DNA from: an uncultured Flavobacteriaceae bacterium
Lineage (GTDB): Bacteria; Bacteroidota; Bacteroidia; Flavobacteriales; Flavobacteriaceae
NCBI GenBank assembly: GCA_947493535.1
Contig: CANLRK010000004.1
Span: forward strand, 160,950-224,949
DNA length: 64,000 nucleotides
Direction of reading: 5' to 3'
Under the pieces are notes generated by a model. It saw nothing but the letters and a program-made list of their open reading frames with translations. It did no database searches and had not been told where the DNA came from. Positions within the stretch are counted from its first letter, which is position 1; every line of letters starts with the position of its first letter. The translations under genes were made by a program, and so were the position numbers. Of the stretch, positions 1-64,000 are shown piece after piece.

Positions 1-271
1 TTCATGGTCTATTTTAAATAATGGTAGATTTTCTTATTATATAACGTTCGCTAATATATAAAAGAAAAGGTTATGAACAAAAACTATGCGAACAATTGCT
101 TTAAGACAAGTACTATGCCAAAAAACAGAAACCTAAACTCTTCTTGCTTATTAGGGTAATTTTTACTATCTTTAAGTAGGTGGTGACCTTGCCACTTTTT
201 TAGCTTTCTATACATACACCAAAAAAACTCATAGTATTATAACTAATCGTTTAATTTAAAAGGTGTATATC
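1..271. other. Left window edge, no gene seen
   Basis: I see no convincing open reading frame or RNA gene here. The stretch is AT-rich. It contains GTTCGC at 46-51 and GCGAAC at 88-93, which faintly recall the ends of the cassette units found later in the window, but the match is too short to call. Confidence 0.4.
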
Positions 272-712
272 ATGAAAAACATAGTACTACTCACGTTTAT
301 TTTTGCATTACTTCATACAGGTTGTGTTAGTAATGATGATGAAAACTACATTCAAAACAAAACCATTAACGCACGAGGTGCTTGGAACTTAACAAAAGTT
401 TCTGGAGGAATTATTGGACAGAATGAAAGTTATGAATCAAAAGTCATTACATGGAGTTTTAATGTGAAAAATTCAATTCTAACAATTGAAAACAACAATA
501 AAAGCAATGCTGAAGCGAAGCTATATTACGACGGTTTGCCAACTGGAAAATATCATTTTAATATTACAGAGATTAAAAACAACTATTTTTTATTTATTGA
601 AGGCAATGAATTTGGACTTTACAAAACAAAAGGAAACAAGCTCACTATTGACCAAGGCATAACAACCAATGGTGTGCTTTCAGATGCTTATATCTTAGAA
701 TTTAACCGATAG
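272..712 (+). CDS. Small putative lipoprotein, unknown function
   Basis: The product has 146 residues from the ATG at 272. A reading from an in-frame GTG at 263 is possible, but the ATG sits 9-14 nt after AAAAGG, a better spacing. Residues 1-19 form a lipoprotein signal peptide: Lys, a hydrophobic stretch, then the lipobox LHTGC with Cys19 as the lipidation site, followed by an Asp/Glu-rich tail. It should be anchored in the periplasm or outer membrane. The remainder, with Trp residues near 39 and 58 and alternating polar and hydrophobic residues, looks like the small beta-barrel lipocalin-like lipoproteins common in Flavobacteriaceae, but I cannot assign a family. A strong terminator follows at 741-781. 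Confidence 0.7.
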   Translation: MKNIVLLTFIFALLHTGCVSNDDENYIQNKTINARGAWNLTKVSGGIIGQNESYESKVITWSFNVKNSILTIENNNKSNAEAKLYYDGLPTGKYHFNITEIKNNYFLFIEGNEFGLYKTKGNKLTIDQGITTNGVLSDAYILEFNR

Positions 713-740
713 AAAGAAAAGAAAATCCCCAAAACTTAAA

Positions 741-781
741 AAAACCTAATTTACATTTCTTAGTAATGTAAATTAGGTTTT
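741..781. terminator. Bidirectional intrinsic terminator
   Basis: A perfect stem of about 17 bp (AAAACCTAATTTACATT with its complement) closes a short loop. An A-run precedes it and a T-run follows it. It can end both the lipoprotein transcript from the left and the tRNA-Leu transcript from the right. Confidence 0.8.
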
Positions 782-788
782 AATTTTG

Positions 789-870
789 TACTCAAGGTGG
801 GAATCGAACCCACACTTCCGAAGAAACTGGATTTTGAATCCAGCGCGTCTACCAGTTCCGCCACTTGAGC
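789..870 (-). tRNA. tRNA-Leu (anticodon CAA)
   Basis: Read on the minus strand the gene begins GCTCAAGTGGCGGAA and ends with the T-loop GGTTCGATTCC and acceptor strand CTTGAGT plus discriminator A. The anticodon stem CTGGA/TCCAG closes the loop TTCAAAA, giving anticodon CAA. The 82-nt length, with a long variable arm, fits a class II leucine tRNA. The final acceptor pair is a G-T wobble. CCA is not encoded. Confidence 0.93.
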
Positions 871-955
871 AGCTTTTTTTGTATGTCAGCAAAAGTATAA
901 AATTATTTCTTTAAAAGAACCTTTTTATATAACACTTTTTTTTAGGATTAATTCT

Positions 956-963
956 TATTTTTG
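956..963 (+). promoter_or_regulatory. Putative prs promoter, minus-7 element
   Basis: TATTTTTG matches the Bacteroidota minus-7 consensus TAnnTTTG, 32 nt before the prs start. I do not see a clear minus-33 TTG at the usual spacing, so the call rests on the minus-7 element alone. Confidence 0.5.
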
Positions 964-995
964 CCGCACAAACAACACTACTAAATTAACATATA

Positions 996-1937
996 ATGTC
1001 GGATTATACCTTAGAACCGAAAATATTTGCTTGTTCACAGAGTAAAGATTTAGCAGAAAGAATTGCTGAATCTTTCGGAACAAAACTAGGAAACGTAATA
1101 AGATCAACCTATAGCGACGGAGAGTTTCAACCTTCATTTGAAGAATCTGTTAGAGGGCGTAGGGTGTTTTTAATCGGATCAACTCACCCATCTTCAGAAA
1201 ACCTAATGGAACTGTTAATGATGTTAGATGCTGCTAAAAGAGCTTCCGCACGTCATATCACTGCAGTATTACCCTACTACGGATGGGCAAGACAAGATCG
1301 AAAAGATAAACCTAGAGTTCCTATTACAGCAAAACTAGTAGCCAGTTTACTAGAAACTGCGGGAGCAACCAGAATTATTACAATGGATTTACATGCGGAT
1401 CAAATTCAAGCATTTTTTGAAAAGCCTGTAGACCATTTATTTGCTTCAACCATCTTCTTACCACACGTACAATCGTTAAATTTAGAAAACCTGACCATTG
1501 CCTCACCAGATATGGGAGGTTCTAAACGTGCCTATGCCTACGCCAAAGCCTTAAAAAGCGATGTAGTTATTTGTTACAAACAACGCGAAAAAGCCAATGT
1601 TATTTCTCATATGGAGCTTATTGGTGATGTAAAAGGTAAAAATGTAGTGTTGGTTGATGATATGGTAGACACAGCCGGAACGCTTACTAAAGCTGCCGAT
1701 ATGATGATTGAGCGTGGTGCTTTAAGCGTACGTGCTATATGTACACACGCCATTCTATCTGGTAATGCTTTTGAGCGTATTGAAAACTCAAAATTACAAG
1801 AACTAATTGTAACCGACTCTGTTCCTCATGAACGCAAAAGTGATAAAATTAAAGTTGTTAGTTCGGCTAAACTTTTTGCTGATGTGATGAAAAGTGTTCA
1901 TGAAAACAAATCCATAAGTGAAAAATTTATCATGTAA
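996..1937 (+). CDS. prs: Ribose-phosphate pyrophosphokinase (PRPP synthetase)
   Basis: This enzyme transfers pyrophosphate from ATP to ribose 5-phosphate, making PRPP for purine, pyrimidine, histidine, tryptophan and NAD synthesis in the cytoplasm. At 313 residues it has the usual length. The flexible-loop motif RQDRKDKPRVPITAKL lies near residue 100, the metal-binding region TMDLHADQIQAFF near 130, and the PRPP-binding motif VLVDDMVDTAGTLTKAA near 220. The start ATG follows the promoter by about 30 nt. It stands alone; rplY downstream has its own promoter, although the prs-rplY-pth neighbourhood is a frequent grouping in Bacteroidota. Confidence 0.96.
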   Translation: MSDYTLEPKIFACSQSKDLAERIAESFGTKLGNVIRSTYSDGEFQPSFEESVRGRRVFLIGSTHPSSENLMELLMMLDAAKRASARHITAVLPYYGWARQDRKDKPRVPITAKLVASLLETAGATRIITMDLHADQIQAFFEKPVDHLFASTIFLPHVQSLNLENLTIASPDMGGSKRAYAYAKALKSDVVICYKQREKANVISHMELIGDVKGKNVVLVDDMVDTAGTLTKAADMMIERGALSVRAICTHAILSGNAFERIENSKLQELIVTDSVPHERKSDKIKVVSSAKLFADVMKSVHENKSISEKFIM

Positions 1938-1972
1938 ACTTTTCAAATACTGAAAATTACTTTATAAGTTTT

Positions 1973-2002
1973 TTGCAAGACGCAATAATTAGCGTACATT
2001 TG
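1973..2002 (+). promoter_or_regulatory. Bacteroidota-type promoter of rplY
   Basis: TTG at 1973-1975 (minus-33) and TACATTTG at 1995-2002 (minus-7, TAnnTTTG) are separated by 19 bp. This is the spacing expected for the primary sigma factor of Flavobacteria. The rplY ATG lies 45 nt downstream. Confidence 0.75.
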
Positions 2003-2047
2003 CCGCCCCTTATAAGGGGTAATTAATAATTTATATAAAGATTTACA

Positions 2048-2650
2048 ATGAAATCAATTACAATCAACGGATCACAAAGAGAAAGCGTAGGTAAAGTTTC
2101 TACTAAAGCCTTACGTAATGCTGGAATGGTTCCTTGCGTAGTGTACGGAGGAGACAAAGCAGTGCATTTCTCAGCACCAGAATTAGCATTCTCAAAATTA
2201 GTTTACACTCCTAACGCGCACACTGTTGTGATTGCTTTAGATAACGGAACTACAATTAATGCTATTTTACAAGACATTCAGTTCCACCCTGTTACTGACA
2301 AAATTTTACATGTTGACTTCTACCAGTTATTTGACGATAAAGAAGTTACTATGAACATTCCTGTGAAAATAGTAGGAAACGCACCAGGTGTAATGGCTGG
2401 TGGGGTATTAAACCTTAACCAACGTAAATTACGTGTTAAAGCTTTACCTGCAAACTTACCTGATTTTATTGATGCTGATATTTCAGAATTAGAAATTGGA
2501 AACAAATTATACATCACTAAATTAGCTAATGACAAGTACACGTTCTTACAACCAGACAACACTGTTGTTGCTCAAGTAAGAATTTCTAGAGCTGCAATGA
2601 AAGCTGCTCAAGAAGCTGCTAAAGCTGAAAAGGAAGCTGAAAAAGCTTAG
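2048..2650 (+). CDS. rplY: 50S ribosomal protein L25/general stress protein Ctc
   Basis: L25 binds 5S rRNA in the large ribosomal subunit. At 200 residues this is the long CTC/TL5 form: an N-terminal 5S-binding domain (about 1-90) with the motif CVVYGGDK, then a C-terminal beta domain (about 95-180), and an Ala/Lys/Glu-rich tail. It has its own promoter (1973-2002) and terminator (2674-2706), so it appears monocistronic. Length and motifs fit the family closely. Confidence 0.95.
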
Positions 2651-2673
2651 TAATAGTTTTTTCACTAAAAATA

Positions 2674-2706
2674 AAAAAGCATTCAACATTGTTGAATGCT
2701 TTTTTA
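2674..2706 (+). terminator. Intrinsic terminator after rplY
   Basis: AAAAAGCATTCAAC pairs with GTTGAATGCTTTTT around a 3-nt loop and is followed by a T-run. It lies 24 nt after the rplY stop. Confidence 0.85.
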
Positions 2707-2747
2707 TTTTTGTAACAGTTTAAACTATACCGTAAAAACTATGAGTT

Positions 2748-3380
2748 ATGTTTCAATGGTTACTCAATATATTTAAATCAAAAGAACGTGTTTTATTAAA
2801 AAATACAGATACTATGAAAAAATTCTTAATAGTCGGCTTAGGAAACATTGGCGATGAATATGAAAACACGCGTCACAATATAGGGTTCAAAATTCTTGAT
2901 TATTTAGCTAAAAAGGAGTCGCTTACTTTTGAAAACCAAAAACTTGGCGCTATTACCACTTATAAATTTAAAGGACGTAGTTTTATATTACTAAAACCTT
3001 CTACATATATGAACCTAAGCGGGAAAGCTATTAAGTATTGGCTTACCAAAGAAAAAATACCCTTAGAAAATTTATTAGTCATTACAGACGATTTAAACTT
3101 ACCTTTTGGAACAATCCGTATTAAAACCAAAGGAAGTGATGGCGGCCATAACGGACTTAAAAACACACAATTAATATTACAAACCAACAAATACAACCGC
3201 TTTAGGTTTGGGATTAGCGATGAATTCAGTAAAGGAAGACAGGTAGATTATGTTTTAGGGAACTGGACAGAAGAGGAAAGTAATAAATTAAATGAACGTT
3301 TGGATGTTTCTGTACAAGCTATAAAGTCATTTGGTTTAGCAGGAATAAACAATACAATGAACAGTTTTAACGGTAAATAA
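2748..3380 (+). CDS. pth: Peptidyl-tRNA hydrolase
   Basis: The enzyme releases peptides from prematurely dissociated peptidyl-tRNA, recycling tRNA. The family core begins at MKKFLIVGLGNIGDEYENTR (residue 23, ATG at 2814). The catalytic His is in TRHNIGF. The substrate motifs KPSTYMNLSG and DDLNLPFG and the GGHNGL loop are present. The preceding 22 residues (MFQWLLNIFKSKERV) are in frame from an ATG at 2748; a similar short basic extension is common in flavobacterial Pth, so I keep the longer start but cannot exclude 2814. The ribF gene follows after 61 nt. Confidence 0.93.
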   Translation: MFQWLLNIFKSKERVLLKNTDTMKKFLIVGLGNIGDEYENTRHNIGFKILDYLAKKESLTFENQKLGAITTYKFKGRSFILLKPSTYMNLSGKAIKYWLTKEKIPLENLLVITDDLNLPFGTIRIKTKGSDGGHNGLKNTQLILQTNKYNRFRFGISDEFSKGRQVDYVLGNWTEEESNKLNERLDVSVQAIKSFGLAGINNTMNSFNGK

Positions 3381-3441
3381 CCCATATTAATTTTTATCTT
3401 TACCCATGTATTTAGCGTCTAGCTAATTCCTAAATTTGTTT

Positions 3442-4374
3442 ATGAAAACATTTCGCTCTATTAAAGATTTCGATTCAAAAACTCCAACAGTCCTCACTAT
3501 TGGCACTTTTGATGGAGTACATATAGGACATAAAAAAATATTGAATCGCCTTACCAATACTAGCAAAAACAATAATTTAGCCGCTACCGTTTTAACTTTT
3601 TTTCCACATCCACGCATGGTGTTACAAAAAGATACAACTATCAAACTTATACACACCATTGATGAACGTGCACAAATATTAGATGACATAGGAATTGAAA
3701 ATTTAATTATTCAACCGTTTTCAAAAGAATTTTCAAGACTTACCGCTGCTGATTTCGTTCGTGATATTTTAGTAAAACAACTAAATGTAAAACATATTAT
3801 TGTTGGTTACGACCATCGGTTTGGACGAAACCGAACAGCTAACATTGAAAATCTTAAAGAGTTTGGGGAAATTTACGACTTTACCGTAGAAGAAATTTCT
3901 GCTCAAGATATAAATGAAGTTGCTGTTAGTTCTACAAAAATTAGAAATGCACTAACCAAAGGTGATATAGAAACTGTAAACACCTATTTAGGCACACCTT
4001 TTCAATTAAACGGAACAGTCACTAAAGGAAAAGGTATAGGAAAAACCATTAATTATCCAACGGCTAATATTACTATTTCCGAAACCTATAAAATGATTCC
4101 TAAAAACGGGGTATATATAGCACAAGCTATCATTAACAGTAAGCTATATGAAGGTATGATGAATATTGGCCACAACCCTACAGTATCCGGAACAAAACAA
4201 AGCATTGAAATACACTTATTTAATTTTAATCGAGAGATCTATGATGAAAATATAACTGTTTCTGTGCTTAAACGCCTTCGTGATGAACAAAAATTTGAAT
4301 CCGTAGCATTGCTCAAAAATCAATTAGAAAAAGATCAGCAAGAAGCTTTACATTACTTCACTCATCATGAATAA
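3442..4374 (+). CDS. ribF: Bifunctional riboflavin kinase/FAD synthetase
   Basis: The protein converts riboflavin to FMN and then FAD. The N-terminal adenylyltransferase domain (about 1-180) shows TIGTFDGVHIGHKKIL with the nucleotide-binding HxGH. The C-terminal riboflavin kinase domain (about 185-305) shows GKGIGKTINYPTANI and GVYIAQA. At 310 residues it has normal length. An in-frame TTG lies 6 nt upstream, but ATG at 3442 is preferred. Its last 8 nt overlap the next gene, so the two are probably translated together. Confidence 0.95.
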   Translation: MKTFRSIKDFDSKTPTVLTIGTFDGVHIGHKKILNRLTNTSKNNNLAATVLTFFPHPRMVLQKDTTIKLIHTIDERAQILDDIGIENLIIQPFSKEFSRLTAADFVRDILVKQLNVKHIIVGYDHRFGRNRTANIENLKEFGEIYDFTVEEISAQDINEVAVSSTKIRNALTKGDIETVNTYLGTPFQLNGTVTKGKGIGKTINYPTANITISETYKMIPKNGVYIAQAIINSKLYEGMMNIGHNPTVSGTKQSIEIHLFNFNREIYDENITVSVLKRLRDEQKFESVALLKNQLEKDQQEALHYFTHHE

Positions 4375-5719
4375 ACTTTTGTTTAAACAAATTGACAATT
4401 CTTCTTTAGTAATATTTAGAGTGCTTTTCGGGCTCTTGATATTCCTTGAGTCTGTTGGCGCTATCTTTACGGGCTGGGTAAAAAAAACATTAATTGACCC
4501 TGACCTTACCTTTACCATGATAGGCTTTGAGTGGCTACAACCCTTACCAGGAAACTGGATGTATGCCTACTATATAACAATGGGAATATTTGGCTTTTTT
4601 GTAATGATTGGCTACCGATATCGCGTAAGTATGATTGCTTTTACGTTGTTATGGACCATCACATATCTCATGCAAAAAGCCTCGTATAACAACCATTATT
4701 ATTTACTCATTTTAATTTCGACATTTATGTGCATTGTTCCCGCCAACAAATATCTTTCGGTTGACGTACAAAGAAACCCCGAAATTAAATCGATAAAAAT
4801 GCCCCAATGGGCAAAATTAATTTTTATTATACAAATGGCTATAGTCTATACCTATGGGGCTATTGCCAAGCTATACCCAGACTGGTTAGACACCAGTGTA
4901 ATGAAACTATTAATGCAATCTAAAAAACATTATTATCTTGTTGGAAATCTATTACAAGAGCAATGGATGCATTATTTTTTAGCTTATGGAGGAATTGTTT
5001 TTGACGGATTAATCATCCCCTTTCTTCTTCTTAAAGTAACAAGAAAATACGCTTTTGCAGCGGCAATTTTCTTTCATTTATTTAATGCCATAGTATTTCA
5101 AGTTGGCATATTTCCTTTTTTATCATTAGCATTTTGCTTATTCTTTTTTGAAGCCAAAACTATACATCGCATCTTTTTAAAACAAAAGCCTTTCTACACT
5201 GAAAACGAAATCAACATCCCTAACAACATTGGTATTATAAAACCACTTTTTATTATTTACTTCTGCATACAAATAGCACTTCCAATCCGTCATTGGTTTA
5301 TACAAGGAGATGTTTTACGAACAGAAGAAGGTCATCGATTAAGTTGGCGTATGATGCTTCGTACAAAATCTGGGATGATCAATTTTAAAATAGTTGACAA
5401 AGCAACAGGAAAGAGCTCAATTATTAACCATCGAGATTTAGTAAGCTTCAAACAAGGGCATCTACTAGCCACAAAACCCGATGTAATATGGCAATTTGCT
5501 CAGTTTTTGAAAAAAAAATATAAAGAAGAAGAACAAAAAGATATTGAAGTATACGCTGTAAACAGCAGGGTTAGCATCAACGGAAAACCAATGCGTACTT
5601 TTATTGACCCTACTCAAGACTTAGCCGCTGTAAAATGGAGTCATTTTAAACATAGCTCATGGATTACAAACAATACTAACAACCCTATCAACAAACTACG
5701 TAACAACATGTTAGATTAA
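4367..5719 (+). CDS. HTTM-domain membrane protein (gamma-carboxylase-like)
   Basis: This 450-residue integral membrane protein resembles the HTTM family, which includes vitamin K-dependent gamma-carboxylase relatives. The first 290 residues hold about eight hydrophobic helices. Family-typical stretches include NNHYYLLILISTFMCIVP (about residues 104-121), YTYGAIAKL (near 163) and FFHLFNA (near 237). The C-terminal 150 residues are soluble, with RLSWRMMLRTKSG, a feature shared with the carboxylase group. The bacterial substrate is unknown. It overlaps ribF by 8 nt, a pairing that suggests co-expression but not a specific role. Confidence 0.8.
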   Translation: MNKLLFKQIDNSSLVIFRVLFGLLIFLESVGAIFTGWVKKTLIDPDLTFTMIGFEWLQPLPGNWMYAYYITMGIFGFFVMIGYRYRVSMIAFTLLWTITYLMQKASYNNHYYLLILISTFMCIVPANKYLSVDVQRNPEIKSIKMPQWAKLIFIIQMAIVYTYGAIAKLYPDWLDTSVMKLLMQSKKHYYLVGNLLQEQWMHYFLAYGGIVFDGLIIPFLLLKVTRKYAFAAAIFFHLFNAIVFQVGIFPFLSLAFCLFFFEAKTIHRIFLKQKPFYTENEINIPNNIGIIKPLFIIYFCIQIALPIRHWFIQGDVLRTEEGHRLSWRMMLRTKSGMINFKIVDKATGKSSIINHRDLVSFKQGHLLATKPDVIWQFAQFLKKKYKEEEQKDIEVYAVNSRVSINGKPMRTFIDPTQDLAAVKWSHFKHSSWITNNTNNPINKLRNNMLD

Positions 5720-5724
5720 TTTAA

Positions 5725-5732
5725 TACTTTTG
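5725..5732 (+). promoter_or_regulatory. Putative minus-7 element upstream of the peroxidase gene
   Basis: TACTTTTG fits TAnnTTTG and lies in the 67-nt gap before the cytochrome c peroxidase gene. No good minus-33 TTG is seen at 19-21 nt upstream. Confidence 0.4.
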
Positions 5733-5786
5733 CGCACTGTAACCAAAGTTACCTTAAATTAATACTGATTAGTTTATTTTTAACGC

Positions 5787-6737
5787 ATGAAAAACCTCAA
5801 ATACTTTATCCTACTTTTAGGCTTTTTTAGTTGTTCCGAACCACCACAAATAACTACAAAAGTTGAACTTGGTAAAAAATTATTTTTCGACCCTATTCTT
5901 TCTAAAGACAACAGCATTTCTTGTGCTAGCTGTCATAACCCACAATTTGCATATGCCGATAACAAAGCACTATCATTAGGCGTAAATGATAGTATCGGAA
6001 CACGTAATACTCCTTCGATAATGAATATGCTGAGCCGCCCCTACTTTTTTCATGATGGTAGAGCTCCAAGTTTAGAAGCACAAGCAAGCATGCCCATTGA
6101 AAATCCAGTGGAAATGAATTTAGTTTTTGATGAAGCTGTGAACAAAATAAAAAATAACAAAGAATACTATATCCTCTTTAACAAAATATACCAAGACAGT
6201 CCTAATCACAACACAATTACAAATGCCTTGGCAGAGTTTCAACGTAGTCTAGAAAGTGATGGAAGTGCCCCTCATGATTTATGGATTAATGACGTGGATA
6301 CTTTAGCCTTAAGCACATCGCAACAACGTGGTAGAGCTATTTTTTTAGCAGATGAATTTAAATGTTTTGAATGCCATTCTGGACCAGATTTTACTGGTGA
6401 TGAATTTAGAAATATAGGACTATACAACGGCACTACATTGAATGACACTGGAAGGTTTCAAGTTACAAAAGACTCTTCTGATTTAGGTAAATTTAAAGTG
6501 CCCGGACTAAGAAATGTCGCGCTTACCGCACCGTATATGCATAACGGAATGTTTAACACCCTAGAAGAGGTTATTGATTTCTATAGCAATCCGTATGATT
6601 TTGTAAAAGCCCCTGTAAACATAGATAGCTTAATGGTTACACCTTTAAACTTTACAGAACAACAAAAAACCGACTTGGTTAATTTTTTACACGCACTGAC
6701 CGATAAAAATATTCCACATAGAAATGAAGAAAACTAG
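5787..6737 (+). CDS. Di-haem cytochrome c peroxidase (lipoprotein)
   Basis: Members of this CcpA/MauG family reduce hydrogen peroxide with electrons from cytochrome c in the periplasm. Residues 1-16 form a lipoprotein signal (lipobox GFFSC). Two covalent haem motifs are present: CASCH near residue 46 and CFECH near 193. The family motif VPGLRNVALTAPYMHNG, whose Met may ligand the second haem, is near 236. At 316 residues it is close to the family norm. A terminator follows directly. Substrate specificity (peroxidase or MauG-like oxidation) cannot be told from sequence alone. Confidence 0.92.
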   Translation: MKNLKYFILLLGFFSCSEPPQITTKVELGKKLFFDPILSKDNSISCASCHNPQFAYADNKALSLGVNDSIGTRNTPSIMNMLSRPYFFHDGRAPSLEAQASMPIENPVEMNLVFDEAVNKIKNNKEYYILFNKIYQDSPNHNTITNALAEFQRSLESDGSAPHDLWINDVDTLALSTSQQRGRAIFLADEFKCFECHSGPDFTGDEFRNIGLYNGTTLNDTGRFQVTKDSSDLGKFKVPGLRNVALTAPYMHNGMFNTLEEVIDFYSNPYDFVKAPVNIDSLMVTPLNFTEQQKTDLVNFLHALTDKNIPHRNEEN

Positions 6738-6755
6738 CTAATAGTTTTTAAAAAA

Positions 6756-6792
6756 CAAAAAACCTCTAGTTTACAACTAGAGGTTTTTTTTG
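6756..6792 (+). terminator. Intrinsic terminator after the peroxidase gene
   Basis: AAAACCTCTAGTT pairs with AACTAGAGGTTTT, and an eight-base T-run follows. The T-run touches the left attachment repeat of the island, so the island entered right beside this terminator. Confidence 0.85.
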
Positions 6793-6808
6793 TTATCCCA
6801 CAAGGATT
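6789..6808. repeat. attL: left attachment-site repeat of the island
   Basis: TTTGTTATCCCACAAGGATT is repeated exactly at 28919-28938, where it covers the last 16 nt of the tRNA-Gln gene plus 4 nt beyond it. The remainder of the tRNA is absent here, so this is the displaced 3' fragment left by integration. Confidence 0.88.
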
Positions 6809-6921
6809 AGTTTTTGTGAATTCAAAACAATCCAATTATCATCAAAACAAATAAACACCTGTGTTTTATTGGTTTTAGCATTTGAGCAAATCTACATAAA
6901 TTGCATTAAATCGCAAAATTG

Positions 6922-6953
6922 TTGACTAGATGTTGACTAAATTAATATATTTG
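6922..6953 (+). promoter_or_regulatory. Integrase promoter overlapping arm-type repeats
   Basis: TTG at 6922-6924 and TATATTTG at 6946-6953 lie 21 bp apart and form a Bacteroidota promoter. The minus-33 TTG is part of the 19-bp repeat TTGACTAGATGTTGACTAA that recurs at the other end of the island. The integrase ATG is only 4 nt past the minus-7 element, which implies a leaderless or nearly leaderless mRNA and possible self-repression by integrase. Confidence 0.6.
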
Positions 6954-6957
6954 AGCA

Positions 6958-8217
6958 ATGGCAACAATCAAGTATCTACTTCAAAGTAAAAAAGGTAATG
7001 CACCTATTTATTTACGCTTTTCTTTAGGCAGAAACAACACTTTAAAAAGAAAAACTGGGTTAACTATAGATCCAAAAAAATGGAGCACTGCAACAGGTTT
7101 TCCAATAGCAAAGAGTGATCACCTTAAATCCCTTAAAACAGACTTACAAAAATTAAAAACCTATATTGAAGAAGTGTTCAATATTGATAACAGTAAAGGT
7201 ATTCCCATAAATGGTGAGTGGCTAGAACAGAAGATTGACACGTTCTTCGACAGAATTGATAATTCTAACGACATTAATACAATATCTGGAATTATACAAT
7301 ACATTATTGACAACGCTTCTACTAGAAAAAACGGAAAAGGAGGCGTTGGTATATCATCAGGAAGAATAAAGGGATATAATAACCTTAAAAATCTTCTTGA
7401 AAAATATCTAAACAATAAACAAATATTTGTTAGAGATATCAATTTAAAATTCTCAAATGAATTTAAAGACTGGTTATTAAATACTCAAAACTATTCAGAA
7501 AGTTTCATGCAAAAGAAAATTAGCGATTTAAAATTTGTATGCAATGAAGCTAATAGTCTTGGTGTAGAAGTTAACCAACAACTACATCTTATTAAAAAAA
7601 CAACAACCAACAACAAAACAGATATTATATATCTTAACAAGGTTGAGCTTAGAAAAATATCAAATACAATAATTGAAAATAAAAAACTAAACAATGCTAA
7701 AAAATGGCTGCTTTTAGGTTGTGAAATTGGACAACGCGTTAGTGATCTATTAAATTTAACTGAAAAGAACGTAAGCGTATATAGAAACCAGCCTAACAGA
7801 AAAATAATAACCCTTACACAACAGAAAACGAACAAGAAAGTAATTATCCCACTTTCTACAGAAGCTATGAATATTATCAATGATAGTTTCCCTTATAAAA
7901 TTTCAAGTCAAAACTTCAATGATTACATAAAAGAGGTTTGCAGGTTATCTAAAATAGACACTCTGGTTAATGGAGGGAAAATGTGCCCAGATACTAAGCG
8001 AAAAGTATTCGGAAAGTTTAAAAAATGGGAATTAATTACTAGCCACACTTGTAGACGTTCATTTGCTTCAAATTATTACGGAAAAATGGATACAGCATTA
8101 ATTAAAAGCGTAACTGGACATACAACAGAAGCTTCATTACTAACTTACATAGGAAAAACATCAGCGGATTATACTGAGCAAATTTTTTTAGCTATGGACA
8201 ACTTAAATAATATTTAA
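6958..8217 (+). CDS. Tyrosine recombinase, island integrase
   Basis: The 419-residue protein is a Bacteroidota-type phage integrase. It has an N-terminal arm-binding domain (YLRFSLGRNNTLKRKTGLTI), a SAM-like core-binding domain (about 105-210) and a catalytic domain (about 220-410). Visible catalytic residues are Arg in GQRVSDLLNL, Lys in TQQKTNKKVIIPL, His-x-x-Arg in TSHTCRRSFA, His in TGHTTEASLLTY and the nucleophile Tyr in that last motif. It should catalyse excision and integration at tRNA-Gln. It is not an integron IntI: I see no IntI-specific extra segment around the HxxR motif. The next gene starts 3 nt after its stop. Confidence 0.95.
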   Translation: MATIKYLLQSKKGNAPIYLRFSLGRNNTLKRKTGLTIDPKKWSTATGFPIAKSDHLKSLKTDLQKLKTYIEEVFNIDNSKGIPINGEWLEQKIDTFFDRIDNSNDINTISGIIQYIIDNASTRKNGKGGVGISSGRIKGYNNLKNLLEKYLNNKQIFVRDINLKFSNEFKDWLLNTQNYSESFMQKKISDLKFVCNEANSLGVEVNQQLHLIKKTTTNNKTDIIYLNKVELRKISNTIIENKKLNNAKKWLLLGCEIGQRVSDLLNLTEKNVSVYRNQPNRKIITLTQQKTNKKVIIPLSTEAMNIINDSFPYKISSQNFNDYIKEVCRLSKIDTLVNGGKMCPDTKRKVFGKFKKWELITSHTCRRSFASNYYGKMDTALIKSVTGHTTEASLLTYIGKTSADYTEQIFLAMDNLNNI

Positions 8218-8220
8218 AAA

Positions 8221-9087
8221 ATGACAGCAGAAGAATTACATAATAAACTTGTAACAATATCTAATATTACTTTAGAGAATAGGCTTGAAAAAGTAAAAAA
8301 TAACTATGATTTTTGGGAGCTACCTGATAAGGGAGACTTTACGACTCCATGTAAAAAAAAATATTATTCAAAACATTTACAAAATGATAAATCAGCTGAA
8401 GATATTAAATCAGTTTATATGGATTTACTAAAAGCATCATTTGAAGATAATTATTATTTTTTCGGGTGTGTTTTAAAAGTAGCTATTAACCATTATGAAA
8501 AAAGAGCGGAAGAAGAAAAGAACCCTGTTTTAGGCATTACTAAAAAAGACATCTATCAAACTTTACTAAATGAACTTGAAGATATTGATACAAATCTGTT
8601 TTTTGATACTCCATTTGATGTTTTTCTAGACCCTGAAGATTATAAAGAAAGCTATCCTTCTTTTTCAGAATTATTACCATATATTTTTTTACACTGGGAA
8701 TGTTACTTAGAAAATCCTATTTGGTTAAATGAATACCATAAGAAAAAAGAGTATTTAAAAGATAAAATAAACGATAGCTATACTGAACAATCCCTTGACA
8801 TTACAACCGAAGAAAAAACTACTGCTAAACAAAAAGTTTTATTTCTAAATGAATTGGGCATCATAGATTATTTAAACAATGATAAAACTCAAAAAATGAA
8901 CCCAAATAAAATGAGCAATCTATTATCAAAAGTTACAGGAGAGAAACCATCGACCCTTAGACCTTCAATAGCGGCTATTTTGGATGACAATCCAACTAAA
9001 AACAATCCATATATAGATGACGAAAATGTTGAAAACGCAAGGAATTTTTTAAATAGAAAAGGTTATGTTTTAAAAAAAACAAACTAA
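8221..9087 (+). CDS. Unknown island protein cotranscribed with integrase
   Basis: The 288-residue soluble protein starts 3 nt after the integrase stop and must share its transcript. I do not recognise a named family with certainty. The last third (AKQKVLFLNELGIIDYL, then NKMSNLLSKVTGEKPSTLRPSI) resembles the C-terminal region seen in many Bacteroidota mobile-element proteins, probably a small helical DNA-binding module. The N-terminal two thirds is acidic and helical. By position it may assist recombination or regulate the integrase; that is inference only. Confidence 0.75.
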   Translation: MTAEELHNKLVTISNITLENRLEKVKNNYDFWELPDKGDFTTPCKKKYYSKHLQNDKSAEDIKSVYMDLLKASFEDNYYFFGCVLKVAINHYEKRAEEEKNPVLGITKKDIYQTLLNELEDIDTNLFFDTPFDVFLDPEDYKESYPSFSELLPYIFLHWECYLENPIWLNEYHKKKEYLKDKINDSYTEQSLDITTEEKTTAKQKVLFLNELGIIDYLNNDKTQKMNPNKMSNLLSKVTGEKPSTLRPSIAAILDDNPTKNNPYIDDENVENARNFLNRKGYVLKKTN

Positions 9088-9160
9088 AAACATCAAACTG
9101 TGGACTCCCCTACTTTTCCTTAATTTTCTTTTGCTCTAATAACATTTAAATAGATTTATT

Positions 9161-9439
9161 ATGAGTAAAGAAATTAAAGTTGTGAATTGCACAGCAGTAG
9201 AATTAAAAAACCTTATTAAAGAAAGTGTCAAACAAGAATTAGCAACACTTACCAACAACAACCAACAACAACCAACAACAAAACTTCTTACAAGAACTGA
9301 AGTTTGTGATATTTTACAAATTAACCCATCAACCCTTTGGAAATGGACTAAAGAGGAGAAGCTACCCTGCCACAGAATAGGCAATAGAGTCTATTACAAG
9401 TTAAAAGAGGTAGAAGAATGCTTAACTAAATCAATCTAA
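9161..9439 (+). CDS. Excisionase-like helix-turn-helix protein
   Basis: The 92-residue protein has a C-terminal HTH_17/MerR-type winged helix: LLTRTEVCDILQINPSTLWKW, then GNRVYYKLKEVEECL. This module is typical of recombination directionality factors and of mobile-element regulators. The N-terminal half is a short helical region and an Asn/Gln/Thr-rich linker (TNNNQQQPTT) that is encoded by three tandem copies of ACCAACAACA at 9251-9280. DUF3987 begins 3 nt after the stop, so the two genes form an operon. It may act in excision, in replication control, or both. Confidence 0.85.
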   Translation: MSKEIKVVNCTAVELKNLIKESVKQELATLTNNNQQQPTTKLLTRTEVCDILQINPSTLWKWTKEEKLPCHRIGNRVYYKLKEVEECLTKSI

Positions 9440-9442
9440 GTT

Positions 9443-10771
9443 ATGTTAACAGGCAACAATGTAACTTCAGATATTGTTAGTGTTGATGATATTAAGAAGC
9501 AAATAGATAGTATTGTTTTAACGAATAAACAAATAGCTACTAACCAGCTTAATGAAATTATACGATTATTACCAACAGAAATAAGTCATTTAATCAATAA
9601 TGCATTTATTTATAAAAGAACTCCAAAAGAGTACCTATTAAGCTCCATATTATTTGCTTATAGCAATGCCGCTGGCTTAGCTTTTAATATTAAATGTATG
9701 AACTATACCAATTATGCTAATTTGTATTTTGCTATTGTTGGTAGTCGTGGCGATGTTAAATCTCCAGCCATGGATTTAGCTACTAAACCACTTAATGAAT
9801 ATGACAACCAACACTATATTGAATATAAAGAACGTCAACGAGAAGCAACTAATAACGCTTTAAATGATACTGAAAACGAAGAGATAAATAGGAAGCAACT
9901 GTTTTTGCAAGATGCTACTATTGAGGCAGCAATGTTTACACATTTAAAGAATAAGAATTCAATAGGCATTTTTATAGATGAGCTTTTTTACCTCATTGAA
10001 AAGATGGCGAATAAAAATAGTAATGATGGTAATGCTTGGCGTACTTTTTTATTGCAAGGAAGTACTAATAAACATATTGATGTTGCTAGAAAAACTACTG
10101 AAAGCTATCGTATTGAAAAATCATACCCAACCTTATTAGGTTCAATTCAACACCAATTTATACCTAAAATGTTTGCTAATGGCAACTTAGAAAGTGGCTT
10201 GATTGATAGATTACTATTTGTAACTAAATTAACCAGTAACGATAAACTAACAAAAGACATATTACCCTTTAAAATTACCGAAAATTATAATAATTCAATT
10301 AGTAATTTGCTCAATTATAGAAATTCAATTGAGGCTAAAATTATTAAACCAAAACTAGATTCTTTTAATGTTACTCTCAGTTCTAATGCTGAAAATGAGA
10401 TATATGATTATTCACAGAAATTGATAAATACTCAAAAAAAGTTAACAGATTACTCCAGTGAGTATATATCTAAAATGTTGATTAATATACATAAGCTAAC
10501 TCTACTGTCTCACTTGATGTTTAGCTCTTCTACGAGCAATTTTCAATCTAAAATAAATGCCAAGTCTGTTGATTTAGCTATTCTATTAAATGAATTTTAT
10601 TTTACCAATTTTAAGATAGTTCTCGAGCATAAAAATGACACTATAGATAGTAAGATTTTAACAAGTGAAATTATAAAGCTGGCTAAAAAAAATGGTGTAA
10701 ATCAACAAACCATTGTATCACTTACAAAGAAGAGTAAAAGTCAAATATCCAAACTTTGGAATAAAAAATAA
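9443..10771 (+). CDS. DUF3987 family protein, helicase-like
   Basis: The 442-residue protein belongs to the DUF3987 family found in replication modules of Bacteroidota mobile elements. It has a P-loop-like stretch AIVGSRGDVKSPAMDLA near residue 98, where a usual GKS is replaced by VKS, and an acidic hydrophobic strand IGIFIDEL near 178 that fits a Walker B. The C-terminus (GVNQQTIVSLTKKSKSQISKL) looks like a small HTH. With the Zn-finger/Toprim protein downstream it probably forms a primase-helicase pair. The two genes are separated by the heptamer repeat cluster at 10784-10996. Confidence 0.82.
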   Translation: MLTGNNVTSDIVSVDDIKKQIDSIVLTNKQIATNQLNEIIRLLPTEISHLINNAFIYKRTPKEYLLSSILFAYSNAAGLAFNIKCMNYTNYANLYFAIVGSRGDVKSPAMDLATKPLNEYDNQHYIEYKERQREATNNALNDTENEEINRKQLFLQDATIEAAMFTHLKNKNSIGIFIDELFYLIEKMANKNSNDGNAWRTFLLQGSTNKHIDVARKTTESYRIEKSYPTLLGSIQHQFIPKMFANGNLESGLIDRLLFVTKLTSNDKLTKDILPFKITENYNNSISNLLNYRNSIEAKIIKPKLDSFNVTLSSNAENEIYDYSQKLINTQKKLTDYSSEYISKMLINIHKLTLLSHLMFSSSTSNFQSKINAKSVDLAILLNEFYFTNFKIVLEHKNDTIDSKILTSEIIKLAKKNGVNQQTIVSLTKKSKSQISKLWNKK

Positions 10772-10783
10772 TACGCACCCCTA

Positions 10784-10996
10784 GGAAACTGGAAACTGGA
10801 AACAAAAATCTTATAACCTCATTGTTTACAAGAGGTTGGAGCTAGTTTATACTTTTTTAAAAGTTTCCTTATTGTTTTTTTTACTCATTTTTAAGGATGT
10901 TTTTTTTCAATTAGGAAACTTTAAAAAATCAAAAAACACCTCTAAAGTTAGTAAAAACAAGACCTTAGGGTCTTTTGGTTTCCAGTTTCCAGTTTC
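10784..10996. repeat. Symmetrical GGAAACT heptamer cluster, possible origin
   Basis: The left edge holds GGAAACTGGAAACTGGAAAC (10784-10803), a 7-bp unit repeated almost three times. The right edge holds its inverse, GTTTCCAGTTTCCAGTTTC (10978-10996). Between them an inner pair, AAAGTTTCCTTA (10859-10870) and TTAGGAAACTTT (10911-10922), repeats the same unit in inverted order. Outside, CACCCC (about 10777) and GGGGGT (about 10999) extend the symmetry. The region could fold into a long cruciform. Its position between two replication-type genes suggests an origin with iterons. A weak reading frame inside (TTG start at 10836) looks accidental. Confidence 0.7.
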
Positions 10997-11026
10997 ATGG
11001 GGGTCTATAAGTAAACAATATTTAAA

Positions 11027-11962
11027 ATGACTAAAAAAAAACAACAATATACATTCAAAAAGAAAAGAGATTTTAAACTAATAACTCCTTGTTGTGGAAG
11101 CTCGAATAAGGATGGAAAGTTTGTAAATTATAATGAGCTACCTAATAATTATGGCTACTGCCATTCTTGTGGGAAAATTACAACACCTCCAGCAGTATAC
11201 TTAAACGAAAAAGAAGATGAATTTATATGGCATGACACATTGCGAAAGTATGAACCATTAATGTTGGTAACAACAACCAACAACTTGCAACAAGAGCAAC
11301 AATCAACACTTAAGTATATAAGTGAAGAAATAATATGGGAACAATACCAACAAAAACCTGAAAACAATTTATTGAAATACTTAAGAAATACTTATTCTGA
11401 TGAAGTAGTTGAGAATGCGAAGTTTTTATATGTACTAGGTACAACAAAAGACGGAGGAACTGTTTTTTGGAATATCAACAAAGAGACACAGGTACAGAAA
11501 AACAAAATATCTTATTATACCATCTATGGAAAGCGAACAAATAAATTTAAAGTTCCATATAAAAATGAAGACGGTTATCATGCTTGTCTATTTGGAGAGC
11601 ATCTGTTAATTGATGAGTACAAAGAATCAGATATAGTTATTTTAGTAGAAAGCGAAAAGACTGCGATTGTTGGACATATAAACTTACCTAATTATACATG
11701 GATAGCTTATGGCGGATTGAATGGTTTAACAGACACTAAATTAAAACCATTAATTGGCTATACTGTTTTATTAGTTCCAGATATAAGTAATAGAGCTGTA
11801 AAGGTTATGAGAGATAAATTACCCAAATTAAGACGGATGGGTATAAATGCTAATGTTTGGGATATGACTGCTGGAAAAACAGATAAAGAATTAAAGCAAG
11901 AAAAAATTTATAATAATGACCTTGAAGACTTTTTTAGAAAAATAAAAAACTCATCTATTTAA
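11027..11962 (+). CDS. Zn-finger/Toprim primase-like protein (DUF6371 type)
   Basis: The 311-residue protein opens with a zinc finger: PCCGSS near residue 22 and YCHSCGK near 44, as in CHC2-type primases. A Toprim-like region follows: VILVESEKTAIVGH (about 204-217) with the catalytic Glu, and VLLVPDISNR (about 242-251) in place of the DxD metal motif. It matches the DUF6371/primase-like proteins paired with DUF3987 in Bacteroidota islands and may prime island replication. An Asn/Gln/Thr-rich segment (VTTTNNLQQEQQST) is again encoded by CAACA repeats (11269-11307). The stop codon lies inside a hairpin. Confidence 0.8.
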   Translation: MTKKKQQYTFKKKRDFKLITPCCGSSNKDGKFVNYNELPNNYGYCHSCGKITTPPAVYLNEKEDEFIWHDTLRKYEPLMLVTTTNNLQQEQQSTLKYISEEIIWEQYQQKPENNLLKYLRNTYSDEVVENAKFLYVLGTTKDGGTVFWNINKETQVQKNKISYYTIYGKRTNKFKVPYKNEDGYHACLFGEHLLIDEYKESDIVILVESEKTAIVGHINLPNYTWIAYGGLNGLTDTKLKPLIGYTVLLVPDISNRAVKVMRDKLPKLRRMGINANVWDMTAGKTDKELKQEKIYNNDLEDFFRKIKNSSI

Positions 11963-11978
11963 TATTGAATAGACGAGT
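11949..11978 (+). terminator. Hairpin at the end of the replication operon
   Basis: ACTCATCTATT and AATAGACGAGT form an 11-bp stem with one mismatch around an 8-nt loop. It spans the stop codon of the primase-like gene. The downstream T-run is weak (TCTTTT), so terminator function is likely but not certain. Confidence 0.5.
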
Positions 11979-11988
11979 AATCTTTTAG

Positions 11989-12190
11989 GCAACAGTAACC
12001 TTAGTTACTATTTCAAAGATACTACTAAAAGGATAGAACACCAACAGTAGCAACAACAGCAACAGTGTTTTGTTGATTGTTGAGTATAGGTTTAAACCAT
12101 TGAAAATACTAGGTTTTTTTGTTTTTCAAGCAACAGTACCAACAATGTCAACAATAGTTAGCAACAGTACCAACAACAGTTGACAACAGA
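11989..12190. repeat. CAACA-rich iteron-like repeat tract
   Basis: This part of the 463-nt gene-free gap holds more than ten CAACA units. GCAACAGTACCAACAA occurs exactly twice, at 12130-12145 and 12161-12176, 31 bp apart (about three helical turns). Related copies are GCAACAGTAACC (11989-12000) and CCAACAGTAGCAACAACAGC (12041-12060). All lie on the same strand. Candidates are iterons, a partition site or a transfer origin. The remainder of the gap holds the palindrome at 12193-12257 and the first cassette junction. Confidence 0.65.
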
Positions 12191-12192
12191 TC

Positions 12193-12257
12193 TGACCCGT
12201 CCTGAATATAGGCTACATAATTCTAAACATTATGTAGCCTATATTCAGGACGGGTCA
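12193..12257. repeat. Perfect 29-bp inverted repeat with 7-nt loop
   Basis: The arms 12193-12221 (beginning TGACCCGTCCTGAATATAGG) and 12229-12257 are exact reverse complements around TCTAAAC. Such a length of perfect pairing with no T-run does not look like an ordinary terminator. It could be two terminal inverted repeats of an insertion sequence left back to back after internal deletion, a miniature transposable element, or a structured protein-binding site. Confidence 0.85.
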
Positions 12258-12365
12258 AGTTTTGATTAAACGTATTTTTATACATTTACAAACGTTTACA
12301 TAGCTATAAACACCAATATTTATGGCTATTTAAGCTATTCTTAATCTGATTTTACTATCTTGGCA

Positions 12366-12412
12366 TGTATAATAGAAATAAACACAATTGTGTTTATTTA
12401 TTAGTTAGGCAC
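12366..12412 (+). other. First junction of the cassette array (attI-like?)
   Basis: A stem built on the 24-bp perfect palindrome AAATAAACACAA/TTGTGTTTATTT (12376-12399) is followed by GTTAGGCACAAT at 12404-12415. GTTAGGCAC is the exact complement of the right end of the first unit (GTGCCTAAC, 13747-13755). Unlike all later junctions, no upstream AAC-containing arm is visible. It is either the entry site where cassettes were loaded or a truncated site. Confidence 0.55.
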
Positions 12413-12425
12413 AATAATCATTTAA

Positions 12426-13745
12426 ATGGAAGCAAACGAAATAACACAGATAAGAAACTTGATTGAACAAATTGAAAGTGAAGATTTAAGTTTTTTGATT
12501 AAAGAAAAAGACGGAACAAATATTATACAACGTCTTACTGCATCTGAGATAATTTCAATAATTCAAGAGAGTATTACAGCTATAAAAGAGGCTGACGAGC
12601 TAAATATTCTTTATGCCTGTTCGCGATTCTTCATTAGAAGAGAGAACCAGAATATGTTTGATATTAATGGTACGCTTCAAAACCTTATCAATGTAATCAA
12701 AAATAAAAATCTGACTGGAATTGAATCTTGGACATTACTTTTTCAAACATATATTTTGCAGTCTGGTATCTTCTCACTTTTGGTTAAAAATGAAAAACCC
12801 GAAGTACTCACGGAATTGAAAAAACTTAGGACAGAAAACAAAAATTTGAACAAAGAACTAAGAACAAATTTTAACAAGGCGAAAGAACTTAAAGAATCTT
12901 TAGAAAGTTTAAAACAGGAGGTTGAAACATTTAAATCAACAAAAGAGAAAGAACTAACACAAATTACAAATAACCTAAACAGTACGAATCAAACAAAGAG
13001 CCAAATAGAACAGACAAATGCGAGTATAACAAGTATTAAATCTGGAATTGATAAGCAATTGGCAGAAGTACAAGCATCTGTTAAATCATATAATGAACAG
13101 ATAGCTAAACATACTTCATCAATTGAAGATATTGAAAAGAGAATTATAGAAGAAGAAAAGAAAGCCAAAAATCTAGTTGACACAAATTCAACAGAATCAG
13201 CTAATCTTAAAAGTCTTACAGAAGAAGCAGAAAGGATTCAAAAACAATTAGATAAATTACTTTCACCTGCAATTGCACGTGATTTACAATCTACTTTTAA
13301 AAAGCGGAAACAGTGGTTATTTGTCTCAACCATTGTTTGGTTAGTACTATCTATTGTCGCTACGTCTTTTCTTGCTTGGTACGTTTACGAGTTGTTTAAT
13401 AGTGAAGAATTTTCTTTCGAAATCGAAAAAGTTATTGTCGCAGGCTTACGTTTATTACCCGTAGTAACCGTTTTATATTTTACAATTAGACAATTTAATA
13501 AAACCAGAAGCTTAGAGGAAGAATACGCATTTAGAGAGAGTATTGCTACTTCTCTAATGGCATATGCTGACCAAATAAAAGGAGATCCAAATCGTAAAGA
13601 CCAATTAATTCATGAAACTGTTAATAAACTTTATGAGTCTCCTACAACCAATAAAATTCTAAAGTCGAAAAACTCCAATAAATCTGAATCAAGCTTAAAA
13701 GAATTAATTGAACTTGTCAAGGAAATTAAGGATGTGAAAATATAA
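12426..13745 (+). CDS. Coiled-coil membrane protein, cassette unit 1
   Basis: The 439-residue protein has an N-terminal helical domain (1-125), a long coiled coil rich in Glu/Lys/Gln/Asn (about 130-285), two membrane helices (about 298-320, LFVSTIVWLVLSIVATSFLA, and 336-356) and a cytoplasmic tail. No enzyme motif is visible. The start lies 22 nt after the GTT of the first junction, and the stop 2 nt before the next junction, so it has no promoter of its own. Proteins with coiled coils joined to two TM helices occur in phage-defence and membrane-sensor systems, but I assign no function. Confidence 0.8.
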   Translation: MEANEITQIRNLIEQIESEDLSFLIKEKDGTNIIQRLTASEIISIIQESITAIKEADELNILYACSRFFIRRENQNMFDINGTLQNLINVIKNKNLTGIESWTLLFQTYILQSGIFSLLVKNEKPEVLTELKKLRTENKNLNKELRTNFNKAKELKESLESLKQEVETFKSTKEKELTQITNNLNSTNQTKSQIEQTNASITSIKSGIDKQLAEVQASVKSYNEQIAKHTSSIEDIEKRIIEEEKKAKNLVDTNSTESANLKSLTEEAERIQKQLDKLLSPAIARDLQSTFKKRKQWLFVSTIVWLVLSIVATSFLAWYVYELFNSEEFSFEIEKVIVAGLRLLPVVTVLYFTIRQFNKTRSLEEEYAFRESIATSLMAYADQIKGDPNRKDQLIHETVNKLYESPTTNKILKSKNSNKSESSLKELIELVKEIKDVKI

Positions 13746-13746
13746 A

Positions 13747-13817
13747 GTGCCTAACAATTTGTATAGTGCATAGCACCCTTCGGGTTGCTACGGCACCATA
13801 CAAGGAACGTTAGTGGC
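13747..13817 (+). repeat. Cassette junction site A (attC-like hairpin)
   Basis: Left arm GTGCCTAAC (13747-13755) followed by AA; right arm GTTAGTGGC (13809-13817). Inside, TTGTATaGTGC pairs with GCACcATACAA (lower case marks an A opposite C), then TAGCA with TGCTA, capped by TTCG. The left arm complements the start of its own unit at 12404, and the right arm complements the end of the next unit at 14542. Confidence 0.75.
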
Positions 13818-13829
13818 AATTAAAGCAAA

Positions 13830-14549
13830 ATGAAAATACCTAAGATTAAAGGAATAATAGACAGAAGAATTCTAATCAATTATCAAGTTGACAAGGATGC
13901 TTTGGAAAACTATTTACCTAAGCCATTTAAACCTAAATTGATTAATGGAAAAGGAATAGCGGGTATTTGCTTAATTAGATTAAAAGAAATAAGACCCAAA
14001 GGACTTCCAAAACAAATCGGAATATCATCTGAAAATGGAGCCCATAGAATTGCTGTGGAATGGATAGAAAATGGTGAACTAAAAGAGGGTGTTTATATCC
14101 CAAGAAGAGATACATCTTCGAAATTAAACTCATTGGCAGGAGGAACTATTTTTCCTGGAGTTCACCATCTAGCTGAGTTTTCAGTTAATGAATCAGATGG
14201 AAACTATAAAGTTGCGTTTATAAGTGACGATGAAACCTCACTGTCAATTGAAGCTAAAGAGACTAATAACTGGAACAACGAAAGTGTTTTTGAAAGTTTA
14301 GACTGTGTTTCTGATTTTTTTGAAAATGGCTCAGTTGGTTATTCCCCTTATAAAAATGATTTCGAGGGACTAGAACTCAAAGCCTATAACTGGAAAGTGT
14401 CTCTTTTAGATGTAAAGAATGTCCAATCTAGTTTTTTTGAAAATGAAAATATTTTCCCCAAAGGATCGGTTAAGTTTGATAATGCTTTGTTGATGAGAGA
14501 TATTGAACATGAATGGATTGGTTTAAAGAAAATTAAAAAAAGCCACTAA
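13830..14549 (+). CDS. DUF2071-type protein, cassette unit 2
   Basis: The 239-residue soluble protein resembles DUF2071/YqjF proteins, which have the acetoacetate decarboxylase-like beta-barrel fold. Typical features are the opening INYQVDKDALENYLPKPF, ICLIRLKEIRPKGLP near residue 47, HRIAVEWIENGEL and GVYIPRRDTSS. The biochemical role of the family is unknown. It starts 21 nt after the GTT of junction A. Its stop codon TAA is part of the left arm of junction B (GCCACTAAC). A second, distant DUF2071 protein lies in unit 7 of the same array (25477-26214). Confidence 0.8.
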   Translation: MKIPKIKGIIDRRILINYQVDKDALENYLPKPFKPKLINGKGIAGICLIRLKEIRPKGLPKQIGISSENGAHRIAVEWIENGELKEGVYIPRRDTSSKLNSLAGGTIFPGVHHLAEFSVNESDGNYKVAFISDDETSLSIEAKETNNWNNESVFESLDCVSDFFENGSVGYSPYKNDFEGLELKAYNWKVSLLDVKNVQSSFFENENIFPKGSVKFDNALLMRDIEHEWIGLKKIKKSH

Positions 14550-14741
14550 CATTGTATATAGCAAATAGGGCTTCCAGTGGTTTTAGAAAGTTCAGAGCTA
14601 TTTACCAACACCGCCAAATCGTTGATTTGGCTTTTAAGAATGATTAAATTAAAAACAAAATACAACGTTTTGGCTCAGTGCAAACTTGATACTTTATCTG
14701 TATCTTGTCCCCTACTTGCCATATACTAGACGTTAGCCACC
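14542..14741 (+). repeat. Cassette junction site B (attC-like, 200 nt)
   Basis: Left arm GCCACTAAC (14542-14550); right arm GTTAGCCACC (14732-14741). The inner stem pairs GTATATaGCAAaTA with TAcTTGCcATATAC, with two A/C mismatches. A secondary hairpin GCCAAATC/GATTTGGC is at about 14611-14629. The two arms of this site agree only in GTTAG, whereas each is fully complementary to the far end of its own unit. Confidence 0.75.
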
Positions 14742-14760
14742 ATATGAAGAAACATTACGA

Positions 14761-15708
14761 ATGAATTGTATAATATGTGACAAAACCGCTAATGCCAAAG
14801 GCTCTCACATTGTTCCAGCAAGTCTAATTAAGAATTGCGTGGGGAAACACTACAAAGAAGAGTCTTACGAAATAGACTCTAATAATTCTTCGATAAACAC
14901 ATATTTCGGAAGAGATAATCTGAAAAATACTTCTACTGAAATTAAACAGAATCATTACAAAAGAGATTTTGTTCTATGTCAAAAATGTGAAGATGAATTA
15001 GCGAAATTGGAAAGCGAAATAGCTGTTAACTTTCTACAAAAATTTAGAGAAGAAAAATACTCGAATAATTTTGAGGAATTGAATTTAGAAAATGGTTTTG
15101 AAATGATTATTCCGAAAAAAACGAGTAACAAAACATTTCTTGCCTACTTCTACTCGATAATATTAAGAGAATGTAAAACATTAGAGATAGAGGATAATAT
15201 GCAGATTTTATCAAATGAAGAAACTGAAAATATTAGAAAATTTGTTTTTGGCTATCTGTACAATGAAGATAATGATAGTTCTATCGAGAATTACAAATTG
15301 GTAATAATCTTTGACAAATATTGCAACAAAGGTTCATTTGTTGCAACATCAAACGAATTTGAAAAACCTTACTTATTTTATTTTTGCGAGGCTATTATTC
15401 AACTATTTACTTCTAATCCAGATGATTTAGGAAATTATCTATTTAAAGAAACCTTTAATGACATAAAACAAACGAAATCCAAAATATTAGTTGGTCCGAA
15501 AGAGTTTTATGCTACTTTGAGAACGAAAATGGCGGAAAAACTTGCTGACACTTTTATGACAAAAGGGATTTTAAAAATCTGTGAGTTGAATGGAAAAAGT
15601 TATGATGAAAACTTGATTGAATATCAAAAATTCATTGAGAATTCAAAAGAGAAAATAGAGAATAAAATGATTGCTTTAAACAAACTGATAGAAAAATACG
15701 GTGGCTAA
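14761..15708 (+). CDS. HNH-like zinc protein, cassette unit 3
   Basis: The 315-residue protein starts MNCIICDKTANAKGSHIVP and has a second cysteine pair, CQKCED, near residue 74. The C-x2-C ... SHIVPASLI ... C-x2-C layout resembles treble-clef HNH-type nucleases, with His17 as a possible catalytic residue, though the classical HNH core is not complete. The remaining 230 residues are helical and unassigned. It may be a nuclease effector, as many cassette and defence genes are, but this is inference. It starts 29 nt after the GTT of junction B, and its TAA stop is inside the left arm of junction C (GGTGGCTAAC). Confidence 0.7.
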   Translation: MNCIICDKTANAKGSHIVPASLIKNCVGKHYKEESYEIDSNNSSINTYFGRDNLKNTSTEIKQNHYKRDFVLCQKCEDELAKLESEIAVNFLQKFREEKYSNNFEELNLENGFEMIIPKKTSNKTFLAYFYSIILRECKTLEIEDNMQILSNEETENIRKFVFGYLYNEDNDSSIENYKLVIIFDKYCNKGSFVATSNEFEKPYLFYFCEAIIQLFTSNPDDLGNYLFKETFNDIKQTKSKILVGPKEFYATLRTKMAEKLADTFMTKGILKICELNGKSYDENLIEYQKFIENSKEKIENKMIALNKLIEKYGG

Positions 15709-15737
15709 CAAAGAACTGAGCTAAAAACCAAATAATT

Positions 15738-16703
15738 TTAACTTAATTTAGATACAAAGTTCTCATCATAAGCCAACCCACTTTTCACAACAGCAAATGC
15801 TTGTTTCAATAGCTTATTACAAACTGCTATTAATGCTAATTTTTTGCTCTTACCTTTGGCAACTATTCTATCGTAAATCCCTTTACAAGCTTTGTTATGA
15901 ATACAAGCTGTAAACGAACACATAAACAACAGGTTTCTAAGCTTTTTATTTCCAACTTTGCTTATCCTACTGCGACCTCTAACACTACTCCCTGATTTTC
16001 GTATTGTAGGAGTTATTCCTACATAGCTACATAACTGACTTGCCGTTTCAAACTTCTTAAAACCGTCCGTTATAACAATTAAAAACAATGCCGTTTTATT
16101 TCCTAAACCTGGGATAGTTTTTAATAAACTTAATTCTACTTGATGTTCTTGTTTTACCAAAGACATTAAATGGTCTTCCAATAACTTCATCTCTTTTTTT
16201 AAATGCTTTAATTCTCGTTCTAAAGATTTAAATACAATTTTCGAGGGTACTCCTAACACTTTCTCTCCATGCAATTTATTCTTAGTAGCAGTTAACTTTT
16301 TTTGATAGCTATCTAAAAGTCTAAATATTTGCAAACATTCTGCTTGAATGGCATTTAAACTAGTATACAATGGAACATCATTAAATTTAGCATAGTCATA
16401 AATCGCTTTTGCATCGCTCTTGTCTGTCTTTATCTTAGCTAATTTCATCTGTAAAAAACGTTTTACTGATAAAGGATTTACTACCGAAACACAAACCCCT
16501 TTACTAACTAAATACTGGGCTAACATATAGTGATAATAACCCGTGGCTTCCATCACTACTAAAGTGTTCTTGTCTATTTTTTTAAGTAAAGAACTAAAAC
16601 CCTTAACAGAATTACTAACCTGAAAATGACCCAAATTATCATTGTAAATATCTAAAACAGATTTACTAACATCAACACCAAAAATTTCTGTAACTTTATC
16701 CAT
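15738..16703 (-). CDS. IS110-family transposase (DEDD type), copy 1
   Basis: The 321-residue recombinase has an N-terminal RuvC-like DEDD domain, opening with IFGVDVSKSVLDIY (Asp11), with VVMEATGYYH (Glu near 53) and KTDKSDAKAIYDYAK (Asp near 97-100). The C-terminal Transposase_20 region has LLKTIPGLGNKTALFLI and FETASQLCSYVGITPTIRKS; a conserved Ser in the RKSGSSVRGRSRISKVGNK segment is the expected nucleophile. The gene is intact and appears identical in protein sequence to copy 2, which indicates recent transposition. It should work with the bridge RNA in its leader. Confidence 0.95.
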   Translation of the reverse strand: MDKVTEIFGVDVSKSVLDIYNDNLGHFQVSNSVKGFSSLLKKIDKNTLVVMEATGYYHYMLAQYLVSKGVCVSVVNPLSVKRFLQMKLAKIKTDKSDAKAIYDYAKFNDVPLYTSLNAIQAECLQIFRLLDSYQKKLTATKNKLHGEKVLGVPSKIVFKSLERELKHLKKEMKLLEDHLMSLVKQEHQVELSLLKTIPGLGNKTALFLIVITDGFKKFETASQLCSYVGITPTIRKSGSSVRGRSRISKVGNKKLRNLLFMCSFTACIHNKACKGIYDRIVAKGKSKKLALIAVCNKLLKQAFAVVKSGLAYDENFVSKLS

Positions 16704-16916
16704 AAGAAATCATTTTAATGAAAGAGTAAATCCACATATTAATCAACATCTTAAAAACGAGATCCAAGGTCTCAAAGAACTGAACGATTTAACTGTGGAA
16801 AAGAGAGGGGATTATCATTGTTGACGAATTTTTATATTCTACGTATATCTTAACCTTAATCCTCTCTTTTTCTCTTTCTTAATTTATATCTAATTTAGTA
16901 AAGTATAAACTTAAGA
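16704..16916 (-). ncRNA. Candidate IS110 bridge RNA, copy 1
   Basis: IS110 elements place a guide RNA in the long non-coding leader upstream of the transposase. Here the leader holds CAAAGAACTGA (16773-16783), identical to the left IS boundary (15709-15719), as expected of a donor loop. It also holds CATTGTTG (16816-16823), the reverse complement of the target CAACAATG. The latter sits in an internal loop closed by AAAAGAGAGGGGATTA (16799-16814) and TAATCCTCTCTTTTT (about 16857-16871). Exact RNA ends are unknown. Confidence 0.6.
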
Positions 16917-17184
16917 TGTATATAAAACATAGCTAATATAGGCTTCACCAAAGGTTTTTGTATATTTACGAAGAACGCCAAATTTTTAAATTTGGCTTTT
17001 TGAGAAAATTAAGATAAAAAGAAAAATTTAAAAATTCGGCTCGTGTATAATCCGGAAACGACAGCTTATTTTAACACGCTACGTTTCATATACGGAGACG
17101 TTGTGCATAATGCAAAAAATCGTTCTAAAATTCAACATTTGAACTAAAAAAGCCAACCGCACAAACAGCACATTTATTTTTTTT

Positions 17185-17239
17185 GCCAACGCGAAATACC
17201 AACGCTAAAAAAATAAAAGAGCTGTTTTTCGCCAACGCT
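17185..17239. repeat. GCCAACGC repeats upstream of fur-like gene
   Basis: GCCAACGC at 17185-17192, CCAACGCT near 17199-17206 and GCCAACGCT at 17231-17239 are direct repeats in the 150-nt leader before the Fur-like gene. The same GCCAACGCT occurs twice after the transporter gene (20730, 20805), so the motif brackets the three-gene metal module. Confidence 0.55.
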
Positions 17240-17263
17240 CGAAAAAAATGATACATTAGGAAA

Positions 17264-17674
17264 ATGCAAACTGAAGAAGAAATCCTAAAAATAAAAAAAG
17301 TAAAAAACACCGCAGTCAGAACTGTGGTTTTACGACATCTTTTGAGCCAAGAAAAAGCCCAATCTTTAAAAGATATTGAAAACGCATTAGCATATACTGA
17401 CAGAAGTTCGATTTTCAGAACGCTGAAAACATTTGAGGAAAACAAAGTTATCCACAGCATTGAAGATGGTTCTGGAATGACCAAATATGCGGTTTGTGCC
17501 AAAGGCTGTAACTGCGACCCAAAGGATTTGCACTATCATTTTTACTGTACAAACTGCGATAAAACATTCTGCCTTTTCGATGTTCCAATTCCTCAAATTG
17601 AACTTCCTCAAAACTTCAAACTACAACAAGCTAATATGGTTGTAAAAGGCTTGTGCGACAACTGCAACAAGTAA
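17264..17674 (+). CDS. Fur-family metalloregulator, cassette unit 4
   Basis: The 136-residue repressor has the Fur winged-helix domain (about 10-80, with DIENALAYTDRSSIFRTLKTF and NKVIHSIEDGSG) and a metal/dimer domain rich in Cys and His: CAKGCNC, LHYHFYCTNCDKTFC and CDNCNK near the C-terminus. The Cys pairs are the structural zinc site. Whether it senses zinc or iron cannot be settled, but the TonB receptor and cation transporter that follow suggest control of metal uptake or export. It starts 164 nt after the GTT of junction C, a longer leader than in other units, so it may have its own promoter. Confidence 0.88.
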   Translation: MQTEEEILKIKKVKNTAVRTVVLRHLLSQEKAQSLKDIENALAYTDRSSIFRTLKTFEENKVIHSIEDGSGMTKYAVCAKGCNCDPKDLHYHFYCTNCDKTFCLFDVPIPQIELPQNFKLQQANMVVKGLCDNCNK

Positions 17675-17705
17675 TCTTTGCAATCGAGTTGCAGTAAAAG
17701 GAATT

Positions 17706-17713
17706 TACATTTG
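17706..17713 (+). promoter_or_regulatory. Putative promoter/operator before the TonB receptor
   Basis: TACATTTG fits TAnnTTTG, 29 nt before the receptor start. It overlaps the inverted repeat GTAAA-5-TTTAC (about 17694-17708), and CTGCAAC (17661-17667) is repeated inverted as GTTGCAG (17688-17694). These could be sites for the adjacent Fur-like repressor. No TTG is found at the usual 19-21 nt. Confidence 0.45.
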
Positions 17714-17741
17714 TACTATTCTTTTAAATCAGAATAAGCAG

Positions 17742-19925
17742 ATGAAAAACATATTTTTAAACACATTATTTTTATTCGTATCAATCATATCGTTCTCACA
17801 GACGAGCGATATTTCCATTTCTGTTAGCGATGCAGGAACCAACGAACCATTATTGGGTGCTACCGTCTATTTTGAAGAATTAGCAAAAGGAGCAGTAACA
17901 GATTTTTACGGAATTGCCACATTTACAGAAATCCCAAATGGAAACCACATTATAAAAATTTCATACATAGGCTTCAAAACCATAGAAACTACTATTGATG
18001 TTGGAACAAAAAAGGAGTTCGCTTTCAAGCTCGAATCTGGAGGTAATGAACTTGACGAAGTTGTCATACAATCTTCAAGAAGTACACGAACTGTTAGAAA
18101 AATTCCAACTCGAATTGAATTTATTGGAGCGGAAGAATTAGGCGAAAAAGCAGTAATGAACCCGACAAATATTTCAATGGTACTTCGAGAAAGTACAGGC
18201 ATACAGATGCAACAAACTTCGTTAAGTAGCGGAAATACCAACATTAGAATTCAAGGTCTCGATGGACGCTATACACAACTTTTGAGAGATGGATTTCCAC
18301 TTTATGGCGGTTTTTCCAGCGGTTTGAGTATTTTACAAATTCCGCCATTAGACTTAAAACAATTTGAAATAATAAAAGGAAGTTCATCAACGCTTTATGG
18401 TGGTGGTGCAATTGCAGGTTTGATAAATATGGTTTCCAAAACACCAGACGAAGAACCTGCTTTGGATATTATGTTGACACAAACCCAAGCTCTGGGAAGT
18501 ACAGCAAATGTATTTTACAGCAAACGGAATGAAAAATTTGGTGTTTCACTTTATGGTTCAGGTCATTATCAAAAAGCGTATGACCCAGAAGATGATGACT
18601 TTAGTAACTTGCCAAAAACAACTTCGATTTCATTCAACCCAAAGTTCTTTTATTATCCATCGGAAAAAACAACATTTTGGTTTGGCTTAAACGGAACGTA
18701 TGACGACAGAATTGGTGGCGACATCACAAAAATTGAAAGTGGCGAAAATGGCATCCATCAATATACCGAAGAAAACGTATCGAAAAGATTGAGCAGTCAA
18801 GCGGTTTACGAAACTCAAATAGATTCCGTCAGTTCATTAACTATCAAAAATAGTATCTCGTTCTTCGACAGAGAACTGACCATTCCCGATTTTACATTTG
18901 ACGGTAAACAAACCAATACATTCACGGAAATAAACTATCAAAAGTCAGCCAATAAAACAGATTGGATTTTTGGAGCAAACCTATATACTTCTGATTTTGA
19001 TGAAAATGATAATGCAACTTTGCAACGCGACCAAACAGATATAACTTATGGAGCATTTGCAAATAACATTTATGACATTTCGGATAATTGGATTTTGGAA
19101 ACAGGATTGCGAGCAGATTACAATACTGATTTTGGCTTTTTTCCGCTTCCACGAGTTTCATTGCTATACAAAAACGATAGTGGATTTTCGAGCAGAATTG
19201 GTGGTGGATTAGGTTACAAAATTCCAGATATTTTTACAGAAGAGGCGGAATTTATCAATTTTGAAAATGTACTTGGTATTGATAAATCTTCACTAAATGC
19301 GGAACGTTCTTACGGTGTAAATCTTGATTTCAACTATCAAACACGTTTATTTGAAACCGTTGGTTTTTCTATTAATCAACTGTTTTATGTAACTGCGATT
19401 AATGATGCATTACTGTTAAATTCAACTGATAATGGATTTTTCCAATTTGAGAATGCAACAGATGAAATTTTGAGCAAAGGTGCTGAAACAAACATCAAGT
19501 TTACCTATAAAGATTTTCGTTGGTTCTTGAATTATGCACTCATTGACACAAAATTGAATTATTTGGCTGGAAATCCACAAAAACCGCTAACTGCAAAACA
19601 TAACGCAGGAAGTGTTTTGATGTACGAATCTGAAAAATGGCGAATCGGTTACGAAACGTTTTACACAGGAAAACAATTTTTGTCTAATGGAACAGAAACA
19701 ACCGACTTCATAACAATGGGTTTTGTGGCAATGCGAAATTTTAAATGGGGAACAACGTTTGTGAATTTTGAAAACTTTACGGACAGAAGACAAAGCAGGT
19801 TTTCGCCATTGGTTTTGCCACCACACGACAATCCAGAATTTTCCGAAATTTATGCACCAACAGACGGTTTTATATTTAGCGTTGGAGTAATAATCAAACC
19901 TTTTGGAAACGAAGATGACGACTAA
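17742..19925 (+). CDS. TonB-dependent outer-membrane receptor, cassette unit 4
   Basis: The 727-residue protein has a signal peptide (1-19, ending SFS-QT), a carboxypeptidase-like regulatory domain (about 22-105, ISVSDAGTNEPLLGATVYF), a plug domain (about 120-235, with IRIQGLDGRYTQLLRDG and GSSSTLYGGGAIAGLINMV) and a 22-strand-type barrel to the C-terminus. It should import a metal complex across the outer membrane using TonB energy. The Fur-like gene upstream and the transporter overlapping its end suggest a metal ion or metallophore as substrate. At 2.2 kb it is unusually large cargo for a cassette. Confidence 0.92.
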   Translation: MKNIFLNTLFLFVSIISFSQTSDISISVSDAGTNEPLLGATVYFEELAKGAVTDFYGIATFTEIPNGNHIIKISYIGFKTIETTIDVGTKKEFAFKLESGGNELDEVVIQSSRSTRTVRKIPTRIEFIGAEELGEKAVMNPTNISMVLRESTGIQMQQTSLSSGNTNIRIQGLDGRYTQLLRDGFPLYGGFSSGLSILQIPPLDLKQFEIIKGSSSTLYGGGAIAGLINMVSKTPDEEPALDIMLTQTQALGSTANVFYSKRNEKFGVSLYGSGHYQKAYDPEDDDFSNLPKTTSISFNPKFFYYPSEKTTFWFGLNGTYDDRIGGDITKIESGENGIHQYTEENVSKRLSSQAVYETQIDSVSSLTIKNSISFFDRELTIPDFTFDGKQTNTFTEINYQKSANKTDWIFGANLYTSDFDENDNATLQRDQTDITYGAFANNIYDISDNWILETGLRADYNTDFGFFPLPRVSLLYKNDSGFSSRIGGGLGYKIPDIFTEEAEFINFENVLGIDKSSLNAERSYGVNLDFNYQTRLFETVGFSINQLFYVTAINDALLLNSTDNGFFQFENATDEILSKGAETNIKFTYKDFRWFLNYALIDTKLNYLAGNPQKPLTAKHNAGSVLMYESEKWRIGYETFYTGKQFLSNGTETTDFITMGFVAMRNFKWGTTFVNFENFTDRRQSRFSPLVLPPHDNPEFSEIYAPTDGFIFSVGVIIKPFGNEDDD

Positions 19926-20721
19926 AATGAACAAAACGATATTTGAAATCAGTAAGATGGATTGTCCTTCCGAGGAAAATCTTATACGAATGAAATTGGA
20001 TGGAATCCAAGAAATCAAAAATCTCGATTTTGACATTCCCAACCGAAAATTGACCGTTTTTCACGATGGTCATAACGACCAAATTGAAAAGTCAATTATC
20101 GAATTAAAATTAGGCGGAAAGAAAATCTCGACCGAAGAAACCAACAAAAAAGATTTTGTAGAAAACACCAACCAAAAAAAGCTACTTTGGATTGTACTGG
20201 CGATAAATTTTGTCTTCTTCATTATCGAAATGACCACAGGGCTCATCTCGAAATCAATGGGATTGGTTGCCGATAGTTTGGATATGCTTGCCGACAGTTT
20301 TGTTTACGGAATTAGCTTGTTTGCGGTTGGCGGAACGTTGATTAAGAAAAAACGGATTGCAAAAATTGCAGGCTATTTTCAGATAACACTTGCGATTATC
20401 GGATTTGTGGAAGTGTTGAGAAGATTTTTTGGAGCCGAGAAACTTCCCGATTTTTCAACGATGATTATCGTTTCGATTTTAGCACTTATCGCAAACGGAA
20501 TTTGTCTTTACATTTTGCAAAAGTCAAAGAGCAAAGAAGAGGCACATATGAAAGCGAGTATGATTTTTACTTCCAATGACGTGATTATCAATTTGGGAGT
20601 AATAATCGCAGGAATTTTAGTGAATTGGCTAAATTCCAACAAACCTGATTTGATTATCGGAACAATCGTTTTTATAGTGGTAATACAAGGTGCATTTCGG
20701 ATTTTGAAATTAAGTAAGTAA
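19915..20721 (+). CDS. Cation transporter, CDF-like with degenerate HMA domain
   Basis: The 268-residue protein starts at the ATG at 19915, overlapping the receptor gene by 11 nt; ATG at 19927 is an alternative. The first 75 residues resemble a heavy-metal-associated fold (FEISKMDCPSEENLIRMKLDG) but with one Cys in place of CxxC. About five or six membrane helices follow (from 90), including the CDF motif GLVADSLDMLADS with paired Asp residues near 120-128; the second site (SMIFTSNDVIIN) keeps Asp but has Ser for His. The usual cytoplasmic C-terminal domain is absent. It probably moves a divalent metal over the inner membrane. Confidence 0.82.
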   Translation: MTTKMNKTIFEISKMDCPSEENLIRMKLDGIQEIKNLDFDIPNRKLTVFHDGHNDQIEKSIIELKLGGKKISTEETNKKDFVENTNQKKLLWIVLAINFVFFIIEMTTGLISKSMGLVADSLDMLADSFVYGISLFAVGGTLIKKKRIAKIAGYFQITLAIIGFVEVLRRFFGAEKLPDFSTMIIVSILALIANGICLYILQKSKSKEEAHMKASMIFTSNDVIINLGVIIAGILVNWLNSNKPDLIIGTIVFIVVIQGAFRILKLSK

Positions 20722-20728
20722 TCGGAAT

Positions 20729-20813
20729 TGCCAACGCTGAAAGCCATACACATTTACAGTCGCTCAAGCCATCGCACCACCAAAACTGTAAAAGAATATG
20801 TCTTGCCAACGCT
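20729..20813. repeat. Direct repeats of TTGCCAACGCT after the metal module
   Basis: TTGCCAACGCT occurs at 20728-20738 and 20803-20813, 75 bp apart. Together with the copies before fur (17185-17239) it brackets the metal module. It lies in a 355-nt gap (20722-21076) that otherwise contains only junction D. It could be the trace of a different, older cassette-like unit nested in unit 4. Confidence 0.5.
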
Positions 20814-20867
20814 CAATTTAGAACTAAATAACAAACATCGGAAAACCAAGCAAAACGTGAAAAGCAC

Positions 20868-21070
20868 TATGCACAACAATGTATATAAAACATAGCTATT
20901 ACAGGCTTTCCGAGAGGTTTTTGCTTCTCTATTAAGTCCACCAAATTTTTATTTTTGTATATTTAAAAAATTAAAGATAAATAGAAAAAATAAAAATTTG
21001 GCTCGTGTATAATCCGAAAAGTTAGTGTTTATTTATACGCTACGTTTCATATACTAGACCGTTGTACACA
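20868..21070 (+). repeat. Cassette junction site D (attC-like, uninterrupted)
   Basis: Left arm TATGCACAAC (20868-20877) then AATGTATATAAAAC; right arm GTTGTACACA (21061-21070). Inner stem TATATaAAACaTAGC pairs with GCTAcGTTTcATATA; both mismatches are A opposite C. The site shows what sites C and F looked like before the IS110 insertions. Much of its length is shared with site C. Confidence 0.78.
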
Positions 21071-21076
21071 ATACGA

Positions 21077-21622
21077 ATGAAACTCATTTTTCAAATAATA
21101 TTTCTCGCTTTTTTGACCATTTCTGGTTGTAAATCAAAACAGATTGACAAAACCGAACCGAGTTCAGAAGCACCAAAAGTTGAGTTTACGGAATTTGATT
21201 TAGGCGAGAGTGATTTACCCAAACTGAAACGAGAAGTAAATGATTATGAATTTATTTTTACGCCAGAGCAGTTGGAAAAATTGACTTTAATAATTCGAGA
21301 ATTTGAGAAAGAAACAACTAATCAAATTGCTGTAGTTTCAATAGACTCAATTGGAAAATATAATGACTTTAACCAATTTGCAATTGACTTGTCGAATTAC
21401 AACGGAGTTGGACTAAAGGAAAAAGATAACGGACTGACTATTGTTTTCAGTAAAAACTTGAAAAAAATAAGAATTTCGACAGGTTATGGAACTGAAAAAA
21501 TATTGACTGACGAAATCTGTAAGAAAGTAATTGACCAAACTATTATTCCTGAATTCAAAAACGGAGAATATTATAACGGAATTGAAAAAGGAATTACAGA
21601 ATTAATCGCAAAATGGAAATAA
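21077..21622 (+). CDS. TPM-domain lipoprotein, cassette unit 5
   Basis: The 181-residue protein starts at the ATG at 21077, 16 nt after the GTT of junction D; an in-frame TTG at 21062 lies inside the recombination arm and is unlikely. Residues 1-18 are a lipoprotein signal (lipobox TISGC). Residues 55-180 match the TPM/YgcG-type domain: NDYEFIFTPEQLEKLTLIIREFE, QIAVVSIDSI, GVGLKEKDNGLTIVFSKNLKKIRISTGYG and the C-terminal IPEFKNGEYYNGIEKGI. TPM proteins act in photosystem repair, as acid phosphatases, or in membrane stress. Here the domain stands alone, without the usual C-terminal TM helix. Its role is unknown. Confidence 0.85.
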   Translation: MKLIFQIIFLAFLTISGCKSKQIDKTEPSSEAPKVEFTEFDLGESDLPKLKREVNDYEFIFTPEQLEKLTLIIREFEKETTNQIAVVSIDSIGKYNDFNQFAIDLSNYNGVGLKEKDNGLTIVFSKNLKKIRISTGYGTEKILTDEICKKVIDQTIIPEFKNGEYYNGIEKGITELIAKWK

Positions 21623-21624
21623 AA

Positions 21625-21767
21625 GTACTGTGTACAACAACGGCTATAATTCATTGTGGCGGAATTTTCTAACCGAAAATTCCTATCTTTAAACTATGGC
21701 TAGGTTACGGCGGAATGGTCCTTGCGGACAATTCCACAACGAAACCATAGCCCAACCGTTGGCACCA
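21625..21767 (+). repeat. Cassette junction site E (attC-like)
   Basis: Left arm TGTGTACAAC (21629-21638; pairing extends back to 21625), right arm GTTGGCACCA (21758-21767). Inner pairing GGCTAT with ATAGCC, TTCaTTG with CAAcGAA, GGAATT with AATTCC. The left arm complements 21061-21074 (13 of 14), and the right arm complements the end of unit 6 (ACTGGTGCCAAC). The two arms of this site share only GTTG, a clear case of unit-wise pairing. Confidence 0.78.
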
Positions 21768-21803
21768 ATTTGAAAAATCACCTTCTGAATTTGAATATCA
21801 TCA

Positions 21804-23750
21804 ATGAAAAGAGACTTAAATCGAGTAGTATTTTATTCCAAACAAGATTTATCAGGTGATAGAAACTTACAAAACGCAGAGCCAATAATTGAGAACTATG
21901 ATTCTTCAAAAATCTACGGAATTAATGAGGTTTTAGAGTTGTATCAAATAAAACTCTATTTTGACAATGAACTATATCGCAGAGTTTGGAATAAAAAAAC
22001 TAAAGAAAAATATATTTCAATTGTAGACAAATTTTGGAGTACAATTACTTCATTTTACACAAAGGTCTCTAGCGAGAATATTGCGAACTACTTTGAATCA
22101 ATTGATTATCAGTATTACGATTCATTTTGGACTTTATTAAGTCAATTAAACACTTATAAAAAGATTTCATCAAATAGCCTGCAAGAAATATTAAAAAGCA
22201 ACAGATTTCATATAAGACAATTATTAAAACAAAAGAATTTAGTAAACCAATTTTCAAGCATCATTAAATCCTATCTTTTAGATTCAACAGAATCGGCTGA
22301 ATTGTTACTCTCACAGTTCGAAGAAGAACACGTTTTATCTGAAAAACCTAAACTATTCTTTCCAAACTCGTTAAAAGATTCTGACAAGGAATCAATGATT
22401 TTAAAATATCTAGATTCACCAAACGCAAATTTGAATTATGTTAAGCTAGTTATTAATTCAAGAACATTAAAACTATCAGATAAAACTAAACTCAAGGCTA
22501 AAAGATTAGAAAAAAAGCAGAATGATGAATTTTTCGAGAAAGGTTCAGGAACTACAAATCGCGTTCAAGTTTCATTATCAAAAGACCAAGTCGAACCTTA
22601 TAAATTGGAAAACAAGAACGGTCAATTAACTCACTGCTATTCTGAAAAGTGGCTTGATGCCACCAAATCAAATGAATATATTTTTAGAAACTTTTCGTTT
22701 TTATTTAGATACATTAATGCACAAGGTTGTATAGAATTAGTAAGTAAAACTCACGAAATTGATTCATTTGAAAGAACTTTTATGCGTTCAAAAAATGAAT
22801 ACTTAATTAGTTTTAGGTTTCACGGTAAAGCTTTATTGTCTCACATACAATTAGCATTATATCTACACTACTTAAATGAAAATGAAATAAGCCTTGAAAA
22901 TGTCTTATCTCATCAGGTAAATGAAGTTTTAAATGAAAAGTTTGACATAAAAGGTTTAACCATTTCTTTCGCATCAGAAAACGCATCACCTTTAGAAAAG
23001 ATAAGATTTATTGCACCAGAATTAGAGTTCCTAATTAAGCAATACCAATGTTATATAGAAGAAGGCTTTATTGACTTTGATTTAATTAAAATCAGTTCCT
23101 CTCAATTGCATTTAAGCAAAGTTAAAAGTAAACTTCAAAAGAAATATATTTATGGACAAGGAGAAGAGTTTTTAAGGTTAAAACATTACTTCTTTTCGGG
23201 CAACTCAATGCTCTATTACATTGAACCGTTTAAAGAAAAGTATCGTACATTTTATCAACTTCTAACAAGCGAAAACATTGGTTATGATGATTTTCAAGAT
23301 TATCAAAAAGGAGATATTGACTATTTAATATCACACGAATATTTGTTTCAAGACCAAGACGGTTTTTTGAGAATTAAAAATCAAGAATTAGTTTTCGTTA
23401 TAGGCAAATTACACTATGAGGATGTTTTAAGTTTTTGGCATTATTCCCCTGAAATAAGAAAAGAAATCCTGAATATGGAACAAAATGGAATCGTGAAATT
23501 TGACAATACCTTGTTCACAATTGAGGAAAGAAAATATTTGAATTATTATCTAAATAAAAAAGAGTTTTCAAATAGTTTAGATTTGCGGAATAAGTACTTA
23601 CACGGTACAAATTCTAGTTCAGAAGACGAACAACAGAATGATTATTTAAGGTTGTTAAAGCTCATAATTTTAATAATCTACAAAATAAAAGATGATTTAA
23701 TTCTATACGAAACGGAACAAAAAACTGGTGCCAACAAAGAACTGAGCTAA
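21804..23750 (+). CDS. Large protein with C-terminal HEPN motif, cassette unit 6
   Basis: The 648-residue soluble protein has no family I recognise over its first 580 residues, which are mainly helical. The end carries SLDLRNKYLHGT (about 591-602), an Arg-x4-His HEPN signature, set before a hydrophobic helix, as in Apea-type HEPN proteins that are abortive-infection RNases or their relatives. A defence or toxin role is plausible but unproven. The gene starts 46 nt after the GTT of junction E. Its last residues (KELS) and stop come from IS110 copy 2; without the insertion the frame would read NNV-stop, so the IS changes only the final few residues. Confidence 0.75.
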   Translation: MKRDLNRVVFYSKQDLSGDRNLQNAEPIIENYDSSKIYGINEVLELYQIKLYFDNELYRRVWNKKTKEKYISIVDKFWSTITSFYTKVSSENIANYFESIDYQYYDSFWTLLSQLNTYKKISSNSLQEILKSNRFHIRQLLKQKNLVNQFSSIIKSYLLDSTESAELLLSQFEEEHVLSEKPKLFFPNSLKDSDKESMILKYLDSPNANLNYVKLVINSRTLKLSDKTKLKAKRLEKKQNDEFFEKGSGTTNRVQVSLSKDQVEPYKLENKNGQLTHCYSEKWLDATKSNEYIFRNFSFLFRYINAQGCIELVSKTHEIDSFERTFMRSKNEYLISFRFHGKALLSHIQLALYLHYLNENEISLENVLSHQVNEVLNEKFDIKGLTISFASENASPLEKIRFIAPELEFLIKQYQCYIEEGFIDFDLIKISSSQLHLSKVKSKLQKKYIYGQGEEFLRLKHYFFSGNSMLYYIEPFKEKYRTFYQLLTSENIGYDDFQDYQKGDIDYLISHEYLFQDQDGFLRIKNQELVFVIGKLHYEDVLSFWHYSPEIRKEILNMEQNGIVKFDNTLFTIEERKYLNYYLNKKEFSNSLDLRNKYLHGTNSSSEDEQQNDYLRLLKLIILIIYKIKDDLILYETEQKTGANKELS

Positions 23751-23763
23751 AAACCAAATAATT

Positions 23764-24729
23764 TTAACTTAATTTAGATACAAAGTTCTCATCATAAGCC
23801 AACCCACTTTTCACAACAGCAAATGCTTGTTTCAATAGCTTATTACAAACTGCTATTAATGCTAATTTTTTGCTCTTACCTTTGGCAACTATTCTATCGT
23901 AAATCCCTTTACAAGCTTTGTTATGAATACAAGCTGTAAACGAACACATAAACAACAGGTTTCTAAGCTTTTTATTTCCAACTTTGCTTATCCTACTGCG
24001 ACCTCTAACACTACTCCCTGATTTTCGTATTGTAGGAGTTATTCCTACATAGCTACATAACTGACTTGCCGTTTCAAACTTCTTAAAACCGTCCGTTATA
24101 ACAATTAAAAACAATGCCGTTTTATTTCCTAAACCTGGGATAGTTTTTAATAAACTTAATTCTACTTGATGTTCTTGTTTTACCAAAGACATTAAATGGT
24201 CTTCCAATAACTTCATCTCTTTTTTTAAATGCTTTAATTCTCGTTCTAAAGATTTAAATACAATTTTCGAGGGTACTCCTAACACTTTCTCTCCATGCAA
24301 TTTATTCTTAGTAGCAGTTAACTTTTTTTGATAGCTATCTAAAAGTCTAAATATTTGCAAACATTCTGCTTGAATGGCATTTAAACTAGTATACAATGGA
24401 ACATCATTAAATTTAGCATAGTCATAAATCGCTTTTGCATCGCTCTTGTCTGTCTTTATCTTAGCTAATTTCATCTGTAAAAAACGTTTTACTGATAAAG
24501 GATTTACTACCGAAACACAAACCCCTTTACTAACTAAATACTGGGCTAACATATAGTGATAATAACCCGTGGCTTCCATCACTACTAAAGTGTTCTTGTC
24601 TATTTTTTTAAGTAAAGAACTAAAACCCTTAACAGAATTACTAACCTGAAAATGACCCAAATTATCATTGTAAATATCTAAAACAGATTTACTAACATCA
24701 ACACCAAAAATTTCTGTAACTTTATCCAT
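23764..24729 (-). CDS. IS110-family transposase (DEDD type), copy 2
   Basis: The 321-residue protein is identical to copy 1 (15738-16703) in translation, with the same DEDD motifs (GVDVSKS, VVMEATGYY, KTDKSDAKA) and the Transposase_20 region (KTIPGLGNKTALF, YVGITPTIRKSGSS). It is intact, so both copies could be active. It reads against the cassette genes and sits directly behind the HEPN gene. Confidence 0.95.
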   Translation of the reverse strand: MDKVTEIFGVDVSKSVLDIYNDNLGHFQVSNSVKGFSSLLKKIDKNTLVVMEATGYYHYMLAQYLVSKGVCVSVVNPLSVKRFLQMKLAKIKTDKSDAKAIYDYAKFNDVPLYTSLNAIQAECLQIFRLLDSYQKKLTATKNKLHGEKVLGVPSKIVFKSLERELKHLKKEMKLLEDHLMSLVKQEHQVELSLLKTIPGLGNKTALFLIVITDGFKKFETASQLCSYVGITPTIRKSGSSVRGRSRISKVGNKKLRNLLFMCSFTACIHNKACKGIYDRIVAKGKSKKLALIAVCNKLLKQAFAVVKSGLAYDENFVSKLS

Positions 24730-24942
24730 AAGAAATCATTTTAATGAAAGAGTAAATCCACATATTAATCAACATCTTAAAAACGAGATCCAAGGTCTCA
24801 AAGAACTGAACGATTTAACTGTGGAAAAGAGAGGGGATTATCATTGTTGACGAATTTTTATATTCTACGTATATCTTAACCTTAATCCTCTCTTTTTCTC
24901 TTTCTTAATTTATATCTAATTTAGTAAAGTATAAACTTAAGA
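24730..24942 (-). ncRNA. Candidate IS110 bridge RNA, copy 2
   Basis: The leader is the same as in copy 1. It carries the donor-like CAAAGAACTGA (24799-24809) and the target-like CATTGTTG (24842-24849), complementary to the CAACAATG that this insertion split (CAACAA before, TG after the element). Confidence 0.6.
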
Positions 24943-25087
24943 TGTATAACCGCAATTATGGCGGATTCGACTACGTCCGAATCCACTCGGAATTGCGAGC
25001 GTCAGTGATTAATCGAAAAATAGTAACTTAAAACCCGTAACTGACGGTTATACGAGACCGTTGTGCACAAGCTAAAGAAACTTCAGA

Positions 25088-25480
25088 TTGAATATTAAAA
25101 ACTTACATAAAGCATTAACCTTAATAATTTCTGTAGTCTGGCTTGCAAATGGGCTTTTTTGTAAGGTGCTAAATCTTGTACCTCGACACGAACAGATAGT
25201 TGCACGAATATTAGGTGAAGACTATTCAAGACCTTTAACTACTCTTATTGGTTTGTCAGAAGTTGTAATGGCGGTTTGGGTGCTCTCTAAATTTAAATCT
25301 AAGTTCAATGCGATTGCTCAAATACTCGTAGTGGCAGTGATGAATACTTTAGAATTCATTCTTGTTCCAGACCTTCTACTTTGGGGAAGACTTAATTCCT
25401 TGTTTGCGTTGCTTTTTATAGGTCTTGTTTACTACAATGAATTCGTTTTAAATAAAAAATTAATACAACATACTGCGTGA
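25088..25480 (+). CDS. DoxX-like membrane protein, cassette unit 7 gene 1
   Basis: The 130-residue protein has four predicted membrane helices and the DoxX-like motif VWLANGLFCKVLNLVPRHEQ, then LGEDYSRPLTTLIGLSEVVMAVWVL and NTLEFILVPDLLLWGRLNSL. DoxX-like proteins are small inner-membrane proteins linked to quinone or redox functions, with no firm role for this subgroup. The start is TTG at 25088, 28 nt after the GTT of junction F; no ATG fits. Its stop overlaps the GTG start of the next gene (GTGA). Confidence 0.82.
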   Translation: MNIKNLHKALTLIISVVWLANGLFCKVLNLVPRHEQIVARILGEDYSRPLTTLIGLSEVVMAVWVLSKFKSKFNAIAQILVVAVMNTLEFILVPDLLLWGRLNSLFALLFIGLVYYNEFVLNKKLIQHTA

Positions 25481-26214
25481 TAAATTTTCTAAAAAACCAT
25501 CCATTTGCAGTAGAGGCTCACTTTGACAGTTCGCTAGTACTGACATTTGCCGTTCCTAAAGACCAGCTTCAAAACTTAATCCCAGAATGCTTGGAATTGG
25601 ATACTTTTCAAGACAAATGGGCTTTTATTGCTATTGCGATGGTTCAAACAAGCGGACTTAGACCAAAAGGCTTTCCAAAATTTATGGGAAACGATTTCTT
25701 CTTAATAGGTTATCGAATATTCGTCCGATACACAAATAATGCAGGAAAAAGATTAAGGGGATTATATATAATCAAATCACAAACCGATAAAAAGAAAATG
25801 GAATTTTTCGGTAATATTTTCACCCACTACAATTACACTACAACGGATATTGAGCAAACAAAAAGTAACAATTTCAAAATAATCAAATCAGTTCAATCTA
25901 AATTTGAAATTTCTATTGAGCTAACAGACGGTGAAATAAAAATACCTGAAAACTCACCGTTTACTGACTGGAAGGATGCAAGGAAATTTGCAGGTCCTTT
26001 ACCACATACTTTTACTGTAAACACAGAGGATAAAACGATACTAACCATTTTAGGTATTCGACAAAATTGGAAACCTAAGCCTGTAAATGTAAAAAACTAC
26101 CATTTTGATTTTCTAAACAAGTTAAAACTTCAAAACATTGTTTTAGCAAATGCATTCGAGATAAAAGACGTCCCATATTCCTGGGCAAAAGGCAAGATTG
26201 AAAAATGGAAATAA
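25477..26214 (+). CDS. DUF2071-like protein, cassette unit 7 gene 2
   Basis: The 245-residue protein starts at GTG 25477, overlapping the DoxX stop by 4 nt. It has the acetoacetate decarboxylase-like layout of DUF2071: SSLVLTFAVPKDQLQNLIPE near the N-terminus, AIAMVQTSGLRPKGFPKFMG near 50-69, RIFVRYTNNAGKRLRGLYII near 79-98. The LRPKGxP motif is shared with the unit 2 protein (IRPKGLP), but overall similarity is low, so these are separate acquisitions. Gene order DoxX, DUF2071, methyltransferase suggests a joint small-molecule or lipid modification, which is inference. Confidence 0.78.
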   Translation: MINFLKNHPFAVEAHFDSSLVLTFAVPKDQLQNLIPECLELDTFQDKWAFIAIAMVQTSGLRPKGFPKFMGNDFFLIGYRIFVRYTNNAGKRLRGLYIIKSQTDKKKMEFFGNIFTHYNYTTTDIEQTKSNNFKIIKSVQSKFEISIELTDGEIKIPENSPFTDWKDARKFAGPLPHTFTVNTEDKTILTILGIRQNWKPKPVNVKNYHFDFLNKLKLQNIVLANAFEIKDVPYSWAKGKIEKWK

Positions 26215-26954
26215 AAAGACGAAAATTTCAAGGAGTACTAAATATCCTCAGTTTCAACAGACACTTTTATGTTTTTGGACTTATTGTCATGGCGATGATT
26301 ATAGGAAGTCAATATATGCTGAACTGGAATAAGGATTTGTTTTGGCTTGTGATTTGTGGATTTACATATGGACTTATTATGCCATTAATCGTATCTGCAT
26401 ATGTTTACGATTTCTCTGGCTTTTACAATTTCGACTGGTTGAAAAAAATGAATCTTGAAGATACCGCACAAAATTTTAATCTGAATATCAATGCAGGCTT
26501 TGACGAAACGAGTTATATCATCAAGGATATTTTACCTCATTCAAAACTTCAGGTTTATGATTTTTATAATGCTAAACAACATACCGAACCTGCAATAATA
26601 AGAGCAAGAAAAGTGAGTTTAGTTTATCCAAATACGCAACAAATAGATTCAAACACCATCCCATTAGAGGATAATTCCATTGACAATATATTTTTAGTAT
26701 CTGCAATTCATGAAATCCGAAAGCAAGAAGAGAAAATAAAGTTTTTAAAAGAGTGTAGAAGAGTATGTAAGCCGAGTGGCAATGTAATCATGGTGGAACA
26801 TTTAAGAGATTTTCCCAACTTTTTTGCGTTTACCATTGGATTTACACATTTCTTTTCGAAAACAACTTGGGAAATGGCGTTTAAAGAAGCTGGATTTGTA
26901 TCAATTGATGAATCTAAATTCACACCATTTATGTCAATATTCAATTGCAGCTAA
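26205..26954 (+). CDS. SAM-dependent methyltransferase, membrane-anchored, unit 7 gene 3
   Basis: The 249-residue protein overlaps the previous gene by 10 nt. Two membrane helices (about 20-70) precede a class I methyltransferase fold: the region around SKLQVYDFYNAKQ (motif I is atypical, lacking a clear GxGxG), IPLEDNSIDNIFLVSAIHEI (motif IV-like, about 146-165) and RRVCKPSGNVIMVEHLRD (motif post-IV). It resembles the UbiE/COQ5-like Methyltransf_11 group. Substrate unknown; the membrane anchor and the DoxX neighbour suggest a lipid or quinone. Confidence 0.8.
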   Translation: MEIKRRKFQGVLNILSFNRHFYVFGLIVMAMIIGSQYMLNWNKDLFWLVICGFTYGLIMPLIVSAYVYDFSGFYNFDWLKKMNLEDTAQNFNLNINAGFDETSYIIKDILPHSKLQVYDFYNAKQHTEPAIIRARKVSLVYPNTQQIDSNTIPLEDNSIDNIFLVSAIHEIRKQEEKIKFLKECRRVCKPSGNVIMVEHLRDFPNFFAFTIGFTHFFSKTTWEMAFKEAGFVSIDESKFTPFMSIFNCS

Positions 26955-26956
26955 GA

Positions 26957-27352
26957 ATGATATTAAACTTCAAAATAATCGGATTTCTATTAATGGGCTT
27001 AGCATTGGTTCACATAATTTTTCCAAAGTATTTCAACTGGAAGGAGGAACTGAAATCATTAAGTTTAATAAATAAACAAATGATGACAATTCATACTTTT
27101 TTTATTGCTTTAGTTGTCTTTCTAATGGGTTTACTTTGTCTAACTTCAGCAACAGAACTTATAGAAACGAGACTCGGTAAAACAATTTCTCTAGGACTTG
27201 CGATATTTTGGTCGCTTAGACTGATAATTCAATTTTTGGGGTATTCTCCTAAACTATGGAAAGGAAAACGATTCGAGACAATCATTCATATTTTGTTTAG
27301 TGGATTATGGATATATTTAAGTATTATATTTTGGATGAATTACATAAACTAA
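26957..27352 (+). CDS. Four-helix membrane protein, cassette unit 7 gene 4
   Basis: The 131-residue protein has four hydrophobic helices with RLGKTISLGLAIFWSLRLIIQF between helices two and three. I use ATG at 26957, 2 nt after the methyltransferase stop, in preference to an in-frame TTG at 26945. No family assigned. The stop is 6 nt before the left arm of junction G, so the four genes travel together as a single 2.3-kb unit. Confidence 0.78.
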   Translation: MILNFKIIGFLLMGLALVHIIFPKYFNWKEELKSLSLINKQMMTIHTFFIALVVFLMGLLCLTSATELIETRLGKTISLGLAIFWSLRLIIQFLGYSPKLWKGKRFETIIHILFSGLWIYLSIIFWMNYIN

Positions 27353-27358
27353 AAGCCA

Positions 27359-27423
27359 GTGCACAACAAAGTGTATAGTGCATCCCCTTTGGGATACGCA
27401 CCATACACAGAACGTTGTGCATA
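27359..27423 (+). repeat. Cassette junction site G (attC-like, 65 nt)
   Basis: This is the shortest and clearest site. Left arm GTGCACAAC (27359-27367); right arm GTTGTGCATA (27414-27423). GTGTATaGTGC pairs with GCACcATACAC, TCCC with GGGA, loop CTTT. The size and layout of two outer arms, spacer, and inner arms resemble a 60-bp attC. Confidence 0.82.
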
Positions 27424-27439
27424 AGTTGAAAAAACAAAA

Positions 27440-27859
27440 ATGGAATTAGAAATCGACATTAAAATTTATCTAAAATCTGCTTTTGAAAACGGATTTAAAA
27501 TTGCGGAATCTAAAGATTACGGAATGGCTAAATTTTGTCGACTTGAATACCCAATATTGAATTTGTTAGTTTATTACGACCGATTCGAATATTTTGCGGA
27601 GATAGAATATAATGACGAAAAATATAATGTTGTCCATCTTGCAAACTTTTTGAACGACAGAAAACTTAAATACAAATTTTTCGATTTCGGATTTGAAACA
27701 AGAAATATAGATGCGGAAAGGTTTATGACCCAATTGGACGAAATAATTAAATCGGATTTTGACAATATTCTGTATTTCTTCTTTAACCTAACGAATGAAC
27801 AACAAACTGAATTTGATAAATATTGCGAAAAAACAAATCTTGATTTAACTGGATTTTGA
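27440..27859 (+). CDS. Hypothetical protein, cassette unit 8
   Basis: The 139-residue acidic, soluble protein is rich in aromatic residues (YPILNLLVYYDRFEYFAEIE; FDFGFETRNIDAERF). Its size and acidity resemble the immunity or SMI1/KNR4-like proteins often found in cassettes, but no family motif is secure. It starts 26 nt after the GTT of junction G, and its stop is 10 nt before junction H, the classical single-gene cassette format. Confidence 0.75.
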   Translation: MELEIDIKIYLKSAFENGFKIAESKDYGMAKFCRLEYPILNLLVYYDRFEYFAEIEYNDEKYNVVHLANFLNDRKLKYKFFDFGFETRNIDAERFMTQLDEIIKSDFDNILYFFFNLTNEQQTEFDKYCEKTNLDLTGF

Positions 27860-27868
27860 ATAAAAACC

Positions 27869-28007
27869 TATGCACAACACCGTGTATAATTCATTGCTTC
27901 TGACTTTCCTTTCGGAAAGTCCTCGCTAATTTACTATCTTCGGTTTACGGCAGAAAATCCTTGCGAATTTTAACGCAACGAAACCATAGCCCAAACCGTT
28001 GCCCACA
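27869..28007 (+). repeat. Cassette junction site H (last site)
   Basis: Left arm TATGCACAAC (27869-27878); right arm GTTGCCCACA (27998-28007). The left inner arm (GTGTATAATTC) resembles site G, while the right inner arm (AACGAAACCATAGCCC) resembles site E, so this site may be a hybrid made by recombination. No later TGTGGGCAAC is found to close the ninth unit. Confidence 0.72.
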
Positions 28008-28009
28008 AT

Positions 28010-28151
28010 ATGAAAAAAACTTTGAGAACTACATTTACACTTGGATTTTATTGCATGGTGGGATTACATGACTTATGAGACTCATGTTAATGATTGTTCA
28101 CATTGTCAAATTAGAGGACAAGAAATTCAATTAAACTGTACAACGAAATAA
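28010..28151 (+). pseudogene. Decayed ninth cassette gene
   Basis: An ATG 12 nt after the GTT of junction H starts MKKTLRTTFTLGFYC, which looks like a signal peptide, but the frame stops after 22 residues (28078). The +1 frame continues MTYETHVNDCSHCQIRGQEI and ends at 28151. One frameshift near 28055-28078 would join them into a small secreted Cys-containing protein. It may also be two unrelated short frames. Confidence 0.35.
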
Positions 28152-28663
28152 GATTACATGTATCTTTAGACTATAAAACACCGAATATGGTATATTTAAA
28201 AACAGTGTAAATCAATTTTTAACCTGTAACCATATTTTTCAGGACTAGACAATCATTAATAATTATGGTAAAGCAACAAGAGTTATTCCTACGAAATGGG
28301 TAAAATAAAAAAAGTACTTTAAATGGTACACGTCCGGCTCCAATTGCCATAGCTCCAAATAAAGTACAAAACAAAAATACAAAAAAATAAAACAAGAAAA
28401 GATTTATAACACAAAAAGCCTTTCCTACGTCAGAAGTCACTCGTAAATCTGATGTTGTAGCGAAAGGCTTTATTTTTTACAGGAACGGTCGTAGCTCCAA
28501 TTGCTACGGGTCCAGTAAAAGAGAAACTTCATTACCAAAAGACTACAATTGTCAAAGGTTGAAGCAACCTATGTTTTTCACCTAATTTGCTAAGTAAGTA
28601 TACATTTAAAGATACTTACACAGGGAAAACGTATGTAAAACACTGTTGCAAATGTACAAAAAA
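28152..28663. other. Gene-poor tail of the array
   Basis: There is no convincing gene in these 512 nt. An inverted repeat AAAGCCTTTC/GAAAGGCTTT (about 28417-28470) and two copies of GCTCCAATTGC (about 28337-28347 and 28493-28503) are present. Short + strand frames around the latter read GTRPAPIAIAP and GTVVAPIATGP, perhaps remnants of a duplicated coding segment. A minus-strand frame (28219-28440) is hydrophobic but has an unlikely composition. Confidence 0.4.
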
Positions 28664-28825
28664 TTAAAGCTTATATTGCTTTAATTTCGCTGCCGATATT
28701 TCATCTTTAAAACTTTCGTAAATTATTTTTCTTTCCTCTGAAGTATACCTTACTCGATTCTCTTTAAATATTAAAAATTTCATAAGAATAGATGTTGGGT
28801 TTAATAACTCTGATAAATTGTCCAT
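28664..28825 (-). CDS. Small island-end protein, 53 residues
   Basis: Read on the minus strand, ATG at 28825 gives MDNLSELLNPTSILMKFLIF, then a charged helical tail (RYTSEERKIIYESFKDEISA) ending QYKL. It lies just inside the right arm-type repeat and points inward. Size and composition fit a small regulatory or excision-accessory protein, but no family is recognised. It is separate from the cassette array and therefore belongs to the island backbone. Confidence 0.5.
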   Translation of the reverse strand: MDNLSELLNPTSILMKFLIFKENRVRYTSEERKIIYESFKDEISAAKLKQYKL

Positions 28826-28846
28826 AATGTGTTTTTATTAAATTAT

Positions 28847-28865
28847 TTGACTAAATGTTGACTAA
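28847..28865. repeat. Right arm-type repeat of the island
   Basis: TTGACTAAATGTTGACTAA matches 6922-6940 in 18 of 19 positions and lies in the same orientation. Each copy contains TTGACTA twice at an 11-bp step. These are probable integrase arm-binding sites near attR. Confidence 0.72.
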
Positions 28866-28874
28866 AAACACAAT

Positions 28875-28917
28875 AAAAAAATCGCAATCTTCTGTTATTC
28901 AGATGATTGCGATTTTT
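28875..28917. terminator. Strong hairpin between arm repeat and attR
   Basis: AAAAATCGCAATC-T-TCTG pairs with CAGA-T-GATTGCGATTTTT. A T-run follows on the + strand and an A-run precedes it, so it can work both ways. It shields the tRNA-Gln region from island transcription. The 362-nt gap 28826-29187 holds this hairpin, the arm repeat, attR and the tRNA. Confidence 0.75.
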
Positions 28918-28918
28918 A

Positions 28919-28938
28919 TTTGTTATCCCACAAGGATT
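28919..28938. repeat. attR: right attachment-site repeat
   Basis: The 20-bp repeat identical to 6789-6808. It forms the 3' part of the functional tRNA-Gln gene, so the tRNA is kept intact after integration. Confidence 0.88.
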
Positions 28939-28993
28939 CGAACCTTGACTGACGGTACCAAAAACCGGAGTGCTACCATTACACCATGGGACA
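28923..28993 (-). tRNA. tRNA-Gln (anticodon TTG)
   Basis: Read on the minus strand: TGTCCCATGGTGTAATGGTAG, anticodon stem CTCCGG... with loop TTTTGGT giving anticodon TTG, T-arm CAAGGTTCGAATCCTTG, acceptor TGGGATA and discriminator A. The U1-A72 pair is typical of glutamine tRNAs. Length 71 nt, CCA start not encoded in full. It is the integration target of the island. Confidence 0.93.
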
Positions 28994-29187
28994 ATGCGTG
29001 ATTGCGGGTGCAAATTTACAAGAAAATATCATTCGCGCAAATCTTTTTTATAAAAATATTACTGTTTTTTTATCTCAAATTCTAATTTACTCATATAAAG
29101 TTACATACAATCTTGTTATTTGGCAATTTTTTAAGACTTATAAAGGAGTTTTTTTTAGTATTTTAGCCACTTTGAAAACAAAAACTC

Positions 29188-32100
29188 ATGACAGCAAGTA
29201 GCTTTTTTAAAACTAATAAAATATTAGGTTGGACAGTATTTACAATAGCCTTATTAACTTACGGACTTTGTGTAGAGCCTACAGCCAGTTTTTGGGATGC
29301 TGGTGAATATATTTCCACCTCAGCTAACTTAGCTGTTGGTCACCCTCCTGGAGCACCTTTTTTTCAGATCCTAGGAGCATTTTTTGCCATGTTTGCTTTT
29401 GGAAACACACAAAACATTGCTGTAATGGTAAATATGCTATCAGTTTTTTCTAGTGCATTTACCATACTTTTTATGTTTTGGACTATTAGTATTATAGCAA
29501 GGAAATTAGTTGTAAAAAACATTAATGAAATTGGCAAAAACAAAGCTTTTACAATTTTAGGAAGCGCCTTGGTAGGCTCATTAGCCTTTACATTTACTGA
29601 TACCTTCTGGTTTAATGCTGTTGAAACTGAGGTATATGCCATGGCTACATTTATAATGTCTTTATTATTTTGGCTAGGTTTAAAATGGGAAGAAGACATG
29701 GACAAGCCCAGAGGTAATAAATGGCTTTTAGTAATCTCTTTTGTTATAGGGCTATCTTTTGGAGTACATTTCATGGGGTTGTTAACTATTCCTGCAATAG
29801 GCCTTATTTACTTCTTTAAAAATTATAAAAAAGTTACTGTTAAAAACTTCATTATAGCAAACATAGCCGCTATTGCAATACTTTTATTATTGTTCAAGCT
29901 TATACTACCTAACGTACTAAAATTCTTTGGGTGGATGGAAGTTTCTTTAGTCAATGGTTTAGGGTTACCGTTTCATTCAGGGTCAATTATTGCGTTTATT
30001 CTTGTAGTTGCTGCATTTTACTATGCGCTTACTTTTACACGCAAAAACAATTACGTGTTTGCTAATACGTTTACCTTATGCATCTTGTTTATTTTTATCG
30101 GGTTTTCTTCATGGATTATGCTTCCTATACGTGCTAACGCAGGAACAACCATTAATGAAAACAACCCTAATAATGCTAGAGAGTTACTTGCTTATTACAA
30201 CTTAGAACAATACGGATATAATCCATTTTTATATGGCCCACAGTTTACCGATCAGTTTGCTGATTTAGATATCAACAACCCTTACAAAGACAAAAAACCT
30301 AAATACGAACAAGATAAAAAATTGGGCAAGTATGTTATTGTAAATAATTACAAAAATGCCGATTTCAATCCAAATCCAGATCATGAAACCTTTTTACCTC
30401 GTATGTGGAGTCAGGCCAACGCCGAACGATACTTAGACTTTATGACCGTTCAAGTTGCAGTAAAATCTGAGTTTTTTGGTAAAAAAGAGCTCAGACAAAT
30501 AGTTGCCGAATTTAACACTGATGCACAAGAAGGTTACCTAACAGCAGAAGAACAACTTGAGTTTATTAAAAAGTTTCGCCAATACATTACTGTTAGCAAA
30601 CCTACTATGCTAGAAAACTTTAGGTTTTTGTTTGAATATCAATTAGGCTATATGTACTTCCGTTATTTTATGTGGAACTTTACTGGTAGACAAGATGATA
30701 TTCAAGGAAAATACAACAACAATGGTAACTGGATTAGTGGTATTAATTTTATTGACCATTTTCTTTTAGGAGTTTCACAGGAAAACTTACCCAAAGATAT
30801 TGAAGGAAATAAAGGGCGTAATACGTACTATTTTCTGCCGTTTATTTTAGGTTTAATCGGTATGCTATTCGTAGCCAAAAAAGATCTAAAATTGTTTTGG
30901 GTATTATTAGTTTTTTTCCTTTTTACCGGGTTAGCAATTCAGGTATATACCAACGTAAGACCTTTTGAACCTCGTGAACGAGATTATTCTGTTGTAGGTT
31001 CTTTTTATGTGTTTTCATTATGGATTGGAATTGGAGTATTAAGTTTATACGAAGGCCTTAAAAATTATCTTAAACCTAAATACACTGCTCCTTTAGTTAC
31101 CTCAGTATGCCTATTAGCTGTTCCTTTACTGCTAGCTAATCAAAACTGGGATGACCATGATAGATCTGAAAAATACACCGCACAATCTATGGCAAAAGCT
31201 TATTTAGACTCTTGTGCAGAAAATGCTATTCTATTTACTATTGGCGACAACGATACCTTTGCCCTATGGTACTTACAAGAAATTGAAAAGCACCGTACCG
31301 ATGTTAGAGTTGCAAACACAAGTCTTTTAGCTACCGATTGGTATATTGATCAATTAAAAAAGAAAGCTTATCAAAGTGATCCTATACCTTCACAATTAAC
31401 TCATGACAAATATAAATGGGGAACTCGTGATGCTGTATTATTTCAAGAACGCACAAAAGATACAATCACTATCAAAAAACTTATCGATTTTATTGCTTTA
31501 GAAAATGAAGAGGTAAAAGTAGAAATGCAAAGTGGGCAAAAATACAATACTTTCCCTACTAAAAGCATTAGAATCCCTGTTGATAAAGAGGCTGTATTAA
31601 AAAACAATATCGTCCCAGAAAAATATGCTGGAGAAATTGTTTCAGAGATGTATTTAAAAATTAAAAGTGATCAATTAGGAAAAAACCATTTATTAATGCT
31701 TGACATAATAGCTAATAATAACTGGAAACGCCCAATTTACTTTTCTGGAGGGAGTAATGATCCTGCTGAATTTGCTTGGTTAAAAGACTATTTACAGTAT
31801 GATGGTATTGTGTATAAATTAGTACCAATACACACGCCTATTTCTAAAAAGAATCCTTTTGATATGGGATTCATTGATACCGATTCTGCTTACAAAAAAA
31901 TTATGGCTTGGGATTGGGGTAACTCTGGTAGTGAAGATATCTATCATGATGTTGAAACAAGAACCAATGCCTTTAGCTACCGCTCAAGTATAGCTAGGGT
32001 AACTGAAAAACTTATTGACGAAAATAAAGTTGATAAAGCTGAAGACTTAATGGATCTGGCAATGGAAAAAATGCCTGTTGATAAGTTTAAACTATATACA

Positions 32101-32697
32101 TTAGTAGAACCTTTCGTTGATGGGTACTATCGTATTAATAAACCAGAAAAAGCACGCAAAGTGTTTAATGATTTAGCCCTAATGTATAAAGACCATTTAA
32201 ACTATTACCATACGTTACCTATAGAAGAACAATTATATATAGCAGATGAAATTTTAACCGATTTAGAACGCTACAAAACCATAATTATAACTGGTATAGA
32301 AAATAAAGACATTAACATTATTAAACACGAAATACCATACTACCTTAACGCTTTAAAGCCACTAAAAGAATTAATGAGGCGTACCAATTACGGCATTAGT
32401 TTAGACAAACTTATTGAAGGTCTATACAAAGCTGGTTTAAAAAAGGAAGCTCGTGAATTATATCTATTAGAATCAAAAAAAGTTCAGCGCAACTTAGATG
32501 CTGCTAGTAAGCTTAGTGAAGAACAAATGTATAGCTATGCTGATCAAGTATTAATGGATATTACTGACTATAAAAAACTATTGCGTATTGTAGATAAAAA
32601 CGATGATTCGCTATTTTTTGAAAAAGAAAAAGCCGTTTTTGATAAAAAACTAGATCAACTTGAAGCGTTTTTTATGACTGAAGAACCTCAAGATTAA
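29188..32697 (+). CDS. DUF2723 membrane protein (O-mannosyltransferase-like)
   Basis: The 1169-residue protein has the DUF2723 domain at the start: LCVEPTASFWDAGEYISTSANLAVGHPPGAP, where acidic Asp-Ala-Gly-Glu in the first loop resembles the catalytic acid of GT-C glycosyltransferases. About twelve membrane helices lie in 10-320 and 545-650; the FEPRERDYSVVGSFYVFS motif follows near 590. The C-terminal 500 residues are soluble and periplasmic, with TPR-like helices at the end. Homologues (TMEM260 in animals) transfer mannose to proteins. A role in glycosylation is likely, with the substrate unknown. The frame at 28986-29201 that overlaps its start and the tRNA is not a gene. Confidence 0.9.
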   Translation: MTASSFFKTNKILGWTVFTIALLTYGLCVEPTASFWDAGEYISTSANLAVGHPPGAPFFQILGAFFAMFAFGNTQNIAVMVNMLSVFSSAFTILFMFWTISIIARKLVVKNINEIGKNKAFTILGSALVGSLAFTFTDTFWFNAVETEVYAMATFIMSLLFWLGLKWEEDMDKPRGNKWLLVISFVIGLSFGVHFMGLLTIPAIGLIYFFKNYKKVTVKNFIIANIAAIAILLLLFKLILPNVLKFFGWMEVSLVNGLGLPFHSGSIIAFILVVAAFYYALTFTRKNNYVFANTFTLCILFIFIGFSSWIMLPIRANAGTTINENNPNNARELLAYYNLEQYGYNPFLYGPQFTDQFADLDINNPYKDKKPKYEQDKKLGKYVIVNNYKNADFNPNPDHETFLPRMWSQANAERYLDFMTVQVAVKSEFFGKKELRQIVAEFNTDAQEGYLTAEEQLEFIKKFRQYITVSKPTMLENFRFLFEYQLGYMYFRYFMWNFTGRQDDIQGKYNNNGNWISGINFIDHFLLGVSQENLPKDIEGNKGRNTYYFLPFILGLIGMLFVAKKDLKLFWVLLVFFLFTGLAIQVYTNVRPFEPRERDYSVVGSFYVFSLWIGIGVLSLYEGLKNYLKPKYTAPLVTSVCLLAVPLLLANQNWDDHDRSEKYTAQSMAKAYLDSCAENAILFTIGDNDTFALWYLQEIEKHRTDVRVANTSLLATDWYIDQLKKKAYQSDPIPSQLTHDKYKWGTRDAVLFQERTKDTITIKKLIDFIALENEEVKVEMQSGQKYNTFPTKSIRIPVDKEAVLKNNIVPEKYAGEIVSEMYLKIKSDQLGKNHLLMLDIIANNNWKRPIYFSGGSNDPAEFAWLKDYLQYDGIVYKLVPIHTPISKKNPFDMGFIDTDSAYKKIMAWDWGNSGSEDIYHDVETRTNAFSYRSSIARVTEKLIDENKVDKAEDLMDLAMEKMPVDKFKLYTLVEPFVDGYYRINKPEKARKVFNDLALMYKDHLNYYHTLPIEEQLYIADEILTDLERYKTIIITGIENKDINIIKHEIPYYLNALKPLKELMRRTNYGISLDKLIEGLYKAGLKKEARELYLLESKKVQRNLDAASKLSEEQMYSYADQVLMDITDYKKLLRIVDKNDDSLFFEKEKAVFDKKLDQLEAFFMTEEPQD

Positions 32698-32716
32698 AAC
32701 CATACTAATACTTATC

Positions 32717-32765
32717 AATGCTCTTTTCTTCGTTGCTTAACAAAGTATAGAAGAGAGCATTTTTT
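32717..32765 (+). terminator. Terminator after the DUF2723 gene
   Basis: AATGCTCTTTTCT pairs with AGAAGAGAGCATT (one T.G) around an 18-nt loop, followed by TTTTT. Confidence 0.7.
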
Positions 32766-32782
32766 GTTGTACCTTTAAGTAT

Positions 32783-33424
32783 ATGCTATACTTTGTAAAA
32801 ACACCACAATTACTAAAGCGTCTATTTTCAAATATGATATGGGATATACCTTCCTCTGAAAAGGTTATTTACCTCACTTTTGATGATGGCCCAACAAATA
32901 AAGTTACCGAATGGGTATTATCAGAATTAGATAAGTATAACGCTAAGGCTACTTTTTTTTGTATTGGCAAGAACATTCAAAACAACCAAGACTTATTTCA
33001 AAAAATATTGCGTAAAAAACATGCCGTAGGAAATCATACTTACAATCATTTAAACAATTGGAAGGTTTCTAAAAAAACATACTTAGAAGACACTAAAAAG
33101 TGTCAGAAAACATTAAATGATTTAACCTTAGAGAAAAAAACAAAACTTTTTCGACCTCCCTATGGAAAAATCAGTCCCAAAACCGCTAAAAAACTATCAG
33201 AAAAAGAGCACAAAATTATTATGTGGGATGTGTTAAGTGGGGATTTTGATCAATCTATTACTAAAGAAAAATGCACCGAAAATGTACTTAAAAACACAAC
33301 CAGTGGGAGCATAGTTGTTTTTCATGACAGCGTAAAAGCATCTGACAACCTATATTATTGCTTGCCAAAAACTTTAGCTCATTTTACAAATCTAGGCTAC
33401 GTATTTAAATCAATAGATACTTAA
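32783..33424 (+). CDS. Polysaccharide deacetylase (NodB type)
   Basis: The 213-residue enzyme has the NodB-domain motifs: LTFDDGPTNKV (metal and base Asp, about 30), GNHTYNHLNNW (His-x3-His, about 82), RPPYGK (about 125), MWDVLSGDFD (about 142) and VVFHDSV (catalytic His, about 172). It should remove acetyl groups from N-acetylglucosamine in peptidoglycan or an exopolysaccharide. A short hydrophobic N-terminus could anchor it, but no clear signal peptide is seen. It overlaps the convergent thioredoxin-like gene by 4 nt. Confidence 0.92.
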   Translation: MLYFVKTPQLLKRLFSNMIWDIPSSEKVIYLTFDDGPTNKVTEWVLSELDKYNAKATFFCIGKNIQNNQDLFQKILRKKHAVGNHTYNHLNNWKVSKKTYLEDTKKCQKTLNDLTLEKKTKLFRPPYGKISPKTAKKLSEKEHKIIMWDVLSGDFDQSITKEKCTENVLKNTTSGSIVVFHDSVKASDNLYYCLPKTLAHFTNLGYVFKSIDT

Positions 33425-33717
33425 ATGTACTCTTGCACCAACCCTATTAATGTATTGGCGTCTTGTTCACCAGATTGACGCCACTTCATTTCTCCCTTCT
33501 TATAAATCATTAAAGTAGGAAGTCCTTTTACTCGAAGTGCTTCAGCTAGCTGTACGTTTTTATCTACGTCAATTTTAATTACTTTAGCTTTATCCCCAAG
33601 CGCTGCTGCTACATTACGCATTACTGGGTGCATTGCTACTGAATCTTCATTCCATTCTGTGTAAAAATCTAATAACACAGGTACAGGAACATCAATTAAC
33701 TCACCAAATTTAGACAT
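33421..33717 (-). CDS. Thioredoxin-fold protein lacking the CxxC site
   Basis: The 98-residue protein has a thioredoxin fold: VPVLLDFYTEWNEDSVAMHP, VIKIDVDKNVQLAEALRVKG, LPTLMIYKKGE with the cis-Pro. The active-site WCxxC is replaced by WNEDS, so it cannot catalyse disulfide exchange. It may be a binding or scaffold protein. No signal peptide is present, so it is cytoplasmic. Its 3' end overlaps that of the deacetylase gene. Confidence 0.88.
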   Translation of the reverse strand: MSKFGELIDVPVPVLLDFYTEWNEDSVAMHPVMRNVAAALGDKAKVIKIDVDKNVQLAEALRVKGLPTLMIYKKGEMKWRQSGEQDANTLIGLVQEYI

Positions 33718-33794
33718 TGTATTCTAGTTTAATTTTTTAAGTACTACTCAAAAAGCGTTCCAACGCTATATACAAAGTTAACATTTTTAAGCTA

Positions 33795-35030
33795 TTACGC
33801 ATTTTTTATACGCTTTTTAAGCTTAATTACGGTTATTTCTGGCCATATACCAACTCTTCCAGCAAAGCCGTGAAACCCAAAACCTCTATTTACATTAATA
33901 TACCTACCGTATTCTTCATACAATCCTGCCCATTGTTTATAGATATAACTTGATGGGCTCCATTTTATAAAACCTGGTATTTCTATTCCCATTTGTAAAC
34001 CATGTGTGTGTCCGCTTAACGTAAGCTGATAATTAAACTCATTGTTTTTTACTTTATACTCCCAATGAGAAGGGTCATGACTCATAAGCACTTTAAAGTC
34101 ATCTTGATTTATTTTTTCTGAAGCTTTTTTTAAATCGCCTACTTGCTTCCACCCTTTCCCCCAATTTTCAACTCCTATCAAAGCCAATCGTTGATTATCT
34201 TTTTCTATAAACCGTGATTCATTTAACAACAAATCAAAACCAATATTTGTATGAATATTTTTAATTGCCTCAAAATTAGCCTTTTTATCTGCTTTAGTTT
34301 TCCACTCAGCATAGTCGCCATAATCATGGTTTCCTAAAATTGAATATTGCCCATACGGAGCCTTTAACTTTGAAAAAACATTAATAAAAGCATCCATTTC
34401 TTCAGCTTTATTATTTACAATATCACCCGTAAACAACAACAAATCGGACTTTTGTTCTGCAACCAAATTTACCGCATACTCCACCTTATCCATATCAGTA
34501 AAACTACCTGAATGAATATCTGATATTTGAGTAATTGTAAAATCATTAAAAGCCTCTGGTAAATCATCAAATGCTAATTCATACTTAAGCACTTTAAAGT
34601 TGTATTTTCCCTTTGTTATACCATACAATAAAGAAGCAAATGGAATTGCGGCTATACCCAAGGCCAATTGCGCTATAAACCTTCTTCTACCTGGAATATT
34701 TTTTATTTCAGAATTTCCAACTGTTCGCACTAACTTAACCATAATTCTATACACATCTTCTCCAAACATAAAGAACACTAGTATTATTTTAGGCAAGAGA
34801 AATAGCAACATTATTGAAGCAGCATACTGAAATCCTTTAGTTTGTCCGTTTTCTCTAGAGTACGTTAAAAAAACAATAAAAAAAGGCACATAAACCAAAG
34901 CCGAAATAACTATCCATACCCATCGGTATAATTTTTCTTTTGTAAGTACTTTAAAAGCTTGGTATGCATATGCTTCTACAAACAAAAAAACGCTTAGCAT
35001 GATAACTAACGCAATGTAAAATCTTGACAT
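33795..35030 (-). CDS. Membrane-bound metallophosphoesterase
   Basis: The 411-residue protein has three or four N-terminal membrane helices (5-100) and a further hydrophobic segment at about 122-140, followed by a calcineurin-like phosphoesterase domain. Metal ligands are visible in TQISDIHSGSF, LLFTGDIVNN, YSILGNHDYGDY and LSGHTHGLQMG; the tail ends VNRGFGFHGFAGRVGIWPEI. This YkuE/YaeI-type layout fits a periplasm-facing phosphodiesterase, perhaps acting on lipid head groups. The substrate is not evident. It stands alone between the thioredoxin-like gene and polA. Confidence 0.88.
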   Translation of the reverse strand: MSRFYIALVIMLSVFLFVEAYAYQAFKVLTKEKLYRWVWIVISALVYVPFFIVFLTYSRENGQTKGFQYAASIMLLFLLPKIILVFFMFGEDVYRIMVKLVRTVGNSEIKNIPGRRRFIAQLALGIAAIPFASLLYGITKGKYNFKVLKYELAFDDLPEAFNDFTITQISDIHSGSFTDMDKVEYAVNLVAEQKSDLLLFTGDIVNNKAEEMDAFINVFSKLKAPYGQYSILGNHDYGDYAEWKTKADKKANFEAIKNIHTNIGFDLLLNESRFIEKDNQRLALIGVENWGKGWKQVGDLKKASEKINQDDFKVLMSHDPSHWEYKVKNNEFNYQLTLSGHTHGLQMGIEIPGFIKWSPSSYIYKQWAGLYEEYGRYINVNRGFGFHGFAGRVGIWPEITVIKLKKRIKNA

Positions 35031-35152
35031 CTATTTTGTTTTTTATCAAAGATAGCAAATTGGCATGCTAATGGTTTTTAATTCTATAAAAATTAACAAA
35101 TAATACTCGTTTCATTTTCATATTTTTACCTTTTAGAACTCAATATTTAATT

Positions 35153-37981
35153 ATGTCGGCAGAAAAAAGAGTATTTTTATTAGATGCATATGCATTGATT
35201 TTTCGTGGCTATTACGCCTTAATCAAAAACCCAAGAATTACCTCAAAAGGATTAGATGTTTCCGCTATAATGGGTTTTACTAATTCTCTTTTTGAAATCC
35301 TGCGTAAAGACAAGCCTGAATATTTAGCCGTTTGCTTTGATAAAGAAGGTAGTCAATTACGTAACGAACTATTTCCTGAATATAAAAACAACCGACAAGT
35401 TACTCCTGAAGCTATAAAAGTTGCTGTACCAATTATTCATGAAATTTTAAGCGCCATGAACATTCCTATTATTGAGGTGCCCGGATATGAAGCTGATGAT
35501 TTAATAGGTACACTGGCTAAAAAAGCCGAAAAAGAAGGCTTTACCACCTATATGGTTACACCAGATAAAGACTTTGCTCAGCTAGTTTCTGAAAATATTT
35601 TTATGTACCGACCAGCACGAATGGGTAATGGCATTGAAATATGGGGTATTCCTGAAGTACAAGCCAAGTTTGAAGTTGAACGACCAGAACAAGTTATTGA
35701 CTATCTAGGAATGATGGGAGATGCTGTTGATAACATACCTGGGTTGCCAGGTGTAGGCGATAAAACTGCTAAAAAATTTATCAAAGCCTATGGTTCTATG
35801 GAAAATCTTTTAGCAAACACTGCAGACTTAAAAGGAAAAATGAAAGAAAAAGTTGAGGCCAACGCAGAATTAGGTTTGCTTTCTAAAAAGCTAGCCACTA
35901 TACTGCTCGATTGTCCGGTTGAATTTAATGCTGATGAGTTTTATGTTTCTAAACCTGATGTAAAAAAGGTAACCGAATTGTTTCAGGAACTAGAATTTAG
36001 ACGTTTACAAAAAACCTTTGAAACTGTTTATGGCTTAACGCAACCTGAAGCAGCTGAAAAATCCACAGAACAAAACAAACCAAAAAAAGCAACCACCAGT
36101 ACAAATAGTCAGTTTTCATTATTTGGAAACAACACTAACCAGTCCACCTCTGAAGCAGGTATTACTGGTTATAAAACTGCCAAAAACACAGCTCATGTAT
36201 ATCAGTTTATCAACACACAATTTGCAAGAAAGTTATTCGTAAAACAATTGATGAAGCAATCCTCTGTTTGTTTTGACACCGAAACAACTAGCTTGGATAC
36301 TTTTGAAGCAGAACTAGTTGGTATTTCATTTTCTTGGGAAGCACAAAAAGGATATTACATTCCTTTTCCAGACAATCAGCAAGAAGCTCAAAAAATAATT
36401 GAAGAATTGCGCCCGTTTTTTGAAGCCACTACTATTGAAAAAATAGCACATAACATTAAATATGATGCTAAAGTATTACACAATTACAACATTACCCTTA
36501 AAGGCCCTTTATTTGACACCATGCTAGCGCATTATCTTATCAATCCAGATATGCGACATAATATGGACGTCCTTTCAGAAACTTACTTAAATTACCAACC
36601 TATTTCTATTGAAAGTTTAATTGGTAAAAAGGGGAAGAACCAAAAATCGTTTAGAACAGTCCCCCTAACTGAACAAACCGAATATGCCGTAGAAGATGCA
36701 GATATTACATTTCAATTAAAACAATTATTTGAACAAAAACTATTAGAAACAAAAACAAAAAAGCTTTTTGATACTATTGAAATGCCTTTAGTGCCTGTTT
36801 TAATAGCTATGGAGCTGGAAGGAATAAATGTTAATGTTGATTTTTTAGCCAAGTTATCTGAAGAGCTATCAAAAGATATAAAAACACTTGAAAGCGCCAT
36901 ATATGAAACCGCTGGAAAAGAGTTCAACTTAGCTTCACCTAAACAATTAGGCGTTATATTATTTGAAGATTTAAAGCTAGTTGATAAACCTAAAAAAACA
37001 AAAACAGGACAATATTCAACCTCTGAGGAAGTTTTAAGCAAATTAGACGACCATAAAATTATTCAAGATATTTTAGCTTGGCGAAGCCTAATAAAACTTC
37101 AAAACACCTATGTTGATGCTTTACCTACACAAGTAAACCCTAAAACAAAACGCATCCATACGGATTACCACCAAGCAGTGGCTGCAACAGGTAGATTAAG
37201 CTCAAATAACCCTAATCTGCAAAACATTCCTATTCGTACCGAACGCGGCAGACAAGTACGTAAGGCTTTTATACCAAAGGATAAAAACCATATTCTTGTT
37301 GCTGCAGATTATTCTCAAATTGAATTACGAATTATTGCTGCTTTAAGTGAGGATGAAAATATGATTGACTCATTTATGAAAGGGGATGATATTCATGCAG
37401 CTACAGCCGCAAAAGTTTTTAATGTACCTTTAGACCAAGTAACTAGGACACAGCGTAGTAATGCCAAAGCTGTAAATTTTGGAATTATATACGGGCAAGG
37501 AGCGTTTACTTTAGCACAACAACAGAAAATATCACGTAGTGAAGCTAAAGAGCTTATTGATAATTATTATAAAACATACCCTAAGCTAAAAGCATACATG
37601 GCCAATCAGGTAGATTTAGCTAGAGACAATGGTTATGTTGAAACTGTTTCACAGCGTCGCAGGTATTTAAAAAACATTAACTCACAAAACGCAATTGTTA
37701 GAGCAGCCGATGAACGAAACGCTGTTAATGCACCTATTCAAGGTAGTGCTGCAGATATTATTAAGTTAGCAATGATTGCAATTCACAACGAATTATCAGC
37801 TAAAAAAATGCAATCAAAAATGTTGCTTCAAGTTCATGATGAATTGGTATTTGATGTTGTAAAAGAAGAAAAAAACGAAATCAAATCTTTAGTTAAAAAC
37901 GCAATGGAAAACGCTTTTAAAATGGCTGTTCCGTTAGATGTTGAGCTTGATGAAGGAGAAAATTGGCTAGAAGCACATTAA
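35153..37981 (+). CDS. polA: DNA polymerase I
   Basis: The 942-residue enzyme fills gaps in repair and removes Okazaki primers. The domains are: 5'-3' exonuclease (1-300, LLDAYALIFRGYYA, YEADDLIG, TPDKDFAQLV), a Pro/Thr/Asn linker (300-335), a 3'-5' exonuclease (350-530, with intact CFDTETTSLDTFEAELVG, so proofreading is probably active) and polymerase (560-942). Motif A is DYSQIELRI, motif B RSNAKAVNFGIIYG, motif C LLQVHDELVFDV. The start follows a 122-nt gap; the stop is 3 nt from the convergent kinase gene's stop. Confidence 0.97.
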   Translation: MSAEKRVFLLDAYALIFRGYYALIKNPRITSKGLDVSAIMGFTNSLFEILRKDKPEYLAVCFDKEGSQLRNELFPEYKNNRQVTPEAIKVAVPIIHEILSAMNIPIIEVPGYEADDLIGTLAKKAEKEGFTTYMVTPDKDFAQLVSENIFMYRPARMGNGIEIWGIPEVQAKFEVERPEQVIDYLGMMGDAVDNIPGLPGVGDKTAKKFIKAYGSMENLLANTADLKGKMKEKVEANAELGLLSKKLATILLDCPVEFNADEFYVSKPDVKKVTELFQELEFRRLQKTFETVYGLTQPEAAEKSTEQNKPKKATTSTNSQFSLFGNNTNQSTSEAGITGYKTAKNTAHVYQFINTQFARKLFVKQLMKQSSVCFDTETTSLDTFEAELVGISFSWEAQKGYYIPFPDNQQEAQKIIEELRPFFEATTIEKIAHNIKYDAKVLHNYNITLKGPLFDTMLAHYLINPDMRHNMDVLSETYLNYQPISIESLIGKKGKNQKSFRTVPLTEQTEYAVEDADITFQLKQLFEQKLLETKTKKLFDTIEMPLVPVLIAMELEGINVNVDFLAKLSEELSKDIKTLESAIYETAGKEFNLASPKQLGVILFEDLKLVDKPKKTKTGQYSTSEEVLSKLDDHKIIQDILAWRSLIKLQNTYVDALPTQVNPKTKRIHTDYHQAVAATGRLSSNNPNLQNIPIRTERGRQVRKAFIPKDKNHILVAADYSQIELRIIAALSEDENMIDSFMKGDDIHAATAAKVFNVPLDQVTRTQRSNAKAVNFGIIYGQGAFTLAQQQKISRSEAKELIDNYYKTYPKLKAYMANQVDLARDNGYVETVSQRRRYLKNINSQNAIVRAADERNAVNAPIQGSAADIIKLAMIAIHNELSAKKMQSKMLLQVHDELVFDVVKEEKNEIKSLVKNAMENAFKMAVPLDVELDEGENWLEAH

Positions 37982-37984
37982 TGG

Positions 37985-39175
37985 CTAGGTATGTTCTATT
38001 TCTTCAAAAACAATTTTATAATGTGTTCCGTTATCTGAAAAAACTTCAGTGGTTCCGTTTAATTGTTTTACAAAAATAGAAATCAATTTTGTACCTAAAC
38101 CTTTTGATTCTTTTTCAGTATCAATTCCTGATCCGTTGTCTGAAATTTGCAACAGGTACTGTTGTTTATTTTTTTTATGTAAACTAATAGTTATTTGCGC
38201 ATCATTTGTATTTGCAAAGGCATACTTAAGCGAGTTTGTAATTACTTCATTCACTATTAAACCTAATGGTGTTAAAGTTTGCATTCCTAACTCAACATTT
38301 TCTATATCTAATTCTACATCAATCTTTTTATTTACTGAGTAACTATCAATTAGATTTTCTACTAAGCGCATAAAATACTCTTGTGCATTTATTAACTCCA
38401 AAGTATATTCTTTCAATAAGCTCTCATGCAATAATGCCATTGAAAATATTCGTTTTTGCGAACTCTTAAACATTTCTACTACATTCTTATCGTCAATTTT
38501 TGATGCTTGTAACCTCAACAAACTAATTACTACTTGTAAATTATTTTTAATTCTATGATGTATTTCTTTAATTATCAACCGCTTTTCCTCATTTTTAGCA
38601 TATAATATTTTATTAGCTTCACGAATAGACTTATCATTTACATAAACCAATTTACTGTAGTAAAAAACTACTAGAAATATCATAAAACCAACAATCATTA
38701 CCAGAACCATTCCTGTGTAAAAAATTACCTGCTCATCTAACTGATATTTTGAAGGACTTTCTCTAAAATAGAAGCTGTTTAAAGTATAGACCACTCCTAT
38801 ACTTAAAAAATAGGCATAGCTTTGCCAAGTTTTCCAATAAGGATTTAGTAAAAAAACGGAAGGAAGAACGAATATTAAAAAAATAAAATTACTTTCAATA
38901 CCTATGTAATAAGTTGCTAAACAAGCGTGCAATACAACTTCTACACTAGCTATTAAAAATATTAATCTGACATTATATTCTTTACGTATTAAATACATTA
39001 ACAGGACAAAAAACAATGTAGATATTATATTGTACCCTACCATTTCTGGCACTTTAACCATGTAAAAAAATAATATTAGCACAACATGAATTAATAAAGC
39101 TAACTTACCTATATTGTATACGGTAAACTTAAACCTGTCACTCCATTCATACTCAGAAAATAGTTTGTCTTTCAC
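37985..39175 (-). CDS. Membrane sensor histidine kinase (HisKA_2 type)
   Basis: The 396-residue protein has six or so membrane helices (18-185) as sensor, a short coiled linker and a HisKA_2 domain, EIHHRIKNNLQVVISLLRLQ (His near 205), followed by the ATPase with NEVITNSLKYAFANT (N box), ISDNGSGIDTE (G1) and KGLGTKLI (G2). It autophosphorylates in response to an unknown signal. It lies 38 nt after a second kinase of the same class on the same strand; no response regulator is adjacent, so the partner is encoded elsewhere. Confidence 0.92.
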   Translation of the reverse strand: MKDKLFSEYEWSDRFKFTVYNIGKLALLIHVVLILFFYMVKVPEMVGYNIISTLFFVLLMYLIRKEYNVRLIFLIASVEVVLHACLATYYIGIESNFIFLIFVLPSVFLLNPYWKTWQSYAYFLSIGVVYTLNSFYFRESPSKYQLDEQVIFYTGMVLVMIVGFMIFLVVFYYSKLVYVNDKSIREANKILYAKNEEKRLIIKEIHHRIKNNLQVVISLLRLQASKIDDKNVVEMFKSSQKRIFSMALLHESLLKEYTLELINAQEYFMRLVENLIDSYSVNKKIDVELDIENVELGMQTLTPLGLIVNEVITNSLKYAFANTNDAQITISLHKKNKQQYLLQISDNGSGIDTEKESKGLGTKLISIFVKQLNGTTEVFSDNGTHYKIVFEEIEHT

Positions 39176-39213
39176 GCTTTTGATTTATCCTGAGGGTTAA
39201 TACATATTTATTT

Positions 39214-41130
39214 TTATTCTTTGTCTACAACAAATTTCAATTCATAAAACGTGCCTTCACGTTCTAATAATTTAATTGTTCCGTTTAGTTGTCTGGAAAA
39301 TATATCGATTAATTTTGTTCCTAAACCAGAGCTTTCGTCTAAAGGATGAAACCCAACTCCATCATCTCCTATAATCATTTCAAAAGTGGTAGCTCCTACA
39401 TTTTTTAGCTCCAAAAAAATAGTTCCTTTTTGTTTATTCACAAAAGCGTATTTTAATGAATTTGCAATTATTTCATTAACAATTAAACTTAATGGTAATA
39501 GTGTTTTAATACTTAACTCTTCATCTACTATCGCTAAGCTTTTACTTACTTGCTTGTCTAAACCATAACTATCAATAATATCCGAAACCAAATCTGTTAA
39601 ATGATTTTTTACATTAATCAATCTTAGGTTTTCTGTACTATACATATTTTCATGCAGCTTAGCCATGGATAAAACTCTTCGTTGAGTGTTTTTAAACATG
39701 TCCGTTATCTTACTGTCATCAACCTCTTTTGACTGCAATCTTAATAAACTATTAACTACCTGCAAGTTATTTTTAACCCTATGATGAATTTCTTTCATCA
39801 TTACTTGTTTTTCTTCATTCTGCTCTCTTAATAGTTCTGAAACAACTTTATTTTTATTCAACACTCTTTTTGTAAAAAGCGCTATGAATGAAATAAGCAT
39901 TATACCTAAAATGGCTATTCCTAAAAATATTTTATTGTTTTTAAGTCTAAGTCTTTGTAGTTTATTATTAGCTGATAAAAGCTCTATTTCTTTTTGTTTT
40001 TCCTTAAGATCAGCGTTAGATTGTTTTATTAGTATAGATTCTTCTATTTTATCATTCTGAATACTATCACTTAGCTTATTATATGCTTGCTCGTAAGCAA
40101 ATGCTTGTTTCCAATTTAATTTTCCAACGTAAACATCTCTTAATAATTTAGTAGCTTTAACTAAACTCTCTAAAGCATTTTCTTTTTTTGCTATTTCATA
40201 CGCTTCAAGACCTACTTCTTTCGCTTTTTTAAAATTTCCTTTTTTAACATATACTTCTCCTAAATAAATTAACGAAATAGCTACTCCTTTAAAGTCATTA
40301 TGCTCTCGTTCTAACTCTAAACTTTTGGTATAATATGCTAAAGCCTTATCGTATTCTTTTTTTCTATAATATACTTCTCCAAATAAATCATACGTAATAC
40401 CTATACCGTACGATTCTTTAGATAATTCACGAGCTTTTAAACTTTGGGTTAACAATACTAAAGCAGAATCTAACTCTTTCCTATCAGATAGTATTTGCCC
40501 CAGATTAGTTAAGGCCATTGCTACACAACGATAGTTTTTATACCTTTTACATAAGGTTAGTGACTTATTATAAAAACTCTCTGCTTTTTCATAATTTTTA
40601 ATATCATGATAGAGAGAACCCAAATTATTATAGGCTTCTGGCAACAACACACTGTCTTTAATTTGCTCTTGAATGGCTATACATTCATGATAATAGTTTA
40701 ATGCTTCCACATAATTACCTTTATCATGAGTTATAATTGCTTTGTTATTAACAGTTGCAGCCATGTAACTGAATAGCATTCTGTTTTTAGCAGACAACTT
40801 ATCGTCCCTTAACACAACACCTGACAACTTTTTTGTAAGGTAATTATTCATCCAGCTATTATACTTTGTCCATAGATTTTCATCCCAAGACAATTCAATT
40901 ATATCATTTATGTATTTTAGCTTAAGTGAATCTGTTTTTGACTCGTGAAACTTTTTTAAGGACGAATTAACCAGTTCTCTATCTTCCTCTGATAATTTTG
41001 TTAGCTCTAAACTATCAACTAAGTAATAGTTTTTATCTGCAAATGTTTGTGCAACTACAGATTGGCTATATAAACACAATACAACTGTTACTATATAATA
41101 AAAAATATATTTCCTTTTATAAACCAGCAT
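39214..41130 (-). CDS. TPR-containing sensor histidine kinase (HisKA_2 type)
   Basis: Starting at ATG 41130 the protein has 638 residues; an in-frame ATG at 41217 would place the start beyond the pckA terminator (41168-41203), so I reject it. Residues 1-28 are a signal peptide ending SVVAQT. Periplasmic TPRs occupy about 125-370 (AYNNLGSLYHDIKNYEKAESFY, then several related units), then a coiled segment, one membrane helix (about 430-450) and the kinase with EIHHRVKNNLQVVNSLLRLQ, NEIIANSLKYAFVN, IGDDGVGFHP and SGLGTKLI. It is cotranscribed with the downstream kinase. Confidence 0.9.
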   Translation of the reverse strand: MLVYKRKYIFYYIVTVVLCLYSQSVVAQTFADKNYYLVDSLELTKLSEEDRELVNSSLKKFHESKTDSLKLKYINDIIELSWDENLWTKYNSWMNNYLTKKLSGVVLRDDKLSAKNRMLFSYMAATVNNKAIITHDKGNYVEALNYYHECIAIQEQIKDSVLLPEAYNNLGSLYHDIKNYEKAESFYNKSLTLCKRYKNYRCVAMALTNLGQILSDRKELDSALVLLTQSLKARELSKESYGIGITYDLFGEVYYRKKEYDKALAYYTKSLELEREHNDFKGVAISLIYLGEVYVKKGNFKKAKEVGLEAYEIAKKENALESLVKATKLLRDVYVGKLNWKQAFAYEQAYNKLSDSIQNDKIEESILIKQSNADLKEKQKEIELLSANNKLQRLRLKNNKIFLGIAILGIMLISFIALFTKRVLNKNKVVSELLREQNEEKQVMMKEIHHRVKNNLQVVNSLLRLQSKEVDDSKITDMFKNTQRRVLSMAKLHENMYSTENLRLINVKNHLTDLVSDIIDSYGLDKQVSKSLAIVDEELSIKTLLPLSLIVNEIIANSLKYAFVNKQKGTIFLELKNVGATTFEMIIGDDGVGFHPLDESSGLGTKLIDIFSRQLNGTIKLLEREGTFYELKFVVDKE

Positions 41131-41167
41131 ACATAAAGGTAAGGTAATTATTAAAGTTACAAAAAAT

Positions 41168-41203
41168 AAAAAATCCCAAGGTGCTTCCTTGGGATTTTTT
41201 ATT
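41168..41203 (-). terminator. Terminator after pckA
   Basis: AAATCCCAAGG pairs with CCTTGGGATTT around TGCTT, with A- and T-runs on both sides. It separates pckA from the kinase pair. Confidence 0.85.
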
Positions 41204-41222
41204 TTTTGATATATCAAAAGAT

Positions 41223-42818
41223 CTATACTAACGGACCTCCTTTTAAAATTTCTTCATTTGCATACTCTTCAAACTGAGCGAAATTCTTTTTAAACGATGT
41301 TGCCAACTCATTAGCTTTAGCATCATATGCTTCTGTATCACTCCATGTACCACGTGGGTTTAACACCTCATCTGGTACATTTTCACATGTTGTTGGCATT
41401 GACAAACCAAATATTGGATGTTGCACAAAATCAACATTATCTAAACGTCCTTCTAAAGCCTCTGTAATCATCGCTCTGGTGTACTTTAACTTCATACGGT
41501 TTCCTACACCATAAGGTCCACCAGTCCACCCTGTATTAACCAACCAAACATTAACTCCTGCTTCTTGCATTTTAGCACTTAACATTTCTGCATATTTAGT
41601 TGGGTGTAACGGCATAAATGGCGCACCAAAACAAGCCGAAAAACTTGGTAAAGGCTCATTAATTCCAGCCTCTGTTCCTGCTACTTTTGCTGTGTACCCA
41701 GAAATAAAGTGATATGCTGCTTGACCTGGCGTTAATTTTGATATTGGAGGCAATACTCCAAACGCATCAGCTGTTAAGAAAAATATATTCTTCGGGTTTT
41801 TCCCTATAGAAGGTTCTTGAATATTATTAATATGGTAAATCGGATAACTTACACGTGTGTTTTGTGTGATAGATGTGTCTTCAAAATCTACCTTACCCGC
41901 AGCATCCATAATTACATTTTCTAAAATTGCACCTCTTTTGATAGCATTAAAAATGTCTGGTTCTTTTTCTGCCGATAAGTCGATTACTTTTGCATAACAT
42001 CCTCCTTCAAAATTGAACACGGTATTCTCGTTAGTCCATCCATGCTCGTCATCACCAATTAGTTTACGCTCTGGGTCTGCCGATAACGTTGTTTTTCCTG
42101 TACCTGACAAACCAAAGAAAATGGCTGTTTCGCCATTTTTACCAACGTTTGCAGAGCAGTGCATTGGTAACGTATTTTTATACACAGGTAAAATGAAGTT
42201 TAATGCCGAAAAAATTCCTTTTTTAATTTCTCCGGTATATCCAGTACCTCCAATTAAAGCTATTTTTCTAGTAAAATCTAAAATAGCAAAATTGTGCTGA
42301 CGAGTTCCATCTACAGCAGGATTTGCCATAAAACCTGGAGCGTTAACCACAGTCCATTCTGGAGAAAAACTTTCTAACTCCTCTTCTGTTGGACGTAAAA
42401 ACATATTATGAGCAAACATATTTGACCATGGATACTCGTTAATTACTCTAATGTTTAATTTATAGTTTTCATCTGCACAAGCGTAACTATCTCTTACAAA
42501 GACTTCTTTTTCTGATAAGTAAGCTGTTACCTTGTCGTATAATTTTTGAAATTTATCTGAATCGAAAGGGATGTTAATATCTCCCCACCATATTTTATCA
42601 GCTGTGGTAGCATCTTTTACAATAAACCTATCTTTTGGAGATCTACCTGTAAATTCACCTGTGTTAATAGCCAAAGCTCCTGAAGCAGCTTCTACTCCTA
42701 TGCCTTTAGCTATGGTTACATCATGCAACTCATCAGAAGATAAATTGTATTGGATTTTTGCATTTCTGATTCCGTATTGTTCTAATGAAATCATGTTCTT
42801 TGTATCATTACCAGCCAT
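41223..42818 (-). CDS. pckA: Phosphoenolpyruvate carboxykinase (ATP)
   Basis: The enzyme converts oxaloacetate to PEP in gluconeogenesis. Starting at ATG 42818 (MAGNDTKNMISLEQYG) it has 531 residues; an upstream in-frame ATG at 42863 coincides with the promoter's minus-7 element and is unlikely. Motifs: INTGEFTGRSPKDRFIV near 55, the P-loop GLSGTGKTTLSADP near 237, the metal site GDDEHGW near 256, FEGGCYAK near 273 and TRVSYPIYHI. Together with fbp (62650) it covers two committed steps of gluconeogenesis, suited to amino-acid or protein feeding. Confidence 0.96.
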   Translation of the reverse strand: MAGNDTKNMISLEQYGIRNAKIQYNLSSDELHDVTIAKGIGVEAASGALAINTGEFTGRSPKDRFIVKDATTADKIWWGDINIPFDSDKFQKLYDKVTAYLSEKEVFVRDSYACADENYKLNIRVINEYPWSNMFAHNMFLRPTEEELESFSPEWTVVNAPGFMANPAVDGTRQHNFAILDFTRKIALIGGTGYTGEIKKGIFSALNFILPVYKNTLPMHCSANVGKNGETAIFFGLSGTGKTTLSADPERKLIGDDEHGWTNENTVFNFEGGCYAKVIDLSAEKEPDIFNAIKRGAILENVIMDAAGKVDFEDTSITQNTRVSYPIYHINNIQEPSIGKNPKNIFFLTADAFGVLPPISKLTPGQAAYHFISGYTAKVAGTEAGINEPLPSFSACFGAPFMPLHPTKYAEMLSAKMQEAGVNVWLVNTGWTGGPYGVGNRMKLKYTRAMITEALEGRLDNVDFVQHPIFGLSMPTTCENVPDEVLNPRGTWSDTEAYDAKANELATSFKKNFAQFEEYANEEILKGGPLV

Positions 42819-42860
42819 AATAATAGTGTGTTGTACTATGTTTAGTTTAGTTATAAAGGG

Positions 42861-42868
42861 CAAAAATA
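42861..42868 (-). promoter_or_regulatory. pckA promoter, minus-7 element
   Basis: On the minus strand TATTTTTG fits TAnnTTTG and lies 42 nt before the pckA ATG at 42818, which supports that start. Confidence 0.55.
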
Positions 42869-42892
42869 ATAAAAAATACTAGCAATTAGCCT

Positions 42893-43282
42893 TTAGCGTT
42901 GTTTTATGTTGATAAAACTTCTTAACAACAATGCCCATCCAATAATTAAAAGTATCCCGCCTATTGGTGTAATTATACCTATAGCAGAAAAATCAATACC
43001 CGTTACACTACTTGTTGATAACAAATAAATAGATCCTGAAAAGAACAATACACCTATTAAAATTATTATATACACCCGCCTTTTATATGTTTCAGAAACT
43101 TGATGAAACATACCTAAAAAAAGTAACAAAAAAACATGGTACATTTGATATCTCACCCCTGTTTCAAAAGAAGTTAAACTAGCTTCAGGTAATAACTCCT
43201 TTAATTTATGTGCGCCAAATGCACCTAAAACAATAGCAATAATTGCTAGTACTGCTGCTGTAATTAATATTCTTTTATTCAT
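42893..43282 (-). CDS. DUF423 membrane protein
   Basis: The 129-residue protein has four hydrophobic helices and the DUF423 (YgdD-type) signature: VLGAFGAHKLKELLPE followed by SFETGVRYQMYHVFLLLFLG, and a C-terminal ITPIGGILLIIGWALLL. It is an inner-membrane protein of unknown function, conserved across bacteria. It shares its 5' region with the divergent saccharopine dehydrogenase-like gene. Confidence 0.88.
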   Translation of the reverse strand: MNKRILITAAVLAIIAIVLGAFGAHKLKELLPEASLTSFETGVRYQMYHVFLLLFLGMFHQVSETYKRRVYIIILIGVLFFSGSIYLLSTSSVTGIDFSAIGIITPIGGILLIIGWALLLRSFINIKQR

Positions 43283-43289
43283 AATAAAA

Positions 43290-43320
43290 TTGGTTTAAAC
43301 AAGTGTAGGTTATATCTTTG
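43290..43320 (+). promoter_or_regulatory. Promoter of the saccharopine dehydrogenase-like gene
   Basis: TTG at 43290-43292 and TATCTTTG at 43313-43320 are 20 bp apart, a good Bacteroidota promoter. The ATG is 44 nt downstream. Confidence 0.68.
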
Positions 43321-43364
43321 TTTGTAATTATTTTATTTTCAAAAAATAAATCCATACCACAAAA

Positions 43365-44729
43365 ATGAGAAAAATTTTAGTAATAGGTGCGGGAAAATCT
43401 GCCTCTAATTTAATCACCTATTTAATTGAAAAATCAGAACAAGAAAATCTCCATATCACTATTGGCGATTTAAATATTGACCATGCCAATACCCTTATAA
43501 ATAATAATGCTAATGCTACGGCAATAACCTTAGATATTTTTAACGATACTGATAGAAAAAACGCAGTTAAAAATGCTGATATTGTTATCTCTATGCTTCC
43601 TGCTCGCTTCCATGTAGAGGTTGCTAAAGATTGTATTGCTTATGAAAAACATATGGTTACCGCATCATATATCAGTAAAGAAATGCAGGCCTTGGATGCT
43701 GAAGCAAAAGCAAAAGGCTTAGTGTTTATGAATGAAATTGGTTTAGATCCAGGACTAGATCATATGAGTGCCATGCAAGTAATTGACAGTATACATGATA
43801 AGGGAGGGGAAATGTTACTGTTTGAATCTTTTTGTGGTGGTTTAGTAGCCCCTGAAAGCGATACCAATTTATGGAACTATAAATTTACTTGGAACCCACG
43901 TAATGTTGTGTTAGCTGGGCAAGGTGGTGCTGCAAAATTCATACAAGAAGGTAAGTATAAATACATACCTTACAACCGTTTGTTTAGAAGAACCGAATTT
44001 TTAAAAGTTGAAGGTTACGGAAAATTTGAAGCTTATGCCAATAGAGACTCTTTAAGCTACCGTAGCGTTTATGGTTTAGATGATATTCCTACACTTTATC
44101 GCGGAACTATACGTCGTGTTGGATATTCAAAAGCATGGAACTGCTTTATAACCTTAGGAATGACTGACGATTCTTACACTATTGAAGATTCAGAAAACAT
44201 GAGCTACCGTGATTTTGTAAACTCATTTTTACCTTATAGCCCAACTGACTCTGTTGAATTAAAATTCAGACACAATCTGAAAATTGATCAAGATGATGAA
44301 ATTTGGGATAAGTTTTTAGAGCTTGATTTATTTAATGCTACTAAAAAGGTTGGCTTGGTAAATGCAACGCCTGCTCAGATACTTCAGAAAATATTACAAG
44401 ATTCTTGGACATTGCAAAAAGACGACAAAGATATGATTGTAATGTATCATAAATTTGGATATGAATTAAACGGAAAGAAACACCAAATTGACTCTAAAAT
44501 GGTTATTCTTGGCGATGATCAAACTTTTACCGCTATGTCAAAAACTGTGGGATTACCTGTTGCTATTGCAACACTACAGATATTAAATGGAAAGATTAAA
44601 ACACCTGGAGTTCAATTACCTATTTCAAAAGAAGTATACACTCCTATTTTAAAAGAGTTAGAAGACTACGGAGTTATTTTTAAAGAAACTGAAGTACCTT
44701 ACCTAGGCTACAACCCTGATAGGCTATAA
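43365..44729 (+). CDS. Saccharopine dehydrogenase-like protein
   Basis: The 454-residue oxidoreductase has an N-terminal Rossmann fold, ILVIGAGKSASNLITYL, with ADIVISMLPARFHVEVAKDC near 70, and the saccharopine dehydrogenase C-terminal domain with MNEIGLDPGLDHMSAMQVID near 124 and ESFCGGLVAPESDTNLWNYK near 150. It probably acts in lysine breakdown by the saccharopine route, reductively or oxidatively; related enzymes include carboxynorspermidine and lysine 6-dehydrogenases. It has its own promoter and terminator. Confidence 0.88.
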   Translation: MRKILVIGAGKSASNLITYLIEKSEQENLHITIGDLNIDHANTLINNNANATAITLDIFNDTDRKNAVKNADIVISMLPARFHVEVAKDCIAYEKHMVTASYISKEMQALDAEAKAKGLVFMNEIGLDPGLDHMSAMQVIDSIHDKGGEMLLFESFCGGLVAPESDTNLWNYKFTWNPRNVVLAGQGGAAKFIQEGKYKYIPYNRLFRRTEFLKVEGYGKFEAYANRDSLSYRSVYGLDDIPTLYRGTIRRVGYSKAWNCFITLGMTDDSYTIEDSENMSYRDFVNSFLPYSPTDSVELKFRHNLKIDQDDEIWDKFLELDLFNATKKVGLVNATPAQILQKILQDSWTLQKDDKDMIVMYHKFGYELNGKKHQIDSKMVILGDDQTFTAMSKTVGLPVAIATLQILNGKIKTPGVQLPISKEVYTPILKELEDYGVIFKETEVPYLGYNPDRL

Positions 44730-44753
44730 ACACCCTCAGTTTCTATAAACAAC

Positions 44754-44779
44754 AAAAGCCACACAATTGTGTGGCTTTT
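44754..44779. terminator. Bidirectional terminator between convergent genes
   Basis: A 26-bp perfect palindrome, AAAAGCCACACAA with its complement, serves the saccharopine dehydrogenase-like gene and ssb from both sides. Confidence 0.85.
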
Positions 44780-44799
44780 CTTTATGTAAATTGTTTAAG

Positions 44800-45135
44800 C
44801 TATTTTTTACCAAGCATTAATAGCTCATTAGCAACAATCTCGGTAATATACCGTTTGTTTCCATTCTTGTCTTCATAACTTCTTGAGGTTAACTTCCCTT
44901 CAATTGCAACTTCTTCTCCTTTGCTTAAATAGCTTTCTATAATTTGAGCAGTATTACCCCATGCAACAATATTATGCCATTGGGTTTCAGTTACCTTCTC
45001 TCCCTTGCTATTTTTATAACTATCATTAGTAGCCATAGTAAATTTTGCTAATTTCTTTCCGCTTTCTAGTGTAATAACTTCTGGTTGAGTTCCTAAATTC
45101 CCAATCAACTGTACTTTGTTTCTTAATGTGTTCAT
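44800..45135 (-). CDS. ssb: Single-stranded DNA-binding protein, short form
   Basis: The 111-residue OB-fold protein begins MNTLRNKVQLIGNLGTQPEV and has WHNIVAWGNTAQIIESYLSKG and SYEDKNGNKRYITEIVA. It ends LLMLGKK straight after the OB fold; the disordered linker and acidic DDDIPF-type tail that recruits repair proteins are absent. It therefore looks like an accessory SSB and not the main replication SSB, which should lie elsewhere. Confidence 0.92.
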   Translation of the reverse strand: MNTLRNKVQLIGNLGTQPEVITLESGKKLAKFTMATNDSYKNSKGEKVTETQWHNIVAWGNTAQIIESYLSKGEEVAIEGKLTSRSYEDKNGNKRYITEIVANELLMLGKK

Positions 45136-45320
45136 AATAAATTTATTTTTAATGTTAAACAGTTAATACCCTCGAACACCTATGTTTCGATACTACAAAG
45201 ATGCAAACCATTATAATATTTAATCGGTTATTACTTACTTACTGTCAATTGTAAATAATTGTAACCGTTTGTAAACGGTTTTTTGTACCTTAGTAAGATC
45301 TGGAAAAAAAGTCAATTTCT

Positions 45321-45908
45321 ATGCATAAAAAAAGTCTCATCATTACCTTGCTTTTAATCTCTCCGTTGTGGATTTCTGCTCAAGATTTTTTCCAACAACT
45401 AAGTGCTTGTGCTGAAGACATCATAGATAAAAACATTGTATATGACCCTACTTACTTTACAATCAATTACCCTAATGGTGATATTCCTGAGAACAAAGGG
45501 GTTTGTACTGATGTGGTAATACGTAGTTATAGAAAAATGGGTATTGACCTACAGAAAGAAGTACACGATGATATGAAAAACAACTTCTCTTTATATCCAA
45601 AAAAATGGGGTTTACACAAACCAGACACCAATATTGACCACAGAAGAGTACCAAACTTAATGACCTATTTTAAACGGCATAATGCTGAACTCCCTATAAC
45701 AACAAACGGAAAAGATTATTTACCCGGTGATATTGTTTGTTGGAGTTTAGGTGGTGGTTTAACACATATAGGCATTGTTATAGATCAAATGTCGCACGAC
45801 AGACAGCGGCATTTAATTGTGCACAACATCGGTAATGGGCAAATAGCCGAAGATATTTTATTTGACTATATTATTATTGGACACTATCGGTATAAAAATA
45901 GAGTATGA
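45321..45908 (+). CDS. DUF1287 secreted protein
   Basis: The 195-residue protein has a signal peptide (1-20, ending ISAQD) and the DUF1287 domain: YDPTYFTINYPNGDIPENKGVC, TDVVIRSYRKMGIDLQ, NIDHRRVPNLMTYFKRH, DYLPGDIVCWSLGGGLTHIG. Conserved Cys, His and Asp residues in an NlpC/P60-like order suggest a cell-wall hydrolase, but this is not proven. Its stop overlaps the next gene's start by 4 nt. Confidence 0.87.
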   Translation: MHKKSLIITLLLISPLWISAQDFFQQLSACAEDIIDKNIVYDPTYFTINYPNGDIPENKGVCTDVVIRSYRKMGIDLQKEVHDDMKNNFSLYPKKWGLHKPDTNIDHRRVPNLMTYFKRHNAELPITTNGKDYLPGDIVCWSLGGGLTHIGIVIDQMSHDRQRHLIVHNIGNGQIAEDILFDYIIIGHYRYKNRV

Positions 45909-46255
45909 AAAAAACTTGTATTGAATGTAACAAGCCTATTAAAGGGCGAGCCGACAAAAAGTTTTGTGATGATAGTTGTCGTAATGAATATAACAACCGT
46001 ATTAATAAAGATTCTAAAAATTTAATACGAAACATAAACAATCGTTTACGCAAAAACTGGCGCATATTAGAAGCTTTAAATCCTGATGAAAAAACAAAAA
46101 CTACACGTAGCAAACTCATCGAAAAAGGTTTTGATTTTTCCTACTTTACTTCAACATATACCACAAAAAAGGGCACGGTATATTACTTTGTATACAACCA
46201 AGGATATTTACCTTTAGAAAACGAGTATTATGCTTTAGTAAAACGAAAAGACTGA
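45905..46255 (+). CDS. Small zinc-ribbon protein
   Basis: The 116-residue protein has an N-terminal zinc ribbon: Cys5-x2-Cys8 and FCDDSC (21, 25). A basic helical segment follows (NNRINKDSKNLIRNINNRLRK), then a compact C-terminal domain. It is probably a cytoplasmic nucleic-acid-binding protein conserved in Flavobacteriaceae; the function is unknown. It overlaps the DUF1287 gene by 4 nt. Confidence 0.82.
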   Translation: MKKTCIECNKPIKGRADKKFCDDSCRNEYNNRINKDSKNLIRNINNRLRKNWRILEALNPDEKTKTTRSKLIEKGFDFSYFTSTYTTKKGTVYYFVYNQGYLPLENEYYALVKRKD

Positions 46256-46302
46256 CACCTTTTGTCACCCATAAACAGTTTCAACAATTTAATGTTTACA
46301 TT

Positions 46303-48588
46303 ATGCTAAAAAAAATAATCGCGCTATTCATATTAGGTTTTGCTGCATACGCAAGTATTACCATGCAATTACCTTCAAACAATTATATCAACAACCCAAG
46401 TAATACTGAATTTTCCAACACCAAAGCTTTCAGGCATGTACAAAATATAGGTCGTGAAGCTCATCCCGTTGGCACAAAAGCTCACGAACAAGTAGCCACA
46501 TATATAATACACGAATTAAAAAAACTTGGATTAGAAGTATACACACAAGAAGGTAACAGTTTTAGTGATTGGGGTGCTTTTGCCAAAGTAAAAAACATTT
46601 TCACTAGAATTAAAGGCACAAACAACTCAAAAGCTTTAGTACTAATGAGCCATTACGACAGCGCAGGACACTCCGCAAAAGGAGCAAGTGATGCAGCTAG
46701 TGGCGTTGCAACTGTTTTAGAAGGAATTAGAGCTTTTGTGGCTAATAAAACACCACATAAAAACGATATCATAATTCTATTTACAGACGGCGAAGAACTT
46801 GGGTTAAATGGCGCTAAACTATTTGTGAAAGAACACCCTTGGGTAAATGATATTGGTTTAATTTTAAATTTTGAAGCTAGAGGTAGTGGAGGCCCATCAT
46901 TTACATTAATTGAAACCAATAAAGGAAATGCTCATTTAATTAATGAATTCATAAAAGCAAATCCTGAATTTCCTGTGGCAAACTCATTAGCATACAGCAT
47001 ATATAAAAAACTTCCTAACGATACTGATTTAACTGTATTTAGAAAAGAAGCCAACATTGAAGGGTTTAATTTCGCTTTTATTGATGATCATTACGACTAT
47101 CATTCAGCTTTAGACACCCCTGAAAGACTCAATAATAACACACTTTCACATCAAGCGAGTTATTTAATGCCCTTACTTGAACATTTTGGAAATACTAACC
47201 TTACTAAAACTGAAGTAACTACAAATAACGTATATTTTAACTCCCCATTAGGCATGCACAGTTACCCATTTTCATGGGGACTACCATTAGTAATTATAGC
47301 TTTTTTATTATTTATTGCAACATTTATATATGGTAAACGAAAAAAGAAACTCAATAACAAAGAAATAGGAAAAGGATTTTTAGCTTTATTTATAGCTTTA
47401 TTCATTAACGGAATAATTGGTTTTTTTGGATGGAAACTACTCTTAAAAATCTACCCTCAATACAATGAAATATTACACGGTTTTACCTATAATGGGCATT
47501 TATATATTGCTTTTTTTGCATTACTAGCTTTGAGTATATGCTGGTATTGCTATAAAAAAGTATATACCCCAACCAATACAAAAGAGTTACTAGTAGTTCC
47601 TATTTTTATTTGGTTAGTAATCAACCTTATTATTTCATTAGAATTAACTGGAGCCAGCTTTTTTATAATTCCTTTATTTTTTACCATTGCATTATTTTTC
47701 TTTTTAATACAAAAAGAAAAACCAAGCATATTTGCTATTAGTTTATTGTGCTTACCTGCTGTATTTATTCTCACCCCTTTTATACCCCAATTCCCCATTG
47801 CTCTAGGTTTAAAAATTTTAGTATCTACTAGTGTGTTAACTACTCTTACTTTCACTTTATTACTACCGGCAACCGGATTTATTCGTCGGAAAAAATCACT
47901 TGGACATCTGTTTTTGTTAAGTAGCTGTATCATTTTTATTATTGCACATACCAAAAGTGATTTTGCAGAAAACAGGCCAAAACCAAACAGCTTAGTCTAT
48001 TTTCATAATAACGATACTAACAATAGCTATTGGTTAAGTTATGATACCATGCTTGATAGCTGGAATGAAAAATATTTTAGCAATACCTCTACTCAAAATG
48101 CCTCTATTAGTTTTAATAGTAAATACCAAACCCCATTTAAAAAGTATGCTGAAGCTGAAAATATTCCTGTAGCGAAATCAACTATCAATATTTCTATAGA
48201 TACTATTGTTAACAACCAACGTAGAATTCGTGTATGTATTGAACCAAAACGCACACTAAACAGTATAGAAATTAACTCAAAAACTAAGTCCGATTTGATT
48301 GATTTTCAAATAAACGGAACTACTATTCCTACTAAGATAGACTCAAAATTTTTCAAAAAAGGGAGTCCGCGTATTGCTACATATCATGTAGTAAACAACG
48401 AACCTTTGGAATTAAGTTTTAGTATTCCAGTAAATAAAAACCCTCATATTGAATTATTAGAAATATCACACGATTTACTAAATAATACAGCTTTTAACAT
48501 TTCAAAAAGACCTAGCAACATGATTCCCAAACCTTTTGTAATTAATGATGCTATTATTGTAAAAAACACATTAAAATTTAATGAATAA
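46303..48588 (+). CDS. M28-family membrane aminopeptidase
   Basis: The 761-residue protein has an N-terminal anchor (5-22), an M28 zinc peptidase domain (about 45-310) and nine or so membrane helices (325-550), then a soluble C-terminal domain. Zinc ligands and the catalytic Glu are seen in LMSHYDSAGHSAKGASDAASG, ILFTDGEELGLNGAKLF, LNFEARGSGGPS and DHYDYHSALDTPERLN. The layout resembles ER metallopeptidase-like (Fxna/ERMP1) proteins. It overlaps the next gene by 8 nt. Confidence 0.9.
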   Translation: MLKKIIALFILGFAAYASITMQLPSNNYINNPSNTEFSNTKAFRHVQNIGREAHPVGTKAHEQVATYIIHELKKLGLEVYTQEGNSFSDWGAFAKVKNIFTRIKGTNNSKALVLMSHYDSAGHSAKGASDAASGVATVLEGIRAFVANKTPHKNDIIILFTDGEELGLNGAKLFVKEHPWVNDIGLILNFEARGSGGPSFTLIETNKGNAHLINEFIKANPEFPVANSLAYSIYKKLPNDTDLTVFRKEANIEGFNFAFIDDHYDYHSALDTPERLNNNTLSHQASYLMPLLEHFGNTNLTKTEVTTNNVYFNSPLGMHSYPFSWGLPLVIIAFLLFIATFIYGKRKKKLNNKEIGKGFLALFIALFINGIIGFFGWKLLLKIYPQYNEILHGFTYNGHLYIAFFALLALSICWYCYKKVYTPTNTKELLVVPIFIWLVINLIISLELTGASFFIIPLFFTIALFFFLIQKEKPSIFAISLLCLPAVFILTPFIPQFPIALGLKILVSTSVLTTLTFTLLLPATGFIRRKKSLGHLFLLSSCIIFIIAHTKSDFAENRPKPNSLVYFHNNDTNNSYWLSYDTMLDSWNEKYFSNTSTQNASISFNSKYQTPFKKYAEAENIPVAKSTINISIDTIVNNQRRIRVCIEPKRTLNSIEINSKTKSDLIDFQINGTTIPTKIDSKFFKKGSPRIATYHVVNNEPLELSFSIPVNKNPHIELLEISHDLLNNTAFNISKRPSNMIPKPFVINDAIIVKNTLKFNE

Positions 48589-49366
48589 AATTGCGGTATT
48601 AGGTTGTGGATGGCTAGGATTTCCCTTAGCAAAAGAACTAGTTAAAAACGGATATATTGTTAAAGGAAGTACTACTTCTAAAGAAAAAGTAGATGTATTA
48701 CTAACAGAAAACATTGATGCTTACCAGATTGATATTACTAATATAAACCCCAGTTTTCTTATTTCGTTTTTTAAAGTTGATGAACTCATTATTACCGTTC
48801 CTCCCAAAGGAAATGATTATTCAAATAACCTTTTAAAACTCAAACCTTTCATTGAAAAATCACCTATTAAACGTGTATTTTATACAAGCTCCATTTCCGT
48901 ATATGGCAATGTTAAAGGTATAATTACAGAAGATACTATATGTAAGCCCATAACAGAAAGAGCAAAACAAATCACTTTAGTAGAACAGCAATTTCTACAA
49001 AACTCTAATTTTTCAACAATAATCTTACGTCTTGGAGGGCTCATTGGCAACAACCGTCACCCTGCTTTTTATGTTTCAAATAAAGTATTAAAAACCAGCA
49101 ATGAATATATCAACCTAATTCATCTAGACGATTGTATTGCAGTAATAAAACAACTTTTACAAACCAGTATCAAAACCGAACTATTTAATTTAGTTTCACC
49201 TTATCACCCAACAAAAGGAATTTATTACACTCAGTATTGTGAAAAACTTGGTATTCCTTCACCAATAATTAATAATCTTGCTGTAACAAAGGGCAAAAAA
49301 ATATCGTCAACAAAAATCAGTACACTACTGAATTATAGTTTTAAAAATAATTTGATACATTCGTAG
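48581..49366 (+). CDS. NAD(P)-dependent epimerase-like protein (YeeZ type)
   Basis: The 261-residue Rossmann protein begins MNKIAVLGCGWLGFPLAKEL and shows VFYTSSISVYGNVKG near 105, where Ser and Tyr match an SDR active site with a modified spacing, and LRLGGLIGNNRHPA near 147. Extended SDRs of this group act on nucleotide sugars or unknown substrates. It overlaps the M28 peptidase gene by 8 nt. Confidence 0.85.
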   Translation: MNKIAVLGCGWLGFPLAKELVKNGYIVKGSTTSKEKVDVLLTENIDAYQIDITNINPSFLISFFKVDELIITVPPKGNDYSNNLLKLKPFIEKSPIKRVFYTSSISVYGNVKGIITEDTICKPITERAKQITLVEQQFLQNSNFSTIILRLGGLIGNNRHPAFYVSNKVLKTSNEYINLIHLDDCIAVIKQLLQTSIKTELFNLVSPYHPTKGIYYTQYCEKLGIPSPIINNLAVTKGKKISSTKISTLLNYSFKNNLIHS

Positions 49367-49392
49367 CATAATCTAACAGTTACAACATTACT

Positions 49393-50106
49393 ATGAAAAA
49401 AATACTACTTTGTGTAATTGCTTTACTAGCAACTTCAGTAAATCAAGCTCAAAAAAATAAAAAAGCTACAGCTACCGAAACAGCCTTAACTCAACATTAT
49501 GAAAAATACTATAAAATGATGTTGAAAAACAATGATTTAGATGGAGCTATTGAAGGATTGAGCCATTTATTAGTATTATCTCCTTCAGAAACCAAAAAAG
49601 ACACCTTAGCTTACATGTATTTACAAGCTAACAAATCCTTTCAGGCGCTATCTGTTGCAGGAAACTCCACCTCTGACCTAGCTTTAAGAACTAAAGCTAT
49701 TGCATTTAAAAATCTGAACAACCCTAAAAAGGCCATTGAAAACTATGAAGCATTGCTTAAAAAAAACAGCAATGTTTTAGATGCTTATGAACTTGCTCAA
49801 TTGCAATTTGGTATTCAGCGCTTTGGTGAGGCTAAAGAAACTATTTTATACGGATTACAAAACTCAAAAGATGAAAAAGTACGTATTTTCATTAAAGGAA
49901 ATAGTTATATAGAAACTCCTATAAAAGCCGCTTTTTTAAATATTTTAGGTTTAATTGAATACAACCTTGATAAAGGTAATGTTGAAAAAGCCGTTGCCAT
50001 TTTTGATGAAGCTTTAAAAATTGACCCAGAATTTTTACTTGCACTTGAAAACAAAAAAGGCTTAACAAGCAAGTCCGAAAAAAATAAAACTTCCGAAAAC
50101 AAATAA
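49393..50106 (+). CDS. TPR-repeat periplasmic protein
   Basis: The 237-residue protein has a signal peptide (1-19, ending NQAQ) and several TPR-like helices: DLDGAIEGLSHLLVLSPSE, NLNNPKKAIENYEALLKKNS and NVEKAVAIFDEALKIDPEFL. It ends with a Lys/Ser-rich tail. TPR proteins are scaffolds; no partner is evident. A terminator follows. Confidence 0.85.
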   Translation: MKKILLCVIALLATSVNQAQKNKKATATETALTQHYEKYYKMMLKNNDLDGAIEGLSHLLVLSPSETKKDTLAYMYLQANKSFQALSVAGNSTSDLALRTKAIAFKNLNNPKKAIENYEALLKKNSNVLDAYELAQLQFGIQRFGEAKETILYGLQNSKDEKVRIFIKGNSYIETPIKAAFLNILGLIEYNLDKGNVEKAVAIFDEALKIDPEFLLALENKKGLTSKSEKNKTSENK

Positions 50107-50116
50107 ATACAATATT

Positions 50117-50143
50117 AAAAGGAGCTCTAACAGCTCCTTTTTT
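50117..50143. terminator. Terminator between the TPR gene and tadA
   Basis: AAAAGGAGCT pairs with AGCTCCTTTT around CTAAC, then T-run. It lies between convergent genes. Confidence 0.83.
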
Positions 50144-50591
50144 AATTTAAATTTCTTTTTTCTACAAAAAAACGCTTTATCAATTGGCTACATTCATTTG
50201 CTAAAACACCTCCCGCAATTTTTGTTTTAGGGTGCAATTTTGCTCCCATAGCCATAAACCCTCTAGCACTATCGCTAGCACCATAAACTATTTTATCAAC
50301 CTGCGACCAATACAAAGCTCCAGCGCACATTTGGCAAGGCTCTAAGGTTATATACATAGTACACTTTTTTAGATACTTACCACCTAAAAAATCTGCAGCA
50401 GCTGTTATAGCTTGCATTTCTGCGTGCGCAGTAACATCATTTAATAATTCCGTTAAATTATGTGCTCGTGCAATAATTTTATTATCAACAACCACAACAA
50501 CTCCAACAGGAATTTCATCTTTTTCAAAAGCTTTTTCTGCTTCTTGCAAAGCTTTTTTCATAAAGTATTCATCAGAAAACAACTCTTCCAT
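50142..50591 (-). CDS. tadA: tRNA-specific adenosine deaminase
   Basis: The 149-residue deaminase makes inosine at the wobble position of tRNA-Arg(ACG). The zinc site is complete: THAEMQAITAA (His and catalytic Glu) and LEPCQMCAGALYWS (two Cys). DEIPVGVVVVVDNKIIARAHN precedes them and the C-terminal helix ends the domain. It is divergent from dxs, 26 nt apart. Confidence 0.93.
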   Translation of the reverse strand: MEELFSDEYFMKKALQEAEKAFEKDEIPVGVVVVVDNKIIARAHNLTELLNDVTAHAEMQAITAAADFLGGKYLKKCTMYITLEPCQMCAGALYWSQVDKIVYGASDSARGFMAMGAKLHPKTKIAGGVLANECSQLIKRFFVEKRNLN

Positions 50592-50605
50592 ATGTGTAAA
50601 AATAG

Positions 50606-50613
50606 TATTTTTG
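50606..50613 (+). promoter_or_regulatory. dxs promoter, minus-7 element
   Basis: TATTTTTG fits TAnnTTTG and ends 4 nt before the dxs ATG, implying a very short or absent leader. The same arrangement occurs at the island integrase. Confidence 0.52.
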
Positions 50614-50617
50614 TTTC

Positions 50618-52396
50618 ATGTCGTACAACTTACTTGATACAATATTTAATCCTTGTGATTTAAAAAAGATTCCTCGTGAACAGCTCCCACTATTAGCTAA
50701 AGAGTTACGTGAGTTCATTATAAATATTGTGGCCACCAAAGAAGGACATTTGGGAGCAAGTTTAGGCGTAGTAGAGCTTACCATTGCTCTACATTATATA
50801 TTTGACACGCCTAATGATATTTTAGTTTGGGATGTTGGTCATCAAGCCTACGGACATAAAATTTTAACAGAGCGTAGAGAAAAGTTTCATACCAACCGAC
50901 AGTTAAATGGAATTTCAGGGTTCCCCAACAGAAAAGAAAGTATATATGATACTTTTGGCGTTGGACACTCGTCCACCTCTATTTCAGCAGCCTTAGGTAT
51001 GGCTATAGCAGCTAACTTAAAAGGGGAAACCGAAAAACAACACATTGCTATTATTGGCGATGCCTCTATTGCTAGCGGTATGGCCTTTGAAGCTCTTAAT
51101 CATGCAGGAGTTTCTAAAGCTAATTTATTGGTAGTCTTAAATGATAACGCTATTGGTATTGACCCAAGTGTAGGTGCTTTAAAAAAGTATTTCACTACAA
51201 TTAAGAAAGGGGCTACTAGCAATCAACATAATATTTTTGAAGCTTTAAACTTTGATTATACAGGCCCTATTGACGGTCACGATTTTAATGCATTAATAAC
51301 TGAATTTAATCGATTAAAAAAGATAAAAGGTCCCAAATTTTTGCATATCCTCACCACAAAAGGAAAAGGGTTAAAACAAGCTGAAGAAGATCAAGTTAAA
51401 TATCATGCGCCAGGTAAGTTTAATGCCCAAACAGGAGAATTACCTATAAAAAGCAACGCCAATATTCCACCTAAATACCAAGATGTATTTGGAGAAACTA
51501 TTGTTGATTTAGCTCTCTATAATGAAAAAATTATTGGTATTACACCTGCTATGCCAACCGGATGCTCATTAAAACTAATGATGGATTCCATTCCAGAAAG
51601 AGCCTTCGATGTTGGTATTGCCGAACAACACGCAGTTACTTTAGCCGCAGGAATGGCCACACAAGGGTTAGTTGTTTTTTGTAATATTTACTCAACATTT
51701 TTGCAGCGAGCCTATGATCAAGTAATACATGATGTTGCCCTACAAAACCTACCTGTTATTTTCTGTATTGATAGAGCTGGTCTTGTGGGAGAAGATGGAG
51801 CTACACATCATGGAGTTTTCGATTTAGCCTACTTAAGATGTATCCCAAATTTAATTATTTTTTCACCCCGCAATGAAATTGAATTAAGAAATATCTTATA
51901 CACAGCTCAATTAGGATTAAGCAATCCAATAGCTATTAGATACCCTAGAGGACGAGGCGTCACTATCGATTGGAAAAAGCCTTATAACAAAATAGCAATA
52001 GGTACAGGTGTTGTATTAAAAAAAGGTTCATCGATAGCTGTATTAAGTATTGGTCACATAGGAAATTCATTGGAAAACATTCTTCAAGAACTCCCTAGCA
52101 CTTCACAAGCAAAAATTTCACATTATGACATGCGTTTTGTAAAGCCTTTAGATGAAGTATTATTGCATGACATTTTCAGAACTCATCAAACAATTATTAC
52201 CCTTGAAAATGGAACAGAAATTGGTGGTTTTGGAAGCGCTATAACCGATTTTGCAGTCACACACAACTACTCTGTTACTATTGAAATTATTGGAGTTCCC
52301 GACTCTTTTATTGAACATGGTACTGTTCCGGAACTATATGATATTGCAAAATTATCTCCTAAGCATATTCGTACAGTCTTGAAAAAGTATTTATAA
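50618..52396 (+). CDS. dxs: 1-deoxy-D-xylulose-5-phosphate synthase
   Basis: The first enzyme of the MEP isoprenoid pathway joins pyruvate and glyceraldehyde 3-phosphate using thiamine diphosphate. It has 592 residues, shorter than the 620-640 of proteobacterial forms. Motifs: GHLGASLGVVELTIALHYIF, WDVGHQAYGHKILTERR, GVGHSSTSISAALGMA, the ThDP motif GDASIASGMAFEALNHAG...NDN, and VGIAEQHAVTLAAGMAT. All active-site segments are in place. Confidence 0.95.
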   Translation: MSYNLLDTIFNPCDLKKIPREQLPLLAKELREFIINIVATKEGHLGASLGVVELTIALHYIFDTPNDILVWDVGHQAYGHKILTERREKFHTNRQLNGISGFPNRKESIYDTFGVGHSSTSISAALGMAIAANLKGETEKQHIAIIGDASIASGMAFEALNHAGVSKANLLVVLNDNAIGIDPSVGALKKYFTTIKKGATSNQHNIFEALNFDYTGPIDGHDFNALITEFNRLKKIKGPKFLHILTTKGKGLKQAEEDQVKYHAPGKFNAQTGELPIKSNANIPPKYQDVFGETIVDLALYNEKIIGITPAMPTGCSLKLMMDSIPERAFDVGIAEQHAVTLAAGMATQGLVVFCNIYSTFLQRAYDQVIHDVALQNLPVIFCIDRAGLVGEDGATHHGVFDLAYLRCIPNLIIFSPRNEIELRNILYTAQLGLSNPIAIRYPRGRGVTIDWKKPYNKIAIGTGVVLKKGSSIAVLSIGHIGNSLENILQELPSTSQAKISHYDMRFVKPLDEVLLHDIFRTHQTIITLENGTEIGGFGSAITDFAVTHNYSVTIEIIGVPDSFIEHGTVPELYDIAKLSPKHIRTVLKKYL

Positions 52397-52398
52397 CT

Positions 52399-52430
52399 AA
52401 AAAAGGAGTGTTTAATAACACTCCTTTTTA
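52399..52430. terminator. Terminator between dxs and the M36 protease gene
   Basis: AAAAAGGAGTGTT pairs with AACACTCCTTTTT around a short loop; both convergent genes can use it. Confidence 0.83.
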
Positions 52431-52448
52431 TAAACTGTAATCATATAA

Positions 52449-55400
52449 TTATTCTTTGATAATCTTTTTAGTTGATTTACGCTCATCATCTTCAATTGTC
52501 ACAAAGTAAACCCCTGAAGCTAATTGTCCTAAATCAACACTTAGGTGATTTATAGAGTGGCGCTTAGCCATTAACTCATTAGATAACACTCTACCTGAAA
52601 TATCAAAAATAGAAACTTTAGCGTTAGTCAAATTATTCGAACTTGTAACAAATAGTTTTCCAGTTGTTGGATTAGGATATATTCTTAAATCATCAAAGGT
52701 ATTTTCATCAATTCCTAAAGCAGGATCAATATTAACCGTAAAGTTAACAGTTTCAGAAGCTGTATTACATTCATTATCAAAATTAGCAACTACTGTCCAC
52801 GCTCCTTCTACCGCATTATCTGCATCAACAATGGAAGTAAAACTAACAGTATCGGTTGTATAGGTTGTTCCATTAGGGGCTGTCCAAACTAACCCTCCTG
52901 AAAATGTTGTTGGCATATTTAAATCTAAATCAATACCTGGAGCTACATTTATTGTTGAACCATTAGTAAACGATGTATATGCCCCTGAATTTTCTGCATA
53001 CTGTGTATCTCCATCGCCAATAATAGGGTTCGTTTCATTTACAATTATATTTACAACTAAATTTTTACTTGTATCTCCGCCAGGTGTAACTGTAATTGTG
53101 TGTGCTCCTGGCGATAAGTTAGACACATTCATAGTAACCAAACCTGTATCACTAATTGTTGTTGGCGAAAAACTTACTACAGATCCTCCTGGCTGCCCAG
53201 AAGCTACAAAACCAGTTGCGGTATTCCATCCGTTTTGAGCATTGAAAACCAAATCAAAATCTACATTAGCTCCCTCACAAACTTCTGTAGGTCCTCCTAT
53301 AGTTAATAAATAATCTGGAGCACAAGCTGCGGGGTTGGTGTAATCGTGCATACCATCAGATGTACTTCCGGTACTTCCTTGATTTGCATTAATACCTAAA
53401 CCTCTTCTAGCAAAAGCTCCCCAAATAGCACATTGATTGGCTCCTGTACCTGACCCAGCAACTCCATTACCAAATAATACATCATCAGCTTGTAATATAG
53501 CATCTCTTCCATCAACAAAACCTGGATCACAAGCAGTCAACTTCATCGCTTCTACTACTAACTTTAATGCCACTATATTTCCTTCCGTACCACTTACATC
53601 ATATATATCTGGATTAAATCCGTGAATTGCAATTAAATCCCATGTTAAATCCCAAAGCATCCCTGCCCAAACTGAGCCTACTCCATGAGGAACTGTGTAA
53701 GTAGCATTAGTCGTATCGGCTCTTAAAGTCTCATAAGTCATCGGGTTATTACTAATATCACCCGAATATGGAGCAGGTCGTATTCCTTGACCACTCGGTG
53801 ACTGCCCTACAACAAAAGTTCCTGTTCCGCTTAATGCTATTCCGTTATCAATGTTTTTCAACAATAAAATTTTTCCGATAAAATCAGACCATCCTTCTCC
53901 CATTGACTCTACAGCATTCACACACCCAGAGTTAAAACGCCCGCCAATTAATCTAATATTAATTCCATGACCATATTCATGGGCAACAACTCCATTGTCA
54001 AAACTACCATCAGTATTAACAAAAGGTGGTGGTGGTGTTGGCTCATAAAAAGTTGCATTAACAGTTTCTATACTCATTTGAGCAATTATTGCTTCACCAT
54101 CTGATTGATTTAAACTATATGCTGGTATTGTTACCGTTCCGTCAGCTGTTGTACCGCCCATCAAAACATCACCTGCTTGATTATTAACAATTAGAACAGC
54201 TATAGCTCCTTGATTTTGAGCTTTTACCACTTTAGATACAAAAGAACAAGTCCCCCTTCTAATTACCGCAATATTTCCATTTAATTGTGCGCCGTTTACA
54301 ACAAATTCACACCCATCACTTGTTGGATCTACTGTATCTTGAATCAATATTAAATTTGCAGATAAAGAGCCCGTTGGGGTTACATGACCTGGCGCATCAA
54401 AATTATTATCTAACGCTGGGTATACTCCTGACAAAGGAGTATTATTAATCTCAAACAAAGGTCCAGCGTTAGGATCATAAGCTCCAACATCCCATAAATA
54501 CATCTGCATTCTTCCGCTAGAACCATCAGGTGGTGATGAAAAGTTAGCATTGTTTAACCCTGAATTATCTTGTGCTTCTGCTAAAACTGGGTCTCCAGAA
54601 GACCCTCCATTCCCTAAATTGTTTTCTTGAAAATTTCCTGAAGCTTCATCAAAACCATATAAATAATATATATCATGTACACTATTACTTATATAAAATA
54701 AATTAGTCACTGAAGCGTCTATATATGTATCAGCTGCAACACCTGGCCCTCCGTATGGATAGTCAAAAACTAAGCCTGATGCACTCTGGCTTGTTGTTGG
54801 CCCACTATTATTTGGATTACTAGAATCGTCATAAGCAACTATATTATTCCCTTGAGTTTCAGTATAAGATGTACCATCATCATGCCATCCGTTAGGTGAT
54901 GCTGTTGGATTAGCAGGATTTACTATTAATTCAAAATCTCCATGATTTGGACTCTCAACATAATACGGCAAAGCTCTATATGAAGGAACCATCATAGATG
55001 TACTAAGTTTTTCTTGTTTTCTTACATCTTGCGCAAAAAAATCAACAACATTAATTTCTTTCTCTACATGGTGCTTATGTTGTTTGCTAGTTTCTCCAAA
55101 ATAACACGAAACTACCCAATCATTTTTACTTATAAATTCACCTGTAGTAGCATCTATTCTTACATTCCACCAATTATTCTTTTCCTTTAAGTCTAAATTA
55201 ACATTCCAAGCTAATTTAACTTCATTTTCATTTATCACTTCATAAATCAACTTTACTTCTATATCACTCGCAGCAATATTTGTTTTATCAAAAACTACCT
55301 TTTTATCAGTACTACTTTTAACTTTTAAAGCAACATTAGACGATGTAACACTTAAATATTCAAGCGCCTTAAAAACCGCGTCTTGAGCCGAAACAAAAGC

Positions 55401-55736
55401 CGAACTAGAATTTATTTTAGCTTCTAAATTTTTAACAAAATGGATGTTATTTAAATTTGCAACATTGTCAGTCACATGTATATTTGCTAAGGCATTTCTT
55501 ACTTCAACACCTTGATAAGTTTGCACAAGGTAATAATACCACGTATCATTATTTAGTGACGAAGCGTCACTTTGTACATTCCAATTAGAAATATCATTAT
55601 GAGTATAACCATTCTTAATTTGCTTATCTAATGTTGCTTGCAATATATTTGCTTCAACATTTTTAATTGAGTTTTGTGAAATTGCTAAACTAGTCGATAA
55701 AAGCAATAACAACAAAAGAGCGTAATTTTTCTTCAT
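52449..55736 (-). CDS. Secreted M36 metalloprotease with T9SS tail
   Basis: The 1095-residue protein is a fungalysin-type protease. It has a signal peptide (1-20), an FTP propeptide (about 35-190), an M36 catalytic region with HEYGH at about 587 as the HExxH-type zinc site, a PA insert (about 425-560) and the downstream GEGWSDFIGKI supplying the third ligand. Immunoglobulin-like repeats (820-1000) follow. The C-terminus (LRIYPNPTTGKLFV, then ASGVYFVTIEDDERKSTKKI) is a type A sorting domain for type IX secretion. It should digest extracellular protein. Confidence 0.94.
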   Translation of the reverse strand: MKKNYALLLLLLLSTSLAISQNSIKNVEANILQATLDKQIKNGYTHNDISNWNVQSDASSLNNDTWYYYLVQTYQGVEVRNALANIHVTDNVANLNNIHFVKNLEAKINSSSAFVSAQDAVFKALEYLSVTSSNVALKVKSSTDKKVVFDKTNIAASDIEVKLIYEVINENEVKLAWNVNLDLKEKNNWWNVRIDATTGEFISKNDWVVSCYFGETSKQHKHHVEKEINVVDFFAQDVRKQEKLSTSMMVPSYRALPYYVESPNHGDFELIVNPANPTASPNGWHDDGTSYTETQGNNIVAYDDSSNPNNSGPTTSQSASGLVFDYPYGGPGVAADTYIDASVTNLFYISNSVHDIYYLYGFDEASGNFQENNLGNGGSSGDPVLAEAQDNSGLNNANFSSPPDGSSGRMQMYLWDVGAYDPNAGPLFEINNTPLSGVYPALDNNFDAPGHVTPTGSLSANLILIQDTVDPTSDGCEFVVNGAQLNGNIAVIRRGTCSFVSKVVKAQNQGAIAVLIVNNQAGDVLMGGTTADGTVTIPAYSLNQSDGEAIIAQMSIETVNATFYEPTPPPPFVNTDGSFDNGVVAHEYGHGINIRLIGGRFNSGCVNAVESMGEGWSDFIGKILLLKNIDNGIALSGTGTFVVGQSPSGQGIRPAPYSGDISNNPMTYETLRADTTNATYTVPHGVGSVWAGMLWDLTWDLIAIHGFNPDIYDVSGTEGNIVALKLVVEAMKLTACDPGFVDGRDAILQADDVLFGNGVAGSGTGANQCAIWGAFARRGLGINANQGSTGSTSDGMHDYTNPAACAPDYLLTIGGPTEVCEGANVDFDLVFNAQNGWNTATGFVASGQPGGSVVSFSPTTISDTGLVTMNVSNLSPGAHTITVTPGGDTSKNLVVNIIVNETNPIIGDGDTQYAENSGAYTSFTNGSTINVAPGIDLDLNMPTTFSGGLVWTAPNGTTYTTDTVSFTSIVDADNAVEGAWTVVANFDNECNTASETVNFTVNIDPALGIDENTFDDLRIYPNPTTGKLFVTSSNNLTNAKVSIFDISGRVLSNELMAKRHSINHLSVDLGQLASGVYFVTIEDDERKSTKKIIKE

Positions 55737-55837
55737 GTTAATTAGGGTTATTTTTTTAGACGGCTAAATATACAAAAAAAACTAACATTGAGTTAGTTAT
55801 AAACATTGGTTCAATATACTAACTCAAATAATACTTG

Positions 55838-55845
55838 TACCTTTG
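55838..55845 (+). promoter_or_regulatory. Putative promoter of the 2-hydroxyacid dehydrogenase gene
   Basis: TACCTTTG fits TAnnTTTG, 22 nt before the ATG. No good minus-33 TTG at the expected distance. Confidence 0.48.
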
Positions 55846-55867
55846 AGTTATAAATTTTCAGCATTCA

Positions 55868-56803
55868 ATGAATATATTACATTTAGATTCTAATCATGAG
55901 ATTTTAATTGAGCAATTACAAAAACTCGGCCATACAAACAGTGAAGATTACACCTCAACTAAACAGGAAATAGAACTAAAAATTCACCAATTTGAAGGTA
56001 TCGTTATACGTAGTAGATTTAAAATAGACAAGCAATTTATTGATAAAGCTACAAGACTAAAATTTATTGCACGTGTTGGTGCTGGGCTAGAAAGTATTGA
56101 TGTTGATTATGCTGCATCAAAAAACATCCAGCTAATTGCTGCACCGGAAGGCAATAGGAATGCTGTAGGAGAACATGCTCTAGGAATGCTTTTATCCTTA
56201 TTTAATAATTTAAACAAAGTACATCATGAAATTAAAGATGGCAAATGGTTGCGTGAAGAAAATAGAGGACATGAACTTGATGGTAAAACTGTTGGATTAA
56301 TTGGCTATGGAAACATGGGAAAATCTTTTGCTAAAAAATTGCGTGGTTTTGATGTAACCGTTATTTGCTATGATATTAAAGCTAATGTTTCCGATGAAAA
56401 CTGCCAACAGGTCAGTTTAGAAGAGTTATGGAAAAAAACAGATGTGTTGAGTATTCATACGCCATTCAACGAATTATCTCATGAAATGATTAACCGTGAT
56501 TTTATAAACAACTTTAAAAAACCTTTCTGGTTTATTAATACTGCAAGAGGATCAGCTGTTGTTACTAATCATTTAACAGAGGCACTTAAACAAGGAAAAA
56601 TTCTTGGAGCTGGATTAGATGTTTTGGAATATGAAAAATCTTCTTTTGAAAATTTATTCGAAAATAACCAGTTACCCGAAGCTTTTGAGTACTTAATTAA
56701 TGCAGATAATGTAATTCTTTCTCCACATGTAGCTGGTTGGACAATTGAAAGTAAAAAGAAACTTGCCGAAACAATTGTTTCAAAAATTAAAAAACATTTT
56801 TGA
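55868..56803 (+). CDS. D-2-hydroxyacid dehydrogenase (PGDH-like)
   Basis: The 311-residue NAD-dependent enzyme has the substrate-domain motif LKFIARVGAGLESIDVDYA, the NAD fold VGLIGYGNMGKSFAKKLRGF, an Arg in FINTARGSAVVT, a Glu near GLDVLEYEKSS and the catalytic His in NVILSPHVAGWT. It resembles phosphoglycerate dehydrogenases without the ACT domain. The exact substrate is not evident; no ser genes are adjacent. Confidence 0.9.
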   Translation: MNILHLDSNHEILIEQLQKLGHTNSEDYTSTKQEIELKIHQFEGIVIRSRFKIDKQFIDKATRLKFIARVGAGLESIDVDYAASKNIQLIAAPEGNRNAVGEHALGMLLSLFNNLNKVHHEIKDGKWLREENRGHELDGKTVGLIGYGNMGKSFAKKLRGFDVTVICYDIKANVSDENCQQVSLEELWKKTDVLSIHTPFNELSHEMINRDFINNFKKPFWFINTARGSAVVTNHLTEALKQGKILGAGLDVLEYEKSSFENLFENNQLPEAFEYLINADNVILSPHVAGWTIESKKKLAETIVSKIKKHF

Positions 56804-56852
56804 TTGCTAAACTTTAATACTAAATTTAATACCTGAATTTTTAAGCTAAAAA

Positions 56853-57239
56853 ATGAAAAAAAGAGTAACAGGTATTGGTGGTATTTTTTTTAAATCTGAA
56901 AACCCCGATACAGCAAAAGAATGGTACAAAAACCATTTAGGATTCAATACAGATGATTATGGTTGTACCTTTTGGTGGAAAGATCAAAAAGGAAATGATG
57001 CAAGTACTCAATGGAGCCCATTTAAAAAAGACACATCCTATTTTGAGCCTAGTCATAAAGAATATATGTTTAACTTTAGAGTCGAAAACTTAGAAGAACT
57101 AATTAAAACTTTAAAAAAAGAAGGCGTTACTGTAGTTGGAGAAATTGAAACCTATGATTATGGTAAATTTGGATGGATTATGGATCCTGACGGAAACAAA
57201 ATTGAACTTTGGGAACCTATTGATAAAGCCTTTAAATAA
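56853..57239 (+). CDS. VOC-family (glyoxalase/dioxygenase) protein
   Basis: The 128-residue protein has two beta-alpha-beta-beta-beta halves: GIGGIFFKSENPDTAKEWYK...LGF and YMFNFRVENLEELIKTLKKEGV with the end motif GWIMDPDGNKIELWEP. The first-half metal ligand is not a clear His, so enzymatic activity is uncertain. It starts 50 nt after the dehydrogenase gene. Confidence 0.87.
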   Translation: MKKRVTGIGGIFFKSENPDTAKEWYKNHLGFNTDDYGCTFWWKDQKGNDASTQWSPFKKDTSYFEPSHKEYMFNFRVENLEELIKTLKKEGVTVVGEIETYDYGKFGWIMDPDGNKIELWEPIDKAFK

Positions 57240-57248
57240 AATAATTTT

Positions 57249-57539
57249 ATGGAAATTGTTGACGAAAATGGAAACCCTATACCCAACCCAAGTACCATGG
57301 AAAGTAAAAGGGTAATCGCTGGTATTTTAGGAATACTTTTAGGGCCTTTTGGCTTACATAAGTTTGTGCTTGGTTATACTAAAGAAGGTTTAATTATGCT
57401 ACTGGTTTCTTTTTTAACTTGTGGAATAGGAGCTATAGTTATGGAAATAATAGGCTTAATTGAGGGGATTATTTACCTCACTAAATCCGATGAAGAATTT
57501 ATTGAACTCTATCAAGTAAATCAAAAAGGCTGGTTTTAA
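57249..57539 (+). CDS. TM2-domain protein
   Basis: The 96-residue protein has the TM2 domain: two membrane helices in KRVIAGILGILLGPFGLHKF and GLIMLLVSFLTCGIGAIVME joined by a short turn with FVLGYTKEG. Function of bacterial TM2 proteins is unknown. It starts 10 nt after the VOC gene; a terminator follows. Confidence 0.88.
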   Translation: MEIVDENGNPIPNPSTMESKRVIAGILGILLGPFGLHKFVLGYTKEGLIMLLVSFLTCGIGAIVMEIIGLIEGIIYLTKSDEEFIELYQVNQKGWF

Positions 57540-57545
57540 TTATAT

Positions 57546-57576
57546 AAAACTCATTTTTTTCATGAATGAGTTTTTT
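57546..57576 (+). terminator. Terminator after the TM2 gene
   Basis: AAAACTCATT pairs with AATGAGTTTT, followed by a T-run. Confidence 0.78.
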
Positions 57577-57594
57577 AATACTACATATTATCGT

Positions 57595-57608
57595 AATATT
57601 GCAATATT
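57595..57608 (+). promoter_or_regulatory. Candidate ArsR operator
   Basis: AATATTGCAATATT is a perfect 14-bp palindrome 13 nt before the arsR-like ATG, placed where an autorepressor of the ArsR family would bind. Confidence 0.55.
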
Positions 57609-57620
57609 AAAATATATTGT

Positions 57621-57944
57621 ATGGGAATCACAAAAACTTCAATTTTCAGTAACAAACAAAACGATCTAGCTATAATATTTAAAGTTTTAGGTCACCCTGC
57701 AAGAATTGCAATACTAGAGTATATAAGCAACCAACACTCATGCATTTGTAATGATATTGTTGAAGAAATTGGTTTGGCGCAAGCAACCATATCTCAACAT
57801 TTGAAAGAACTCAAAAAAATAAATTTAATACAAGGCGAAATAGATGGAAAAAAATTGTGCTACTGTATTAATGTTGATCAATGGAATAATATTAAAACAC
57901 AACTAGATTACTTTTTTCAAAACACGAAACAAAACTGTTGTTAA
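57621..57944 (+). CDS. ArsR-family repressor
   Basis: The 107-residue winged-helix repressor has FKVLGHPARIAILEYISNQHSCICNDIVEEIGLAQATISQHLKEL. The Cys pair in CIC (residues about 39-41) sits at the start of the alpha3 region used for arsenite or metal sensing in this family, and a CC pair ends the protein. It leads a three-gene cluster with the DUF6428 protein and an arsenate reductase-like phosphatase, so it probably senses arsenic or antimony. Confidence 0.88.
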   Translation: MGITKTSIFSNKQNDLAIIFKVLGHPARIAILEYISNQHSCICNDIVEEIGLAQATISQHLKELKKINLIQGEIDGKKLCYCINVDQWNNIKTQLDYFFQNTKQNCC

Positions 57945-57956
57945 AATACGTACATA

Positions 57957-58433
57957 ATGAAAACACAAGAATTTTTATCGCTATTAGAAAAACATAAAGA
58001 AAAAGCTTTATTGTTTCAATATGCAGAAAATCTGATTGTCGGAGCAAACTATCATATCACAGAAGTAAAGCATATCACTATTGATTCTGTTGATTGTGGC
58101 GCACAAAAAAACAGCTGGAAAGAAACTATTATCCAACTATGGGAAAGCCCTGATGAATTAGGAAAAACCGAATTCATGTCTGTGTTTAAAGCGTTATCTA
58201 TTTTAAAAAAAGTTGGAAAAATAAAGCAATATGTGTTTGATGCTGAAGTAAAAATAGAATATAGCAACGCTATGTTTCATACTGCTCAGTTATATATAAA
58301 TGATTATGAAATAAAATCAAATAACCTCATTATAAAACTAGCAGTAGCAAAAACTGATTGCAAAGCAAAAGAAATATGCGGAATTACAGAAGTTCCAGAA
58401 AATATCTGTGCACCCAATTCAGGATGCTGTTAA
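57957..58433 (+). CDS. DUF6428-type protein in arsenic cluster
   Basis: The 158-residue soluble protein begins LSLLEKHKEKALLFQYAEN and ends NICAPNSGCC, with additional Cys in KTDCKAKEICG. It matches the DUF6428 proteins that lie between arsR and arsC genes in Bacteroidota. The Cys-rich end suggests metalloid binding. It starts 12 nt after the regulator gene and is followed by arsC at 12 nt. Confidence 0.82.
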   Translation: MKTQEFLSLLEKHKEKALLFQYAENLIVGANYHITEVKHITIDSVDCGAQKNSWKETIIQLWESPDELGKTEFMSVFKALSILKKVGKIKQYVFDAEVKIEYSNAMFHTAQLYINDYEIKSNNLIIKLAVAKTDCKAKEICGITEVPENICAPNSGCC

Positions 58434-58445
58434 ACAATAAAAATT

Positions 58446-58865
58446 ATGAAAAATATTTTAGTTCTTTGTACAGGAAACTCTTGCCGAAGTCAAATGGCAC
58501 ATGGCTACCTAAATCATTTTTGCAATCAGAAAGCAACAATATTTAGTGCTGGTATTGAAACTCATGGCGTTAATCCAAGAGCTATAGCCATCATGAAAGC
58601 AGACAATATTGATATAGCTCACCACAGTTCTAATTTAGTAACTGAATATGATAATATTTCCTTTGACTATATTATTACGGTATGTGATCATGCCAACGAA
58701 AACTGTCCATTTATTCCAAGTAAAAAAGCAGTGCGAATACATCAAAACTTTTTTGACCCATCAAAAGTTGTTGGTTCTGAAAAAGAAATACATCAAGCCT
58801 TTACAAAAGCTAGAAACGAAATAAAGAATTTTTGCGAAAATTTTGTAGCAAAAAACTTGTCGTAA
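58446..58865 (+). CDS. Arsenate reductase-like low-MW phosphatase
   Basis: The 139-residue protein has the phosphatase P-loop LVLCTGNSCRSQMAHG (CX5R, Cys10 nucleophile) and the second and third cysteines in TVCDHANENC that shuttle disulfides in thioredoxin-coupled ArsC. It should reduce arsenate to arsenite. No ACR3 or ArsB arsenite exporter follows; the next gene is on the other strand. Confidence 0.9.
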   Translation: MKNILVLCTGNSCRSQMAHGYLNHFCNQKATIFSAGIETHGVNPRAIAIMKADNIDIAHHSSNLVTEYDNISFDYIITVCDHANENCPFIPSKKAVRIHQNFFDPSKVVGSEKEIHQAFTKARNEIKNFCENFVAKNLS

Positions 58866-58878
58866 TATTTATGGAGAA

Positions 58879-60702
58879 CTAACTGTTGTTGTTTTCCATA
58901 AATTTTCGTTCTAATTCTGCCTGAAACTCCTCCATAACCGGACGAACTGTGCTTTCTGGCAAATCAGCAATTTTTATATACATTAATCCGTCTACAGCAT
59001 TATTAAATAGCGGGTCTACATTAAAAGCAATTACTTTAGCATTTTGCTTAATGTATTTTTTTAATAGTACTGGTACACGCAGTCCCGATTCCAACTCATC
59101 AATTATACGATCAAATTTATTTAAATCCGCTTTCGTCTCATCAAAAACAAAATCCTTGTCTGCATCTTTAAGTTGCACCTTAAATTCTTTTTTAGGTCGT
59201 ACATATTGTGCTATATACGGGTCATAATAATGAGATTTCATAAATTCAATCATCAGTGATTTTGAAAACGATGAAAACTGATTACTAATACTCACACCAC
59301 CTATTAAAAATTTGTGTTCTGGAAAGCGTAACGTAGTATGAACAATCCCTTTCCATAATAAAAATAAAGGCATTGGTTTCTGCTGGTATTCTTTTATAAT
59401 AAAGGCACGCCCCATTTCAATAGATTCACTCATCATGGTATGCAGCTCTGGTTCAAACCTAAATAAATCTTGAAGGTAAAAACCATCAATACCATATTTT
59501 GCAAAAATTTTAGACCCCAAGCCCATTCTATATGCTCCTGCAATTTTTTTTGTAGCATTATCCCATAAAAACATATGATGATAATAGCTATCAAAAACAT
59601 CTAAATCAAATGCATTGTTAGTTCCTTCACCTATTTCTCTAAAGGTAATTTCTCGAAGTCTTCCCAGCTCTTTTAAAATATTCGGAATTTTATCTGCAGA
59701 GACCAAAAAAACCTCATAATTTTTACTCTCTAATAATCTGCAATCATAGCCTCGTAAATTGTCTACTTCTTTTTCAATCAGTTCTGCACTTACTGACAAT
59801 GCAATCTTTTTTGGACTAGAAGGCGGAGTTATTGTTTTTTTTATGGTAGATGTGGCCACTTGTTTTAATGACGCTTGTTTTTTATGGTAAGGGTTAGCAA
59901 GCATATAGGTTTTCTTTCTGATAAAACTAGTAAACCCTTCTAAGTCGGTATATTCATTTTGGTCTTTAACCTGTATCGGCTTTCCTATTCTTATTTTTAC
60001 AACCCTATGTTTTTGACTAAGCATTTCTGAGGGCAATTTTGCAGAACGTAGCACACCACTTAAACTTGCCAATCTATAAAACCAACTACTGTTTTTGGCA
60101 TGAAAATATATTGGTAAAATAGGCACTTGAGCCTTTTGAATCAACTTCATTGCTGATGGCTCCCAGGCTTTATCAACAATTAGCCCTTCGCTTTTATACG
60201 TCGAAACTTCTCCAGCCGGAAACACTCCTAGAGCGGCATCGTTTCTTAAATGAGAAATAGCTTGCTTAAAACCACCTACGCTTGACTTTACATCCTTCCT
60301 ATCTTCAAAAGGATTTACTGGCATGATGTAAGGTTTTAATGGCTCTATTCTATGTAACAAAAAATTAGCTATTATCTTATAATCGCTACGGTGTTCTAAA
60401 ATCAACTTTAGTAATAAAATACCATCTATACCTCCTAATGGATGATTAGAAACTGTAATGAACGACCCCGTTTTAGGTATTCTCTTTAAATCTTCTTCGG
60501 GTATTTCATATTTAATTTGGAATTCTCCTAAGATTGCTGTTAAAAATGAAATATCTGTTAAATGTTTGTGCTTATTGTAGATTTTATTCAGCCTATCAAT
60601 TCTAAGAATCTTAATTAAAATCCAGCCTACAAATACCCCTACAAACCCTAACTTGTCTATGTTTATGGCTTTTGCCAATTCTTTTGATGTTACTAACCCC
60701 AT
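58879..60702 (-). CDS. Acyltransferase/GNAT fusion (ornithine-lipid synthase type)
   Basis: The 607-residue protein joins an N-terminal PlsC-like acyltransferase (about 40-270; SNHPLGGIDGILLL, FPAGEVSTY, PILPIYFHAKNS) to a C-terminal GNAT/hemolysin-type N-acyltransferase (about 300-560; LREITFREIGEGTNNAFDLD, DGFYLQDLFRFEPEL, ESIEMGRAFI). This domain order matches OlsF-type bifunctional enzymes, which make ornithine or other aminolipids in Bacteroidota: the GNAT part N-acylates the amino acid and the PlsC part adds the second acyl chain. The substrate here is inferred. Confidence 0.85.
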   Translation of the reverse strand: MGLVTSKELAKAINIDKLGFVGVFVGWILIKILRIDRLNKIYNKHKHLTDISFLTAILGEFQIKYEIPEEDLKRIPKTGSFITVSNHPLGGIDGILLLKLILEHRSDYKIIANFLLHRIEPLKPYIMPVNPFEDRKDVKSSVGGFKQAISHLRNDAALGVFPAGEVSTYKSEGLIVDKAWEPSAMKLIQKAQVPILPIYFHAKNSSWFYRLASLSGVLRSAKLPSEMLSQKHRVVKIRIGKPIQVKDQNEYTDLEGFTSFIRKKTYMLANPYHKKQASLKQVATSTIKKTITPPSSPKKIALSVSAELIEKEVDNLRGYDCRLLESKNYEVFLVSADKIPNILKELGRLREITFREIGEGTNNAFDLDVFDSYYHHMFLWDNATKKIAGAYRMGLGSKIFAKYGIDGFYLQDLFRFEPELHTMMSESIEMGRAFIIKEYQQKPMPLFLLWKGIVHTTLRFPEHKFLIGGVSISNQFSSFSKSLMIEFMKSHYYDPYIAQYVRPKKEFKVQLKDADKDFVFDETKADLNKFDRIIDELESGLRVPVLLKKYIKQNAKVIAFNVDPLFNNAVDGLMYIKIADLPESTVRPVMEEFQAELERKFMENNNS

Positions 60703-60770
60703 AAATATTCAACTATGGCCATACTTCAAATGTACTTAAAAATTACAGTTTTAGCTATTCGCAGCAATAA

Positions 60771-62024
60771 TTAATCTCTTGTAATTATTTGTATGGTTTT
60801 TCTGTTTTCTTGTTTAAAAAGTACTTCTTTATTGTTTTCAATTTCTGCTAATGAGCTATCATTAAAATGTCTAATTGTATATAATGACACTCCACTATTA
60901 GTACGCACTCTAAACTTCGATCGTAATTCATGCAGAAGTTTTTCTATGTTACCATAAATATCATTTACACATACCGTAAAACTAATAGCCGAGTTTTGTA
61001 TAACGTCTACCCTTAGTTTATACTTATGTAGCAACGCGAAAACTTCACTTATATTTTCTTCTACAATAAACGAAAAATCGAGTGATGATAGTGATAATAA
61101 TATTTGGTTTTTCTTTACAATAAAGCATGGTACTAAAGGCTCTAATTGTTTTCCTTTACTTACACATGTACCAGTAGCTTCTGGGTTTAAAAAAGACTTT
61201 ACATACAATGGTATTTCTTTACGCTGCAAAGGTTGAAGAGTTTTAGGATGAATTACAGATGCTCCGTAAAACGCTAATTCTATAGCTTCTTCGTAAGAAA
61301 TTTGATGCAACAATTCCGTTTTAGTAAAATATCTAGGATCGGCATTCAACACTCCTGAAACATCTTTCCATATGGTTACACTTTCTGCATTTAAACAATA
61401 TGCAAAAATAGCAGCGGTATAATCACTCCCTTCTCTTCCTAAAGTTGTAGTGTTGTTATTTTTATCTGAACCTAAAAAACCTTGTGTTATTGATAATGTT
61501 TTTGAATTTACCTTGCTGACTATTCTTTTTTGGGTAAGTTCCCAATTAACATTTGCATCGCGATATTTATCATCGGTTTTAATTAGCTCCCTTACATCCA
61601 ACCACGTGTTTTCAATATTTTGGCTCTTCATATACTCCGAAATAATTGTTGTAGAAAGAACCTCACCTAAACTAACCACCTGATCATAAACAAAACTATA
61701 ATTAGGTGATTTATTTCGCTCTAAAAAAACGGTTAAATCTTCAAAAACACTGCGTATTTTATCATACACAATATGAGAAGGGTTTGGAAATAATTCTTTT
61801 ATTATTTGATTATGGTATACTACAACATGATTAATAGCAGATAACATTTCTGCTTTGTTTGTAAAATAGTTACTTACAACAAGTTCCATTTTATTGGTAG
61901 TTTTTCCCATTGCAGAAACTACTAATAATACTTGCTGAGCACCTACTTTATGTAGTACCTCAACAATATTTTTTACTCCTGCAGCATCTTTTACTGATGC
62001 TCCTCCAAATTTAAATACTCGCAT
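60771..62024 (-). CDS. Aspartate kinase
   Basis: The 417-residue enzyme phosphorylates aspartate in the lysine, threonine and methionine pathway. Motifs: MRVFKFGGASVKDAAGV at the start, TLGREGSDYTAAIFAYCLNA near 192 and VTIWKDVSGVLNADPRYF near 215, with paired ACT domains in the last 110 residues. The ACT region is diverged (NQILLSLSSLDFSFI). The 3 nt between it and the GNAT gene show cotranscription. Confidence 0.92.
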   Translation of the reverse strand: MRVFKFGGASVKDAAGVKNIVEVLHKVGAQQVLLVVSAMGKTTNKMELVVSNYFTNKAEMLSAINHVVVYHNQIIKELFPNPSHIVYDKIRSVFEDLTVFLERNKSPNYSFVYDQVVSLGEVLSTTIISEYMKSQNIENTWLDVRELIKTDDKYRDANVNWELTQKRIVSKVNSKTLSITQGFLGSDKNNNTTTLGREGSDYTAAIFAYCLNAESVTIWKDVSGVLNADPRYFTKTELLHQISYEEAIELAFYGASVIHPKTLQPLQRKEIPLYVKSFLNPEATGTCVSKGKQLEPLVPCFIVKKNQILLSLSSLDFSFIVEENISEVFALLHKYKLRVDVIQNSAISFTVCVNDIYGNIEKLLHELRSKFRVRTNSGVSLYTIRHFNDSSLAEIENNKEVLFKQENRKTIQIITRD

Positions 62025-62027
62025 TTT

Positions 62028-62486
62028 TTAATAATTCTGAATTCCTTTTTCATCTAACTGTACCACCAACCAATTGTTAAATACTGTAGCACCAACACCT
62101 TTATAAAAATCAATTGCTGGTATATTCCAGTCCAACACATTCCATTCTACCCTTCGTAAATTTTCATTTTTAGCTTTATCTACAACTGTATCTAGCAATG
62201 CTTTACCTATTCCTTTACCTCTAAAATTTTCGGTTACAATTAAATCTTCTAAATGGATTGTTTTTCCCTTCCAAGTAGAATATCTATAATAAAACAGTGC
62301 CATACCCACAACTACATCATTAAACGTAGCCACCAAACAATTAAACCGTTGTGCTTTATAATCATTACACAAATCGTTTATCGTTACTTCAACAGCCTCT
62401 GGTTCTTTTTCAAATTCAGCTAACTCCTGAATTAATTTTAAAACCGATGGCATGTCGGTTGCTACAGCCTCTTTTATTTCAAACAT
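62028..62486 (-). CDS. GNAT-family N-acetyltransferase
   Basis: The 152-residue protein has the GNAT fold with the acetyl-CoA motif IVTENFRGKGIGKALLDTV near 90-108 and WNVLDWNIPAIDFYKGVGA near 120. It resembles diamine/spermidine-type acetyltransferases in length and layout. The substrate is unknown. It precedes aspartate kinase by 3 nt. Confidence 0.9.
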   Translation of the reverse strand: MFEIKEAVATDMPSVLKLIQELAEFEKEPEAVEVTINDLCNDYKAQRFNCLVATFNDVVVGMALFYYRYSTWKGKTIHLEDLIVTENFRGKGIGKALLDTVVDKAKNENLRRVEWNVLDWNIPAIDFYKGVGATVFNNWLVVQLDEKGIQNY

Positions 62487-62616
62487 TAACTTTATTATTT
62501 AATACAATTGTGTATAAAAATCATTCATTAGAACACTTGCTAAAATAAACATTATACATGAGCTTTAATACGCTAAATTTTAATTTCTTTATCAAAAAAC
62601 ACTAAATTATTTTATG

Positions 62617-62624
62617 TAGTTTTG
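62617..62624 (+). promoter_or_regulatory. fbp promoter, minus-7 element
   Basis: TAGTTTTG fits TAnnTTTG, 25 nt before the fbp ATG. Confidence 0.5.
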
Positions 62625-62649
62625 CAGCAATTAAGACACACAACTATTT

Positions 62650-63657
62650 ATGGCAAACAAACACAAAACATTAGGTGAATTTATTATTGAACATCAAAAT
62701 AGTTTTCAATATTCCACAGGAGAGCTTTCTCGATTAATTAATTCTATCAGACTTGCGGCCAAAGTTGTAAACCACGAAATAAGAAAAGCTGGTTTAGTTG
62801 ATATTACTGGTGCCGCTGGTGAAATTAATGTACAAGGAGAAGCACAACAAAAGCTTGATGTTTATGCTAATGAAATATTTAAAGAAACCTTAATTAACCG
62901 CGAAATTGTTTGTGGTATAGCCTCTGAAGAAGAAGACGATTTTGTAATTGTTGAAGGTAGTAACAAGAAAAACGACAACAACTATGTATTAATGATGGAT
63001 CCGTTAGATGGCTCATCAAATATTGATGTAAATGTTTCTGTTGGAACTATTTTTTCAATCTACAGAAGGGTTAGCCCTGTAGGAACTCCTGTTACTATTA
63101 ATGACTTTTTGCAACCTGGAAGAAATCAAGTTGCCGCAGGATATGTTGCTTACGGTACTTCTACCATGATGGTATTTACTACTGGTGATGGGGTAAACGG
63201 ATTTACACTTAACCCTGCTATAGGTACTTTTTACCTTTCACACCCAGACATGAAAATTAAAGAAACTGGAAAAATCTATTCTGTAAGCGAAGGCTATTTT
63301 GCTCATTTTGAAAAAGGAATGCAAGAGTATTTAAAATACTGCAAATTAGAAGAAGGAGACAGGCCATATACCGCAAGATATATTGGCTCATTAGTAGCTG
63401 ACTTTCATAGAAATTTATTAAAGGGAGGTATTTATATTTACCCTAGAAGTAAAACCGCTCCTAACGGAAAACTTCGTTTGTTGTATGAATGTAACCCTAT
63501 GGCTTTTATTGCAGAGCAAGCTGGAGGTAAGGCTAGTGATGGTTTTACAAGAGTATTAGATATTATACCCACAGAATTACACCAGCGTATCCCTTTTTAC
63601 ACCGGTAGTTTGAAAATGGTTGAAAAATCGGAAGAATTTATGGAAAAATATAAATAA
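62650..63657 (+). CDS. fbp: Fructose-1,6-bisphosphatase, class I
   Basis: The 335-residue enzyme makes fructose 6-phosphate in gluconeogenesis. Metal and substrate motifs: ASEEEDDF near 93, [20 protein letters not shown] near 116-135, [20 protein letters not shown] near 242 and [21 protein letters not shown] near 274. Length fits class I. With pckA in the same window it points to active gluconeogenesis. Confidence 0.96.
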
Positions 63658-63676
63658 GCACCTCTCTGTAAAACAT

Positions 63677-63708
63677 AAAAAAAGCCACGCAATTGCGTGG
63701 CTTTTTTT
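63677..63708. terminator. Bidirectional terminator after fbp
   Basis: A 32-bp perfect palindrome, AAAAAAAGCCACGCAA with its complement, lies between fbp and the convergent small gene. Confidence 0.87.
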
Positions 63709-63730
63709 ATGTTGCAAAATAGATAATTTT

Positions 63731-63994
63731 TTACCTATTCATATTTTTTATTTCATCAGAAAAAGTATCTACATCAGATACACCTTCACTAATTAACTGT
63801 AACGCTTTTTTAACAATAAACTCTACATTAGCAGGTGCAAAACCTAAACCAACACCTATACGTTCTAACATAGCTATTTGTTTTTCCTTCACGTCTAAAT
63901 CAACATATACAATTCTTACTAAATCAAACAAACGCTCTAATCTACGATTGTATGTTGTAGGAGGGTTAATAGGATAATTAGTAGGGTTTTCCAT
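63731..63994 (-). CDS. Conserved hypothetical protein at the window edge
   Basis: The 87-residue helical protein starts MENPTNYPINPPTTYNRRLE and continues with LFDLVRIVYVDLDVKEKQIA and VKKALQLISEGVSDVDTFS. The helical pattern and the position after fbp suggest a small regulatory or TerB-like helical protein, but I do not recognise the family. The ATG is 6 nt from the window edge, so a longer upstream start cannot be excluded. Confidence 0.65.
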   Translation of the reverse strand: MENPTNYPINPPTTYNRRLERLFDLVRIVYVDLDVKEKQIAMLERIGVGLGFAPANVEFIVKKALQLISEGVSDVDTFSDEIKNMNR

Positions 63995-64000
63995 TATTTC

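Follow-up and report, generated by a model that had tools for sequence, protein, structure and literature searches.

The 213-nt leader (16704-16916) of an IS110-group transposase gene in an uncultured Flavobacteriaceae bacterium is in all likelihood the gene of a bridge RNA that guides the IS110 recombinase to cassette sites. The left target guide of this RNA and the site of insertion change together across related bacteria, and the RNA therefore very probably picks the target. The direct observations behind this explanation are the sequence, a conserved fold, covariation between the left guide and the flank, and the position of the junctions; transcription, assembly of a ribonucleoprotein, passage through a circle, the exchange of strands and what the remaining three guides do would follow by analogy with IS621. 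Coordinates refer to the window, i.e., the whole 64,000-nucleotide stretch analysed (assembly GCA_947493535.1, contig CANLRK010000004.1, positions 160,950 to 224,949 of the forward strand), except where a locus (L) or another contig is named.

The Element and Its Transposase

Two IS110-group copies, both on the minus strand, lie in the same orientation approximately 8 kb apart and are identical over 1216 bases (15707-16922 and 23733-24948). With the junctions inferred, copy 1 spans 15711..16915 (1205 bp), from the RE end AAGAACTG (15711-15718, read on the plus strand) to the LE end CTTAAG (16910-16915), and copy 2, its ends set as for copy 1 at an offset of 8026, spans 23737..24941. The RT side of the copy 1 target is the cassette-end sequence GGTGGCTAACA (15700..15710, plus strand), and the rest of the attC-like site split by this copy runs from L'' ATGTATATAAAAC to R' GTTGTGC (16916..17106, plus strand). 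An unoccupied paralogous site at 20874 could be aligned with the copy 1 flank (77% over 121 bases; alignment family D2), and as this alignment starts (16916/20879) exactly at the inferred junction, insertion without target duplication is implied. Nearly all right ends listed for relatives were CAGTTCTT.

An exact RE-LE junction, CAGTTCTTCTTAAG, was present in two of 216 loci (L040, 2987-3000; L132, 429-442), and a degenerate CAGTTCTT/CTTAAG abutment was found at the LE of L210. These natural abutments are suggestive of abutted ends, short of proof of a circle, and may represent either a circle junction or a tandem insertion. A DNA search of plasmid records returned no match. A short remnant of the transposase C-terminus (93% identity over 27 residues) was seen elsewhere in the same genome (contig 1, 425470-425550), and L208 held a mini-element of roughly 210-220 nt (about 348-563) in which an LE start, a bridge-RNA-like sequence and an RE end were present without a transposase gene.

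The transposase (15738-16703, minus strand; 321 aa) scored above the cut-offs of both Pfam PF01548 and PF02371 and matched NCBIfam NF033542, 'IS110 family RNA-guided transposase', with 204.8 bits (cut-off 140). Its match to IS621 in the PDB had an E-value of 1.1e-33, with IS621 and ISCro4 both at about 1e-33. Residues D11, E52, D94, D97 and S237 aligned with D11, E60, D102, D105 and S241 of IS621 (numbered by hand, with the IS621 chain numbers taken as native + 2), whose catalytic roles are described in PMC11208158. The protein therefore combines the DEDD RuvC-like domain with the Transposase_20 domain and catalytic serine of the IS110 family.

The element has the long non-coding region with an RNA upstream of the transposase gene that marks the IS110 group; the modelled RNA (16719-16883, minus strand) stops 15 bases short of the start codon at 16703, and just 27 bp separate the gene end (15738) from the RE end of the element (15711). 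In the IS1111-attC group the RNA lies downstream of the transposase gene, whereas the structured RNA here was upstream. Subterminal inverted repeats of 7-17 bp are a further mark of the IS1111-attC group, a group reportedly treated in Tetu and Holmes 2008 and in Post and Hall 2009.

The Leader Encodes a Conserved Two-Loop RNA

A preliminary description of the leader had named two segments, an 11-mer said to equal the left boundary of the element and an 8-mer said to be complementary to the target and enclosed by two pairing arms. Both proved to be placed correctly. The 11-mer CAAAGAACTGA at 16773-16783 equals the boundary sequence 15709-15719 and recurs in copy 2 at 24799 and 23735, the 8-mer CATTGTTG at 16816-16823 is complementary to CATTGTT(A/G), the sequence inferred for the top strand of the target, and the closing arms are present at 16799-16814 and 16857-16871. 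Dinucleotide shuffling of the leader (20,000 rounds) produced the 11-mer 0 times, the 8-mer 8 times and both together 0 times. The strand, left open by that description, follows from that of the transposase gene (15738-16703, minus): the RNA corresponds to the reverse complement of the letters as printed, and its guides read TCAGTTCTTTG and CAACAATG. Separate donor and target loops, cited there as known for IS110 bridge RNAs, were borne out by a covariation-based RNA model, the internal loops of which hold both segments rather than exclude them. The inventory was half complete, naming a single target guide and a single donor guide and missing the left target guide (16841-16849) and the probable right donor guide (16747-16757).

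A pattern search gave 72 leader rows, reduced to 66 before alignment by removal of six duplicates (L001, L023, L002, L003, L004, L025); 48 of these made up the structure alignment (A1) after 18 identical, near-identical or defective rows had been dropped by hand. RNAalifold on the 48 relatives predicted 32 pairs, 12 with double changes, and a five-pair stem added by eye brought the model to 37 pairs. The bridge-RNA-like structure (16719..16883, minus strand) consists of an outer stem, a target loop that is closed by a AAAGAGAG/CTCTCTTT stem and contains an inner hairpin, and a donor loop with the inner hairpin GAGAC/GATCTC. The target-binding loop with its closing stem occupies 16799..16871 (minus strand), where helix 2 (columns 15-24 with 79-88) was 98.1% paired; the inner hairpin of this loop (helix 4) was 99.5% paired with double changes in all four pairs. 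Pairing was poorest in the added stem (85.0% of cells), where an apparent misalignment of some rows by one column accounts for part of the shortfall.

Against simple shuffles, which ignore relatedness, compensated double changes occurred in 14 of the 37 pairs (shuffled mean 7.5), 96.7% of cells were paired (91.3%), 102 cells had double changes (25.8) and the covariation score was 0.200 (0.102), each value reached in 0 of 500 shuffles of the 48 relatives. The number of further pair types was less striking (32 compared to 29.0; 23 of 500 shuffles did as well). With one side of the structure slid out of register, pairing fell to 46-53%. The fold is therefore conserved, with the two internal loops expected of a bridge RNA, and at E <= 0.001 the RNA model (R1) had matches in 90 of the 396 Flavobacteriaceae genomes searched.

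The position of the leader directly upstream of the start codon would also suit an mRNA leader, such as a riboswitch or attenuator, in which the end-matching sequences would be promoter or repeat remnants. We regard this as next to impossible given a two-loop architecture that carries guides in its loops and covaries with the flanks; scanning the whole window against Rfam, with the gathering scores as threshold, returned two tRNAs only, neither of them in the leader.

The Left Target Guide Changes With the Site

The bridge RNA reading leans above all on the left target guide, GATATACGT in the RNA, on the 5' side of the target loop (16841..16849, minus strand). Nine guide columns, anchored on our own alignment, were compared with the nine bases preceding the LE start CTTAAG. 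The first covariation set comprised 61 of the 66 leaders, leaving out L078 (target loop deleted), L042 and L048 (contig ends) and L046 and L047 (5 nt of flank). The L078 RNA has no left target guide as a result of its target-loop deletion. Over the 61 insertions 464 of 549 letters agreed at offset 0, compared to at most 231 at eight other offsets. Among 44 unique guide/site pairs 322 of 396 letters matched (shuffled mean 239), and among 22 guide classes 162 of 198 (mean 111), with 0 of 20,000 shuffles as high in either comparison. Mutual information pointed to the same register: the collinear RNA column ranked first at flank positions -4, -5, -6, -8 and -9, second at -7 and third at -1, and was outside the top four at -2, while -3 was invariant. 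Single cases illustrate the pattern, with guide and flank both TATAGCCAT in L062 and L063, and with GTTAAACGA in L040 and TTTGAGCAT in L086 each present in the left guide and in the flank.

A second set of 60 stretches was hand-picked among the matches listed for the RNA model, and 55 were used (L164, L184, L201, L208 and L212 were left out). The 46 unique pairs agreed in 312 of 414 letters (mean 250; 0 of 20,000). This set is not fully independent, since L160, L211 and L212, at least, duplicate the records L083, L043 and L047, and the figure to use is therefore that of the 39 new pairs, in which 255 of 351 letters agreed (shuffled mean 206; 0 of 20,000 as high). The misfits in the second set were L210 (1 of 9 letters), L205 (3), and L192 and L195 (4 each); the L210 flank resembles the degenerate right end of another copy.

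Related elements share both guide and site, and simple shuffles consequently overstate independence. Guide and site could thus drift together unpaired if the hosts of each lineage had a single attC family, but shared ancestry would predict correlation and not letter identity in one register. Sister elements, which control for ancestry in part, were compared in pairs formed without reuse, with RNAs at least 80% alike and differing left guides (duplicates L160 and L211 excluded). From 36 such pairs 20 favoured co-change, 2 opposed it and 14 were ties (one-sided sign test, 6e-5). Ancestry as the sole cause is thus extremely improbable.

A recombinase that itself recognises attC-like DNA, the guide-like matches being relics or coincidence, would account for the nearly constant GTT of the site, which resembles a protein-read motif (the 116 insertions yielded 84 right ends that could be located, and in 77 of these TGTT came after the RE end). 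It would also account for the two mismatches in nine positions of the window's own left guide, which matches 7 of 9 letters at each of its two flanks, and for right flanks in L089, L090 and L096 that do not fit their right guide. We give this explanation a slim chance, as the left guide covaries with the flank position by position and in register, as this was repeated in new pairs and in sister elements, and as IS621, a relative of solved structure, is described as using a bridge RNA. A left target guide that both matches its target and covaries with it is what characterises a bridge RNA, and we retain the reading in which the RNA guides the recombinase.

The Right Target Guide and the Donor Guides

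The right target guide, CAACAATG in the RNA (16816..16823, minus strand), lies on the 3' side of the target loop and complements the inferred CATTGTT(A/G). It is nearly constant among relatives, being mostly CAACATTG or CAACAATG, and its few variants were mixed. Co-change was seen in L039 and L208, where the right guide is GAACT against a flank of AGTT (AGTTC in the flank of L208 itself, a locus absent from the second set and read by eye for this guide). It was also seen in L043, L046, L047 and L085 (guide AAACA against flank TGTTT), a case weakened by the fifth flank base, which varies freely between A and G without a change of guide. The guide kept CAACA in L089 (flank TGCTG), L090 (TATGG) and L096 (TGTTT), the flanks of which depart from TGTTG, and that of L040 fits its flank only when shifted by some bases. 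The covariation evidence for pairing of this guide with the target is therefore mixed, and its role is assigned by analogy with IS621. The preliminary view that the guide is programmed for the cassette site, which would explain the targeting, and that guide and target should change together, was supported by the left target guide (collinear, in new pairs and in sister elements); on the right guide that it had named the evidence was mixed, and the case consequently rests on the left target guide.

The left donor guide (TCAGTTCTTTG in the RNA; 16773..16783, minus strand) lies in the donor loop and is identical over 11 nt to the RE boundary (15709-15719). A probable right donor guide, TTTTTAAGATG, was assigned in the same loop (16747..16757, minus strand) by position and sequence; its TTAAG would pair with the LE start CTTAAG, and its CATCTTAA, which arose in 255 of 20,000 leader shuffles, is weak evidence on its own. 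The right donor guide and the LE start hardly vary among relatives. Co-change was found once (L042 and L050, in which both guide and end are TTAGTTCT), and one lineage was mismatched (L008, L066 and L070, end CAGTACTT against guide CAGTTCT), so that the evidence for the donor side is thin and rests mainly on position and analogy.

Target Sites and the Cassette System

In the orientation of the transposase, the typical site was TATAYACRT adjoining TGTTRNNN. Among the 114 insertions with enough left flank for the search, 70 had an AAC and then, at most 8 nt off, the complement of the left target (median 121 nt), as in an attC-like site; shuffled controls gave a mean of 11.4 and a maximum of 19, the reversed arm 5 and the unreversed complement 23. 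The other 44 had no complementary attC-like arm at that stringency, and hence most, not all, insertions look attC-like. Complementary arms with inner GTT/AAC ends correspond to a site of the integron type. A search of the element's own genome with the site pattern gave 10 matches compared to 3 for the reversed control, and the four inspected by eye (20874 and 27876 in the window and two in L121) were read as attC-like. Further attC-like ends stand between unrelated genes at 14.7-28 kb of the window, those of R' type near 14731, 17099, 21057, 25059 and 27413 and those of R'' type near 20874, 21628, 27364 and 27876.

L121 (contig 2 of the same genome, 15.8-19.8 kb) is an integron-like array of three single-ORF cassettes on one strand adjoining a 378-aa XerA-type tyrosine recombinase. 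The cassette ends are complementary across the gene (GTTGGCTAC...GTAGCCAAC; GTTGTACTAC...GTAGTACAAC; and a shorter GTTACC...GGTAAC). The recombinase scored 181.7 bits against the integron-integrase model TIGR02249, under the cut-off of 265, and passed NF040815 (recomb_XerA_Arch; 233.1, cut-off 220), which NCBI describes as 'site-specific tyrosine recombinase/integron integrase'. The TIGR02249 cut-off was passed in 0 of 59 genomes; as a discriminator this model was rejected, having matched 58 of the 59 genomes and every one of 14 control genomes at E <= 0.001. A tblastn search of the window with the L121 recombinase gave three matches (best E 2.6) and no convincing relative. In three other genomes (L123, L124, L125) an IS copy of this lineage and a homologue of the recombinase were no more than about 6 kb apart. 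Integrons have already been reported from Bacteroidota (PMC8618304, PMC9668308), and this cassette system may therefore be partly known.

Proposed Mechanism

On the model of IS621 (PMC11208158), the RNA supplied to the recombinase would have two loops. The target loop, with GATATACGT as its left and CAACAATG as its right guide, would accommodate one end of an attC-like cassette site (typically TATAYACRT adjoining TGTTRNNN); the donor loop, with TCAGTTCTTTG as left guide and a right guide around TTTTTAAGATG, would accommodate the two ends of the excised element brought together, CAGTTCTT adjoining CTTAAG. Cleavage of the top strands would fall 3' of a two-base core (TT in the donor, GT or AT in most targets), and their exchange would insert the element without target duplication. 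The two bases before CTTAAG vary, the second being T in 33 of 44 unique pairs, and these variable bases of the left product, together with nearly constant right ends, would fit top-strand exchange downstream of the core. For IS621, GT, AT and TT cores are described as also functional, the second T being almost invariant (PMC11208158).

Relation to Known Systems

Bridge RNAs of IS621 and other IS110 elements, with separate donor and target loops, are described in Durrant et al. (2024; PMC11208160) and Hiraizumi et al. (2024; PMC11208158). The former predicts bridge RNAs in 85.7% of IS110s and reports natural concordance of guide and target, and Siddiquee et al. (2024; PMC11187229) describe re-programming in nature, as well as IS1111 elements whose downstream RNA directs them to attC sites. 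With bridge RNAs, natural concordance and re-programming all published, a bridge RNA was to be expected here. As described for IS621, the present element has a recombinase of the family with aligned catalytic residues, an RNA upstream of the transposase gene, a target loop followed by a donor loop, each with a left and a right guide in matching polarity, a left target guide of about nine bases, an inferred lack of target duplication and a core whose second base is T in most sites. It differs from the published account of IS621 in its Flavobacteriaceae lineage, in the attC-like nature of most sites and in a donor core of TT instead of CT, while its donor-side and right-target roles are assigned by analogy.

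Like the IS1111-attC group (ISKpn4, ISPst6), as covered in PMC11187229, it is an RNA-guided insertion sequence at one end of attC cassette sites. The IS1111 RNA is described there as downstream of the transposase gene with its target-matching regions in reverse order, whereas the present RNA, of IS110 type, is upstream, and its attC-like sites belong to Flavobacteriaceae. The cassettes resemble those of integrons in being single-ORF and on one strand, with GTT...AAC ends, imperfect palindromes and an adjoining tyrosine recombinase (L121); unlike in classical integrons, this recombinase falls below the TIGR02249 cut-off, though it passes NF040815.

What appears to be new is an IS110-group lineage, with its RNA upstream of the transposase gene, specialised on flavobacterial attC-like sites. 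IS110-group elements in flavobacterial cassette sites were not named in the open-access literature searched, a body that leaves most subscription journals and preprints outside. The present work adds a test, with partial control for relatedness, of whether guide and target change together. A wider reading, which we offer tentatively and think rather doubtful, is that of a family-wide IS110 lineage in Flavobacteriaceae specialised by its guide RNA on the sites of integron-like cassettes run by a XerA-type recombinase. Its guides would be continually retuned to suit each family of attC sites, and two copies within one array, like the pair described here, might mobilise runs of cassettes or lock them in place.

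The relatives provide a large natural series of guides and targets for IS110 bridge RNAs, bearing on pairing rules, mismatch tolerance and core choice beyond IS621. They suggest that cassette sites are targeted by RNA in both the IS110 and the IS1111 branches, and they point to a flavobacterial integron-like cassette system with a recombinase that fails the classical integron-integrase model.
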